From the NCBI GenBank assembly GCA_017937685.1, contig JAGBDD010000044.1, positions 1 through 33,512 of the forward strand: a stretch of DNA of 33,512 nucleotides, in the 5' to 3' direction. Position 1 is the stretch's first letter. Each line of letters begins with the position of its first letter. This document shows, piece after piece, positions 1-33,512 of this stretch. Source of the DNA: Thermoguttaceae bacterium (GTDB lineage Bacteria; Planctomycetota; Planctomycetia; Pirellulales; Thermoguttaceae). Below the pieces are notes generated by a model that saw only the letters and a list, made by a program, of their open reading frames with translations, was not told the DNA's origin and made no database searches. Made by a program: the position numbers and the translations under genes.

Positions 1-100
1 CGACCGCTTGGGGGGCGTCGCGGAACCGTCGCGCCGCTCGACCGCTTGGGGGGCGTCGCGGAACCGTCGCGCCGCTCGACCGCTTGGGGGAGCGTCGCGG
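1..100. repeat. 38-bp tandem repeat, two full copies plus a partial third
   Basis: Copies start at 1, 39 and 77. The first two are identical over 38 bp. The third follows the unit for about 14 bases (CGACCGCTTGGGGG), then gains an A and diverges. There is no variable spacer, so this is a minisatellite rather than CRISPR. The array begins at the window edge and may continue upstream. Confidence 0.85.
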
Positions 101-122
101 GGCGTTTTTCGCCGTTTTTGTC

Positions 123-150
123 AATATGTATTAATGAATATGTATTAATG
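123..150. repeat. 14-bp AT-rich direct duplication
   Basis: AATATGTATTAATG occurs twice head to tail (123-136 and 137-150). It is an AT-rich island in GC-rich surroundings, about 110 bp upstream of the promoter of the first gene. It could be a protein-binding site or a replication slip; the sequence does not decide. Confidence 0.8.
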
Positions 151-260
151 AACGCGTCGAAGCGTTTTCTCGACGGCGGCGGAAAACGGGGCCGGACGGC
201 GAACGCGACGTCGCGGAATCGGCGGTTTTTCTCGTTCGACGTTCGCGATCGAAAAAACGC

Positions 261-289
261 TTGAATCGCCGGGCGTTTCGCGGTAAAAT
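261..289 (+). promoter_or_regulatory. Sigma-70-type promoter
   Basis: TTGAAT at 261-266, a 17-bp spacer and TAAAAT at 284-289. The predicted start near 296 gives a leader of about 150 nt before the gene at 447. Confidence 0.55.
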
Positions 290-446
290 AAACCCGTTCG
301 TCGCGTTCATTGTATAAAAAAAAAGCGATTTCGCAACGAGGGCCGCCAAAATCGCCGAAAAAACGGTCGAAACGCCGAAAAAAGCCGTCGAACGCGGTTA
401 AAATAGCGAAGACGGTGAAAGTAGATGAAATAAGGAGCCGAGAAAA

Positions 447-2825
447 ATGACGTTGAAACGCAATTCGAAAACGCGCCGTTCGCTTCGTTGGGCGACGCTC
501 GCCGGGGCCGCGCTCGCGGTTTCGCCGTTGATTTCGCCGCTTTCGTCGACCCTTGCCGACGAAGCGTCGGTCGAAAAGGGAACGCCGAAAGCGCCCGCTT
601 GGATTCTCAACAACGGTCCGGACGTCGCCGACGCGACCGTCGGGCAAGCGGAACTGCGCGTCGAAGCCGGTTTGACGACGATGCGCGTTCGCGGAACCGA
701 CGCGACGTTTTCGCTCCCGATCGACGAAGACGCTCGATTCGCGGCGGCGGAGCGGCCCTTTTTCGCGTTGCGGTATAAAATCGAGTCCGACAAAAAAGTC
801 GGCGGGATTTTCTTCACAACCGACGAATTGACGGCGCTTTCCGACAAAAGTTACTCGCAGTTCCCGGTCGTTTGCGACGGCGTTTGGCGCGATTTAGTCG
901 TCGATATGCGCTCGTTCCCGCATCAAAATTGGAAGGGCGTCGTTACGTCGTTCCGACTCGACGCGACGAACCCAAGTTCGCCCGGTTCGACGATTTCGCT
1001 CTCCCGACTCGGCTTCTTCCCGAGCGAAGAGGCGGCCAAAGCGTTCCTCGCCGAAGCGAACGACGCGCCCGATTATTCCCGCCCGGCGACCCTCGACGCG
1101 CCGCTGCAAAAGTGCGAAATTCCCGGCGGAACGCTCGCCGACGGTTGGGATCGCGCCGATTACCTTCTGCAAAACGCCGAGGAAGCGCCCCGAACGATCG
1201 CCGCCGGAGCGCGCCCGGAAACGCTTGTCGTCGTTCGAGTTGGAGAAGAAAATAAAGGCGCCGCGCTCCTTTCGTCGACGACGCGGCTCGGCTTTACGAC
1301 GTTCCAAGCGACCGCGCCGGGGCCGTATCGCTTGACCGTTTCGGAGGAGGCCGCGTCGCTAACCGACGTCGCCGGGCGTCCGGACGAACGGGCGATTCGG
1401 TTCGCCGTCGCTCGCGGGTTCTTCGCCGCCGACGAGAAGAACGCGTTCCGCCCCGACGCGCCGACGACCGACGCGGAAAAGGCGGCGCTTTGCGAACGCG
1501 CGGCCGGTTTCGGCGTCGACGTTTCCGGCTTGAAAGCGGCGCTCGCAACGGCGTCGACCCGAGCGCAAGCGGCGGTTTGCGTCGCGGAGGCGGTCGAACG
1601 TTCGCTCGGCGTTTGGGTCGATTCGCCCTTCGACGCCGCGTATTTCGGACGCGAACGGCTCCGAATCGGCGCTTGGGGGAACTTCCGTCCCGGCGACTTT
1701 AACGACGAATATATGCGGACTTACGCCGATTGCGGATTCGACTTTGTAATCGCGATGCCGGGCGTTCCGACGCAAAAACTCCTGCAAACGGCGGCGCGAC
1801 GCGGCGTCGAGGTTTACGTCAACGACGGCGGCTTCGAGAACCCGGAGACCGCGACGGCGGAGTACTGCGATTGGCCGAATTACGGCGGGCATTATATCGT
1901 CGACGAGCCCGGTTCCGACGCTTACGACAAGCTCGCCGCGATCTCGAAGCGGTACTCCGACGCGACCGGCAAAGTCCCGTATATCAACCTCTTGCCGATG
2001 TACGCCAACGACGCGCAGCTGAAATACGGGGCCGGCGCCGCCGCGATCGAGTATTACGACGTCGACCCGAACGTTTACCGCCGTTACTGCGAAGATTTCT
2101 GCAAAAAGTTCGACGTCGATTACATTTGCACCGACATTTACCCGCTCAACTGGGTCGGCGGCAAGAAGGTTACTTACCAAGATTACGTCGAGTCGATCAA
2201 CGCGATCGCGACCGTCGCCCGCGAATACGACAAAGAATTTTGGTGCTTCATTCAAACGTTCGCTTGGACGAACGGCAAGCGCACCCCGACCGAAGCGGAG
2301 TACCGTTGGCAATGTTACTCGATGCTGTCGTTCGGTTGCAAGTGTATTCTTTGCTGGACTTACGCCGGTTATAATCCGAAATTCCCGTCGTTGGTCGACG
2401 TCGCGAGCCGCAAATCGACCGCTTGGTACGAAGCGCGCCCGGTCTTCCAAGAGTTGCGCCGCCTCTCCGACGAATACGTCAAGTACCGCAACGTCGGAGC
2501 GTTTACGCACAACTGCAGCGACGCGACGCCGTATTTGAAAATGAAGAACGAATACAAGGATTTTGAAACGATTCGCGAAATACGTTGCGACGAACCGCTT
2601 CTCGTCGGCTGTTTCGAGCGCAAAGACGGGCCCGGAACGGCGTTCACTTTGGTGAATATGGCCGATTGGCAAGCGAATCGCGGCGCGACGGTTCGGCTGA
2701 AACTCGACGGAACGGCGACCGCTTGGACGCGCGGCGTCCCGACGACGGTCGAGCCGGACGCGGAAGGGTTCGCGAATTTTTATCTCGCGCCGGGCGAAGG
2801 CGTCTTCGTAACGGTCGCGCCGTAA
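447..2825 (+). CDS. Secreted TIM-barrel glycoside hydrolase-like protein
   Basis: A 792-residue exported protein. The N-terminus is a signal peptide: basic MTLKRNSKTRRSLRW, a hydrophobic core, and likely cleavage after STLA near residue 37. Residues ~45-205 look like a beta-sandwich carbohydrate-binding domain. Residues ~395-690 look like a (beta/alpha)8 barrel: it opens with RIGAWGNF, has YIVDEPG with the candidate acid Glu487, then DIYPLNW and FIQTFAWTNG, and a Trp/Cys-rich CILCWTYAGYNP. A C-terminal beta domain ends in LAPGEGVFVTVAP. The DEP and barrel pattern recalls clan GH-A enzymes, but I cannot assign a family or substrate. AAGGAG at 431-436 supports the ATG at 447. It is probably a single-gene unit, with a promoter at 261-289 and a terminator at 2898-2943. 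Polysaccharide breakdown in the envelope or outside the cell is an inference. Confidence 0.85.
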   Translation: MTLKRNSKTRRSLRWATLAGAALAVSPLISPLSSTLADEASVEKGTPKAPAWILNNGPDVADATVGQAELRVEAGLTTMRVRGTDATFSLPIDEDARFAAAERPFFALRYKIESDKKVGGIFFTTDELTALSDKSYSQFPVVCDGVWRDLVVDMRSFPHQNWKGVVTSFRLDATNPSSPGSTISLSRLGFFPSEEAAKAFLAEANDAPDYSRPATLDAPLQKCEIPGGTLADGWDRADYLLQNAEEAPRTIAAGARPETLVVVRVGEENKGAALLSSTTRLGFTTFQATAPGPYRLTVSEEAASLTDVAGRPDERAIRFAVARGFFAADEKNAFRPDAPTTDAEKAALCERAAGFGVDVSGLKAALATASTRAQAAVCVAEAVERSLGVWVDSPFDAAYFGRERLRIGAWGNFRPGDFNDEYMRTYADCGFDFVIAMPGVPTQKLLQTAARRGVEVYVNDGGFENPETATAEYCDWPNYGGHYIVDEPGSDAYDKLAAISKRYSDATGKVPYINLLPMYANDAQLKYGAGAAAIEYYDVDPNVYRRYCEDFCKKFDVDYICTDIYPLNWVGGKKVTYQDYVESINAIATVAREYDKEFWCFIQTFAWTNGKRTPTEAEYRWQCYSMLSFGCKCILCWTYAGYNPKFPSLVDVASRKSTAWYEARPVFQELRRLSDEYVKYRNVGAFTHNCSDATPYLKMKNEYKDFETIREIRCDEPLLVGCFERKDGPGTAFTLVNMADWQANRGATVRLKLDGTATAWTRGVPTTVEPDAEGFANFYLAPGEGVFVTVAP

Positions 2826-2897
2826 AATCAGCGAACCGGGCGGTTTGCGCGGTTTGAAGAAACGGCGTAAACCGCTTCGACGGTTGAAAATCGGCGA

Positions 2898-2943
2898 AAC
2901 GGCGAAACGACGCGATCTTTGACGGCGGCGTTTCGCCGTTTTT
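2898..2943 (+). terminator. Intrinsic terminator after the glycosidase-like gene
   Basis: A perfect 12-bp stem (AACGGCGAAACG at 2898-2909 with CGTTTCGCCGTT at 2929-2940), a 19-nt loop and a short T run ending at 2943. It lies 73 bp after the stop codon. Confidence 0.7.
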
Positions 2944-3142
2944 GCGTTGGGGCGGCGCTTTGACGCTTGCTTGGGGGAACGCCCCCTCGGAGGGCGTCGT
3001 CCGCTTAAATTGCTCGAACTTGGAACTTGTTCCGCTTAACGTTTTGGGGCGGTTCGGCAACGTTCCGGCGAACCGCTTGGAGCGCTTGCGATTCTCCGCC
3101 GAACGTTCTTTGAGCGTGCGGTTTCGTTCGCTTAACGGCCCC

Positions 3143-3171
3143 TTGACGGCGGCGGCAAGCGCGTCTATAAT
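3143..3171 (+). promoter_or_regulatory. Strong sigma-70-type promoter for the DNA methyltransferase
   Basis: TTGACG at 3143-3148, exactly 17 bp, then a consensus TATAAT at 3166-3171. The predicted start near 3178 gives a ~65-nt leader. The rest of the gap 2826-3243 holds only the upstream terminator and no gene that I can support. Confidence 0.75.
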
Positions 3172-3243
3172 CGGGGGATTGAACGGCGCGAACGTTGGTA
3201 GCGCCGCGGGAAGCGTCGAAAAAACGGAGAAAAACGGAAAACG

Positions 3244-4167
3244 ATGAGAACGGTCGATTTGTTCGCCGGGTGCGGCGGTTTGTCGTTAGGTTTTGCGCGG
3301 CAAGGGTTTAACGTCGTCGGCGCGTTCGAGTTTTGGCCGACCGCCGCGGCGTGTTACCGGGCGAACTTCGACCATCCGGTTTCCGAAACCGATTTGTCCG
3401 ACGTCGACGCGGCGGTCGCCGAGATTCGCGCTTTTGAGCCGGAGCTGATTATCGGCGGGCCGCCTTGCCAAGATTTTTCGCAGGCCGGGAAACGGGTCGA
3501 AGCGGAGCGCGCCAACTTGACCGAGTGTTTCGCTCGCGTCGTTTCGGAGATTCGCCCGCGCTGCTTCGCGATGGAAAACGTCGAGCGGGCCCGACTCAGC
3601 AAGGCGTTCGCGATGGCGCGCAAACTCTTTAAAGACGCGGGATACGGGCTGACGGAAGTCGTTCTCGACGCGAGCCGTTGCGGAGCGCCGCAGAAACGCA
3701 AGCGCTTCGTTTGCTTGGGGATTCAAGGCGTCGCCGACGGGTTCGCGACCGAAATTATCGAGTCGCGCCTCTCGAAAACGCCGACGACGGTGCGCGATTA
3801 TTTCGGCGAATCGCTACCGTTCGAGTATTATTATCGGCACCCGCGGAATTACAACCGTCGCGCCGTTTTTTCGGTCGACGAACCGGCGCCGACGATGCGC
3901 GGCGTCAACCGACCCGTTCCGAAGGGGTATCCCGGCCACCCGAACGACGCTTGCTCTCTTGCCGAGCGACCGGAAATTCGGGCGCTGACGACCGTCGAAC
4001 GCGCGCAAATTCAGACGTTTCCGGTCGATTTCCGTTGGGTCGGGACGAAAACCGACGCGGAGCAGATGATCGGGAACGCCGTTCCGGTCAAGTTGGGCGA
4101 GTTCGTCGCCGAAACGCTCCGACTCGCGCTCGAAAAAGCGGAGAACGCGGGAAAAACGGCGGAATAG
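3244..4167 (+). CDS. DNA (cytosine-5-)-methyltransferase, solitary
   Basis: A 307-residue enzyme that transfers methyl from S-adenosylmethionine to C5 of cytosine. Family motifs appear in order: motif I DLFAGCGGLSLGF (residues 5-17), motif IV GGPPCQDFSQAG with catalytic Cys75, motif VI MENV (110-113), motif VIII QKRKRF (150-155), a short target-recognition region containing PTMRGVNRP, and the C-terminal IGNAVPVKLGEF of motif X. It appears complete and intact, at the short end for the family. No restriction endonuclease, Vsr nuclease or specificity subunit lies on either side: a carbohydrate enzyme is upstream and glnS is convergent downstream. It may therefore be an orphan, regulatory or protective methylase. 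The start is the ATG 4 bases after a GGAAAA tract (weak SD). The recognition sequence cannot be read from the protein. Confidence 0.95.
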   Translation: MRTVDLFAGCGGLSLGFARQGFNVVGAFEFWPTAAACYRANFDHPVSETDLSDVDAAVAEIRAFEPELIIGGPPCQDFSQAGKRVEAERANLTECFARVVSEIRPRCFAMENVERARLSKAFAMARKLFKDAGYGLTEVVLDASRCGAPQKRKRFVCLGIQGVADGFATEIIESRLSKTPTTVRDYFGESLPFEYYYRHPRNYNRRAVFSVDEPAPTMRGVNRPVPKGYPGHPNDACSLAERPEIRALTTVERAQIQTFPVDFRWVGTKTDAEQMIGNAVPVKLGEFVAETLRLALEKAENAGKTAE

Positions 4168-4203
4168 GAAAATCGCGCCAACTTTGACGGCGTTCGCGCT
4201 TTT

Positions 4204-4490
4204 GAAATTGGAACGAACGCGCGGACTTTAACGGCGAAAATAACGCCGCGTCGATTTCCGGGAAGCGGGAAGGGCGCGGCGTTTTTTTTGAGTTGAAATT
4301 GCGAAAGACGCGCAAAGTTTGACGACGGAAGACGGAGGCCCGCGTCGATATTTCCGAGAAAACGGGAAGGGCGCGGCGTTTTTTTTGACTTGAAATTGCA
4401 AAAGACGCGCAAACTTTAACGGCGGCAAGAAACGCGAAAGCCGGCGTCGCGCTCGGTTCCGACGAAGGAACGGGCGCGGCGTCGGTTCGT
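4204..4490. repeat. Three degenerate ~95-bp tandem units with terminator-like cores
   Basis: Units start at GAAATTG at 4204, 4295 and 4392 (91, 97 and about 98 bp). Each has GAAATTGNNAANACGCGC near its start, then ACTTTAACGGCG or AGTTTGACGACG, and a GGGAAGGGCGCGGCG-type 3' part. In the first two units that part is followed by eight Ts. The units fill the gap between the convergent methyltransferase and glnS genes, and no gene is visible here. Confidence 0.8.
4242..4289 (+). terminator. Intrinsic terminator of the methyltransferase gene
   Basis: AACGCCGCG (4242-4250) pairs perfectly with CGCGGCGTT (4275-4283), followed by eight Ts (4282-4289). A weaker copy of the same element ends in eight Ts at 4379-4386. 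Confidence 0.7.
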
Positions 4491-4547
4491 TTTTCGACGT
4501 TTTCGCGTCTTTGTTAACGCTTTTTTAACGCGGTTTAATAATTCGCG

Positions 4548-6263
4548 TTACTTTTTCGCGATTTTGCTCCAAGAATCGCGCAGCGACGCGGCGCGGTTGA
4601 AGACCGGTTTTTCCGGCGTCGACGCTTTGTCGAGCGCGAAATAACCGACGCGTTCAAATTGGTAACGCTCGTCGAGCGTCGCGTCGGCGAGAGCCGGTTC
4701 CAGCTTCGCGTTTTCGATGACGGTCAACGAATCGGCGTTGAGGTAATCTTTGTAATCGCCGGTATTTTGCGGGTCGTCCGGGTTCGGAACGCTAAATAAA
4801 CGGTCGTAAAGGCGGACTTCGGCGTTCAGCGCCGTCGCCGCGTCAACCCAGTGAATCGTCCCTTGGACTTTGCGCCCGTCCGCGCTTTGACCGCCGCGCG
4901 TTTCCGGGTCGTAATCGCAGTGAACTTCGACGACGTTCCCGTCCGCGTCCTTGACGCAGTTTTTGCACGTAACGTAGTAAGCGTAACGCAAACGCACCTC
5001 TTTGCCCGGCGTCAAGCGGAAATACTTCTTCGGCGCGTCTTCCATAAAGTCGTCGCGCTCGATGTAAAGCGTTTTCGAGAACGGGACTTCGCGCGTTCCG
5101 TCCGCTTCGTTTTCCGGGTTGTTGACGGCGGTCAGCGTCTCCGTTTGGCCCTCCGGATAGTTGTCGATAACCAGTTTGATCGGGTTCAGCACCGCCATTC
5201 GACGGAGCGCCGACTTATTGAGGACTTCGCGGAGGCTGTTTTCGAGGACGGTCGCTTCGATCGTGCTGTTGAACTTCGCGACGCCGATCGTTTGGCAGAA
5301 GAGACGAATCGCTTCCGGCGTGTAACCGCGGCGGCGGAGCCCGCAAATCGTCGGCATGCGCGGGTCGTCCCAACCGGCGACGTAACCGCCCTTGACGAGT
5401 TCGATCAGCTTGCGCTTGCTCATCACCGCGTAAGTCAGGTTCAGGCGCGCGAACTCGATTTGTTGCGGACGATAAACGCCGAGTTCGTTCAGGAACCATT
5501 CGTAAAGCGGACGGTGATGCTCGAATTCGAGCGTGCAAATCGAGTGCGTGATCCCTTCGATCGAGTCTTCGAGACCGTGCGCCCAGTCGTACATCGGGTA
5601 GATGTTCCACTTCGTCCCTTGACGGTGGTGCGGCGCGCGGACGATGCGGTACATCACCGGGTCGCGCATATTGAAGTTCGGCGACGCCATATCGATTTTA
5701 GCGCGGAGCGTTTTCGAGCCGTCCGGGAATTCGCCGTCGCGCATCCGTTGGAAGAGGTCGAGGTTTTCTTCGACGGAGCGGTCGCGCCAAGGGCTCGGTT
5801 TGCCCGGCTCGGTCGGCGTGCCGCGGGTTTCGCGGATTTGGTCGGCGGTCAGGTCGCAAACGTAAGCCTTCCCCTTCTTAATGAGTTGGACGGCGTACTC
5901 GTACATTTGCTCGAAGTAGTCCGACGCGAAGAAGAGGCGGTCTTCCCAATTCGCGCCGAGCCAAGCGACGTCTTCCTTGATCGATTCGACGTACTCGACG
6001 TCTTCCTTCGCCGGGTTCGTGTCGTCGAAACGGAGGTTGAAGAGGCCGCCGTACTGCTTAGCCAAACCGGAGTTTAAAACGATCGACTTCGCGTGTCCGA
6101 TGTGCAGGTAGCCGTTCGGTTCCGGGGGAAAACGGGTGTGAACGCGGTTTCCGAACTTGCCGGAGCGATTGTCTTCTTCGATGATTTGCTCGATGAAGTG
6201 GAGCGAACGGGCCTTTTCCGGGGCGGCGTTCGGGTCGAGATTTTCCGGGTTTTGCGTCGTCAT
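4548..6263 (-). CDS. glnS: Glutaminyl-tRNA synthetase
   Basis: A 571-residue class I aminoacyl-tRNA synthetase that charges tRNA-Gln directly. The HIGH signature sits in [12 protein letters not shown] (HIGH at residues 54-57), and the KMSKS-like loop is VMSKRK near residue 270. GlnRS-type features include RFDDTNP and the [12 protein letters not shown] segment, and the C-terminal anticodon-binding beta-barrels run from about residue 345 to the end. The length is close to the bacterial norm of ~550. It lacks an added C-terminal YqeY-type domain. The start is the ATG at 6263, with AAGGAG seven bases upstream. It lies downstream of the homocysteine methyltransferase gene on the same strand (148-bp gap) and converges on the methyltransferase. 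A full-length GlnRS suggests that the Gln-tRNA amidotransferase route is not the only one used; that is an inference. Confidence 0.97.
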
Positions 6264-6411
6264 GCGATGACTCCTTCGCGCCGTCGAGGCGGGGCGATTG
6301 GGGCTTTGAGCCGGTTGAAATAGGGGATTTCGGTTGAGTTTAAGGAAAGGGGAAGGGCGTTCGAGGAGCGGCGTTTAACGCGTCGACGCTCCGTTCGAAC
6401 GGCGGCAAACG

Positions 6412-7302
6412 TCAACGAGCGTCGAGCGCGGCGCGGACGGCGGCGATGAACGCCGGGTTCGAACCGCAGCAACCGCCGACAAAGGACGCGCCCTCGGCGA
6501 CGACTTTCAACGCTTCGGCGGCGAAACCTTCCGGCGTTTGGTCGTAAACGGTCGCGCCGTCGACCATTTTCGGAAGGCCGGCGTTCCCCTTCATCCAAAG
6601 CGGGAGCGTCGTAACGGCTTTCATTCGCGAACAAATCTCGACGAACGTTTCGATTCCGCGTCCGCAGTTCGAGCCGACCGCGTCCGCGCCCGCTTCCTCC
6701 GCCGCTTGAGCGAACGACTCCGGCGTCGCGCCCATCATCGTGCGGTCTTTTTTCTTGCCGCTGTCGAACGTGCCGGACGCGACGACGAGAAGACCGAGCG
6801 ACTTGGCCGCCTTGACCGCGAGCGCCATTTCTTGCGGATCGCTCGACGTTTCGACGACGACGCCGTCCGCGCCGCCCGCTTTTTGCGCTTCGATCTGCTC
6901 GACGAACGCGGCGTAAACCTCTTCCGGCGAAACGTCGCCAAGCGCGAGCATAACGCCGGTCGGGCCGACCGACGCGAGAACGCGAACCTTGCGCCCGGTC
7001 GCTTCCGCCGCCGCTTCTTTCGACAATTCGACGCCGCGACGGTTGATCTCCGCGACTTTGTCGGCGGCGCCGTGATTCGCCAAAACGAAACGCGACGAGC
7101 CGAACGTGTTCGTCAAAATAATATCGGAACCGGCGTCGACGTAAGATTTCGCGACCGCCTTCACCGCGTCCGGGTTTTCGAGGTTCCAAAGGTCGGGGTG
7201 CGCGCCGAGCGGGAGACCGCGTTTTTGAAACTCCGTTCCCCAACCGCCGTCGATCAGGAGCGGGCCGTTGGACAGCCAGTTTTGCAGCGTTTCGTTTTGC
7301 AT
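6412..7302 (-). CDS. Homocysteine S-methyltransferase family protein
   Basis: A 296-residue single-domain TIM-barrel methyltransferase of the homocysteine-binding (Pfam S-methyl_trans) type. The N-terminus has LLIDGGWGTEFQKRG, where the family has DGAMGTxLQ. The zinc-ligand cysteines are visible: GSNCG near residue 209 and the pair in GGCCGSNP near residue 275. TNTFGSSR, VGPTG and TSSDPQEM follow family blocks. It matches the first module of MetH without cobalamin, folate or activation domains, so it would need another methyl donor protein or a small-molecule donor (betaine, S-methylmethionine or a corrinoid protein). The donor cannot be read here. The start is the ATG at 7302 behind GAAAAGG. 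Its neighbour glnS does not explain its role. Confidence 0.9.
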   Translation of the reverse strand: MQNETLQNWLSNGPLLIDGGWGTEFQKRGLPLGAHPDLWNLENPDAVKAVAKSYVDAGSDIILTNTFGSSRFVLANHGAADKVAEINRRGVELSKEAAAEATGRKVRVLASVGPTGVMLALGDVSPEEVYAAFVEQIEAQKAGGADGVVVETSSDPQEMALAVKAAKSLGLLVVASGTFDSGKKKDRTMMGATPESFAQAAEEAGADAVGSNCGRGIETFVEICSRMKAVTTLPLWMKGNAGLPKMVDGATVYDQTPEGFAAEALKVVAEGASFVGGCCGSNPAFIAAVRAALDAR

Positions 7303-7470
7303 CGGGATTGCCTTTTCTTGTTCGCGAGCGTCGCGGTCGTTCGGCGCGTCGTCGCCTTGTCGTCAAAATTTTGTCGATATTAATATAAGGGGAAAACGGC
7401 GTCTCGGTCGAGCGCGGCGGACGGAACGGGGAACGCGAAAAGCGTCGGCTTCGTTGCGCGAACTCGACGG

Positions 7471-7497
7471 AATATCCTTATTATAACGTTTTGTCAA
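7471..7497 (-). promoter_or_regulatory. Possible promoter for the homocysteine methyltransferase gene
   Basis: On the minus strand, a consensus TTGACA (7497-7492) is followed after 15 bp by GATATT (7476-7471). A TATAAT at 7485-7480 overlaps the spacer but lacks a good -35. The leader would be about 160 nt. I saw no recognisable SAM riboswitch core in it. Confidence 0.35.
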
Positions 7498-7508
7498 GAA
7501 AGCAAAGG

Positions 7509-7536
7509 AGGGACTTCTTTTTTTGAAGAAATCCCT
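7509..7536 (-). terminator. Weak terminator-like hairpin after the lipoprotein gene
   Basis: AGGGACTTC (7509-7517) can pair with GAAG...TCCCT (7525-7536) with a 3-nt bulge. On the minus strand the stem is followed by pyrimidine-rich CTCCTTTGCTTTCTTG. Confidence 0.3.
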
Positions 7537-7565
7537 TCGCGTTCGCGCCGTCGAGACGATTGGGT

Positions 7566-8450
7566 TCAATAAACGCCGACGCTGCCGGGGGCGAAACCGC
7601 CGCTCGTCGTTTGCGGTTGATATTGGACGCCGGAGTAAGCGTCTTGCGGCGCGGCGGTCGGCGCGGTTTGCGGAGCCGGTTCGAAGTTTTGCGCGACGAA
7701 AGTCGGTTGCGCCGGAGCGACTGGGAAAGCGTTCGGGTCGACGACCGGGAAGTCGCTTTGCGGGGCGACCGGAGCGTTTTGCGCCGTCGGGAAGGCGTTC
7801 GGGTCGACGGTCGGGAAGTCGTTTTGCGGAGCGACCGGGGCGTTTTGCGCGGCGACGTTGAACGACGAATGAACGACCGCGTTCGGGTCGACGGTCGGGA
7901 AGTCGTTTTGCGGAGCGACCGGGGCGTTTTGCGCCGTCGGCGTCGGGACGTAAGGCGCGGTCGCGGCGTATTGTTGCGCGGCGTTCGGCGCTTGATAAGA
8001 TTGCGTCGTCGGATTTTGAGCCGTTTGGAAGGCGTCGGCGCTTTGATAATTTTGGCTGTAATCGGGCGTTTTGAAACTTTGCGTCGGTTCCGGCGGCAAG
8101 TTCGCGGTCAAAGCGTTCGGAGCGTTCGAGGGCGAATTTTGCGCGAGCGCGACGTCTTCCGACTTTTGAGCGAGTTTCGGCGTTTCGTCGGCTTCGTACT
8201 TGCCTTTTTGAGCGAGCGATTTCTCGTCGTCGACTTTTTTCGGGGACGCGTCGCCGACCGTGTAATTTTCCGGCGGCGGCGTTAAATCGTCCAATTCGTC
8301 GAGTTCGCTCGGCGTGTCGACGTCGGTCGCTTTCGGCGCTTTCGAGAACGGATTCCCCATTTTCCAACCCGAACGACAGCCGGTCGACGCGACGAGCGCG
8401 ACGGCGAGCGCGGCAACGACGAAAATTCGGGCGTCGAACTTATTTTTCAT
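7566..8450 (-). CDS. Repeat-containing lipoprotein, Pro/Gln/Ala-rich
   Basis: A 294-residue predicted lipoprotein of unknown function. The signal peptide runs through a hydrophobic stretch (RIFVVAALAVALVA) to the lipobox ASTGC, giving a mature N-terminal Cys in CRSGWKMGNPFSK. The rest is low-complexity and probably disordered. Residues ~35-100 are acidic and Lys-rich. A Gln/Ala/Pro/Asn-rich part follows, with three near-identical copies of a block reading AQNAPVAPQNDFPTVDPNA (the last with S and V changes) around residues 170-240. No enzymatic motif is visible. The start ATG at 8450 has AAAGGAAG nine bases upstream, and the leader is AT-rich. An envelope spacer or anchor role would fit but is a guess. 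The similar C-terminal repeats suggest recent expansion by slippage. Confidence 0.85.
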   Translation of the reverse strand: MKNKFDARIFVVAALAVALVASTGCRSGWKMGNPFSKAPKATDVDTPSELDELDDLTPPPENYTVGDASPKKVDDEKSLAQKGKYEADETPKLAQKSEDVALAQNSPSNAPNALTANLPPEPTQSFKTPDYSQNYQSADAFQTAQNPTTQSYQAPNAAQQYAATAPYVPTPTAQNAPVAPQNDFPTVDPNAVVHSSFNVAAQNAPVAPQNDFPTVDPNAFPTAQNAPVAPQSDFPVVDPNAFPVAPAQPTFVAQNFEPAPQTAPTAAPQDAYSGVQYQPQTTSGGFAPGSVGVY

Positions 8451-9059
8451 CGAATTTACTTCCTTTATTGACTTCCCTGTCTTGCGATGGCGGCGCGACG
8501 GCGAGAACCGAACGCCGCGTCGGCGTCGACCGCGCCTCCTTGCGCTTTGCGTCGACTTTAACGACTCTAAGGAACGTATCGGCTCTTTTCGCGTAAAAAA
8601 AAGGAAATTTTTTAAAGTTTGTTTAAATTTTAAGGATTTTAACCTTTTTTAGGCGCGTCGCCCTCAAACGGACGTCGAAGAATAACCGATTTTGCGCGAC
8701 GGCGCAAGAGCTTTTTTGTGTTTTTAAACGATCGCAATGAAAAAATAGAAAACGCCGATTAAAAAGGGCGACGAGAGTAAAGGGAATGGGAAAAGACGGC
8801 GCGCAGCGACGATTGTAAGTTTTTTAGCGTTTTTTCTGAATTTATTAACGGACGGCGCGTTTTAAGCCGATAAGACTAAGCGAAGCCCGTCGCGACGAGA
8901 CGAACGCGAAGGCCGCGAACGGCGTCGGCGACGAGCTTTCCTTGTTTGCTTGTTTTGTTTATTTTGCTTATCTTGTTCGCCTTGTCGACTTAAATAACGA
9001 TCTCGACCGCCGCGTCGCCGTCGTTAAATATTGTTTAAAGTCGTTATATTAACAGTGTT
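8451..9059. other. 609-bp divergent intergenic region, no gene recognised
   Basis: This lies between the lipoprotein gene (minus) and the Mla operon (plus). It is AT-rich with A/T runs near 8597-8650. It holds one plus-strand terminator-like hairpin (8692-8716), a TTAAGCCGATAA element at 8862-8873 identical to one at 15782, and a T-rich low-complexity stretch of CTTGTTT-like units at 8940-8985. A TATATT at 9045-9050 sits just before the mlaE-like start. No tRNA or protein gene is supported. Confidence 0.6.
8692..8716 (+). terminator. Orphan intrinsic terminator
   Basis: TTGCGC (8692-8697) pairs with GCGCAA (8702-8707) across a GACG loop, then GAG and CTTTTTT (T run to 8716). No plus-strand gene lies upstream, so it would end a non-coding transcript or be fortuitous. 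Confidence 0.4.
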
Positions 9060-9923
9060 ATGCGCGCAAAATCGTTAGAATGGGAAAAACCGTCGCGTTG
9101 GGAACGGTTCGTCGAGTCGACGGCGGGAATCGGTCGCGCGATCACCGGTCGCGTCGCGTTGGCGGGAAATTTGGCGGTTTTTTCGGCCGCGACGATTTTT
9201 TGGCTCGTCGTCAAGGGCGCGAAGCGAGAAACGCTGACGCCGGCGTTTTTCAACGTCGGCGTGTTGAGTTTGCCGGTCGTTATGCTGACCGGAACGTTTA
9301 TCGGGATGGTTCTCGCGGTGCAGTCTTACCCGCAGTTCAAGTTGGTCGGACTCGAAACCCGCATCGGCGCGGCGATCAACCTGTCGCTGGTGAAGGAGCT
9401 GGGCCCCGTTCTCGCGGCGACGATGCTCGCCGGGCGAGTCGGAAGCGCGTTGGCGGCGGAACTCGGAACGATGCGCGTTACCGAGCAGATCGACGCGTTG
9501 GCGAGCATGGGCGTCAACCCGATTCATTACCTTGTCGCGCCGCGTTTCCTCGCTTGTTTGACGTTGATTCCGGGGCTGACCCTCTTCGCCGACTTGATGG
9601 GCGTCGTCGGCGGCGCGTTTTTTAGCATCAAGTTGCTCGGCGTCGACTGGAGTTATTATTGGGAATACTCGCGGAATATGGTCGGTATGTTCGACGTGTT
9701 CGCCGGGATGTTTAAGAGCGTCTTTTTCGGCGCCGCGATCGCGTTGATCTGCTGCCATCAGGGCTTCCGTTGCGGCGCGGGCGCGGAGGGCGTCGGGAAG
9801 GCGGCGACGAGTTCCTTTGTCATTTCGTTCGTCGCGATTTTGTTCCTCGACCTTCTTCTCGGGATTGGGCTCGACCAAATTCAAACGCAATTCCTCGGCG
9901 GGCCGAAGGGAAGTATGATTTGA
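9060..9923 (+). CDS. mlaE: MlaE/YrbE-family ABC transporter permease
   Basis: A 287-residue inner-membrane permease of the MlaFEDB-type phospholipid transporter. A cytoplasmic amphipathic N-terminus (ERFVESTAGIGRA) is followed by about five membrane segments. The family core is plain: LPVVMLTGTFIGMVLAVQ, then LVKELGPVLAATMLAGRVGSA and ELGTMRVTEQIDALASMGV (the coupling-helix EQIDAL), and a C-terminal FLDLLLGIG segment. It heads an operon with the ATPase (86-bp gap) and the MCE protein. There is no Shine-Dalgarno sequence, and no alternative upstream start exists because an in-frame TAA lies at 9036. A TATATT ends nine bases before the ATG, so the mRNA may be nearly leaderless. Direction of lipid transport is not decided by the sequence. 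Confidence 0.95.
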   Translation: MRAKSLEWEKPSRWERFVESTAGIGRAITGRVALAGNLAVFSAATIFWLVVKGAKRETLTPAFFNVGVLSLPVVMLTGTFIGMVLAVQSYPQFKLVGLETRIGAAINLSLVKELGPVLAATMLAGRVGSALAAELGTMRVTEQIDALASMGVNPIHYLVAPRFLACLTLIPGLTLFADLMGVVGGAFFSIKLLGVDWSYYWEYSRNMVGMFDVFAGMFKSVFFGAAIALICCHQGFRCGAGAEGVGKAATSSFVISFVAILFLDLLLGIGLDQIQTQFLGGPKGSMI

Positions 9924-10009
9924 CGCGAAATAGATAAAACGCGGCGAACGGCGAACGTAAGCGGAATACGTAAAATCGAGAAAATGGGAAAAACGGAGAA
10001 ACGGCGATA

Positions 10010-11014
10010 ATGACCGACGAAACGAAAAAGGACGGCGCGGCGACGAACGGCGACTTGAAGCCGGTTCGCGTCGAACCGAACGTCGAAAACGAGGCGCGAC
10101 CGTATCCGCTCCCGAATTTGATCGGCGAATCGAACCCGGCGCCGAGCGCGGAGCGTTTGATCGAGGGCGCGGTTATCGTCGACGAAGACGGCGTCAAAAA
10201 GGCGTTGCGCCGTCGTCCGCCGCTCCTTGAAATTCAAGATTTGAACGTGATTTTCGGCGAAAATCAAGTGTTGCGCGACATTAACTTGAAGGTGCGGCGC
10301 GGCGAAACGGTCGCCGTCATCGGCGAAAGCGGGTGCGGCAAGACGGTGCTTTTGAAGAATATGATCGGTTTGATCGCGCCGACGACCGGACGCGTCCTCT
10401 TTAAAGGGAAAGATTTGGCGCGCGTTTCCGACAAAGCGTTGACCGAAATTCGAACGCATTACGGTTTCGTTTTTCAAATGGCGGCGCTGTTCGACAGTAT
10501 GACGATCGCCGACAACGTCGCGTTTCCGTTGCGCCAACATCGGCGAAATATGCGTCGTTCCGAGATTAAGGAGCGCGTCGAAAGTTTGCTCGAAGAAGTC
10601 GGGCTCAACCCGAAAATCGTCGCGAACAAGACGCCGTCCGAGATTTCCGGCGGGATGCGCAAACGCGTCGGGTTCGCTCGAGCGCTCGCGATGGAGCCGG
10701 AGTTGATGTTGTACGACGAACCGACGACCGGGCTCGACCCGATTATGAGCGACGTCATTAATGAACTGATGATCTCGGCGCGCGACCGGCGCCGCGTCGC
10801 GGGCGTCCTTATCACGCACGATATGAAGTCGGCGTCGAAGGTCGCGGACAGAATTGTGATGCTTTATCCGCACGCTCGGCTCGATCCGGGCGAACCGCAA
10901 ATGATTTTCGACGGAACGCCGGAGGAAATCGAACGGGCGACCGACCGCCGCGTCGCGCAGTTCATTCGCGGCGAAGCGGGAGAGCGTATCCGCGAAATGA
11001 CCGCCGGACGCTGA
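10010..11014 (+). CDS. mlaF: MlaF-type ABC transporter ATP-binding protein with N-terminal extension
   Basis: A 334-residue ATPase partner of the MlaE-like permease. Walker A is GESGCGKT (residues 105-112), followed by FVFQMAALFDSM around the Q-loop, the signature ISGGMRKRVGFARAL, Walker B LMLYDEPTTGLDP and the H-loop ITHDM. The SGGM signature and FDSMT segment are typical of MlaF rather than of nutrient importers. The first ~70 residues precede the ABC fold and are charged and Pro-rich (up to LRRRPPLLEIQDL); MlaF proteins normally lack them, so they may be a tether or regulatory tail. The ATG follows GGAGAAACGGCG, a loosely spaced SD. It is the second gene of the operon. Confidence 0.94.
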   Translation: MTDETKKDGAATNGDLKPVRVEPNVENEARPYPLPNLIGESNPAPSAERLIEGAVIVDEDGVKKALRRRPPLLEIQDLNVIFGENQVLRDINLKVRRGETVAVIGESGCGKTVLLKNMIGLIAPTTGRVLFKGKDLARVSDKALTEIRTHYGFVFQMAALFDSMTIADNVAFPLRQHRRNMRRSEIKERVESLLEEVGLNPKIVANKTPSEISGGMRKRVGFARALAMEPELMLYDEPTTGLDPIMSDVINELMISARDRRRVAGVLITHDMKSASKVADRIVMLYPHARLDPGEPQMIFDGTPEEIERATDRRVAQFIRGEAGERIREMTAGR

Positions 11015-11135
11015 AACGAACGGCGCGAAAGCAACGAATAAAAATAACAAACAAAAACTTGTTTAACGTAAAACTTGTCGAAAAACGAAACGAGGCGCGC
11101 GGAAAGCGTCTCGAATCGAAGGAGCGGAAATAACG

Positions 11136-13067
11136 ATGGCTAACCGAAGAATGGAATTTTTCATCGGGATGATGGTGATCGGAATCGTCGCCGGCGTCTT
11201 TGTGATGACGATTTTGTTCGGCTCCGAAAAAGGATTTTTCGTCGGAGGCGGCGGCAAGCGCTTAACGATCGTGTTCGAAAAAGCGGGCGGCGTTACGCAA
11301 AATTCGCTCGTTCTCAAAAACGGCATCAAAATCGGGCGCGTCTATTCGGTCGACTTGGTCGACGACCGCGACAAGGCCGAGGTGAAAGTTACCTTTGAAC
11401 TGAATCCCGACGCGAAAATTTACTCGAACGAATACGCGAAGATTAACCGAACGTTTTTGGGCGACGCGTCGATCGAGTTCGTCAAAAATCCCGAGTTTAA
11501 GGGGGAAATCGTCGAAATCGATCCCGCCGACGTTATCGTCGGTCAGCCGGGCGGCGACTTGATGGGAACGGTCAGCAACATCGAGGGCGACCTCGCGAAG
11601 GCGTTGCAAAATATCAACCGCGCGACGCAAGAAATAACGCTCTTTATGAGCAACGTCAATTCGTTCCTCGGCGACGAAGAGGAGTTGGGCAAGAAAAAAG
11701 CGAGATTGGAAGCGATCTTCAGCAATATCAACGACGCGCTCGTTACGATCAACGCGCTCGGAACGAATATGAACGCGATCGTCTCCGACAAACAGCTTAA
11801 CGCCGATATTCGGCGCGCCGCGGCGGAGGTTCCGCAAATTTTGGAACGCGTCGACTCGTTGATGGAGAACGCCAACGCTTTGGCGAGCGACGCTCGTAAA
11901 ACGATGGCGCGCGCCGAAACGACGTTCGATTTGGTCGACAAAAACTTGGACAACGTCAACCGATTCACGACGTCCCTTTCGGAGCAGGGCCCGGAGATTA
12001 TGGTGTCGCTGAACGAAGGCGCGGCGGAGGTCAAGACGATGACGCTCAACATCGCGTCGCTGGCCCGCGAACTGGAAGCGCAGTTTAAAGACCCGACGAC
12101 GCCGCTCGGAATGTTAGCCGACCAAGAGACCGCCGACTCGCTCCGCCGCATCGTTCGCAACGCCGAGGAGCTGACCGAAAAAGTTTACCCGATTTTGGAC
12201 GACGCCCGCGTTTTTTCGAACAAAATCGCGCACCGTCCGAGTTCGCTGATTTGGGATAAAAACACGTTCAAGGGCGCGCCGACGAACGGACGGTACGGGA
12301 TGCAGGCCAATTCGCCGAGCGGCGGGCTCTCGTCGCCGTTGTATCGTCCGACGCCGTCCGGGCAAAAGATTTGCGCTCGCGCTCAATATTATCCGGCCGC
12401 CGACCTCGAGACGATGGACGTCGAAACGCGACTTGCTTACGAAGCCGCTTGTCCGGAAACGACGAAGCGCGGGCGTTGGTCGCCGACGACCCTTTGGAAT
12501 AAGATTTGCGCGAAAAATTCGGACGGAAGCGCGCTTTGGTCGTTCGGACGTTCGAAGTCGAAAGCGCGACCGACTTGGGAGACGCGTTCGGTCGGGTACG
12601 TCGTTCCTTCCGGGGCGTTCGCGCCGGTCGGGGCCGCCGTTTACGCCGGGGGTGAAGGGGCGCCGCTCGAAACGAGCGTCGGGGAAAATTGGGGCGATTT
12701 CGGCGAAGCGGTCGAGCCGAACGGTTTCTCGAGCGAACCGATTTCGACCGAAGAACCGGCGGCGCCGAGCGTTTCGCGCTCCGCGTTTCCGCCGTCGACC
12801 GTTTCCGCGAAGCCGCTCGGCCCTTACGCGGAACCGGGAACGGACGCGCTCGAACTCGATTTCGGCTTGGCCGACGATTCCGCCGAGAACGTCGAAGTCG
12901 CGGGCGCCGTCGAGGAGTTGCCGACGTCGATCAACCGAATCGCGGAGCCGTCGTTGTTGGACGCGCCGAAACCGATTCCGAACGGCGCGGGGCCGGGAAC
13001 GGTCGCCGAACCGCTCTTCGAAGACGACGGCTTGCCGTTGCAATTCGCGCCGCCGACTCGCCGTTGA
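11136..13067 (+). CDS. mlaD: MlaD/MCE-domain protein with long coiled and Pro-rich C-terminus
   Basis: A 643-residue substrate-binding partner of the MlaEF pair. One N-terminal membrane helix (FFIGMMVIGIVAGVFVMTIL) anchors it. Residues ~40-135 form the MCE domain, with the typical GVTQNSLVLKNGIKIGRV block and FLGDASIEFV. Residues ~145-370 are heptad-rich helices with repeated Asn/Asp (NINRATQEITLFMSNVN), as in long MCE proteins that form a tube or needle. Residues ~380-643 are Pro/Ser/Glu-rich with no known fold, and include WSPTTLWNKICAKNSDG and RPTWETRSVGYV. E. coli MlaD has ~180 residues, so this is over three times longer and closer to PqiB/YebT-like or actinobacterial Mce lengths. AAGGAG supports the start. 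A terminator follows at 13130. Confidence 0.92.
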   Translation: MANRRMEFFIGMMVIGIVAGVFVMTILFGSEKGFFVGGGGKRLTIVFEKAGGVTQNSLVLKNGIKIGRVYSVDLVDDRDKAEVKVTFELNPDAKIYSNEYAKINRTFLGDASIEFVKNPEFKGEIVEIDPADVIVGQPGGDLMGTVSNIEGDLAKALQNINRATQEITLFMSNVNSFLGDEEELGKKKARLEAIFSNINDALVTINALGTNMNAIVSDKQLNADIRRAAAEVPQILERVDSLMENANALASDARKTMARAETTFDLVDKNLDNVNRFTTSLSEQGPEIMVSLNEGAAEVKTMTLNIASLARELEAQFKDPTTPLGMLADQETADSLRRIVRNAEELTEKVYPILDDARVFSNKIAHRPSSLIWDKNTFKGAPTNGRYGMQANSPSGGLSSPLYRPTPSGQKICARAQYYPAADLETMDVETRLAYEAACPETTKRGRWSPTTLWNKICAKNSDGSALWSFGRSKSKARPTWETRSVGYVVPSGAFAPVGAAVYAGGEGAPLETSVGENWGDFGEAVEPNGFSSEPISTEEPAAPSVSRSAFPPSTVSAKPLGPYAEPGTDALELDFGLADDSAENVEVAGAVEELPTSINRIAEPSLLDAPKPIPNGAGPGTVAEPLFEDDGLPLQFAPPTRR

Positions 13068-13129
13068 GCGAAAATAGAGAAGACGCGAAGAATAGTGAAA
13101 TAGCGAAGCGTTTAACGTTTGCGAAATAT

Positions 13130-13172
13130 GCGTCGTCGTTTCCGAACGGAGCGGCGACGCTTTTTTATTTTT
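13130..13172 (+). terminator. Intrinsic terminator of the Mla operon
   Basis: GCGTCGTCG (13130-13138) pairs with CGGCGACGC (13152-13160) with one G-T wobble, followed by TTTTTTATTTTT. It lies 62 bp after the last operon gene. Confidence 0.75.
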
Positions 13173-13204
13173 GAAAAAAAGAACGCGAAACGGCGAAAAT
13201 TTTC

Positions 13205-13233
13205 TTGACGTCGCGCTCTTTCTTGCGGATAAC
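13205..13233 (+). promoter_or_regulatory. Candidate promoter for the thioredoxin reductase gene
   Basis: TTGACG at 13205-13210, a 17-bp spacer and GATAAC at 13228-13233. The -10 is imperfect. The leader would be ~65 nt. Confidence 0.45.
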
Positions 13234-13307
13234 TTAATGATTAATAGACGGCGGCGCGGGTAACGGAGCGCCGCGCAAAAAACGAGCGAAGAACGACGAG
13301 AAGAAAA

Positions 13308-14402
13308 ATGAGCGAAAACGCGATTCCCGAACTGGAAAAAAAGATCGAAAACGTCGTCGTGATCGGGAGCGGCCCGGCGGCTTGGTCGGCGGCGATTTAC
13401 GCGGCGCGGGCGGCGTTTGCGCCGGTCGTTTTCGAAGGCGCGTTTTCCGGCGAAAACCAAGAGGCCGGAACGCTTCCGATGGGGCAGCTGGCGACGACGA
13501 CGGAAGTCGAGAATTACCCGGGCTTCCCGACGGGCGACTTGGCGACGTACCTGACGAGCGCGCTTGGCGACGAGCGTTCGGCGTACTTGCCTCCGGAGGC
13601 GCTCGAATCGGGCGTTCGGCGCGCGATTTTCGGCCCGGCGTTGGTCGAATTAATGCGGCGGCAAGCGGAGAATTTTGGCGCGCGGATCGTTTCGGAGGAC
13701 GTCGTTTCGGTCGATTTTTCGCAACGACCGTTCCGACTGACCGGCTCGGACGGCGAGACCGTTTGGGCGCGTTCGGTAATCGTCGCGACCGGCGCGTCGG
13801 CGCGTTGGTTGGGCTTGCCGTCGGAGACGCGCTTTAAAAATCGGGGCGTCGGTTCTTGCGCCGTTTGCGACGGAGCGCTTCCGCGCTTCCGGAACCGTCC
13901 GATCGTCGTCGTCGGCGGCGGGGACTCCGCGGTCGAGGACGCCGAATATTTGGCGAAGTTCGCGAGCAAAGTTTATCTCGTTCACCGCCGCGACGCGCTG
14001 CGAGCGTCGAAGATTTTGGCGCGTCGAGCGGAGGCGAACCCGAAAATCGAATTCGTTTGGAATCGCGTTCCGGAGGAGATTTTGGGGACGGACGAAGCGG
14101 GCGTTACCGGCGTTCGCTTGGCGAGCGTCGTCGGCGAACCGACGCTTGAACTGGAGGCGTCCGGCGTCTTTATCGCGATCGGGCATAGGCCGAACGTCGC
14201 GTTTTTAGGCGGTCAACTCGAACTGACGGAAAACGGTTTCATTAAGCGAACCGTTCCGTTCCGAACCGAAACGAGCGTCGCGGGCGTGTTCGTCGCCGGG
14301 GACGTCGCCGACGAGCGGTACCGTCAAGCGATCGTCGCCGCCGCGTCCGGGTCTTGCGCCGCGCTAGACGCCGAGCGATTCTTGGCGACGAGCGACGAAT
14401 AG
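13308..14402 (+). CDS. trxB: Thioredoxin reductase (NADPH) with an inserted segment
   Basis: A 364-residue FAD flavoprotein that reduces thioredoxin. The FAD-binding motif is [16 protein letters not shown] (residues 20-35), followed by [16 protein letters not shown]. The redox disulfide is C184-A-V-C187 in GSCAVCDGA. The NADPH motif is [14 protein letters not shown] (202-215) with HRRDALRAS, and the C-terminal FAD motif is GVFVAGDV. The usual length is ~310-320. The excess is an insertion of about 30 residues (roughly 78-107, with [17 protein letters not shown]) between the PGFP block and [17 protein letters not shown], which in other bacteria are nearly adjacent. The SD is weak (GAGAAG). It has its own candidate promoter and no thioredoxin gene beside it. 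Confidence 0.93.
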
Positions 14403-14494
14403 ATGTAAAAGGCGCGGAAAAAAATAATTTCAAAACAAACGGGTGATTTTTGTTTAAAAAAACGCCGAATTACCGCGTAAAGACGATGGAACGG

Positions 14495-14522
14495 TTGACA
14501 AAAACCGGCGACCGGGTAAAAT
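14495..14522 (+). promoter_or_regulatory. Sigma-70-type promoter for the zinc-ribbon gene pair
   Basis: Consensus TTGACA at 14495-14500, a 16-bp spacer and TAAAAT at 14517-14522. The start near 14529 gives a ~86-nt leader. Confidence 0.7.
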
Positions 14523-14614
14523 TTTTGCGTAACGGAGCCGTTTTTCGGAGCGCGACTGCAGACGTTTCAATTTAAAAAGAATTTCCGATAAAATACAACG
14601 GCGGAATTAGTGGA

Positions 14615-15016
14615 ATGCGTAAATATTACTATGTGTGCCCTCGTTGCGGACGTTGTTATAAGCGTTATATTCCGCGACGAAAAATGAAATGCGTTTTCTG
14701 CGCGACCAAGTGGAAGACGCGCAAAGCTAAAGGAACGCGTTCGGCGTTTTCTTGGACGGCGACTTTCGGCGTTTTGGCGGCGCTTATCCTCGTCGCTTTC
14801 TTGCTTGGGCGCGAGCTGGGCGTTTGGCGAGCTTTGCAAGAGAAGCCGATTTCGGTTGAATCGACGACCGGCTCGGCGGATTATTCCGAGAACGCGGAAA
14901 AAGCCGACGTTTTCGAAGCCGTCGACGACGAACCGACGTCCGACGCGGAAAACGTCGAAGAAGCCGAAGAATCGCTCGAACCGGCGAACGAAGTCGAAAA
15001 CGCGGCGGCGGAATGA
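14615..15016 (+). CDS. Zinc-ribbon single-pass membrane protein
   Basis: A 133-residue protein of unknown function. Residues 8-29 hold a treble-clef or zinc-ribbon-like pair, CPRCGRC and CVFC, in a basic Tyr/Arg/Lys-rich setting. One membrane helix follows (about residues 46-66, FGVLAALILVAFLLG). The tail from ~70 to the end is strongly acidic (Glu, Asp, Ala, Asn) and probably disordered, and would lie outside if the zinc domain is cytoplasmic. The stop codon overlaps the start of the next gene (ATGA at 15013-15016), which indicates translational coupling and a shared promoter at 14495. The SD is weak (AGTGGA). The function cannot be assigned. Confidence 0.75.
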   Translation: MRKYYYVCPRCGRCYKRYIPRRKMKCVFCATKWKTRKAKGTRSAFSWTATFGVLAALILVAFLLGRELGVWRALQEKPISVESTTGSADYSENAEKADVFEAVDDEPTSDAENVEEAEESLEPANEVENAAAE

Positions 15017-15594
15017 GCGGACGCGGACGAATCTTCGGGGCGATTTTGACGTTGGGAAGCGTCGCGGCGTTCGGCGGTTGGGCGACGAACGAAACGTTTG
15101 GCGCGGCGGACGAATCTTGCCTTTGGGGCGCGCCGGGCGGTCGAACGACGTATCTGCCCCCTTACGACCCGAGCGACGCGCCGACGATTCCGCTCTTGAA
15201 GCGTTCGGAAACCGCGACCGGCGTCGGAACCGGCGGCGATAAAAAGAGCGGCGGGCCCCGCGTCGGCGACTCCGGAACGTTCGTCGGCGCCGACGGAAAG
15301 ACGTATTATTATCGTTTCGTCGAAGGCGTGCGGCGGCGCGCGGTCGTTGAAACGCGACCGGACGCTTCGTCGCCGAGCGGTTGGCGCAAGGTTTGGCGAT
15401 ACGTCGACGAGCCGCGTTTGATTAAGCAAATTTGGCCGATGGAAACGTCGACGGCGACGCCGGAGCCCTGCCGTCCGGTCGAAAAAGTTGTCGAAACGCC
15501 GGAAAAAAGCGGCGCGAGCGCGGTTCCGTCGGGCGCGGCTGAAAACGAGCCGACGATTCTTTATCGAGCGACCGTTCGCGCGGTCGTCCGTTGA
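15013..15594 (+). CDS. Small secreted protein, unknown function
   Basis: A 193-residue predicted exported protein. The N-terminus MSGRGRIFGAILTLGSVAA is signal-peptide-like, with possible cleavage after TFGA near residue 31. The mature part starts with ADESCLWGAPGGRTTYLPP. It has a central TFVGADGKTYYYRFVEG stretch that resembles a short beta-hairpin, and a Pro/Glu/Thr-rich C-terminus. No catalytic motif is recognised. The ATG overlaps the upstream stop by four bases, so the two products may act together at the membrane. An intrinsic terminator follows within 15 bp. Confidence 0.7.
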   Translation: MSGRGRIFGAILTLGSVAAFGGWATNETFGAADESCLWGAPGGRTTYLPPYDPSDAPTIPLLKRSETATGVGTGGDKKSGGPRVGDSGTFVGADGKTYYYRFVEGVRRRAVVETRPDASSPSGWRKVWRYVDEPRLIKQIWPMETSTATPEPCRPVEKVVETPEKSGASAVPSGAAENEPTILYRATVRAVVR

Positions 15595-15607
15595 CGAAAT
15601 TCAAACG

Positions 15608-15632
15608 AAAACCGTCGAAAGGCGGTTTTTTT
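15608..15632 (+). terminator. Intrinsic terminator with GAAA tetraloop
   Basis: AAAACCGTC (15608-15616) pairs with GGCGGTTTT (15621-15629) with one G-T wobble, around a GNRA-type GAAA loop. T's continue to 15632. Confidence 0.75.
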
Positions 15633-15765
15633 ATTTCTTGACGATAATTTACGATCTTTTCTTTGTTTCTCGTCGTTAAAATATTTTCGTTGCGTTATTG
15701 TTCGTTGGGTTGCGGCGAGCCGAGCGATTTTCTTGCGATTCTTTTTAAAAATTTGGTTCTTTTCT

Positions 15766-15793
15766 TAAAAAATTTACTCGGTTAAGCCGATAA
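15766..15793 (+). promoter_or_regulatory. Sigma-28 (FliA)-like promoter
   Basis: GCCGATAA at 15786-15793 matches the enterobacterial sigma-28 -10 consensus exactly. TAAAAAAT at 15766-15773 (consensus TAAAGTTT) lies 12 bp upstream, against a usual 11. A FliA/WhiG-type sigma gene begins 0.8 kb downstream. Whether the consensus carries over to this phylum is an assumption. Confidence 0.45.
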
Positions 15794-15799
15794 AAGTAG

Positions 15800-15934
15800 T
15801 ATCGAGGTTTGGAACGATTTTAAAACTTAAATCGTTTGCAACGCGCGCCGAATTTAAAAAGCGTTGAAGGATAAACGCTTTGGCGGCAAGAGTTGGCGAC
15901 GGTTAAAATCGTTTCGCTCGGAACGCGATTTTTT
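15800..15934 (+). ncRNA. Candidate structured small RNA, ~135 nt
   Basis: Between the sigma-28-like promoter and a terminator lie two perfect 8-bp stem-loops: AACGATTT/AAATCGTT (15813-15820 with 15829-15836) and AAAGCGTT/AACGCTTT (15858-15865 with 15874-15881). A terminator hairpin follows: AAAATCG 15905-15911 with CGATTTT 15926-15932, T run to 15934. No convincing ORF fits: a TTG-started Arg/Lys-rich frame crosses it but has no motif. I do not recognise it as 6S, tmRNA, SRP RNA or RNase P RNA. Confidence 0.4.
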
Positions 15935-16603
15935 GAAAAACGAAGCGGCGGCGGACGCGAAACGTTCGGCGCGAGCGGGGAAAAAACGCGTTCTTAACGG
16001 TTCGTCCCGACAAAGACAAGGAGGTCGGGAAAGCGATTGGGATAAGCGCGCGTCGACGTTTCAACGAGACGCGCCCAACGCTTGGGACGAACGGTCGACG
16101 ACAAAACGCCCGAACGTTCGCGGCGTCGCGTCGCGGCAAAGCGGAGTAAGAAAACGCTTCGGCGCCGGTTTTTTGCGGCTTGTTTCGTTAAAATGGAGGT
16201 TTTAGCGAAGACGGGTAATGTTTTCTTGCGTTGTTTTGCCGTCGCGGCGGTCGGCGGCGGTTTGCCAACGGGAACGGCGCTTTCGAAGAACGTCGCAAGG
16301 ACGCGGAGTTTCTTCGAACGGCGACGGTTCCGTCGAGGCGTCGCGTCGGTTCAAACGCGGAGAAATCGGCGTCGTCGGGGAAACGCGGCTTGCGGTCGCG
16401 TTCGGTCGGCGTTCTTTTTCCAATGAAAAGCGACTCGATTTTGTTGTTCTGTTCCGATTTTACGGGAATGAAGCGGAAAAACGCGTCGCGTTGAAAAAAA
16501 ACGACGAAACGACGCTTCGTTGAACGACGAACGAAACGGCGACGTTTCAACGCGTTAACTTTTGCTTGTTGTTGGTTGGACTGGAAAAATCAGGGAGGAT
16601 TTT
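15935..16603. other. 669-bp region with no supported gene
   Basis: The stretch before the sigma-factor gene has several open frames on both strands. All are Arg/Lys-rich products of the TCG/CGA base bias and show no start signal or motif. No sigma-70 promoter of quality was seen before 16604. It may be a long leader or decayed sequence. Confidence 0.5.
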
Positions 16604-17386
16604 ATGGTCGCGACGCAGTCTCTTGCCGAAGACGTCGCCCGTTTGTGGCAAAACTTTATCGAAGATCGTTCGAATCAAACGCTTCGCAACGCGTTGATCG
16701 AACAGTATTTGCCGCTCGTGCGTTATCACGGCGAACGCGTTTGGTCTCGCCTCCCGGACGAAGTCGACTTGGACGACTTGGTTTCGTCCGGTATTTTCGG
16801 GCTGATGGACGCTATCGACGCGTTCGATCCGGCGCGCGGCGTCAAGTTCGAAACGTATTGCGTTCCGCGCATCCGCGGCGCGATGCTCGACGAACTCCGC
16901 AATATGGACTGGGTGCCCCGTTTGGTGCGTTCGCGAGCGCGCAAGTTGTCCGAAGCGAACAAGGAACTTTCCGACCGCTTGGGCCGCCTCCCGACGCAAG
17001 AAGAGTTGGCGAAACATCTTAAGATGAGCAAAGCGGAACTCGACCGCGTTCTCAACGACGCGAACGCCGTCAATCTCGTCAGCTTGAACAAGAAATGGTT
17101 CGAAACGGACGGCTCGAAAGACGTCAGCGAAATCGACTTAGTCGAAGACGCTCGCGGCGAAGACCCGACGAGCCGGATTCAAAAGTCGGACGTGATGCGC
17201 CTTGTAACGAAAGGGCTCAGCCGCAACGAACGAATGATCATCATTCTCTATTATTACGAGGAAATGACGATGAAGGAAGTCGGCGCGACGCTCGATTTGA
17301 GCGAAAGTCGCGTCAGTCAAATGCACAGCGCAATCGTTAACCGCCTGCAACAACAACTGAGCGACCGTCGACCGGAGTTCGTTTGA
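16604..17386 (+). CDS. FliA/WhiG-family RNA polymerase sigma factor
   Basis: A 260-residue alternative sigma-70-type factor. Region 2 runs from about residue 25 to 105, with LIEQYLPLVRYHGERV, DLDDLVSSGIFGLMDAIDAFDP and FETYCVPRIRGAMLDELR; the last is characteristic of the sigma-28 (FliA/WhiG/SigD) branch. Region 3 contains LPTQEELAKHLKMS. Region 4 has LSRNERMIIILYYYEEMTMKEVG followed by the helix-turn-helix LDLSESRVSQMHSAIVNRL. The start at 16604 is preferred over an in-frame upstream TTG because AGGGAGGA lies 4-5 bases before it. No anti-sigma (FlgM) gene and no flagellar gene is in the window, so a motility role is not shown; the branch also covers development and envelope regulons. dprA follows 86 bp downstream on the same strand. 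Confidence 0.93.
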   Translation: MVATQSLAEDVARLWQNFIEDRSNQTLRNALIEQYLPLVRYHGERVWSRLPDEVDLDDLVSSGIFGLMDAIDAFDPARGVKFETYCVPRIRGAMLDELRNMDWVPRLVRSRARKLSEANKELSDRLGRLPTQEELAKHLKMSKAELDRVLNDANAVNLVSLNKKWFETDGSKDVSEIDLVEDARGEDPTSRIQKSDVMRLVTKGLSRNERMIIILYYYEEMTMKEVGATLDLSESRVSQMHSAIVNRLQQQLSDRRPEFV

Positions 17387-17472
17387 CGCGAACCGGAACC
17401 GCTCGCCGCGTCGGGCGAGTCGTCGAGAAAAAAGGCGCCGCGTTCTTGGCGGCGCGTCGAGGAAAAAAAACG

Positions 17473-19233
17473 ATGAAACGCGGACGTTCTCGTTATTCTA
17501 GTAGCAAAAATGTCGCCGCCGACGCGTTATTCGACGAAAACGCCGCGTCTTCTTGGGGAAAAACGTTCGGCGACGAGGAAATCGACGAAACGGAAGACGC
17601 CGCGTCGGCGGAAGTCGGCGCGTTGAGCGGACGTTGCGATTTCACTTTCTTGGCAAAAAACGATAAACCGGGCGCTTTGGAGAGCGCGGAGAAAGTCGGC
17701 GATTCGGGCGATTTCGCGGAACCGGCGAGCGGCGGCGATTCAAGCGTTTTAGAGGAACCGGCGAACGTCGGCGAGTCGGAGCGTTCGGGCGTTTTGGCGG
17801 AAATAAGCGAAACGGCGAAGGAGCGCGTTTCCGACGTCGCGTTAAAATCGGCAAGCGAAATGGAATGGGCAAAGTCGAGCGGCGGAACGACCGACTTCGA
17901 GGACGGCGCGGCGGACGAAACGAGGCGAATTTGGGCGCCGAGCGAACTGGTCGACGACATTCTTCTTTCGACCGTCGACGGGGTCGGCCCGTTGACCGCG
18001 GAGCGTTTGATCGCGTATTTTGGAACGGCTAGCGAAGTTTTGCGGGCGTCGCGGCGCGATTTGGAACGGGTCGACAAGGTCGGGCCGACGCTGGCTCGCA
18101 AGATTTCGCAAGCGCGGGAGGCCTGCGACGTCGAGGCGCTGATCCGATTTTGCGAAGAAAACGGGATCGAAATCGTCGCGTTTCGGGACGCTCGGTATCC
18201 AGCGCGACTGCGGGAAATCGACAATCCGCCGCGACTTCTTTACGTTCGCGGCTCTTTCGCGCCGGAAGATCGAACGGCGATCGCGGTCGTCGGAACGCGG
18301 GGCGCGACGCGGTACGGGCTCGAGCAAGCGCGGCGTTTGGGACGCGAACTCGCCGAAGCGGGGTTTACCGTCGTCAGCGGGTTGGCGCTCGGAATCGACG
18401 GGGCGGCGCATCGGGGCGCGCTCGAAGTCGGCGGGCGAACGTTGGCCGCGCTCGGAGGCGGCGTCGCGAAGGTGTATCCGCGCGAACACGAGGATTTGGC
18501 GCGACTTATCGCCGGGTCGGGCGCCGTTTTTAGCGAGTATCATCCGCTGACGTCGCCGCTAGCCGGGAATTTTCCGGCGCGCAACCGCATTGTTAGCGGA
18601 CTTTCGCTCGGCGTTTTGGTCGTCGAATCGCCGTTGCGGAGCGGTTCGCTGATCACCGCGAGACTGGCGGCGGAGCAAAATCGCGAAGTGTTCGCGCTTC
18701 CGGGCCCGGTCGACCGCGAAACGTCGCGCGGCTGTCATCGGCTGTTGCGGGAAGGCGCGGGGCTTGTCGAGTCGGTCGAGGACGTGTTGGCGGCGTTGCC
18801 TCTCTTCGAACGACCTAAGAAACAAACGAAAAATACCGGTCGGCTTGAAAACGATGAAAACGTTGCAAAAACGGGAAATCGTCTTCTAAACTCCGGGGCG
18901 ACGAGCGATTTCGAACGCGTCAGCCGAGCGCGTCGCGACGCCGCGAAGGGCGCGACGTCGGTAAAACGGGAAACGTCGAGAAACTTTAACGGCGGTTCTT
19001 GGGCTTCCGCTCCGGAAAAGCGGGAGTCGACGGAGCTTTCGGCGGAAACGCTCGCCGGATTGAGCGCGGACGAGCGGAAAATCGTCGATTTGGTCGGCGC
19101 CGATCCGGTTCCGATCGACCGCGTCGTGCGCGAATCGGGGCTCGGCGCGGCGAAAATCGTCGGATTGATCGCGGCGTTGGAGTTTAAAAAGATTCTTTGT
19201 CGGCGCGAAGGGAACGCCGTTTCGCGACGTTAG
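17473..19233 (+). CDS. dprA: DNA-processing protein DprA/Smf with long N-terminal extension
   Basis: A 586-residue protein that in transformable bacteria loads RecA on incoming single-stranded DNA. The first ~150 residues are acidic, Ala/Ser/Glu-rich and low-complexity, which is unusual. A helix-hairpin-helix domain follows (STVDGVGPLTAERLI and VDKVGPTLARKI, about 166-212). The DprA Rossmann domain runs ~270-440: AVVGTRGATRYG, VVSGLALGIDGAAHRGAL, GGGVAKVYPREH, SEYHPLTSP, FPARNRIVSGLS and the GSLITARLA block. A linker and a C-terminal winged helix (LSADERKIVDLV...) finish it. The ATG at 17473 with GAGG upstream is preferred to a TTG at 17383 that overlaps the sigma stop. No comEC, comM or type IV pilus gene is beside it. 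Confidence 0.93.
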   Translation: MKRGRSRYSSSKNVAADALFDENAASSWGKTFGDEEIDETEDAASAEVGALSGRCDFTFLAKNDKPGALESAEKVGDSGDFAEPASGGDSSVLEEPANVGESERSGVLAEISETAKERVSDVALKSASEMEWAKSSGGTTDFEDGAADETRRIWAPSELVDDILLSTVDGVGPLTAERLIAYFGTASEVLRASRRDLERVDKVGPTLARKISQAREACDVEALIRFCEENGIEIVAFRDARYPARLREIDNPPRLLYVRGSFAPEDRTAIAVVGTRGATRYGLEQARRLGRELAEAGFTVVSGLALGIDGAAHRGALEVGGRTLAALGGGVAKVYPREHEDLARLIAGSGAVFSEYHPLTSPLAGNFPARNRIVSGLSLGVLVVESPLRSGSLITARLAAEQNREVFALPGPVDRETSRGCHRLLREGAGLVESVEDVLAALPLFERPKKQTKNTGRLENDENVAKTGNRLLNSGATSDFERVSRARRDAAKGATSVKRETSRNFNGGSWASAPEKRESTELSAETLAGLSADERKIVDLVGADPVPIDRVVRESGLGAAKIVGLIAALEFKKILCRREGNAVSRR

Positions 19234-19482
19234 CGGAAAAAACGCTTGTCCAAAAGTAAAAAACGTCGTTGGTAGGAGACGCGCGCTTTGCGAGAAAAGG
19301 AGAAAATGCGAAAAATAGGTAAAACGGCGGTTTTAAGGAAAAGCCCCGCTTCTCGTTTTCAATAAATAAGCTAAAATATAACGGTTGAATCGACCGAACG
19401 GCGGCGATTTTCCCTCTAAGGCCGCTTCTTTTAGCGCGCCGTCGACGGGCGAAAGTTGCGGTTTCTTTAAAATGTTGCGTTA

Positions 19483-21246
19483 ATGAATTATCGGGCTGTT
19501 TTTGTTTTTTTAAGCGCGGTCGCTTGTTTTCTCGGCGGCGGAATGCTTCTCTGCATTCCTTGGGGAGGCGAGCTTAGCGGAAGCGATTGGCGTTGGGAAG
19601 CGCGCGGCGTCGAGGGGCTTCTGATGGGCGCGGCGACTTCTTTCGTCGTCGCGTTCGCGTTTTATTGGTTCGGGCGAGGCGGCGACTCGACGCGACTGTT
19701 TCGTAAAGAAGCGATCGCGATCGTCGCGTTCGGTTGGATTTTAGCGATTTTTCTTGGCGCGACGCCCTATTTATACGGCGGCGCGGAGTTGCGACCGGGC
19801 GTTCCGGCGACTTTCGCCGACGCGATTTTTGAATCGGCGTCGGGGTTGACGACGACCGGCGCGACCGTTTTCGGCGAGTTGGAAAATCCCGCGTCGTTGC
19901 CTCGAACTCTCCTCTTTTGGCGGTTTGCGACGCATTTTCTCGGCGGGCTTGGGGTGATGTGTTTTTTCGTCGCGTTAATCGGACACGGCGCGAACGGCAA
20001 AGCGATTATGAAGCTCGAACGCGGCGCTTCCGGGAATATGCCCGTCGCCAAAATGCGCGAGCTTGCGTTTGCGCTCTTTAAGATTTACGTCTTTTTAAAC
20101 GTCGCTTGCGCGGCGGCGTTTTGGGGGTGCGGCGTTTCTTTTTTCGACGCGGTCGCGCACGCGTTTTCGACCGTCGCGACGGGCGGTTTTAGCTCGCGAA
20201 ACGCCAGCGTCGGTTATTTTGCGACCGATCCGAACGTTAACGGCGTCGCTTTTGAATTAACGGCGCTCTTTTTTATGTTTGTCGCGTCGACGAATTACGG
20301 CTTGCTTTATTGGGTCGCGCTTAGAAAACCGGAAAAATTATTTCGCGACGTCGAGTGGCGAACGTATTTGATCATTTTAACGGTCGCGACGGTCGCGACG
20401 TTTGGTTTTGGTTGCGCTAAAGGCGATTTTAGCGAATCGGCGGTCGGCGAAGACGCGAACTTGCGGGGCGAAGCGAAGGTTGGCGAGCGCGACGTCGTTT
20501 GGGACGCGGCTCCTTTCCCGCAAGTTGCCGGCGAATTAACGAGAGAAGACGCGCGTTTGGCGCAAGACGTAGGGGACGCGCAAAATGGAGAAAAGGGGAA
20601 AGACGCCGATTTAAGGCGAACGAGCGAAGCGAGCGCGCCGAAATCTTGGCTCGATTCGTTGCGACTTTCCGCGTTTACCGTCGTTTCGTTGGCGTCGGGA
20701 ACGGGGTTTGCGACGGCGCGGTACGAACTTTGGAACGCCGCGTCGCTTTTGGTGTTGGCGCTTCTGATGTTTGGCGGCGGATGTTCGGCCAGCACGGCCG
20801 GCGGCGCGAAAATTTATCGCGTTTTTCTTCTCGGGAAAGCGATTTTATCGAACGTCGAGCGAACGCATAGCCCGAACGTCGTGCGGGCGGCGCGGTATAA
20901 CGGAGAAAATTTGGAGCGCGACGTGTTAAATTCCGTCGTCGTGCATTTGATAACGTTGATCGCGTTGATTTTAGCGGTAACTTTGGCGACTCTTTGTTGG
21001 GAGTCGGACGCGCCTTGGAGAAACGCGCCGTCGCCGCAAATTGAAAAATTGACCGATTTGACGGGCGCCGCGCTCTCGATGTTTTCCAACGTCGGTCCCG
21101 CGTTTGGTAAAATGGGCGCTTTAGAGAATTACGGTTTCCTCTCCGCGCCGACAAAACTGGCGTATAGTTGCGCGATGTTGATCGGTCGGTTGGAAATTTG
21201 GATCGTTTTGGCTGTTTTCGCGCCGGTTTTTTGGCGACGAAACTAA
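19483..21246 (+). CDS. trkH: TrkH/KtrB-family potassium transporter membrane subunit
   Basis: A 587-residue membrane protein for K+ uptake, built from repeated helix-pore-helix units. Three selectivity-filter-like loops are clear (SGLTTTGATVF, FSTVATGGFSS, SLASGTGFATAR) and the fourth is SNVGPAFGKMG; each carries the filter Gly. FGWILAIFLGATPYL and FWRFATHFLGGLGVM are typical TrkH segments. E. coli TrkH has 483 residues; much of the excess is a hydrophilic, acidic loop of about 75 residues (~315-390, rich in Glu, Asp, Ala, Arg) just before the third pore unit. No TrkA/KtrA regulatory subunit is in the window. The start ATG at 19483 has no Shine-Dalgarno sequence. No ydaO/c-di-AMP riboswitch was recognised in the 249-bp gap upstream. 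Confidence 0.93.
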   Translation: MNYRAVFVFLSAVACFLGGGMLLCIPWGGELSGSDWRWEARGVEGLLMGAATSFVVAFAFYWFGRGGDSTRLFRKEAIAIVAFGWILAIFLGATPYLYGGAELRPGVPATFADAIFESASGLTTTGATVFGELENPASLPRTLLFWRFATHFLGGLGVMCFFVALIGHGANGKAIMKLERGASGNMPVAKMRELAFALFKIYVFLNVACAAAFWGCGVSFFDAVAHAFSTVATGGFSSRNASVGYFATDPNVNGVAFELTALFFMFVASTNYGLLYWVALRKPEKLFRDVEWRTYLIILTVATVATFGFGCAKGDFSESAVGEDANLRGEAKVGERDVVWDAAPFPQVAGELTREDARLAQDVGDAQNGEKGKDADLRRTSEASAPKSWLDSLRLSAFTVVSLASGTGFATARYELWNAASLLVLALLMFGGGCSASTAGGAKIYRVFLLGKAILSNVERTHSPNVVRAARYNGENLERDVLNSVVVHLITLIALILAVTLATLCWESDAPWRNAPSPQIEKLTDLTGAALSMFSNVGPAFGKMGALENYGFLSAPTKLAYSCAMLIGRLEIWIVLAVFAPVFWRRN

Positions 21247-21258
21247 TCGCTCGACGCG

Positions 21259-21297
21259 GAAAAACGAAAGTCGCCGCGTTGCGAAAACGCGACGACT
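21259..21297 (-). terminator. Terminator of the YugP-like gene (minus), between convergent genes
   Basis: AGTCGCCGCGTT (21269-21280) pairs with AACGCGACGACT (21286-21297) with one mismatch and a 5-nt loop. Minus-strand T-rich sequence (TTCGTTTTT) follows at 21267-21259. Confidence 0.55.
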
Positions 21298-21332
21298 CTC
21301 GGGAAAGCGACGTTGGTCGACAAGCGGCGCCG

Positions 21333-21965
21333 TTAGAGCTTAACGCGTTCCGATTTCAAAATTTGCGCGACAAGAAGCGCCGTTTTTTCCGGAATCGTCG
21401 GATTCGTTTTGACGAATTTCAGGACGACGGCGTCGATATCGCGCAAAATCTTAACGCGAACTCGCGAAAGCCCGTAAACGAAAAAGAGCGACGCGTAACC
21501 GATAAGCGTCGTCGTAAGGGTCGACGACATAATGCCGAACGCCAAAATACTGAACGCGCCCCAAAAGACGATGTTTTCGGCGGCGTGTATAGCGCGAACG
21601 CGACGCGGTTTTTCGGGATCGCGACGTTCGGCGACCGCTTGCGCTCCGGCGCGCAACGCCAAAGCGACCGAAGCGACGTCGCGGCGACCGAGCGTGTCCG
21701 GGCTCAACAAAATTTTATTTTGAGCGGCGACGTATTCGTTTTGCATATAATTTTCGCTCTTAACGACTTCGACGTCGGTTAAGTCGACCTCTTTCAAAAA
21801 GGCGGCGAGCGCGACGTCGGAAGCGACTTCTGCGTCGGCGTCGGTCAACTTGCGGACGCAACGGTCGGCGCGGATTTGCGAAATCCAAGCGGCGCAAAAA
21901 ATCGGGATAGCGGGCAAGGAGTAAATGACGGCGAGCGCGTTCGCGCTTAAATTTTCGAGACCCAT
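21333..21965 (-). CDS. YugP-like membrane protein with a lost zinc-protease site
   Basis: A 210-residue protein that follows the layout of YugP-type (neutral zinc metallopeptidase 2) membrane proteins: an N-terminal hydrophobic segment (residues ~10-28), a soluble part with LTDVEVVKSENYMQNEYVAAQNKILLSPD (family: DVxVE...DHYDP...LxLS), then VASVALALRAGAQAVAER where the family has the AAVAVAAHEVGHAIQ helix, then two hydrophobic segments (~133-165). The HExxH motif is replaced by R105-A-G-A-Q109, so both His and the Glu are gone. The later EFDAS-type block reads LRDIDAV. The protein should not bind zinc as the family does. The assignment is by motif memory, not by a search. The ATG at 21965 has AGGAAAG upstream. 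It is convergent with trkH. Confidence 0.7.
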   Translation of the reverse strand: MGLENLSANALAVIYSLPAIPIFCAAWISQIRADRCVRKLTDADAEVASDVALAAFLKEVDLTDVEVVKSENYMQNEYVAAQNKILLSPDTLGRRDVASVALALRAGAQAVAERRDPEKPRRVRAIHAAENIVFWGAFSILAFGIMSSTLTTTLIGYASLFFVYGLSRVRVKILRDIDAVVLKFVKTNPTIPEKTALLVAQILKSERVKL

Positions 21966-22089
21966 TTTGTCTTTCCTAACGAAAATATGTTCTTGAAACG
22001 ACGCGAAGATTGAATAACGGCGTCGTTTCCGAAAGTTGACGTTTTGTTTGAATTTTGCGGCGTCGCGTCGAGGCGACGGGCGGCAAACG

Positions 22090-22527
22090 TCAATTACGGA
22101 GAGAACGCAACGTCAGGAAGAGGGGGCGCGAAGCCGATTGGCAGTCCCAAAAAGAACGAAAAACCGCCGACGAAAGACCGAGAGCGGAAAGCGAAAAAGC
22201 GCGAGCCGACGGCGATTTTGTCGAACCGACAAACGACGAAAAATCGTCGCCGCCGAGTCGTCGCCGCGTTAGGTCTTGAACGCGTCGGGGGGCGCCGAGC
22301 AAAGACGCTTCGAAGGCCGTCGACGTCGGTTCGGAAAGGTCGCGAAGAGACGCGGCGCTTTCCGAATCGAACGTCGTCGAGGAATTTTCGGCGGTCGAAC
22401 GGCTCGCGACGGCGGGCGCGCTCGACGAAGACGCGACAAAATTAACCGCCGCGACGTTCCAAAAGGACGCGACGATTAAGACGAAAAACGTCCAACCGAA
22501 AGAATTTTGAGGTTCGAAACGACGCAT
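22090..22527 (-). CDS. Hypothetical small protein with N-terminal membrane or signal segment (doubtful)
   Basis: A 145-residue frame downstream of hemE on the same strand (119-bp gap). It opens MRRFEPQNSFGWTFFVLIVASFWNVAAV, a plausible anchor or signal peptide, then a Ser/Ala/Thr-rich, Arg-containing part with no motif. Codon use (GTC, GCG, TCG, ACG, GAC) resembles that of real neighbours, whereas the overlapping plus-strand frames are Arg-rich artefacts. There is no Shine-Dalgarno sequence before the ATG. It may be a real small envelope protein, a degraded gene or a chance frame. Confidence 0.35.
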   Translation of the reverse strand: MRRFEPQNSFGWTFFVLIVASFWNVAAVNFVASSSSAPAVASRSTAENSSTTFDSESAASLRDLSEPTSTAFEASLLGAPRRVQDLTRRRLGGDDFSSFVGSTKSPSARAFSLSALGLSSAVFRSFWDCQSASRPLFLTLRSLRN

Positions 22528-22646
22528 TGAAGCGAAATATATCGGCGTTTAAATTTAAGCGGTTTAAGGGGGAAATTTGACGAGACGGCGGCAAAAACGC
22601 CGTCGATGTTAAAACGGGGAAAATGGGGGGCTTGGGTGCGCCAACG

Positions 22647-23702
22647 TTAGGCGCGGCGCCAGTTTTTGACCGTTTCGACGAGGCAAATAACGTTCTCGAC
22701 CGGCGTTTCCTTCAAAATCCCGTGTCCGAGGTTAAAAATGAAGCCGGGGCGGTCGCCGACGCGGTCGAGAATCCGCGTCGCTTCGGCGCGAATCGTTTCT
22801 TGCGGGCCGAGCAAAACGACCGGGTCGAGGTTCCCTTGAACGGCGCGGTCGAGCCCGATTTGAGCCCAAGCGTCGTCGATCGGAATCCGCCAGTCGACGC
22901 CGACGCAATCGGTTCCGACCTCCGCGAAGGACGGCAACAGCGCCGGATTCCCGGTTCCAAAATAAATTACCGGAACGCCGGGCTTCAATTCGCGACGCAA
23001 CTCTTGCAGCGACGGCAAGACAAAGCGGCGAAAATCCTCGACGCCGAGACAGCCGACCCAGCTGTCGAAAATTTGAACGCAGTCGGCGCCCGCGTCGATT
23101 TGCGCGTTCAGATACCGGGCCGCCGAGCGCGCCAAGCGTCCGAGAAGCTCGCGCCAAACGTCGGGGCGGGAATACATTAACGCTTTCGTTCGCAAAAATT
23201 GCCGACTCGTCCCCCCTTCGATCGCGTATCCGGCGAGAGTGAACGGAGCGCCCGCGAAACCGATGACCGGGAGCGGCGCGACGGCGCGGCGCGTCTCGGC
23301 GACCGTCTCGAAGACGTAATCGAGCGGCGAAACGTCGACCAGTTCGCGAACGCGGGCCAAGTCGTCGGCGTCGCGGAACGGATTCCCGATTTTCGGGCCG
23401 TCTCCGGCGACGAACGAGAGGTCGAAGCCCATCGGCTCGAGAATCGGGAGCAAGTCGGAGAAGATGATCGCCGCGTCGACGCCGATGCGCTCGACCGCCG
23501 TCTGCATCGCTTCGGCGCATAGTTTCGGGTTTTTGCAAAGTTCGAGGAACGTTCGACCTTCGCGAACGGCGCGATACTCCGCCATATAGCGTCCGGCTTG
23601 ACGCATCAACCATATCGGCGGGCGGTCGACCGGTTCGCGGCGGAGCGCTTTCATCAGGAGCGAATCGTTGGCGGAGGCGGTTTCGAGCGGCGATTTTGTC
23701 AT
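22647..23702 (-). CDS. hemE: Uroporphyrinogen decarboxylase
   Basis: A 351-residue cytoplasmic enzyme of haem synthesis that converts uroporphyrinogen III to coproporphyrinogen III. Signatures are intact: RPPIWLMRQAGRYMAEYRAVR near the N-terminus (substrate-binding Arg and the PVWxMRQAGR motif), IIFSDLLPILEPMG with the catalytic Asp, PVIGFAGAPFTLAGYAIEGG, IFDSWVG, and GHGILKETPVENV at the C-terminus. The length is normal. The ATG at 23702 has no SD, but a TATAGT lies four bases before it. The small membrane protein gene ends 32 bp upstream on the same strand, so read-through from the promoter at 24115-24088 is likely and the TATAGT may be irrelevant. No other haem gene is adjacent. Confidence 0.97.
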   Translation of the reverse strand: MTKSPLETASANDSLLMKALRREPVDRPPIWLMRQAGRYMAEYRAVREGRTFLELCKNPKLCAEAMQTAVERIGVDAAIIFSDLLPILEPMGFDLSFVAGDGPKIGNPFRDADDLARVRELVDVSPLDYVFETVAETRRAVAPLPVIGFAGAPFTLAGYAIEGGTSRQFLRTKALMYSRPDVWRELLGRLARSAARYLNAQIDAGADCVQIFDSWVGCLGVEDFRRFVLPSLQELRRELKPGVPVIYFGTGNPALLPSFAEVGTDCVGVDWRIPIDDAWAQIGLDRAVQGNLDPVVLLGPQETIRAEATRILDRVGDRPGFIFNLGHGILKETPVENVICLVETVKNWRRA

Positions 23703-23734
23703 TAATACTATAGGGCGAAAAAGGCGGCTAAAAT

Positions 23735-24010
23735 TTACGGCGTCGCGGGAGCGTCCGACGAAGCGTTTTCGACGGGCGGCTCGGTTTCCGAAACGACGGT
23801 CTCGACGGGCGTTTCCGACTCGACCGGCGGCGTTTCGGGACGGCTTGTCGACGCTAAATACAGGTAATAAAGCCCGGCGAGGAACGCGATTCCGATCAGC
23901 GTTCGTTTGACGACGCGGGTCGTTTCGCGTTGAACTCGGCGGCGGGCGGCGCGATACTCTTCCGGCGTCGGACGACGCGGCGCGTTGTTATTTTCGGTTG
24001 TTTTCGGCAT
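23735..24010 (-). CDS. Small single-pass membrane protein
   Basis: A 91-residue protein of unknown function. A basic cytoplasmic N-terminus (PTPEEYRAARRRVQRETTRVVKR) leads into one membrane helix (TLIGIAFLAGLYYLYLA). The C-terminal tail is Pro/Glu/Thr/Val-rich with repeated ETPVE-type words and is probably disordered. A longer frame back to a TTG at 24115 overlaps the -35 of the promoter, so the ATG at 24010 is preferred; it has only a weak SD (GAGAAA). It is the first gene of a likely unit with hemE (32-bp gap). Confidence 0.6.
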   Translation of the reverse strand: MPKTTENNNAPRRPTPEEYRAARRRVQRETTRVVKRTLIGIAFLAGLYYLYLASTSRPETPPVESETPVETVVSETEPPVENASSDAPATP

Positions 24011-24087
24011 TTTCTCGCGATTTTTTTTGTCGAGTCGTTCGACCGGCGCGACCGGGAGCGCTTCGCGGTCGGGGCTCGCTTTCCTTA

Positions 24088-24115
24088 ATGATAACGTTTT
24101 CTTAAAATTTTTCAA
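24088..24115 (-). promoter_or_regulatory. Promoter for the small membrane protein and hemE
   Basis: On the minus strand: TTGAAA (24115-24110), 16 bp, TATCAT (24093-24088). It is divergent from, and 30 bp away from, the plus-strand promoter at 24145-24173, so the two may share control. Confidence 0.6.
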
Positions 24116-24144
24116 CGGGCGCGGCGAAATTGTCGCGAAATTGC

Positions 24145-24173
24145 TTGAAAATCGCGCTCCGTTCCGTTATACT
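24145..24173 (+). promoter_or_regulatory. Promoter for the Gfo/Idh oxidoreductase gene
   Basis: TTGAAA at 24145-24150, a 17-bp spacer and TATACT at 24168-24173. The leader is ~97 nt. Confidence 0.7.
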
Positions 24174-24277
24174 TTAGGTCGCGCGTCGGCGTTCGAGCGT
24201 TCGACCGCGTTTTTATTCCCGTCAAATTCTCCGTTTTGCTTGTTTTGCCCGTTTTAACGCAACGAAAGGGGGTCGCC

Positions 24278-25651
24278 GTGTCCGACCGCAATTTCTCGCC
24301 GAAACCGAATCGCCGAACTTTCCTTCAACGCGGCGCCGCGACGTCGCTCGCTTTCGGGTTGGCCGCGCTGCAGACGCCGACGTCGAAAGCCGAAATTCTC
24401 GGCGCCAACGATAAAATTCGACTCGCGTTCCTCGGCGTCGCCAACCGCGGTTCGCAACTCTTGCAAGCGTTCAAAAAGTCGAGCGATATGAAGATCGCGG
24501 CTCTTTGCGACGTCGATTCGAAGACGCTGGCCAACGCGGCGGAAAAGTTCGGCGACGGTTCGCAAGCGCTCGAAACCGACTTCCGCAAGATTTACGAACG
24601 CTCCGACGTCGACGCGGTCGTCTTGGCGACGCCCGACCATTGGCACGCGTATCAAACGGTCGAGGCGTGCAAGGCCGGGTTCGACGTTTATTGCGAAAAA
24701 CCGCTCGCGACGTCGGTCGTCGAAGGGCGAACTATGGTCGAAGCGGCGCGAAAATACAAGCGCGTCGTTCAGGTCGGGATTCACCGGCGTTCGTCGCCGC
24801 TTTATCGCAAGGTCGCGGAAATCGGGCTCGAAAACAAAATCGGGCGGACGACGGTCGCGCGGACTTGCCATTGTTCGAATATGTACCCGAACGGAATGGG
24901 GAAGGCGAAACCGACCGCGCCGCCGGAAAACCTCGATTGGGAACTTTGGATCGGGCCCCGCGCCGAACGGGCGTATCAGGAAAACATTACGCCGTATAAA
25001 TTTCGTTGGTGGGACGAATATTGCTCGCAAGTCGCGAACCAGGGCGTTCACTTTTTCGATATGATTCGCTGGTTCTTGAACGAAAAAGCGCCGGCGTCGA
25101 TTTGCGCGATGGGCGGGAAGTTCGTCGTCGACGACGACCGCACCATTCCGGACACGATGGCGGTTTGCTTCGAGTTCGCGTCGGGCCGCTTGGCGACCTT
25201 CAACCACTTCGAAGGGAACGGGAACCCGATTATGGCGACCGACGAAAATTTCCGCGCGCTCGGATACGTCGAGTTCCGCGGAACGCAAAGCACCGGCTAT
25301 ATTTACGACAATCGCCTCCTGATCAAACCGGAGAAACCGGGGCAGTTCCAAACGAAGGAGCCGCGCGCGGCGGAGGAAACGATCGCGATCGAAGGCGCCG
25401 CGCAAATGAATCTCGACGCGACGGCGTTGCACGCGCAAAATTTCCTCGACTGCATGCGGTCGCGCAAAACGCCGAATACCGACGTCGAGGAGGCGCACCT
25501 CAGCACGACGATGAGCCATTTGGCGAATATTTCGCTGAAAACGCGGTTGCGGCTCGAGTGGGACGCCGAAAACGAACGGATTACCAACGACGAAGCGGCG
25601 AACGAACTCCTCGGCGTTCCGTACCGCGAACCTTGGAAATTGACGCTCTAA
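24278..25651 (+). CDS. Gfo/Idh/MocA-family oxidoreductase with Tat signal
   Basis: A 457-residue NAD(P)-dependent oxidoreductase family member of the exported planctomycete type. The N-terminus carries a twin-arginine signal, PNRRTFLQRGAATSLAFGLA, ending near LQTPTSKA. The Rossmann fold follows: KIRLAFLGVANRGSQLLQAF, CDVDSKTL, AVVLATPDHWHAYQTVEA and the family motif CEKPLA. The second domain is the GFO_IDH_MocA C-terminal type with WWDEYCSQVANQGVHFFDMIRW. The substrate, probably a sugar or sugar derivative, cannot be assigned; many such paralogues occur in planctomycetes. The start is GTG at 24278, chosen because AAAGGGGG lies five bases upstream; an earlier in-frame TTG would spoil the Tat signal. 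TatC is encoded 7 kb downstream. Confidence 0.93.
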   Translation: MSDRNFSPKPNRRTFLQRGAATSLAFGLAALQTPTSKAEILGANDKIRLAFLGVANRGSQLLQAFKKSSDMKIAALCDVDSKTLANAAEKFGDGSQALETDFRKIYERSDVDAVVLATPDHWHAYQTVEACKAGFDVYCEKPLATSVVEGRTMVEAARKYKRVVQVGIHRRSSPLYRKVAEIGLENKIGRTTVARTCHCSNMYPNGMGKAKPTAPPENLDWELWIGPRAERAYQENITPYKFRWWDEYCSQVANQGVHFFDMIRWFLNEKAPASICAMGGKFVVDDDRTIPDTMAVCFEFASGRLATFNHFEGNGNPIMATDENFRALGYVEFRGTQSTGYIYDNRLLIKPEKPGQFQTKEPRAAEETIAIEGAAQMNLDATALHAQNFLDCMRSRKTPNTDVEEAHLSTTMSHLANISLKTRLRLEWDAENERITNDEAANELLGVPYREPWKLTL

Positions 25652-25833
25652 GAAAGCGGCGGTTCCGGCGCGCTTTTCAAACGTCGTTTGAAATTTGAGC
25701 GCGAAAAAACGAAACGACGGCGAACGTCGACTCGCAAACGCGGGGCGGCGGGCGGCGTCGTTTTGGCGTTTCGGGGGCGATTTCGACGAGAATTTTCGCT
25801 GACGCGGCAAAATAGCGAAAGACGGAGCGCGAT

Positions 25834-25890
25834 TTTATCGATAATATGAAAAATAATATAAAGAATATTAAATTTGATATAATCGATAAA
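25834..25890. repeat. 9-bp perfect inverted repeat around an AT-rich core
   Basis: TTTATCGAT (25834-25842) and ATCGATAAA (25882-25890) flank 39 bp that are nearly all A/T. A TATAAT lies at 25878-25883 and overlaps the right arm. This is upstream of the UDP-sugar dehydrogenase gene and looks like an operator plus promoter region. Confidence 0.6.
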
Positions 25891-25957
25891 TCGACGGCGT
25901 CGCGGATCGTTCGGAGCCGTCTCCCAAAAATTGCGCGAAAGAAGGAAAACGGACGAA

Positions 25958-27271
25958 ATGAACGCGTTGTATCGAAAAATTGTTTCCGGCGAGGAAAAAA
26001 TTTCGCTGATCGGGCTCGGATACGTCGGGACGCCGATCGCGGTCGCGTTCGCGAAAAAGGCGAAGGTCGTCGGGTTCGATATTAACGCCGAGAAAATCGC
26101 GCTTTACCGCTCCGGAATCGATCCGACGAACGAAGTCGGCTCCGACGCGTTGAAAGCGACGACCGTCGAGTTTACGTCCGACGAAACGAAGTTGCGGGAG
26201 GCGAAATTTCACGTCGTCGCCGTTCCGACGCCGGTTCGCGCCGATCACGCGCCCGATTTGTCGCCGGTCGAGGGGGCGAGCCGGATTTTGGGACGCAACC
26301 TAACGCCCGGAAGCGTCGTCGTTTACGAGTCGACCGTTTATCCCGGCGTTACGGAGGACGTTTGCGTTCCGATTTTGGAGCGCGAATCCGGTTTGCGTTG
26401 CGGCGTCGATTTTAAAATCGGGTATTCTCCGGAGCGCATCAATCCGGGCGACAAAGAGCGACGGCTCGAAAATATCGTCAAAATCGTTTCCGGAATGGAC
26501 GCCGAGACGCTCGACTTGGTCGCGAAGGTTTACGAACTCGTCGTCGAGGCGGGCGTTTATCGGGCGCCGTCGATCAAAGTCGCGGAAGCGGCGAAGGTGA
26601 TCGAGAATTGCCAGCGCGATATTAACATCGCCTTTATGAACGAGTTGTCGATCATTTTCAACAAACTCGGCGTCGACACGAAGTCGGTCTTGGAAGCCGC
26701 CGGAACGAAGTGGAATTTTTTGAAGTTTACTCCCGGCCTCGTCGGCGGGCACTGCATCGGCGTCGATCCTTATTATTTGACGTATAAAGCGGAGCAAGTC
26801 GGATACCGGAGCCAAATTATCTTGGCGGGGCGGCGCATCAACGACGATATGGGGCGTTACGTCGCGGAAAATCTCGTCAAAAATTTGATTAAAGCGGACA
26901 AAACGGTCAAGGGCGCCCGCGTCGCGATTCTTGGGTTTACTTTCAAAGAGAATTGCCCGGACGCCCGAAACACGAAGGTGTTCGATATTGTTAAAGAGTT
27001 GCGCGAATACGGCGTCCAGCCGGTCGTCGCCGACCCGATCGCCGACGCGAACGAGGCGCGGGCGCTTTACGGCGTCGAGTTCGTCGACTTGGCCGACGTT
27101 CGGGAAATGGACGCGGTCGTCTTGGCCGTCGCGCATCGCGAGTTCGCGGCGCTGACCGAGGCGGAGATCGCGAGCTTTTTCGGAAGCGGCGTCAAAACGC
27201 TCCTCGACCTGAAAGGCCTCCTCGACCGCGACGAATACGAGCGCGCCGGGTATCTTTATTGGCGGTTGTAA
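25958..27271 (+). CDS. UDP-N-acetyl-hexosamine 6-dehydrogenase-like nucleotide-sugar dehydrogenase (WbpO/TviB type)
   Basis: A 437-residue enzyme of the UDP-glucose/GDP-mannose dehydrogenase family that oxidises a UDP-sugar at C6 to the uronic acid with two NAD+. The N-terminal NAD-binding motif is LIGLGYVGTPIAVAF (G19, G21, G24). The central helix has AEAAKVIENCQRDINIAFMNELS, and the catalytic Cys266 is in VGGHCIGVDPYYL. The C-terminal domain has AILGFTFKENCPDARNTKV. The NCQRDINIAFMNEL and GGHCIGVDPYYLT blocks favour the UDP-GalNAc/GlcNAc (WbpO, TviB) subgroup over Ugd; the exact substrate is inferred. It likely serves capsule or exopolysaccharide precursor supply, though no glycosyltransferase is adjacent. 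The ATG at 25958 with AAGGA upstream is preferred to a TTG at 25931. Confidence 0.9.
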   Translation: MNALYRKIVSGEEKISLIGLGYVGTPIAVAFAKKAKVVGFDINAEKIALYRSGIDPTNEVGSDALKATTVEFTSDETKLREAKFHVVAVPTPVRADHAPDLSPVEGASRILGRNLTPGSVVVYESTVYPGVTEDVCVPILERESGLRCGVDFKIGYSPERINPGDKERRLENIVKIVSGMDAETLDLVAKVYELVVEAGVYRAPSIKVAEAAKVIENCQRDINIAFMNELSIIFNKLGVDTKSVLEAAGTKWNFLKFTPGLVGGHCIGVDPYYLTYKAEQVGYRSQIILAGRRINDDMGRYVAENLVKNLIKADKTVKGARVAILGFTFKENCPDARNTKVFDIVKELREYGVQPVVADPIADANEARALYGVEFVDLADVREMDAVVLAVAHREFAALTEAEIASFFGSGVKTLLDLKGLLDRDEYERAGYLYWRL

Positions 27272-27290
27272 AGTCGAGCGAATCGAACGA

Positions 27291-27333
27291 ACGCCGAAAT
27301 TTTAAACGAAGATTGAAATTTCGGCGTTTTTTT
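27291..27333 (+). terminator. Intrinsic terminator of the nucleotide-sugar dehydrogenase gene
   Basis: A perfect 12-bp stem (ACGCCGAAATTT 27291-27302 with AAATTTCGGCGT 27316-27327), a 13-nt loop and seven Ts (27327-27333), 19 bp after the stop codon. Confidence 0.85.
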
Positions 27334-27344
27334 GTTTTAACGGC

Positions 27345-27373
27345 TTGCCAAGCGCTTGCGTCGACGGTAAAAT
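27345..27373 (+). promoter_or_regulatory. Promoter for the SUMF1-domain gene
   Basis: TTGCCA at 27345-27350, a 17-bp spacer and TAAAAT at 27368-27373. The leader to the SD-led ATG at 27446 is about 66 nt. Confidence 0.7.
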
Positions 27374-27445
27374 TAACGACGTCGAAATATATTTTTAGCG
27401 CGGCTACCGACGCCGCGGGTAAAATTTAAGGAAAGAATCTTGAAA

Positions 27446-27550
27446 ATGAAAGAACGCAAAGCGTATGCGTCGGGGTTGCGCGGGCTCGTCGGAGCGGCTC
27501 GCGAGGCTTGCGACGTTAAAGTTGGCAAAATGGGGGGGGGGGCAATTTGA
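27446..27550 (+). other. SD-led upstream reading frame that runs into the poly-G tract
   Basis: ATG at 27446 has AAGGAAAG (27428-27435) at good spacing and lies below a good promoter. It reads MKERKAYASGLRGLVGAAR, then EACDVKVGKM, enters the G run and stops at TGA 27548-27550. It is in the -1 frame relative to the SUMF1-domain frame. With one G fewer, this start would read through into the large protein (527 residues). Confidence 0.65.
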
Positions 27551-29030
27551 AACGTTGAGCCCCAAACTCGAAACGACGCTCGATTCGCTGAAAGTCAAGT
27601 CGACGTTTAGCCGTTTGCGCGCGGCGGTCGACGATCTGGACGATTTTTGGCGCTCTCTTGAAAATTTTAGCGATCTTTGGAATTTTAACGCCGATTTCCA
27701 AAAAAGCCGACGGCTCCTCGCGAAAGCGATCAAATCGGGCGCCGTCGTCGAGGAAAACGTCGCGGCGCAGATTGAGGAAACGTTGGCGCGACTTCGCGGC
27801 GGCGGAACGAATAATTCGCAAATTTTCGCCGATTTTGATTTTGCGCTTCTCCGTTTCGCGCAAGGACAGTTCGAAAGCGGTTTCGCTCGGTTGGAACGAA
27901 TCGCTCGACTCGCGCCGAATGAAGACGAAAATTTTTGGGCGGCGACCCGAGCGAAGTTGGTCGTCGGCGATTTTCTCGATTTGACGAAAGGCGCCGGACG
28001 CAAACCGTTTTTCGACGAACTCGACGAGAAAAAAGCCGAGTTTTTGCGTTTGCTTGGCGCCGGAACGCTCGACAAGACCGAAACGGCGCGAGCGGCGTTG
28101 GCGTTGCGCGCGCTCGGCGAGTTCGACGTCGATTTCCCAACGGCGCTGCGCGATTGGAACGAAGCGACGGACGGTTGGAGCGCGCCGGTCGATTGCGACG
28201 CGACGTTCCGACGACTTTGCGGCGACGCGCAACGCGTTCGCGACGAACCGGCGTCTTGGACGAACGCGCTCGGAATTTGGTTCCTGCGCGTTCGTCCCGG
28301 CGCCTTTTGGATGGGAAGTCCCGCGACGGAACGAGGGCGCGAAAACGACGAAACGCAACGTAAAACGTTGATAACGCGAAGTTTTTATCTTGCCGCGTTT
28401 CCGACGACGCAGGGCGAATGGCGGGCGGCGACCGGGAAAAGTCCGAGCTTCTTTCACGGCGGAGCGCGGCTTCCCGTCGAGTCGGTTTCGCGCGCCGACG
28501 TCGGGCGTTTTTTGGAAATCTTGAACTCCGGGCTCTACCGCGAGAACCTTAGGGCCGCGTTGGGGGACGATTGGCGGTACGATCTGCCGACCGAGGCGCA
28601 ATGGGAACTCGCCTGTCGCGCCGGGTCGACGGCGGCGTTTTCCGGAAAACGTTCGCTGACGCTCGCCGACGCGAATTTCGACGGAACGGCGCCGACGTCG
28701 GGACGGTTTCGACGTTGGTTCGGCGAGTACGGACGACCGAGCGAAGCGGAGACGGGCGAGACGAAAACGGTCGGTTCGTATCCGCCGAACGCGCTCGGGT
28801 TTTACGATATGCGCGGGAACGTTTGGGAATGGGTTCGCGACCAGTACGGCGTTTACGACCAAGGAACGGTCGTCGATCCGAAGGGCCCGAGCCTTTCGAC
28901 GACTTACGTTTGCCGAGGCGGAAGTTGGCGTTCGCCGGCGGAACGCTGTCGTTCGGCGAGTCGGTTGGCGGCTCCGGAAGATTACCGCGCTTCCGACGTC
29001 GGGTTTCGGCTCGCGATCGTCGCCGATTGA
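27465..29030 (+). CDS. SUMF1/formylglycine-generating-enzyme-domain protein, N-terminus interrupted at an 11-G tract
   Basis: The uninterrupted frame gives 521 residues, but its ATG at 27465 lacks an SD, and its first ~23 residues are a shifted reading of the SD-led frame from 27446. The genuine start is probably 27446 with a frameshift at the G run 27532-27542. Residues ~30-260 are helical with no known domain. The C-terminal SUMF1 (FGE-sulfatase) fold runs ~265-520: GAFWMGSPATERGRENDE, FPTTQGEWRAATG, LPTEAQWELACRAG, GFYDMRGNVWEWVRDQYG, RGGSWRSPAERCRSASR and SDVGFRLA. In true FGE the last block has two Cys (RGGSxxC....C); here the first position is Ser and only the second Cys remains, so formylglycine formation is unlikely. 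No sulfatase gene is nearby. The role is unknown; a binding or C-type-lectin-like function is possible. Confidence 0.8.
   Translation: MRRGCAGSSERLARLATLKLAKWGGGQFETLSPKLETTLDSLKVKSTFSRLRAAVDDLDDFWRSLENFSDLWNFNADFQKSRRLLAKAIKSGAVVEENVAAQIEETLARLRGGGTNNSQIFADFDFALLRFAQGQFESGFARLERIARLAPNEDENFWAATRAKLVVGDFLDLTKGAGRKPFFDELDEKKAEFLRLLGAGTLDKTETARAALALRALGEFDVDFPTALRDWNEATDGWSAPVDCDATFRRLCGDAQRVRDEPASWTNALGIWFLRVRPGAFWMGSPATERGRENDETQRKTLITRSFYLAAFPTTQGEWRAATGKSPSFFHGGARLPVESVSRADVGRFLEILNSGLYRENLRAALGDDWRYDLPTEAQWELACRAGSTAAFSGKRSLTLADANFDGTAPTSGRFRRWFGEYGRPSEAETGETKTVGSYPPNALGFYDMRGNVWEWVRDQYGVYDQGTVVDPKGPSLSTTYVCRGGSWRSPAERCRSASRLAAPEDYRASDVGFRLAIVAD
27532..27542 (+). repeat. Homopolymeric G tract, 11 bases
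   Basis: Eleven consecutive Gs, the longest single-base G run I saw in the window (others reach six). It sits 86 bp inside a likely coding frame and separates the translation signals from the main reading frame. Confidence 0.95.
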
Positions 29031-29067
29031 AGAGCGAAACGGCGTAAAATCGATTTAAGAACGAAAA

Positions 29068-29105
29068 AACGACGGCGCGTCCGAACGGGCGACCGTCGTT
29101 TTTTT
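29068..29105. terminator. Bidirectional intrinsic terminator between convergent genes
   Basis: AACGACGG (29068-29075) pairs with CCGTCGTT (29093-29100). The stem is flanked by six As on the left and seven Ts on the right, so it can serve both the SUMF1-domain gene (plus) and the GH43-like gene (minus). Confidence 0.75.
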
Positions 29106-29200
29106 GTCGCGGAACCGCCGACTTGGGCGCGAAAAACGGCGTCGGAAGCGGCGGTTTGGAGCGTTTGGACGGTTTGCGCAACCTCAATGGTTAGAAGTTG

Positions 29201-29300
29201 GGCGATTTGCGCAAAACGCGTTACTTCAAGCGCGGAAGACCGTCGGCGTCGGCGATTTGGGCAAAACGCGTTACTTCAAGCGCGGCAAACCGTCTGCGTC
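29201..29300. repeat. 50-bp tandem duplication of the GH43-like gene 3' end
   Basis: 29201-29250 and 29251-29300 match at 46 of 50 positions. The right copy holds the last 30 coding bases of the minus-strand gene plus 20 bp of its 3' flank. The left copy is an extra 3' end. On the minus strand both copies encode DADGLPRLK and a stop; the coding differences (GCA/GCC, TTG/CTT) are synonymous. Confidence 0.9.
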
Positions 29301-30329
29301 AAACTCGACCGGGCGATAGTAAACGGCGCGGTTCCAACCGGGCGAGCGGTCGAGTTTCGCGTGATAAAAGTAAAGCGTTTGGCCGTTCGCGTCGCGGACG
29401 AACGAACCGTGTCCGACGCCGAAAAGATTTTCGTCGCTCTGCAGGAACGGCTTGTCGAGCTTGCGCCAAGACGCCGGGTCGAGCGGGTCGTCGCCGACGA
29501 ACTCGAGGAGCGCGACTTTGTACGTCGGGAGCCAACTCGCGCCGCAGGAATACGAAACGAACGTTCGACCGTTCGGCGCGACGACGAGTTCCGGGCCCTC
29601 GTTGAGACCGCGCGTTCCAAGACGCTCTTCGACGCGTTCCCAAAGGAAGTCGGCGTTGTCGCAAAGTTTGACGCGCGGCCCGGCGGTTTCCGTCGGCGAT
29701 TTCATCGGAGCGGCGTACAAGTACTGAATATCGCGGTCGTCTTCCCAACCGGACCAAATCAGGTAACGCTTGCCCTTATGTTCGAAAAGGGTCGAGTCGA
29801 TCGCCCAACGGTTGTTCGTTTTCCCTTCGAAGTCGTCGCCGGTGTAAAGCGGCCCTTCGAGACGATATTCCGAGAACGGGTCGTCGTTTTCCGAGACGAG
29901 AACGTAAGTTAGGTGGTTCTTATTGTCGCCGTCGTCCGCCGCGAAGTAGATGTAAAAGCGACCGTCGAGGAAGTGAATTTCCGGCGCCCAAAGTTCGCGG
30001 GAGTACGGGCCCTTTTCCGGCGCGGTCCAAACGGCGCGCGGGCGGCCCGGCTTGTCCGGCGCGTCGCCGATCGAAAGGACGATTTGGCGTTTCGCGTTGT
30101 TCGATTCGCTCCAAATGTACTTGCCGCGGAACTCGAGAATCCAAGGGTCGGCGCCTTTGCGGATAAAGACCGGTTTCGAGGCGGCGTTTTTAGACGCTTT
30201 TTCGTTCGCGGCGTCTTGAGCGAAAAGTCGCGGCCCGACGGCGAACGCGCCGAGGAGCGCGGCGCTCAGGCGCGTGGTAAAGCGGCGGCGAGAGGGCGAA
30301 AACTTGGCGTCGAGGGGAAAACGTCGCAT
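29271..30329 (-). CDS. Exported glycoside hydrolase family 43-like protein
   Basis: A 352-residue secreted protein with a five-bladed beta-propeller pattern typical of GH43 arabinofuranosidases and xylosidases. The N-terminus has an Arg-rich signal (SPSRRRFTTRLSAALLGAFA), cleavable near LFAQD and possibly Tat-type. Candidate catalytic residues: Asp in KGADPWILEFRGKYIW (base), Asp in WAIDSTLFEHKGKRYLIW (pKa modulator) and Glu in LNEGPELVVAPNG (acid). ELWAPEIHFLDGRFYIYFA is the classical second blade. FGVGHGSFVRD with a late His fits the metal-binding His. An ATG at 30329 with AAGGAA upstream is preferred over an upstream frame to 30470 that runs into the pqqD-like gene. The substrate (arabinan, xylan or similar) is not decidable. 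It is likely co-transcribed with the PqqD-like gene 64 bp upstream. Confidence 0.88.
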   Translation of the reverse strand: MRRFPLDAKFSPSRRRFTTRLSAALLGAFAVGPRLFAQDAANEKASKNAASKPVFIRKGADPWILEFRGKYIWSESNNAKRQIVLSIGDAPDKPGRPRAVWTAPEKGPYSRELWAPEIHFLDGRFYIYFAADDGDNKNHLTYVLVSENDDPFSEYRLEGPLYTGDDFEGKTNNRWAIDSTLFEHKGKRYLIWSGWEDDRDIQYLYAAPMKSPTETAGPRVKLCDNADFLWERVEERLGTRGLNEGPELVVAPNGRTFVSYSCGASWLPTYKVALLEFVGDDPLDPASWRKLDKPFLQSDENLFGVGHGSFVRDANGQTLYFYHAKLDRSPGWNRAVYYRPVEFDADGLPRLK

Positions 30330-30393
30330 CGAAGCGTTCCTTAAAAGTTGAAATAGAGGAAATAAAGGGAATAGGAAGACCGACGAAGAGCGG

Positions 30394-30660
30394 TCAAACG
30401 CCGTTGGCTTCTTCGAGGAGGAACCCTTTTTGGAAGAGTTCTTCGAGGAACGCGTCGATGTCCCGTTCAAGCGTCGCGTCGTCGGGGCAAACGGCGAACG
30501 TCGCTTTCAACGCGGCGACGAGCCCGGCTCTGTCCGCGCCCGCTTCGAGCGCTTTCCAAAGGGCGATTCCGGCGCCGTTGAGCGCGCAAGTTTGCGGAAC
30601 GTAAAGAACGGCGACGCCGGGTTCGTCTTGGCGAAAAACAACGTTGGGATTCAATTTCAT
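30394..30660 (-). CDS. PqqD-like peptide-binding (RRE) small protein
   Basis: An 88-residue protein with the PqqD pattern: a beta-strand region (NVVFRQDEPGVAVLYVP), LNGAGIALWKALEAG where the family has LNxTGxxIWxLLdG, then a winged-helix-like part in which acidic FAVCPDDATLERDIDAFLEELFQKGFL replaces the usual Y....xxxxDvxxFLxxLxxkGll. Such domains bind precursor peptides for radical-SAM or other RiPP enzymes, or accompany HPr-kinase-like proteins. No radical SAM enzyme, precursor peptide or kinase is in the window, so the partner is unknown. AAGGA lies nine bases before the ATG, and a promoter lies at 30775-30748. GH43 follows in the same direction. Confidence 0.85.
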   Translation of the reverse strand: MKLNPNVVFRQDEPGVAVLYVPQTCALNGAGIALWKALEAGADRAGLVAALKATFAVCPDDATLERDIDAFLEELFQKGFLLEEANGV

Positions 30661-30747
30661 CGGAGGTTCCTTAAAAAGCGGGGAAACGACGGCGCCCGGA
30701 AACGTCGAAGAACGAAACGATAACGGCGGCGCCCGATCGTAACGGCG

Positions 30748-30775
30748 ATTGTATCGTTTTTTGCAAAATTTTCAA
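30748..30775 (-). promoter_or_regulatory. Promoter for the PqqD-like and GH43-like genes
   Basis: On the minus strand: TTGAAA (30775-30770), 16 bp, TACAAT (30753-30748). The leader is ~80 nt. Confidence 0.65.
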
Positions 30776-30862
30776 GGAGCGGCGACGCTTTTCCCGCGAA
30801 TCGGCGCGAACGACGTTTCTTGGCGAAAGAGCGGCGGCGACGGAAAAAGGGAAACGGAGCGA

Positions 30863-31942
30863 TTATCTCGATTCGTCGCGAATTTTCGCCCAGTCGAGGC
30901 CGAGCTTGCGCATTCGAGCGCGGAGCGTGTGCGGGTTGATCGCCAACAACGCGGCGGCGCCGGACGGCCCTTCGACGATTCCGCCGGTCAAGCGGAGCGC
31001 GGCGACGACGTGCGCTTTCGCGGCGGCGTCGAGCGTTGGGAAATTTTCCTTTGTTAACGTCGGTTCGTCGGTTTCGGCGCGACGATTCGGCGGCAAAGTT
31101 TGCGCTTTTTGCCCAATATTAGCGTTTTTGTCGGTTTCGGCGTTCGCAAGGGGCGCGTCGGCGGCGGGAAGCGTTCGCGGGAAGTCGGCCCGAAGCGTCG
31201 CGAGTTCGCAATAGCGACGCAGGTCGCGGAGATTTTGACGAAAATCGATTTTGGCGGCGATTTCGACGTCGCGTTCGGTCGGAACGAGGGGCAAAACGCC
31301 GAGTCGGTTCGCCGCGTCGCGCAGGAACGGCGGCAGGAGCGTCGCGAGTTCGGCGCGACGTTCGGAAAGCGGCGGCAAGGAAATCGGAAAAGCCGTTAAA
31401 ATCGTTTCGAGTTCCGGGACGAACGCGCCGTCGCGAGCGGCGTCGAGGAACGGGCGCGACGAGCCGAGAATCGAACGGAACGGCGCGGCATTTTCCGCAA
31501 GAAGCGTCGCCAAGCGGCGTTGAGCGCGAGCCGGGAGCGCGTCGACCTCAGCCCAATAAAGGACGCCGTCGCCAACCGCCTCCGTCCAAGCGTCGTTCAA
31601 CGAAATCGACGCGGCGTTTGCGTCGTTTGCCGAAGTTGCGTAAAGCGCCGAGTTTAACGCGTCTTCCGAACGAACGGTCAAGAGAGAAGCCGTTTGGCGG
31701 GGGGAAAGGCGGTCGCAACGGATTTTGACGAACGGCGAACGCGAACGTTCCGACGTCGCGGCGATTAGGCGGGCGAGCGTTTCTTTCCCGACGCCCCGTT
31801 CGCCGGAGATAAAAACGGGAAGCTCCGACGCGGCGGCGATTTCCGCTCGTTCGAGCGTCGAGGTCGGGAAAACGTCGGCGAGAAAAAACGGACGGTTCGC
31901 GGCGGAAAAAAAAGCGTCGAACGGAGTAAAAACGGACGGCAT
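30863..31942 (-). CDS. Sigma-54-activator-like AAA+ regulator lacking GAFTGA
   Basis: A 359-residue protein with the domain order of bacterial enhancer-binding proteins but no receiver domain: AAA+ residues ~25-250, then a Fis-type helix-turn-helix at the C-terminus (AAKAHVVAALRLTGG...LAINPHTLRARMRKLGL, ~318-352). Walker A is GERGVGKE (47-54) as in the family. The GAFTGA loop that contacts sigma-54 is absent; the equivalent stretch reads RSEDALNSALYATSANDAN. Walker B reads GVLYWAEVDALP, where the family has GGTLFLDEIGELP, so the Asp is replaced by Ala132-Glu. Sensor II is FRQNLRDLRRYCE. It may therefore bind DNA without activating sigma-54, or be a decayed regulator. There is no SD; it has its own promoter at 32043-32015. 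Confidence 0.85.
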   Translation of the reverse strand: MPSVFTPFDAFFSAANRPFFLADVFPTSTLERAEIAAASELPVFISGERGVGKETLARLIAATSERSRSPFVKIRCDRLSPRQTASLLTVRSEDALNSALYATSANDANAASISLNDAWTEAVGDGVLYWAEVDALPARAQRRLATLLAENAAPFRSILGSSRPFLDAARDGAFVPELETILTAFPISLPPLSERRAELATLLPPFLRDAANRLGVLPLVPTERDVEIAAKIDFRQNLRDLRRYCELATLRADFPRTLPAADAPLANAETDKNANIGQKAQTLPPNRRAETDEPTLTKENFPTLDAAAKAHVVAALRLTGGIVEGPSGAAALLAINPHTLRARMRKLGLDWAKIRDESR

Positions 31943-32014
31943 ATAACGGGCGAAGTCGGGGAAAAAGGCGCGAAGCGGGAAAAACGGCGCGCGACGTCGG
32001 CGACCGTCGGCGTT

Positions 32015-32043
32015 ATGTTAACGTTTTTGGCCGTTTTTGCCAA
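32015..32043 (-). promoter_or_regulatory. Promoter for the AAA+ regulator gene
   Basis: On the minus strand: TTGGCA (32043-32038), 17 bp, TAACAT (32020-32015). The leader is ~65 nt. Confidence 0.5.
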
Positions 32044-32187
32044 CGGGAATTTTGGCGCGCGCTTGGTTAACGGGGCGAAGATTTTCGGCGGTCGGATAAA
32101 AAAGGGCGACGCGGCGATAAAGTAACGATTATTTTGCCTGGTTTTTCTACTTTTTCTAGTTTAACGCGACTTGAAGCGGATTTTCCC

Positions 32188-32216
32188 TTGTCAAACGGGG
32201 CGCTTTGCGGTATACT
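32188..32216 (+). promoter_or_regulatory. Strong promoter upstream of tatC
   Basis: TTGTCA at 32188-32193, exactly 17 bp, TATACT at 32211-32216. The predicted start near 32223 gives a ~78-nt leader. Apart from this and the divergent promoter, the 358-bp gap 31943-32300 shows no gene. Confidence 0.75.
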
Positions 32217-32233
32217 GAAGAAAGTTTAGCGAT

Positions 32234-32273
32234 CGCGCGGACTCGGTAAAATCGGCGTCCGCGCGCTGTTTTT
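32234..32273 (+). terminator. Terminator/attenuator-like hairpin in the tatC leader
   Basis: CGCGCGGAC (32234-32242) pairs perfectly with GTCCGCGCG (32257-32265) around a 14-nt loop. CTG and five Ts (32269-32273) follow. It lies between the promoter and the tatC start, so it would cut the transcript at about 50 nt unless bypassed. Confidence 0.6.
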
Positions 32274-32300
32274 CACTTTTAACCTTTGAACGGTCTTCCA

Positions 32301-33449
32301 ATGCCCCGAACAAAAAAAGACGAGGATTTGTTCAATCAGTCGTCGATGTCCTTTTTGGAACATTTGGACGAACTGCGCGTTTGTATGATCGGCGCGCTTC
32401 TTTGCGTCGTCGGCGGTCTCCTGATTTCGGTGATTCCGCTCGGTTTCGCGCCGTCGATGGCGACGATGGCGGTCGATTACGTGCAACGCCCGTTGAAAAA
32501 ATCGCTCGAAAATTATCATATTCTGCAATCGCAAAAGCAACTGGAAAAGAAACGCCAAGACCTTTTGGAGCTGGGTTACTCCGAAGAGGTCGCGGCGCTT
32601 CCGAGCAAACTCCGAATGACCGCGAAGACGTTTTACATCTTCCCGCAAGATTTGGAAACGTTGCGCGGGTCCGGCGTTCCGGCGACGACGACTTTTTCGC
32701 GTCCGGAGTACGAAACGAAACGCCTTGCGGAATTGGAGGAAGTCGACAACTTCGCGAGCTTTAAAAACGTCTTGCCGACGCAAACGTCGTTGAGCGGCGT
32801 CGATCCGAACGAGCCGATTTCCGTCATCCTTTGGGAAAAAATCGCCGACGACCCCCGAACGAAAGCGCGTTCGTTGTCGGTGCAAGAGTCGTTTTTGATC
32901 TTCTTGAAAACGGCGATTTTTCTCGGCGTCGTGTTGGGAAGCCCGGGCGTCTTTTATTATTTTTGGCGTTTTGTCGGCGCCGGACTTTACCCCGGCGAAA
33001 AGAAATACGTGTACCGTTTTCTTCCGCTTAGTATAATCCTTTTTTTAGCGGGTTTTTCGCTGGCGTTTTTCGTCGTGTTCGAATTTGTGTTGTCGTTCCT
33101 CTTCCGGTTTAACGCCGGAATGAACATCGAACCGGACGCGCGGATTAGCGAATGGCTGAACTTCGCGCTCCTGATTCCGGTCGCTTTTGGTCTCGCGTTC
33201 CAACTGCCGTTGGCGATGTTCGTTCTCGAACGGTTGCGCATTTTTACGGTGCAAATTTATATGGAGAAATGGCGCGTCGCGATCTTCTCGATCGCCGTTA
33301 TGGCGATGTTCATTACGCCGCCCGACCCCTGGAGTATGATTTTTATGCTCGCCTGTTTGATTTTGCTTTACTTCGGCGGCGTCGGACTCTGCGTTCTCTT
33401 CCCGGCGCCGAAGAGCGAGTTCGACGATTACGAGGAGAACTCGTTGTAG
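32301..33449 (+). CDS. tatC: Twin-arginine translocase subunit TatC with enlarged first extracytoplasmic loop
   Basis: A 382-residue core receptor of the Tat export pathway, normally ~250 residues with six membrane helices. The conserved cytoplasmic N-terminus is MSFLEHLDELR, followed by TM1 (VCMIGALLCVVGGLLISVIPL). A hydrophilic region of about 140 residues follows, where E. coli TatC has a short loop; it contains QKQLEKKRQDLLELGY and a Thr/Pro-rich part. Then come the family blocks SPGVFYYFWRFVGAGLYPGEKKYVYRF, FFVVFEFVLSFLF, FGLAFQLPLAMFVL (the intramembrane Glu of E. coli TatC is Gln here) and AMFITPPDPWSMIFM. The ATG at 32301 is chosen over a TTG at 32286; neither has an SD. tatA/B genes are not adjacent. 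Clients with RR signals are encoded at 24278 and perhaps 29271-30329. Confidence 0.94.
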   Translation: MPRTKKDEDLFNQSSMSFLEHLDELRVCMIGALLCVVGGLLISVIPLGFAPSMATMAVDYVQRPLKKSLENYHILQSQKQLEKKRQDLLELGYSEEVAALPSKLRMTAKTFYIFPQDLETLRGSGVPATTTFSRPEYETKRLAELEEVDNFASFKNVLPTQTSLSGVDPNEPISVILWEKIADDPRTKARSLSVQESFLIFLKTAIFLGVVLGSPGVFYYFWRFVGAGLYPGEKKYVYRFLPLSIILFLAGFSLAFFVVFEFVLSFLFRFNAGMNIEPDARISEWLNFALLIPVAFGLAFQLPLAMFVLERLRIFTVQIYMEKWRVAIFSIAVMAMFITPPDPWSMIFMLACLILLYFGGVGLCVLFPAPKSEFDDYEENSL

Positions 33450-33492
33450 GTTAACGGAGCGTTCGCCGACGAACGTTCGATGAAAAAACGCC

Positions 33493-33512
33493 GCTTCGAG
33501 ACGACTCGAAGC
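33493..33512 (+). terminator. Probable tatC terminator, cut by the window end
   Basis: GCTTCGAG (33493-33500) pairs with CTCGAAGC (33505-33512) around an ACGA loop, preceded by six As and CGCC. The expected T run would lie just beyond the window. Confidence 0.5.

Follow-up and report, generated by a model that had tools for sequence, protein, structure and literature searches.

A poly-G tract in a SUMF1-like gene of Thermoguttaceae as a likely phase-variation switch

The window analysed here, a stretch of 33,512 nucleotides from a gut planctomycete of the Thermoguttaceae, contains a gene for a SUMF1-like protein that is interrupted near its 5' end by a run of eleven Gs, the start codon lying in one reading frame and the body of the gene in another. 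Is such a gene broken, misread by the assembly, recoded during its expression, or switched on and off by changes in the length of the tract? The original prediction was that 11 Gs may leave the gene OFF and 10 or 13 turn it ON, or that slippage may rescue it; a miscount of the homopolymer was considered as the main alternative.

Reading frames, expression signals and encoded protein

Direct reading of the forward strand bears out the predicted arrangement. The tract occupies positions 27532-27542; the upstream frame, which starts at ATG 27446 and spans 34 codons (27446-27550), stops at the TGA of 27548-27550, and the main frame following the tract (27543-29030, 495 codons plus stop) is +1 relative to it, that is, one base out of register with the ATG, and has its stop at 29030. 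Removal of one G produces a single ORF of 527 codons, as had been proposed. This tract is the only run of at least eight Gs in the window, and run-length statistics place so long a homopolymer inside a coding region beyond chance, thus ruling out a chance origin. Termination-reinitiation at TTG 27547, which overlaps the TGA, was also considered and ruled out, for this TTG lies outside the main frame.

A terminator-like hairpin (27289-27329, forward strand) belongs to the upstream gene, which encodes a UDP-sugar dehydrogenase (PF03721/PF00984/PF03720), and the SUMF1-like gene is therefore probably transcribed alone. The predicted promoter was found on the same strand at 27345-27373 as a sigma-70-like pattern match, TTGCCA-17-TAAAAT (one match vs. 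a mean of 0.1 in shuffles), and it is conserved in the ortholog described below (L021), which has the hexamers TTGTCA/TACAAT and an identical 17-nt spacer. It is followed by the Shine-Dalgarno-like sequence AAGGAAAG (27428-27435, forward strand), which is kept in L021 as AAGGAAAA; the spacing from AAGGA to ATG 27446 is ~13 nt. TTG 27440, in frame with this ATG, has a better spacing but is replaced by CTC in the ortholog. Downstream of the gene, positions 29190-29300 contain a short imperfect direct repeat (GGCGATTTG.GCAAAACGCGTTACTTCAAGCGCGG).

The C-terminal 245 residues of the protein match the FGE-sulfatase (SUMF1-like) domain PF03781 (28284-29015, forward strand; E = 5.5e-36), for which PDB relatives were found. 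This C-terminal domain is common to FGE-sulfatase/SUMF1 proteins, whereas the ~260 N-terminal residues present here have few relatives. True formylglycine-generating enzymes (FGE) contain two catalytic cysteines, C336 and C341 in the human protein. When the motif GGSWRSPAERC of the window protein is read in ungapped alignment against GGSYM[C/S]HRSYC, the second cysteine is kept and the first is serine; the PDB chain in this comparison carries a mutation of its own at the position of the first Cys. The protein does not, therefore, carry both of the cysteines that define a true FGE, and the serine at the first position leaves FGE catalysis unsupported. Defence-system models gave no match with the protein.

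The ortholog of a second species

A Thermoguttaceae MAG from goat rectum (contig G011:C88) contains an ortholog, L021, with ~90% protein identity and the same upstream neighbour gene. Its tract also has exactly 11 Gs, which likewise leave the gene out of frame, and the sequences flanking the tract are 89% identical between the two genes. The original prediction asked whether the N-terminus of homologs continues as MKERKAYASG...GGGQFETL; that of the relative reads MKERNAYASG...KMGGG and then meets the same 11-G break. Between ATG and tract the two genes differ at seven sites, all of which are third codon positions of the 27446 frame, a result expected by chance with a probability of ~(1/3)^7 = 0.0005, and hence the N-terminus beginning at ATG 27446 is truly coding. 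Use of the MRRGCAG frame by homologs, the case that would have contradicted the prediction, does not fit the ortholog, since all seven differences would then be second-position changes.

Downstream of the tract, the comparison with L021 gives dN 0.047 and dS 0.170 (dN/dS ~0.28), the values for the FGE part of the gene being 0.027 and 0.157, respectively, and the gene body is free of stops in both species. The third-position changes upstream, together with the low dN/dS downstream, indicate that in each of the two species selection acts on both parts as protein, though in different frames. The length of the tract decides whether ATG 27446 is in frame with the gene body. Because the break is shared with a second species and has selection on both of its sides, a miscount in a single assembly or the decay of the gene is unlikely. 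Tract length did not differ between the two alleles (11 in both), a weak test given that only two species were found, and no ON allele was seen, for 11 Gs correspond to OFF. For the first ~70 residues of the protein, the search among relatives gave no homolog other than that of G011.

Poly-G tracts across the lineage and their interpretation

Pattern searches in the genome containing the window (4.1 Mb) recovered 26 G-runs of at least 9 and 12 of at least 11; the expected number of G/C runs of at least 11 is ~0.2, as extrapolated from the run-length decay in 80 kb, along which counts drop ~5-fold per added base. Nine of the 17 runs of at least 10 lie in the leaders of prepilin-like genes of the DUF1559 pseudopilin family, which is large in planctomycetes. 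Read along the gene, seven of these nine tracts are poly-G and two are poly-C, so that either orientation occurs. The two scanned proteins, L146 and L243, combine the PF07963 N_methyl motif with PF07596 (SBP_bac_10) and are thus DUF1559 pseudopilins; the remaining prepilin-like genes of this genome have the GFTLVELLVVIAIIGIL start in common with them. Among genus mates, pseudopilin leaders contain 12 of the 17 runs of at least 10 in G011, 10 of 13 in G009 and 7 of 8 in G017; long tracts are few or absent in many other members of the genus, and the system is therefore patchy.

We then called a gene ON or OFF according to whether its SD-linked ATG is in or out of frame across the tract. Seven of the nine tract-bearing pseudopilins in the genome of the window are in frame and two are out (L126/L151 and L138), and those of G011 are similarly mixed. 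Orthologous tracts with flanks that are 92-96% identical differ in length in the pairs L138/L205 (11/12), L206/L214 (13/12), L218/L222 (11/12) and L225/L219 (13/11), and so do those of L126/L172 (11/13, flanks 85% identical); several other orthologous pairs, including that of the window gene (11/11), have tracts of equal length. G028, from a sister genus, has ~33 closely similar pseudopilin leaders with 7-13 Gs, and those with a clear SD-linked ATG comprise 7 ON and 23 OFF; the commonest length is 11, which in most cases shifts the frame by one base just as in the window gene. The G028 paralogs L279-L318, mostly OFF, look like a repertoire of which few members are expressed at once. Of note, the contigs G009:C6, G010:C172, G019:C565 and G011:C120 start no more than ~50 bases from a pilin tract, which looks as though repeats or heterogeneous tract lengths had interrupted the assembly there.

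Given the break in the ortholog, the seven third-position changes and the mixed frames and lengths of equivalent tracts, a miscount is unlikely and phase variation explains the data best. We consider it likely that the G-run at 27532-27542 is a phase-variation (contingency) tract belonging to a lineage-wide poly-G set that concerns mainly DUF1559 pseudopilins. By mechanism, the SUMF1-like gene is a probable contingency gene, and changes in G-count very probably serve this lineage of bacteria to switch surface genes ON and OFF. Slipped-strand mispairing in replication would alter the length of the tract; a tract of 10 or 13 Gs would place ATG 27446 in frame with the SUMF1-like protein (527 aa for 10 Gs) and so turn the gene ON, whereas with 11 or 12 Gs the ribosome would leave the frame, the full protein would not be made and the gene would be OFF. 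With its 11 Gs, the assembled allele is predicted to be OFF. Such switching would be reversible, would alter the level of the protein and may be of benefit in host colonisation. The proposal of a phase-variable gene, OFF with 11 Gs but ON with 10 or 13, thus gains support from the ortholog, the substitutions and the tract set, all of them comparisons of sequences; the miscount that had been its main alternative becomes unlikely in view of the same 11-G break in a second species and the variable equivalent tracts elsewhere.

The explanation that competes best with phase variation, albeit an unlikely one, is programmed recoding, whereby a gene of constant sequence would yield full-length protein in a fixed proportion, either because RNA polymerase slips on G11 or because the ribosome shifts by +1 there. 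Exactly 11 Gs between flanks of 89% identity in the two species would fit this explanation, as would the predominance in G028 of the same length, mostly with the same one-base offset; yet orthologous and paralogous tracts do vary in length, in-frame alleles with 12 or 10 Gs are common, and the transcriptional slippage sites known in bacteria are mostly runs of A or T (PMC3711429). Even less probable is a miscount of a true tract of 10 Gs in a gene that is simply intact. Homopolymers are error-prone, several contigs break at such tracts and some G028 contigs end in runs of 55-74 Gs, a plain assembly artefact that we set aside, but the assembly of a different species gives the same 11, and many other tracts of the window's genome are in frame, so that there is no uniform one-base bias; moreover, a 10-G tract would still be a slippage-prone contingency site. 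Very improbable, finally, is either an alternative main-frame start (at ATG 27465 or further downstream, a nearby main-frame ATG being present also in the ortholog) or a decaying gene with an irrelevant tract, because ATG 27465 is without SD, the seven changes would all be in codon position 2 of its frame, and the gene body shows purifying selection and is uninterrupted by stops in the two species.

A large set of poly-G contingency genes centred on DUF1559 pseudopilins would imply that uncultured gut Planctomycetota diversify their surface within the host and are exposed to strong pressure from immunity or phages. Metagenomes already at hand should then contain natural ON variants side by side with OFF ones, a direct handle on the roles of SUMF1-like proteins and DUF1559 pseudopilins.

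Related systems, other tract-bearing genes and the recurrent flank

Most of what is known of poly-G contingency genes comes from a small number of pathogens and commensals living with a host. In those of Neisseria, notably pilC, a tract near the 5' coding end toggles the frame of the start codon. The present case resembles Neisseria in having a 5' poly-G tract that sets the start frame, in many genes per genome and with surface or pilus-related genes included; it differs in the phylum, in its main targets, namely DUF1559 pseudopilins and here a SUMF1-like protein, in the flank TGTTAAA(A/C)T that recurs across genes, and in that switching is deduced from sequence. The Neisseria phasome is the subject of PMC5953494 and PMC5084427. 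Type IIG R-M genes of the Campylobacter type are phase-variable, too, with poly-G tracts. Like them, an MmeI-type type IIG R-M gene of G009 has a G10 between its methylase and target-recognition domains; unlike them, it belongs to a relative and not to the window, and its tract sits in a 17-residue segment that is missing from seven homologs, within a loop somewhat variable in length anyway. Our search of the literature found nothing relevant on phase variation in Planctomycetota, which is weak evidence of absence because subscription papers and preprints were outside the search; the mechanism is thus known from Neisseria, Campylobacter and others, and the Planctomycetota case is apparently unreported in the searchable literature.

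Another gene with a tract (G11) encodes a polysaccharide pyruvyl transferase of G028. By eye only, tracts were also seen in a GT2-like glycosyltransferase and signal-peptide proteins of G028, an acyltransferase-like gene of G005 and a gene for a small membrane protein of G011. R-M and surface-glycan genes are among the classes expected of contingency genes. Two 10-11 G/C runs, at position 2816 of L127 (G strand) and position 2957 of L137, lie just before a possible start codon and outside any frame, a position from which transcription or translation might be adjusted.

The flank TGTTAAA(A/C)T often precedes the tract; it is translated in more than one frame (NVKMGGG, MLKWGGG), occurs also in reverse (PPPHFNKG) and is not confined to pilins. 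It recurs beside the G-run in L287 (G028:C216), L240 (G009:C522), L130 and L142 (G000), that is, in unrelated genes and different frames, and is reversed in two pseudopilin genes, as if it were conserved as DNA and not as protein. Two frames of the core contain a start, and the remaining one a stop (TAA). Six of the 33 non-pilin tracts listed have this core, and three of the six (L328, L340 and L342) are pilin leaders, missed by the pattern because they are cut at a contig end or diverged; the true non-pilin tracts with the core are thus three (L238, L240 and L338) vs. ~0.008 expected. The flank of the window tract, GTTAAAGTTGGCAAAAT (27515-27531, forward strand), resembles those of pseudopilin leaders such as TTTGGTAAAAT of L146, and constitutes a looser version of the core that is closest to this leader (TTTGGTAAAATG12CAA).

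We tentatively raise the possibility, which we regard as rather doubtful, that (A)TGTTAAA(A/C)T-G(n) is a mobile phase-variation module recruiting new genes, with a looser copy in the SUMF1-like gene. Such an element would have been inserted, in either orientation, into pseudopilin leaders, the MmeI-type R-M gene and the pyruvyl transferase gene. Descent from pilin leaders or mutational bias could also be the source of the recurrent flank. Related intergenic tracts of 12 and 8 Gs are found in L238 (G009:C99) and L312 (G017:C93), respectively, with the core TTAAAAT and similar downstream sequence; in G009 the intergenic tract lies upstream of a pseudopilin gene and is perhaps the relic of a leader.
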